From contig VSJD01000160.1 in the NCBI GenBank assembly GCA_008636095.1, positions 1-10,000 on the forward strand: a stretch of DNA of 10,000 bases, given 5' to 3'. Shown piece after piece: positions 1 to 10,000 of this stretch (its first letter is position 1; each line of letters begins with the position of its first letter). The notes below the pieces were generated by a model. That model made no database searches. It worked only from the letters and a program-made list of their open reading frames with translations, and had not been told where the DNA came from. The position numbers and the translations under genes are program-made. The DNA is from Kiritimatiellota bacterium. GTDB lineage: Bacteria; Verrucomicrobiota; Kiritimatiellia; JAAZAB01.

Positions 1-1521
1 GCCATCAGTAAGCACTTTGTGGAACTGGATATGCCCAGCCAGACGGATGCCCGTTCAGATGTCGAGCGTCTGCGCTTGGGCCTCTGGCCGCTCGGCTTCG
101 ATCCGGTCGGTATCCGCCTACTGCGCCTCCTGCCCGAACTTCTGCGCCGCCAGGGGTTCCGCGGCACGGCGGTTGTTGTGGATGGCGATCTGGTTGACTT
201 CGAGCCGGGCGATACCTCCAGCCAATGCTACGGTATCGCCGTGGATATCGGCACGACGACGCTCGTGGGGACGCTTGTCAACCTGAAGACCGGCCTGGAC
301 ATGGGCGTGGAAGCAAAAATCAATCCCCAGACATCGTACGGTGACGACGTCATTGCCCGTATTCGCAAATGCCGCGAGGATGCCAAAGGCTTGGCTCAGC
401 TCCAGCGTGTCATTATCGGGGCCGTCAATGAAATCGTAGACGAGCTGGTGCGCGCCACCGGCATTGACCGGGCGCATATTTACGAGATTGTCATGGCCGG
501 TAATACCACCATGCAACAAATTGTATGCGGGATCGATCCCTCGGCCCTGGGCGAGTTACCATTTGTGCCTGTTTTCACCGACGCGCCGCACTTAAACGCC
601 TCGGACCTGGCCCTGGACATCAATCAATGCGGCAAGGTGTTTGTCTTTCCGCAGATCGGCGGGTTTGTGGGCGGCGACACCGTGGCCGGGATTGTGGCCA
701 GCCGCCTGGATCGCGAAACCGAGACCGTCTTGTTTGTGGATATCGGCACCAATGGGGAAATTGTACTGGCGCACAAGGGACAGATGATTGCCACCTCCGT
801 GGCGGCCGGGCCGGCTTTTGAAGGCGCCCGCATTTCCTGCGGCATGCGTGCCACAAACGGCGCCATTGAAAAAGTGGTCATGGATGGTGATCTGTGCATG
901 AACGTTATCGGCAACACGCGCCCGGCGGGCCTGTGCGGTTCAGGCCTGATTGATACCGTGGCTGAGCTCCTGCGCCTCGGAATCTTGGATCCCACCGGCC
1001 GCCTGCGGACGCCGGACGAAGTCCCATCCGCCACGGCCCCGGCCTTGCGCAAGCGCCTGATCGAGCAGGACGGGCATGTGGATTTCCTGCTGGCGCACAA
1101 GACGGAAACGGTTTCCGGTAAGCCCATGCTCCTGACCCAGCGGGATGTGCGTGAACTGCAGTTAGCAAACGCCGCGATCAGCGCGGGCATTTCCATTCTC
1201 CTGGAGTTGGAGGGTCTGAAACCCATGGACTTGAGCCGGGTGCTTCTGGCGGGTGCGTTCGGCAATTTTATTCGGCGCAATCATGCCCGGCGCATTGGCC
1301 TCCTGCCGCCGATCCCGTGCGACCGCATCCGGTTTATCGGCAATGCCTCATCACTGGGCGCCAAGCGGGCACTTCTCTCCGTGGCCGAAAAGCAGGCCGC
1401 CGCCGCCATTGCCCGCGCAGTACGCCACGTGGATTTGTCGCTTTCGCCCGATTTCCAGACGGCGTTCAGCTCGGCCATGCTGTTCCCCGAAGAGGATCCG
1501 GGTAAGGGTTGCGAGGGCTGA
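1..1521 (+). CDS. Corrinoid-activating ASKHA ATPase (RACo-type, DUF4445), 5'-truncated by window edge
   Basis: RACo-type proteins use ATP hydrolysis to drive electron transfer onto an inactive Co(II) corrinoid protein, restoring the Co(I) state needed for methyl transfer. The reading frame is open from base 1, with a GTG at 19 and ATG at 31 lying inside a conserved linker, so the start is upstream; family architecture implies that roughly 100-130 residues, including a [2Fe-2S] ferredoxin domain, are missing. Visible ASKHA motifs are AVDIGTTT (from base 238), INPQTSYGDDV, MAGNTTM, GGFVGGDTVAG, the second phosphate motif VDIGTNGE (near 733), AAGPAFEGARI, GLCGSGLID and LLAGAFGNF (near 1243), followed by FIGNASSLGA. 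The ATP-binding core therefore looks intact. The partner (corrinoid Fe-S protein or methylamine/methanol-type corrinoid protein) cannot be told from this window. The stop is TGA at 1519-1521. Family assignment is firm; exact substrate is unknown. Confidence 0.92.
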   Translation, partial: AISKHFVELDMPSQTDARSDVERLRLGLWPLGFDPVGIRLLRLLPELLRRQGFRGTAVVVDGDLVDFEPGDTSSQCYGIAVDIGTTTLVGTLVNLKTGLDMGVEAKINPQTSYGDDVIARIRKCREDAKGLAQLQRVIIGAVNEIVDELVRATGIDRAHIYEIVMAGNTTMQQIVCGIDPSALGELPFVPVFTDAPHLNASDLALDINQCGKVFVFPQIGGFVGGDTVAGIVASRLDRETETVLFVDIGTNGEIVLAHKGQMIATSVAAGPAFEGARISCGMRATNGAIEKVVMDGDLCMNVIGNTRPAGLCGSGLIDTVAELLRLGILDPTGRLRTPDEVPSATAPALRKRLIEQDGHVDFLLAHKTETVSGKPMLLTQRDVRELQLANAAISAGISILLELEGLKPMDLSRVLLAGAFGNFIRRNHARRIGLLPPIPCDRIRFIGNASSLGAKRALLSVAEKQAAAAIARAVRHVDLSLSPDFQTAFSSAMLFPEEDPGKGCEG

Positions 1522-1523
1522 TG

Positions 1524-1690
1524 AAGAAGAGTATCCGAGGTCAGAAGTCAGATGTCAGTAAGAGACAGGAAGAAGCGTGTCAGAGATCAGAAGTCAGCGG
1601 TCAGTAAGAGGAATAATGAAGAAGCGTGTCAGATGTCCAGTCAATCTGATTTTCTGATCTCTGACCGCTGATCTCCGACCGCTCTCTTAT
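1524..1690. repeat. Intergenic TCAG-word array with direct and inverted copies
   Basis: The gap between the RACo gene and the kinase gene is almost entirely repeats. A 26-bp unit around TCAGAAGTCAG...GTCAGTAAGAG occurs at 1539-1564 and 1585-1610 with three mismatches. A 13-bp word, GAAGCGTGTCAGA, occurs at 1572-1584 and 1621-1633. Inverted copies follow: 1594-1604 pairs perfectly with 1661-1671 (11 bp), and 1581-1591 pairs perfectly with 1653-1663 (11 bp), so the transcript could form a stem over about 1581-1671. It ends just before the Shine-Dalgarno of the next gene. It could act as a terminator or attenuator, or be a repeat family with no local role. No promoter consensus is obvious here. 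Confidence 0.75.
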
Positions 1691-1708
1691 CAACAAGGAA
1701 TCACAACA

Positions 1709-3685
1709 ATGGCGAACGCGCGCATCCTGATTGTGGAAGATGAAAGCATCGTGGCCAAGGACATCCAGAACAGCCTGACCGGCCTGGGGTATACGGTGGC
1801 TGGAATCGTGGCCTTCGGCGAAGAAGCGGTGGAACGGGTAGGCGCTTTGAAGCCCGATTTGATTCTCATGGATGTCATGCTTAAGGGTGCCATGGATGGC
1901 ATCGAAGCGGCCGAGCGCATCCGGCGGGAGCATTCCGTTCCCGTCGTCTATCTCACCGCCTATACCGATGACGACACCCTGCGGCGCGCCAAGCTGACCG
2001 AAGCCTTTGGGTACCTGCTGAAGCCTTTTGAGGACCGTGAACTGCGCACGACGATCGAAATGGCGCTCTACAAGCACACCATGGAGCGCAAACTGCGCGA
2101 GAGTCGGGAATGGCTGGAAACCACCCTGCGCTGTATCAGCGACGCCGTCATCGCTACTGACGCTGTCGGATGCATCCAGTTCATGAACACAAAAGCCGAG
2201 ATCCTGACCGGCTGGAAGTCGGCGGATGCCATCAGCCGCAAGCTGACCGACGTTTTTTGTCTGATGAAGGCCAAAGAGATGGCCCTCGTTGAAAACAATT
2301 TAACCGCAATCCTGGAAAAGGGCGTCGTGGTGCACGCGGATACGGATGCCATCCTGATTTCCAAGGATGGCCGGCAGATACCCATTGATCACAGCATGGC
2401 GCCCATTCGCGACGACCACGGAAACATCCATGGCGTAGTGGCCAGTTTTCGGGACATCACTGAGCAGAAGAACGCCCAAACCCGTGAACGCCAGCTTCAG
2501 GATCGTCTGTTTCGCTCCCAGCGCATGGAATCGCTGGGGAGCCTGGCCGGGGGCGTCGCGCATAATTTGAATAACATCCTGGGACCAATGGTCAATTATC
2601 CCGATCTGATCGTCAAGAATCTGCCCCCCGATAGTGCCCTGCGCCAGGACTTGGAAATCATCAAGAATTCCGCGTGCAAGGCGGTGGATATAATCCGCGA
2701 CCTGCTCACCCTGGGACGGATCGGGCATTTTCCCATGGAGCCTCTTGTCCTGAACCGGATCCTCGAGCGGGTTGTGCGCTCGAGCGCTTATATCAAATTG
2801 CAACATGGCGCGCCGCTGGTGGTGGTTGACCTGAAATGGGGCGCCGATCAGCCGGCAATTCAGGGATCCGAGGGCCTTTTGCAGGAAATGGTGGAAAACC
2901 TGCTGATCCATGCATTTGACGCCATGCCACAGGGTGGCCGTCTGACCCTGACAACCTCCGTGGAACAGGTACACGAGCCGGTGGCAGGCTACGAATTGAT
3001 TAACCCGGACACCTACGTGGTTTTCCATGTTATGAACACGGGACCAGTTATCAAGGAACAGGAATTGAACCGGATGTTCGAGCCTTTTTATGCCGGCGAT
3101 AAAGCCCGGTCGCAAAAGCGCAGTGGTCTGGAGCTTGCCATCGTGTATGCGGTTCTCAAGGAACACAAGGGATTCATTGACGTGCGCGCGCTCCCCGATA
3201 AGGGAACGGATTTCATCGTTTATTTTCCCGTTTCCCCGGCCGGGCAGGCGGGCGCCCTGCCGGAAATTCGTGAAAAGCCGGAACATCTCGATTTCCGCGG
3301 CAACGAAACGGTGCTGGTCGTGGACGACGACGAAGACCAACGCCGCATCGTCGCACGCTGGTTACGCACGGGTGGCTACAAGGTACTGACCGCCCACAAC
3401 GGCCAGACCGCCATCGAACTGCTTGATTCCGCGGCCCGGGCACAGGGGCCGGCCATTGATCTGGTTCTGTTAGACATGATCATGGCAGACGACTTTGACG
3501 GGTTGGACACTTATAAGAAAATGCTGGAAATCAATCCGCGCCAGAAAGCGATCATGGTCAGCGGCTTCGCCGTGACCGATCGGATCAAGGATTCCCTGAA
3601 ACTGGGTGTTGGGCAATATATTCAGAAGCCTTACGATTTTGACAACTTGGGCCGTGCTGTTCGCCGTGAGCTGGACAAACTCTAA
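1709..3685 (+). CDS. Hybrid two-component protein REC-PAS-HisKA-HATPase-REC, probable pseudokinase
   Basis: This is a 658-residue soluble signalling protein with no membrane segment. An N-terminal receiver covers residues 5-120, with acidic pair E10/D11, phospho-acceptor D55, T83 and K105. A PAS/PAC domain covers about 131-255 and ends in RDITEQK. The HisKA H-box is at 275-290, with H285 (codon 2561-2563). The HATPase-like region covers about 385-510, and a C-terminal receiver about 534-655, with D539-D541, phospho-acceptor D589, S618 and K640. Both receivers look functional. The kinase core does not: H285 is followed by Asn instead of Asp/Glu, the second N-box Asn is His401, the G1 box reads NTGPV instead of DxGxG, and the G2 box reads SGLEL instead of GTGLGL. 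It may relay, bind or dephosphorylate rather than autophosphorylate. The start is ATG 1709 with AAGGA at 1695-1699, nine bases upstream. Input signal and output are unknown; no DNA-binding domain is present. Confidence 0.9.
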   Translation: MANARILIVEDESIVAKDIQNSLTGLGYTVAGIVAFGEEAVERVGALKPDLILMDVMLKGAMDGIEAAERIRREHSVPVVYLTAYTDDDTLRRAKLTEAFGYLLKPFEDRELRTTIEMALYKHTMERKLRESREWLETTLRCISDAVIATDAVGCIQFMNTKAEILTGWKSADAISRKLTDVFCLMKAKEMALVENNLTAILEKGVVVHADTDAILISKDGRQIPIDHSMAPIRDDHGNIHGVVASFRDITEQKNAQTRERQLQDRLFRSQRMESLGSLAGGVAHNLNNILGPMVNYPDLIVKNLPPDSALRQDLEIIKNSACKAVDIIRDLLTLGRIGHFPMEPLVLNRILERVVRSSAYIKLQHGAPLVVVDLKWGADQPAIQGSEGLLQEMVENLLIHAFDAMPQGGRLTLTTSVEQVHEPVAGYELINPDTYVVFHVMNTGPVIKEQELNRMFEPFYAGDKARSQKRSGLELAIVYAVLKEHKGFIDVRALPDKGTDFIVYFPVSPAGQAGALPEIREKPEHLDFRGNETVLVVDDDEDQRRIVARWLRTGGYKVLTAHNGQTAIELLDSAARAQGPAIDLVLLDMIMADDFDGLDTYKKMLEINPRQKAIMVSGFAVTDRIKDSLKLGVGQYIQKPYDFDNLGRAVRRELDKL

Positions 3686-3687
3686 AG

Positions 3688-3875
3688 AATGGTTAATGGC
3701 AAATGGTTGATGGTTAATGGACGGAGAAGACGATAAGGAATGGTTAATGGTCAATGTCCGGCTGATGTCAATGTCCGGCTGACAGCATCAACCATTTCCT
3801 TTTCCCCGTCCACCATTTACCATTTCTTAAAATTCCCCGTCCCCATCGACCATCCACCATTAACCATTGACCATT
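3688..3875. repeat. GGTTAATGG-word array between convergent genes
   Basis: This array begins three bases after the kinase stop and runs into the 3' end of queF. The 12-mer AATGGTTAATGG occurs at 3688-3699 and 3739-3750, with a related block at 3702-3720. Its exact reverse complement is at 3857-3868, and further CCATT/ACCATT words fill 3790-3826. The sequence can thus fold as a long imperfect hairpin with about a 100-base centre. Because it lies between convergent genes it might serve as a bidirectional terminator, but there is no clean U-tract directly after a short stem, so that is inference. Confidence 0.7.
3750..3782. repeat. 16-bp tandem duplication inside the GGTTAATGG array
   Basis: The word GTCAATGTCCGGCTGA occurs at 3750-3765 and again at 3767-3782, identical and separated by one base. 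It lies at the centre of the surrounding inverted words and looks like a recent slippage or local duplication. Confidence 0.8.
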
Positions 3876-4327
3876 TCTTTGGGGTGCTCCGCTGTCACGG
3901 TAATGGCAATCCCGCCGCGCGGATTAAAGCGGCCCGTCACGCGCAGGCGCCGCGGCCGGCAGATGGTGACGAGGTCATCCAGGATGCGGTTGACCGCCGC
4001 CTCGTGAAAGGCGCCATGGTTACGGAAGGAAAAAAGATAAAGCTTCAATGACTTGCTTTCCAGGCACACGCGATCGGGAATGTAATCAATGGTGATGACG
4101 CCGAAATCGGGCTGGCCAGTGACCGGGCAGAGCGCGGTGAATTCCGGACACTCGAAATGGATCCAATAATCCCGCTGGGGGTAGGCGTTGCGGAACGTTT
4201 CCAGGCGGGCCTTGGCGGGCGAACGGGGGATGGACACGTCCCGACCTCGCGGAGAGTCGGGATGACGCAGGAGTGTCAACCCGGGATGCGGTCCCTTGCC
4301 TGGCCGTGGAGTAGGGCGTGTTTTCAT
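3860..4327 (-). CDS. queF: NADPH-dependent 7-cyano-7-deazaguanine reductase (preQ0 to preQ1), type I QueF
   Basis: QueF reduces the nitrile of preQ0 to the primary amine preQ1 with two NADPH, a cytosolic step of queuosine tRNA modification. The 155-residue product carries the family hallmarks: [14 protein letters not shown] with the thioimide-forming Cys67 and Asp74, the QueF signature [16 protein letters not shown] from residue 90, and FHE (H108, E109). Its single-domain size matches the short type I enzymes. The start is ATG at 4325-4327, chosen because the conserved GLTLL segment (residues 16-20) must be included; no Shine-Dalgarno is visible upstream. Two oddities stand out. Residues 23-30 are encoded by a near-perfect palindrome, and the final MVNG plus stop are encoded by the adjacent GGTTAATGG repeat array. 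Neither touches the catalytic core, so the enzyme is probably active. No other queuosine genes and no preQ1 riboswitch are seen here. Confidence 0.93.
4239..4262. repeat. 24-bp palindrome inside queF
   Basis: TCCCGAC at 4239-4245 pairs perfectly with GTCGGGA at 4256-4262. The stem continues inwards with CTC (4246-4248) and GAG (4252-4254) around a GCG loop, leaving one unpaired A at 4255. In frame on the minus strand it encodes about eight residues (PDSPRGRD) in the variable segment between the conserved LTLL and LETF blocks of QueF. Confidence 0.7.
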
Positions 4328-4376
4328 AAGTTGTCATACTATGGCATGCTTGCTTGATATTCAACACCAATCCTGC

Positions 4377-4398
4377 TCCGCGCGTAAAGACGCGCGGA
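4377..4398. repeat. Perfect 9-bp hairpin with AAAG loop
   Basis: TCCGCGCGT (4377-4385) and ACGCGCGGA (4390-4398) are exact reverse complements around AAAG. It lies about 50 bases upstream of the queF start, so it could sit in the queF leader. There is no U-tract on either side, which argues against a simple terminator. Confidence 0.75.
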
Positions 4399-4447
4399 TC
4401 GGGGCTTCTGAATCCATTCCTGAAATGAGGGGCCAATTACCGTTACC

Positions 4448-4486
4448 CGGATTTTTCATAAGCCGAAAAGGCTTATCTGAAATCCG
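4448..4486. repeat. Two-tiered symmetric hairpin
   Basis: The inner stem ATAAGCC (4458-4464) pairs with GGCTTAT (4470-4476) around GAAAA. A symmetric 3+3 internal loop separates it from the outer stem CGGATTT (4448-4454) with AAATCCG (4480-4486). All fourteen pairs are Watson-Crick. The regular geometry suggests a palindromic repeat unit or a structured RNA element. Confidence 0.75.
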
Positions 4487-4514
4487 CTTCCGCCGCAAGG
4501 AGTTGCGTCGGAAG
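4487..4514. repeat. Hairpin directly abutting the previous one
   Basis: CTTCCG (4487-4492) pairs with CGGAAG (4509-4514) and CGCAA (4494-4498) with TTGCG (4503-4507), with one C/T mismatch (4493/4508) and a GGAG loop. It begins at the base following the previous hairpin, so the two could stack as one structured unit. Confidence 0.75.
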
Positions 4515-4714
4515 TTTCGGCGCGGCGCTTGCGCGCCTTGTCCCTCGACTCAGCTCGGGATCCTGAGCCTGCCAAAGGACTCAAGGTTAACCCTTCGTCG
4601 CGCCGAAAGGCAACCCCTGAGCAAGTCCAGCTTTTACGGGGCGCGTCGAAGCTCGCCGGCCCTGAGCGAAGTCGAAGGGTAGAGCGGATATCTCACGCCA
4701 AGCGCGAAATATCC
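4515..4714. repeat. Cluster of nested inverted repeats
   Basis: TTTCGGCGCG (4515-4524) is the exact reverse complement of 4599-4608. GGCGC (4524-4528) pairs with GCGCC (4533-4537). ACCCTTCG (4590-4597) pairs with CGAAGGGT (4673-4680). The blocks 4542-4559 and 4660-4679 are imperfect inverted copies of a CCCTTCGACT..CTCAGGG-type word. GGATATCTC (4686-4694) pairs with GAAATATCC (4706-4714) with one G:T-type mismatch. These pairings cannot all form at once, so this looks like several palindromic elements or decayed copies side by side rather than one RNA fold. Confidence 0.6.
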
Positions 4715-4739
4715 GGGTTAAAAATAAGCAAAAATATCA

Positions 4740-4767
4740 TTGACGGCAGAAGGTTGTTTGATATTCT
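4740..4767 (+). promoter_or_regulatory. Candidate sigma70-type promoter for the large secreted-protein genes
   Basis: TTGACG (4740-4745) matches the -35 consensus at five of six bases. TATTCT (4762-4767), with a 16-bp spacer, matches the -10 at four of six. It lies in the AT-rich part of the gap, about 110 bases upstream of the ATG at 4879. The -10 is weak, so this is tentative. Confidence 0.3.
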
Positions 4768-4791
4768 AAATATGAATAGCCTTTTCATGTA

Positions 4792-4862
4792 AACGGATAG
4801 TTCTAACCTGCGTTTTAATGCCCACTGGCAGGAACTCACAGGGCTGAACGAATAGCTCTAAC
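4792..4862. repeat. Spaced 16-bp direct repeat in the leader of the large secreted-protein gene
   Basis: AACGGATAGTTCTAAC (4792-4807) and AACGAATAGCTCTAAC (4847-4862) match at 14 of 16 positions and start 55 bases apart. They lie downstream of the candidate promoter and immediately before the Shine-Dalgarno-like AAAGGG at 4863-4868. The paired arrangement resembles an operator or leader element, but no regulator is known. Confidence 0.45.
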
Positions 4863-4878
4863 AAAGGGCCAGTTGATC

Positions 4879-7800
4879 ATGCGCAAATCATCCTGGATGT
4901 TAGTGATCCTGGCACGCCATGGTGTAGCCCTCCCTGCTTCGCCAGAGCGCTACGCGAGGGCAAGTCGGCTACTCGCCTGGGCGAAGCGCTCTCGCCTGGG
5001 CGAAGCGCTCCGGCGGAGCCTGGTCGGCGGAGCCTGGAGCCTGGTGACGGCCGCCGTGTTGACCTCAACTGGCGTCGCATTCGCCGGGACTACAAACACG
5101 ATCCCGTATTCAGACAACTTTGAAAACTACACCAACGGCACCCCACTGATTAACGGTACGAACGGATGGTACGGGGATTCCAGCGCCATAGTTGTGCAGA
5201 ACCTTACCGTCCGCACGGGAACAAATGCCGCCGTCATTCCGGATGGTTGCATGCTCTCCAACCGGTTCCAGAGCAGCCTCCCCACCAATGTCTGGATTCA
5301 GATGGATCTGCGGCCCGGCCTGTTCGATGTGACAAATAACTGGGTGGTAGATACAAACCAGGCGGGGTTGTTCTTGGTGGACAGCAATGGCAATTTCGTG
5401 GTGCATAATGGACCGGCAACCGATCCCTACAACTCAACGAACTGGGTGGTGGTGACGAATGTCGGGGTGGGAACAAGCGGGACGAACTGGGTGCGGATCA
5501 ACATTTACGAAAAATACACGCATACCAATTGGGATTTGTATGCGGACGGTATCCTGGTGACCAACAACATTGGATTCGTCAACACGAACCTGACGAATTT
5601 TTCGGGGTTTAATATTGATAACGGTACTACGACAAGTTACCTGGACAATGTTTCCGTGTCGGCCATAAATACTAATCAGTGTCCGCTGATTGTGATACCG
5701 CCCACGCCGTCGGTGAGGAACTTCTTTGTGGGGGAGACGCCGTCAGTACAGACGGTTAAGATATACAATGTATGGTCGGACCCGATTGGCTTCGAGATCA
5801 CAACGAATCAGGCGTGGATTTCGGCCTCGCCGACGGATGGCAATGTGGAGCCCGGAGCTACGAATGATGTGACGCTGACGTATGCATCCACGGCATCGTG
5901 GCAAGGGGGCGCCAGTAATGCGATCGTGACGGTGGTGGCGACCAATGGGACAGACCGATGGAACACCCAGACGGTGGCTGTGGTCATAAATATAATGGAT
6001 CTGCGGGTGTCGCCGTCGCTCATTACCAACACGGTTGCGGCGGGCTTGACGCCGACCAATCGGGACTTCAGCGTCATTAATGCGGGGGCAGGCTCATTTG
6101 CTTATACGGCGACGATTACCAACGACTGGCTGAGTTTTTCGGGTCTGTCGGCAACGAGCGGGACAGTAAACGCATTCGGCACGAACACGCTGACATTGAC
6201 CTACTCCAACACGGCCTGGTGGACGCCGGGCATTACGAGTAACACCACGATTACGATTGCTTCCACCGACAGCGGCGGGGCGACGCTGACGGTGGATGTG
6301 GCGTTGACCCCGAGCATGGTGTTGCAGGCCGTGCCCGCCCAATTGGTGAATGTGGTCATGCAGGGGGAGACGGCAAGCACGAATTTCCAAGTGTGTTCGA
6401 CAAATCAGGGGGTTGCGAATTATACCCTTGCCACGAACCAGCCCTGGCTGGTGGTAAGCCCGTCGGACGGCAGTTTGACGGGGGAGGTGTATGGAGCAAC
6501 AAACACGATCTTGGTCACCTACACGAACACTTTGGGACTGACGGTGGGGGCGCATTACGGCATGATCACGATCAGCGCGCCGGGATGCGTGAGTGTGCCC
6601 ATAAACGTGACCCTGACCGTGCAAGCGCCGCCAATGCTGAGCGTCAGTCCCACGCTGGTGACCAACACGGTGATGGCAGGGCAAAATCTGGATGGGCAGA
6701 CGTTGCAGGTCTGGAACGGGAACACAAATTATGGGATTGGATATCAGGTCACGACGAACGCGTCGTGGCTGTACGTGCAGGTGACAAACAACTATTTGGC
6801 GCCGCTGACGACGAACACCTTGATGATAACGGTCGGCTCATTGACGTCGGCCGGGGATGTGCCGTCCAACTATACCGGGACGATTACCATAACGGCGACA
6901 AACCGGGCCGAGGGCTCGCCGGCCACCATTCCGGTTACCATAATAGTAAACCCCAAACCGCGACTGGCCTTCAACCCCACCAATTTATCCCAAACGATAT
7001 TGCAGGGGCAGGATGCGGTGAACCAGGGTTTTGACGTTTGGAATTCAAATGGATATTACACGCTGGACTATACGATTTCAAAGGGCGTTACACCGTGGCT
7101 GGTGCTTACGCCGACAAGCGGGACCAGCACGGGACAGCATCAGCGCATCGAGGTGCAATACAGCACGGCGAACCTGCCGGCGGGACGAACGAATGCGGCG
7201 ATAACGATCGTTGGCTGGGCGTGGGACGGAGTGCACACGAAGAGCATCGTTGAGACGCAGACGATTGATGTGGCGCTGTCGGTAACACCCTTTGCGACTT
7301 TGACGACCGATGCACAGTCGGAGTACGCGTATACTGTGCGCAAGGGGTTGACACCGCCGGACACAGTGTTTTCTGTATGGAACGGGGCCAATCCTCCAAA
7401 CTCCATGTATTTCACGGTGAGTCCTTTAACGAGCTGGTTGAGTGTGACACCGTCATCGGGAACGAGCACGGGTAACTGGGTTGAGCTTCAGGTACAGGCA
7501 GATGCCACCGAGATGAAGCCCGGGGTGGTTTATAGCGGCACGGTGCAGATTGATGCGATCGACGCGGGATCAGGCGCGGCGGCCTACGGATCACCGTACG
7601 CGTTTACCATTTCCGTCGTCCTGCGCGAGTTTAAAGGGTTTGATTTCCAGGGAGGGCTCTCGGGGGCCTCGGACCTGGTACTGTATCGCGAAGCTAATGG
7701 GGCGTGGGAAATAAGGAATCTGATAAGCAACTATGCGACGACCCAGTTTCTGGGTGGTGCGGGATACCAGGCGGTGCCTGGGGATTACAACGGCGATGGC

Positions 7801-8490
7801 ATCACATGGATGGGGGTCTATCGGCCGGCAAGCGGAAGCTGGTATGCGCAACAGGTGGGGGCGGGAAGCGCGCAAGTCGTTGAGATGCAGCAATGGGCCG
7901 GAGCTGAGTATGTGGGCGTGCCGGGTGATTATGACGGGGACGGCAAAACGGATCCGGGTGTCTATCTGGAACAGAGCGGATTATGGATGTTGCTGCTGAG
8001 TGGGAGTGGCTACCAGCAGGTATCCGGGATATTTGGCGGCCCGGGATATACGGCCTTGCTGGCGGGGGATTATGATGGCGATTGCATAGTGGATCCGGGC
8101 GTCTATCACCGCACATCGGGATTATGGATATTGTTGCTCAGTACGAGCCCGTTGGTCATTTCGGGAACATTTGGAGGCAGTGGATTTGTGTCCGTGCCGA
8201 CGGACTACGACGGCGATGGCATAACGGATCCGGCGATATATGAGACGGAGACCGGGTACTGGTCCATATTGCCGTCCACAACACAGGGCCTTTGGACTCG
8301 TCAGTTTGGAGGCACGGCGATGTCGGCCACATTGGTGCCGGCACCCGGAAATTATGACGGGGCAGGGGGCGCCGACCTCGGGTTGTATGATACGACCACA
8401 TGGCGTTGGTATATTATGACGCTTGACGACGTACCGCTGGCATGGGGCTATCCCATGGGACGCTTGGGTTGTTTCCCCGTCCTGCCCTGA
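4879..8490 (+). CDS. Giant exported protein: jelly-roll-like domain, about six BACON-like domains, FG-GAP/VCBS-like repeats
   Basis: The 1203-residue product starts at ATG 4879, with AAAGGG at 4863-4868; a TTG at 4873 is a less likely start. A signal peptide ends at about residue 69 (VAFA before GTTN) but is interrupted by a 44-codon insertion (residues 12-55). Residues 70-262 form a concanavalin/LamG-like domain shared with the next gene. About six beta-sandwich repeats follow, roughly 269-373, 374-480, 481-583, 584-693, 694-803 and 804-916. Their W-L-x-x-x-P-x-x-G pattern (for example WLVVSPSDG and WLSVTPSSG) resembles BACON domains. Residues 917-1203 carry FG-GAP/VCBS-like repeats with calcium-type motifs DYNGDG (969), DYDGDG (1017), DYDGDC (1064), DYDGDG (1109) and a decayed NYDGAG (1158). 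The sequence is rich in Asn and Thr. No transmembrane anchor or PEP-CTERM tail is visible, so secretion or surface attachment by unknown means is inferred. Glycan binding or adhesion is plausible but unproven. Confidence 0.88.
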   Translation: MRKSSWMLVILARHGVALPASPERYARASRLLAWAKRSRLGEALRRSLVGGAWSLVTAAVLTSTGVAFAGTTNTIPYSDNFENYTNGTPLINGTNGWYGDSSAIVVQNLTVRTGTNAAVIPDGCMLSNRFQSSLPTNVWIQMDLRPGLFDVTNNWVVDTNQAGLFLVDSNGNFVVHNGPATDPYNSTNWVVVTNVGVGTSGTNWVRINIYEKYTHTNWDLYADGILVTNNIGFVNTNLTNFSGFNIDNGTTTSYLDNVSVSAINTNQCPLIVIPPTPSVRNFFVGETPSVQTVKIYNVWSDPIGFEITTNQAWISASPTDGNVEPGATNDVTLTYASTASWQGGASNAIVTVVATNGTDRWNTQTVAVVINIMDLRVSPSLITNTVAAGLTPTNRDFSVINAGAGSFAYTATITNDWLSFSGLSATSGTVNAFGTNTLTLTYSNTAWWTPGITSNTTITIASTDSGGATLTVDVALTPSMVLQAVPAQLVNVVMQGETASTNFQVCSTNQGVANYTLATNQPWLVVSPSDGSLTGEVYGATNTILVTYTNTLGLTVGAHYGMITISAPGCVSVPINVTLTVQAPPMLSVSPTLVTNTVMAGQNLDGQTLQVWNGNTNYGIGYQVTTNASWLYVQVTNNYLAPLTTNTLMITVGSLTSAGDVPSNYTGTITITATNRAEGSPATIPVTIIVNPKPRLAFNPTNLSQTILQGQDAVNQGFDVWNSNGYYTLDYTISKGVTPWLVLTPTSGTSTGQHQRIEVQYSTANLPAGRTNAAITIVGWAWDGVHTKSIVETQTIDVALSVTPFATLTTDAQSEYAYTVRKGLTPPDTVFSVWNGANPPNSMYFTVSPLTSWLSVTPSSGTSTGNWVELQVQADATEMKPGVVYSGTVQIDAIDAGSGAAAYGSPYAFTISVVLREFKGFDFQGGLSGASDLVLYREANGAWEIRNLISNYATTQFLGGAGYQAVPGDYNGDGITWMGVYRPASGSWYAQQVGAGSAQVVEMQQWAGAEYVGVPGDYDGDGKTDPGVYLEQSGLWMLLLSGSGYQQVSGIFGGPGYTALLAGDYDGDCIVDPGVYHRTSGLWILLLSTSPLVISGTFGGSGFVSVPTDYDGDGITDPAIYETETGYWSILPSTTQGLWTRQFGGTAMSATLVPAPGNYDGAGGADLGLYDTTTWRWYIMTLDDVPLAWGYPMGRLGCFPVLP
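4912..5043. mobile_element. 132-bp GC-rich palindromic/repeat element inserted in frame in a signal peptide
   Basis: The segment splits codons 11 and 56 of the large protein gene. CCTGG occurs at 4908-4912 and 5040-5044, exactly 132 bases apart, consistent with a 5-bp target duplication or homologous ends. Inside, a 19-bp unit (CTCGCCTGGGCGAAGCGCT) is perfectly tandem at 4972-4990 and 4991-5009, and CGGCGGAGCCTGG occurs at 5011-5023 and 5025-5037. Inverted words also occur: CTTCGCC 4938-4944 with 4999-5005, and AGAGCGC 4944-4950 with 4986-4992. It has no transposase, so it would be a non-autonomous or passive repeat. CCTGG also recurs inside the element, so the duplication is not certain. Confidence 0.65.
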
Positions 8491-8508
8491 GATAGATAGA
8501 AGACGATC

Positions 8509-10000
8509 ATGACAAAACCATCCATTACGTTAGCGATCGTAGCGGTGACCATTGTGGTTGCCTTAACCGGCGACGCGTTCGCGGGGACCACGAACACGAT
8601 TCCGTATTCAGACAACTTTGAAATCTACACTAACGGCACTCCCCTGATCGAAGGCACGAATGGATGGTATGGGGATTCCAGCGCCATCGTTGTGCAGACC
8701 AATACGGTCCGCTCAGGAACCAATGCCGCCATGATTCCGGTGGACTGCACGCTCTCCAACCGGTTTGAGAGCATCGCCCCCACCAACGTCTGGATCCAGA
8801 TGGATCTACGACCGAGCCTGTATGATAGGACCAACTACCCGATGGTGGATACTAACGTGGCGACGATGTTCTACATCAACACCAACGGCAATTTCGTGGT
8901 GCATAATGGACCGGCAACCAATCCCTCACCCACCAACTCGCAGAACTGGGTGGTGGTGCCAAGCTTTGCCATTGCGACGAACGTTCCGACCTGGGTGCGG
9001 ATCAACATTTTTGAGGATTTCTCGAAAACTAATTGGGATTTGTATGCGGACGGCATCCTGGTGACGAATAATATCAGGTTTATCAACACGAATCTGACGA
9101 ATTTCGTGGGGTTTGATATTTATAACGGCGATACGACAAGTTGTCTGGACAATGTTTCCGTGACGGCGCCCTCGACGAATACCCAGCCGCCGCTGATCGT
9201 GGTTCCGTCGGCGCTGTCGCAGAGTTTGTATGCAAACTTGCCGGAGAGCGTTTATCCACTCGTTCAAACGGCGAAGGTAATAAACGTGTGGTCGTCGGAT
9301 ATCTGGTTCCGGGTAGCGACGAATCAGAATTGGGTTACGACTACGGTAGTGAATGCGGAGGGCGATGTGTCTACAACGATGTTGGTACCGCCCAACAGCA
9401 CCAACTATTTGCAGTTGACGTACGCGGACATTCAGGGATGGGGGGCGGGGGTGAGCAACGCGACGATAACGGTCGTGGCGACAAACGACACTCCCGCAGA
9501 ATGGGGGACGCAAACGGTACAGGTGGCACTGAACATGATCGCGCTCTCAAATGTCTTTAATGTAACGCCGACGCAGTTTAGTAACAGCGTATGGAAGGGG
9601 GCGACGCCGACGAACCGTACGTTTACGGTACAGAATCTGTACGACATGAATGATAGTTTTGACTACAGGGTGACGACGGGGGCATCCTGGATCGCGAGCT
9701 CGTCGAACGCGGGGACGTTAAGCGCGTATGGAAGTAATGTGCTGACGCTGACGAATACTGAGAGCACGGCGGGGTGGGCTGTGGGATTGAGTAATACTTG
9801 GGTGGATGTGGTGGCGTCGAACAGCGGAGTTTTGGTGACGCAAAGGGTGGATGTGTGGGTGAACGTGCAGGATATTTCAAACACGTTTACGGTGACGCCA
9901 ACGTCTTTTTCCAACACGGTCTGGAGGGGGGCCACGCCGACAAACCAGACGTTTATAGTTTCAAATAATAGCGACGCGAGTTTTGTTTATGATGTTACAA
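8509..10000 (+). CDS. Second giant exported BACON-like repeat protein, paralogue of the previous gene, 3'-truncated by window edge
   Basis: The frame is open from ATG 8509 to the last base (497 full codons visible, no stop). The start follows the upstream TGA by 18 bases, has AGAAG at 8498-8502, and shares the GATCATG context of the paralogue's start. The first 25 residues are a clean signal peptide (ending GDAFA before GTTN). Residues 26 to about 222 repeat the jelly-roll-like domain of the upstream protein at clearly high identity, including a 33-bp identical DNA stretch (5389-5421 and 8887-8919). Asn/Thr-rich beta-sandwich repeats follow. Two consecutive units start at S347 and S457, exactly 110 residues apart, with the shared core TPTxFSNxVWxGATPTN. 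The visible repeats resemble each other more closely than do those of the upstream protein. Close spacing suggests co-transcription. The C-terminal part, and so any anchor, lies outside the window. Function is unknown; cell-surface or secreted, possibly glycan-binding. Confidence 0.87.
   Translation, partial: MTKPSITLAIVAVTIVVALTGDAFAGTTNTIPYSDNFEIYTNGTPLIEGTNGWYGDSSAIVVQTNTVRSGTNAAMIPVDCTLSNRFESIAPTNVWIQMDLRPSLYDRTNYPMVDTNVATMFYINTNGNFVVHNGPATNPSPTNSQNWVVVPSFAIATNVPTWVRINIFEDFSKTNWDLYADGILVTNNIRFINTNLTNFVGFDIYNGDTTSCLDNVSVTAPSTNTQPPLIVVPSALSQSLYANLPESVYPLVQTAKVINVWSSDIWFRVATNQNWVTTTVVNAEGDVSTTMLVPPNSTNYLQLTYADIQGWGAGVSNATITVVATNDTPAEWGTQTVQVALNMIALSNVFNVTPTQFSNSVWKGATPTNRTFTVQNLYDMNDSFDYRVTTGASWIASSSNAGTLSAYGSNVLTLTNTESTAGWAVGLSNTWVDVVASNSGVLVTQRVDVWVNVQDISNTFTVTPTSFSNTVWRGATPTNQTFIVSNNSDASFVYDVT

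Follow-up and report, generated by a model that had tools for sequence, protein, structure and literature searches.

How a gene can take up 132 bp of repeat DNA within the coding sequence of its signal peptide and still be read through is the question raised by this locus. The window (the whole stretch of 10,000 nucleotides that was analysed) comes from genome G000, an assembly of 3.8 Mb in 357 contigs, and holds a gene whose predicted product matches the Pfam families BACON_2 and Cep192_D6. In an initial annotation, made from the letters alone, it had been proposed that a repeat was inserted here in frame. In the ORF starting at ATG 4879, the 132 bp between the two CCTGG words (4908-4912 and 5040-5044) were confirmed to be in frame and free of stops, and their deletion indeed leaves ATC-CTG-GTG-ACG. 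Since CCTGG stands at both ends, placing the insert at 4908-5039 is equally valid.

The signal-peptide insert and its layers

Homologous loci that lack the insert were looked for and found in two congeneric genomes, G003 (locus L062, MRKPSWMLLIMMTVAVLGDAVAG) and G004 (locus L078, MRRPFWMLVIVVAAAMVALTQDAFAG), whose upstream DNA aligns with the window, and in the homologue P0003 (MRKSSWMLVITMTAAVFAVNGGAFAG), whose protein is 82% identical to the window protein. These empty sites support the proposal that repeat DNA was inserted in frame in the signal peptide and is missing from near relatives. Up to AFAG, L078 and P0003 encode the 26 residues predicted for the insert-free signal peptide, and L062 shows one more small indel besides the missing insert. 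An identical copy of the window protein (P0001) is recorded on five contigs; therefore, an error in a single assembly is unlikely to be the source of the insert.

When G000 was searched with positions 4900-5050, at least 42 matches were obtained, mostly over query positions 92-125, and the longest match elsewhere in this genome spanned 73 of the 151 query bases, both among the 40 of 98 candidates that were scored. A single element of 132 bp was rejected, as the insert resolves into four 33-bp units. Stepwise removal of the best-matching 33-mer (scores in Table 1) ended after four steps exactly at the empty-site sequence, and the match score of each of the two oldest layers, 3 and 4, was reached by none of 5000 dinucleotide shuffles. 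The window insert consists of a 33-bp element present four times, copy within copy: three times on the plus strand and once on the minus strand. Of the earlier description as tandem and inverted repeats, the repeats stood, while a single 132-bp array did not; likewise, the further genomic copies that had been expected were found, at 36 places, as the 33-bp unit and not as the 132-bp sequence.

Table 1. Features of the host gene, its insert and the neighbouring paralogue (window coordinates; matches are to the 33-bp consensus)
Feature	Position	Strand	Basis and remarks
Host gene	4879..8490	+	1203-aa BACON-domain protein, signal peptide split by the insert; ORF and Pfam
Whole insert	4913..5044	+	132 bp = 4 x 33; empty sites L062, L078 and P0003; stepwise 33-mer removal
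Layer 4 (outermost), first 19 bp	4913..4931	+	24/33; other pieces at 4965-4971 and 5038-5044
Layer 3, one inverted 33-bp copy	4932..4964	-	24/33
Layer 4, middle 7 bp	4965..4971	+	33-mer removal
Layer 2, first 19 bp	4972..4990	+	32/33; repeat search; other piece at 5024-5037
Layer 1 (innermost), intact 33-bp copy	4991..5023	+	33/33
Layer 2, last 14 bp	5024..5037	+	33-mer removal; repeat search
Layer 4, last 7 bp	5038..5044	+	33-mer removal
Signal peptide, distal part	5044..5085	+	VTAAVLTSTGVAFA; alignment with L062, L078 and L077
Downstream paralogue P0011	8509..10000	+	continues past the window end; signal peptide MTKPSITLAIVAVTIVVALTGDAFA uninterrupted

Among the 46 homologues of the host protein, or 47 sequences with P0001, the conservation of the 44 inserted residues was checked. 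All 44 occur only in P0001 (1/47); in P0007, a homologue with 50% identity, 27 extra and related residues stand at the same position and include VALPASPER as in the window. The older layers of the insert are thus common to the window gene and P0007. They may derive from an exchange between paralogues, because none of them is present in P0003, the closer homologue, while related residues occur in P0007, the more distant one. Four further homologues (P0012, P0023, P0029 and P0031) carry an 11-residue segment like ARQGVALRRSL ahead of the hydrophobic stretch, at the same place in the signal peptide. The DNA of P0012 (L275) has, at the equivalent position, an element match of 24/33; for P0023, P0029 and P0031 the segment was recognised in the protein sequence alone. 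With P0007, five homologues thus have element-like inserts at one signal-peptide position, which could be a hotspot or reflect exchange between paralogues. In our reading, insertion, sharing or exchange has affected this site on more than one occasion. The most hydrophobic stretch of 12 residues scores 1.81 (Kyte-Doolittle) in the window protein versus 2.47 in P0003, and export of the window protein despite the insert seems plausible.

Other repeats were noticed in the window. Intergenic tandem arrays, several with a period of 7 bp, lie at 1523-1683 and 3688-3875, and upstream of the host gene (4543-4680) there are intergenic repeat-like stretches in which ccctgagcgaagtcgaaggg and a related piece near 4548 were recognised by eye.

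The 33-bp unit in other genes and genomes

The consensus of the unit, CTCGCCTGGGCGAAGCGCTCCGGCGGAGCCTGG, is GC-rich. Its 31-base core was found, with at most 3 mismatches, at 142 places in five genomes of the genus (36, 13, 34, 29 and 30 places), while the reversed pattern used as a control gave no place in the same genomes. In the fetched loci there were 148 distinct copies matching at least 27/33, and column frequencies drop sharply beyond the block of 33 bases. As the searches were built on the consensus of clear copies, worn copies are undercounted in these figures, and the genomes searched are incomplete assemblies (G002 is 70% complete). Among 288 genomes sampled from the class, the element was present in eight of ten from the same family and in none of the 278 others; within this sample it is confined to one family.

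Several traits that might define such a unit were not supported. A palindromic nature was not borne out: self-complementarity (18/33 with its own reverse complement) was equalled by 1512 of 5000 shuffles, and fold z-scores of -0.62, -1.14 and 0.10 gave no hairpin beyond shuffles. No inverted pair of the kind that forms the terminal repeats of MITEs was obtained in a repeat search of 4700-5300. The consensus has no stop in any frame; stop-freedom as an adaptation was not supported, 3589 of 5000 consensus shuffles being stop-free as well.

Copies inside genes are common. Using as criterion an ORF of at least 300 aa with 40 aa on each side, 50 of the 148 copies lie deep in ORFs versus 592 of 1200 positions drawn at random from these loci, so that any avoidance of genes is only mild. 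Copies in ORFs and elsewhere are equally worn (mean match 31.18 versus 31.15). Pfam matches were obtained in 30 of 40 host ORFs scanned (40 of 48 distinct ones, the window's own being scanned separately and seven left out). By our own assignment from these matches, the hosts include PheT (two), AtpG, MutL, MetG, TrpE, the GTPase Der, MetX/MetW fusions (two), RACo and PilM; such a match need not mean that the element lies inside the domain, and by compared coordinates only the AtpG and TrpE copies lie within the matched stretch.

For frame use, 147 of the 148 copies were considered (L174 was left out). Of these, 48 lie deep within joined ORFs with a length of 300 aa or more; they were distributed over the six frames as 12, 12, 10, 10, 3 and 1 (chi-square p = 0.014, with copies of one hairpin or heptamer family not being independent). 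An in-frame stop was present in 1 of these 48 versus 28 of 288 when the copies were placed in all six frames. The two rare frames encode LAWAKRSGGAW, in which a common variant base creates a stop, and the very basic RLRRSASPRR; the bias is in part due to that variant base, which gives TAG in the one frame. The biases in frame and stops suggest that the inserts are translated.

Natural empty sites were also available in four core genes. In atpG, G000 has 33 bp more within the ATP-synt match, where G004 is empty, and G004 has 66 bp more at another place (two nested copies in opposite orientation), where G000 is empty; the gamma subunit of the ATP synthase would accordingly be 11 residues longer in one species and, elsewhere, 22 residues longer in the second. 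In pheT, 66 bp are present in G000 and G002 and absent in all others aligned (G004, G003, G006, G012 and G005). The trpE gene has +33 in G004, +66 in G002 and +51 in G003, being empty in G000, G001, G005 and G011, and metG has +33 in G003 and +75 of mixed repeats in G001, being empty in G000, G004 and G011. The longest ORF per locus was aligned; the trpE match of G002 is flagged with two internal stops and the metG match of G001 with one. Once the 33-bp layers are removed, the alleles are as long as their naturally empty counterparts, no base being duplicated or missing, and show point differences; the G002 allele of pheT becomes identical to that of G004 over the 22 bases shown. In none of the four genes was a target duplication found at the empty sites, nor one of the AG type known from GC clusters. 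Layer removal does not yield the empty site in trpE of G003, which in our reading looks like a nested copy minus 15 bp. Besides this insert, those of metG in G001 (+75) and of P0007 (+27 residues) are off the multiple of 33. The aligned alleles (+33, +66, +51, +75 and +132) are all divisible by three.

The site in trpE (L305-L309) is filled in G002, G003 and G004 and empty in G000, though the pheT insert is common to G000 and G002. This pattern could have arisen by precise loss, through replacement by recombination or from repeated insertion. Part of a repeat like ATTCCCGAC...GTCGGGAAT was seen in frame in metG of G001 (L320).

Nesting was also followed beyond these genes. In a removal test on 145 copies, excision of 33 bp restored another copy (at least 28/33) 12 times; among the other lengths from 24 to 42, this happened twice at 34 bp, once at 40 bp and never at the remaining 16. 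At the looser threshold of at least 25/33, the counts were 15 at 33 bp versus 0 to 5 at other lengths. When split copies were searched for, 13 rows resulted. Five have +33 between the halves; of the five with +19, four are nests of this kind read to the inner half, and the rows that remain are the fifth +19 and those with +20, +27 and +46. Among the five +33 rows, two hold a diverged subfamily and one a quite different 33-mer. The subfamily, CTCGCCGTCGCGAAGCGCTATGGCG[GA]AGC[GA]CGG, is 33 bp long and nested in ordinary copies in two species (L283 and L280; G000:C81:7528-7588 and G004:C70:44333-44393). The different 33-mer, TCCCCCTTCGCGAGGCCGCTTCGGCGGGACACG, stands inside an element copy at the element's own self-nesting point (L016/L289, G000:C224:5245-5305), and matches to it of at least 27/33 occur in 6 distinct contexts among the fetched loci. 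This case suggests that several 33-bp families may share one way of inserting.

Insertion sites and the origin of the copies

Flanks were analysed in 125 un-nested copies, that is, those without an element-like flank. Directly to the left of the element, 53 of them have GA and 29 have CT or TT. Flanks of k bases that are identical at the two consensus edges were seen in only 0 to 2 copies at any k between 2 and 9, where shuffling gave means of 4.5 (k=2) and 0.5 (k=4). When the edges were shifted by 1-2 bases, some matches of 2-5 bp appeared, such as 19/125 (k=2, shift 1/0) and 9/125 (k=4, shift -1/2); in our reading these reflect target preference (T^TC, heptamer arrays, hairpins) and not duplication. 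CCTGG as a target-site duplication was rejected as a general feature, since the other empty sites show none and CCTGG is also the element's own end.

Hairpin loops (stem of at least 6 bp) contain 23 of 146 copies, compared with a shuffled mean of 4.35 (maximum of 12 in 200) and with 68 of 4000 random positions. Of the 23, 11 belong to a single repeat found in G003, ATTCCCGAC-loop-GTCGGGAAT, and when it is set aside, 12 of 134 copies remain in loops (shuffled mean 2.99, maximum 7). In hairpins of this type (L290-L304), G003 carries the 33-bp element, and G001, G002 and G004 carry a different insert of about 38 bp. Imperfect arrays of 7-bp repeats, (ttcgacg)n and (cattctg)n among them, also hold copies, and several of these copies share a phase (L014, L024, L027, L030, L054, L055 and others).

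From the differences in presence between genomes and from the nesting, we infer that copies move. The explanation that we consider quite probable is a small non-autonomous mobile element of 33 bp which has spread in one Kiritimatiellota family, nests in itself, duplicates no target and is tolerated in genes as 11 residues. Such an element would enter in either orientation, adding 33 bp without duplicating the target sequence, and would be able to enter older copies of itself. As 33 is divisible by three and the consensus has no stops, an insertion within a gene would add 11 translated residues and often be tolerated. The 44 residues added to the signal peptide in the window would stem from four such insertions, which happened at the site itself or, in part, in a paralogue from which they were then transferred. 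The missing duplication, the GA or T at the left flank and the excess in hairpin loops suggest that insertion may proceed via single-stranded or hairpin DNA.

Which activity moves the element is a matter of weighing. HUH (Y1) enzymes of the RAYT/TnpA-REP type insert without target duplication. It is a real, if tentative, possibility that the unit is a REP-type element moved by such a transposase via single-stranded DNA. Single-stranded circular intermediates are mentioned for IS608 and ISDra2 (PMC6006769). The empty sites with no duplication, the GA flank, the excess in hairpin loops (also without the G003 repeat) and the trpE site, empty in G000 and filled in G002, G003 and G004, would all agree with it, as would the matches to Y1_Tnp in four of the five genus genomes. 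However, the consensus has no GTAG or CGTC tag at its ends (CTCG...CTGG, reverse strand CCAG...CGAG) and no demonstrable palindrome, and G002, with 34 places, has no Y1 match, though it is only 70% complete. A Y1 transposase next to copies of the element was looked for and not found: ten fetched Y1 loci (1.7-3.3 kb each) contained no match of at least 22/33, against a background of 5 places in 145,487 bases of other loci; by coordinates, the copy nearest to a Y1 match is about 3.2 kb away (G000:C203). Spread by host processes alone, that is, by template switching, gene conversion and recombination and with no dedicated enzyme, is rather unlikely in our view. The inserts at the same position in P0012, P0023, P0029, P0031 and P0007 do look like shared ancestry or conversion, and many copies sit in heptamer arrays and hairpin repeats, but a constant step of 33 bp at unrelated sites and within copies needs defined ends, which would be unexpected from template switching alone.

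Two further explanations leave the inserts silent or take them as old. In the mitochondria of Magnusiomyces, ribosomes bypass byp elements, and the presence of copies in conserved core genes would be easily explained if these, too, were bypassed or spliced out. We regard this as very unlikely, because DNA that is skipped needs neither a scarcity of in-frame stops and of two of the six frames nor alleles that are all multiples of three. As for the 44 residues, an origin as a long-standing functional extension of the signal peptide, and not as an insertion, is hardly credible: the residues in P0007, the 11-residue insert of four homologues at the same place and the ALRRSL segment, which sets arginines directly ahead of the hydrophobic stretch, could be read in its favour, but near relatives lack the residues and their DNA consists of four copies of a repeat also present in unrelated genes.

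For the mobile 33-bp element, a broader and doubtful, though possible, reading is that the unit's own mechanism sets its length, duplicates nothing and perhaps allows exit without a trace (trpE of G000), so that core proteins are rebuilt stepwise by an 11-codon module, with at least one quite different 33-bp family using the same frame-keeping machinery.

Comparison with known repeat elements

To our knowledge, 33 bp would rank among the smallest mobile DNA units. No account of this element was recognised in the literature covered, in which subscription papers are thinly represented. Because its empty sites are clean, insertion can be read from sequence, and the set of copies amounts to a natural experiment on the tolerance of proteins, core proteins included, to inserts of 11 residues. 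It also makes the spread of repeats of the REP and RPE kinds more accessible to study.

The likeness to Rickettsia palindromic elements (RPEs) that had been pointed out holds in concept. RPEs are described as short in-frame repeats in unrelated genes, fused to the host ORF (PMC10969869, PMC3733652), and the 33-bp unit, too, lies in frame in ORFs of unrelated function. According to these descriptions, by which we set the two apart, RPEs are about 150 bp long and form ten families (PMC10969869), RPE-4 and RPE-6 being classed under short CGTC repeats (PMC3733652), whereas here one 33-bp unit is added in steps, nests in itself, belongs to another phylum and is not demonstrably palindromic.

Intragenic REPs are described as 20-40 bp long, with some in ORFs that include repair genes and tRNA synthetases, and as frequent in the verrucomicrobium Opitutus terrae; dimers or groups encode 20-30 residues and clusters 43-82, and shorter homologues were used for comparison in N-terminal cases (PMC3733652). 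With 33 bp and 13 to 36 places per genome (at most 3 mismatches), the unit has the size and high copy number of REPs, but it differs from the intragenic ones in having neither a GTAG/CGTC tag nor a palindrome above shuffles. The main text of that paper uses none of the words 'nested', 'empty site' and 'multiple of three' (PMC3733652).

Partial likenesses are found elsewhere. The short palindromic repeats of Volvox organelles also lie within one another, but they are described as ranging from 11 to 79 nt and as lying almost entirely outside coding DNA (PMC2670323). Yeast mitochondrial GC clusters (GC42) share with the unit a GC-rich mobile sequence of about 40 nt (42 nt), merging with kin and an unsettled mechanism; compared by their description, they differ in a putative AG target duplication and in belonging to an organelle (PMC4478555). 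Enterobacterial RU are small mobile repeats with intragenic copies as well, but they measure 103-168 bp and are MITE-like (PMC2759123). In-frame repeat elements are thus already known as RPEs and intragenic REPs; what is new here is that copies are added in steps of 33 bp, nest in one another and leave no target duplication.
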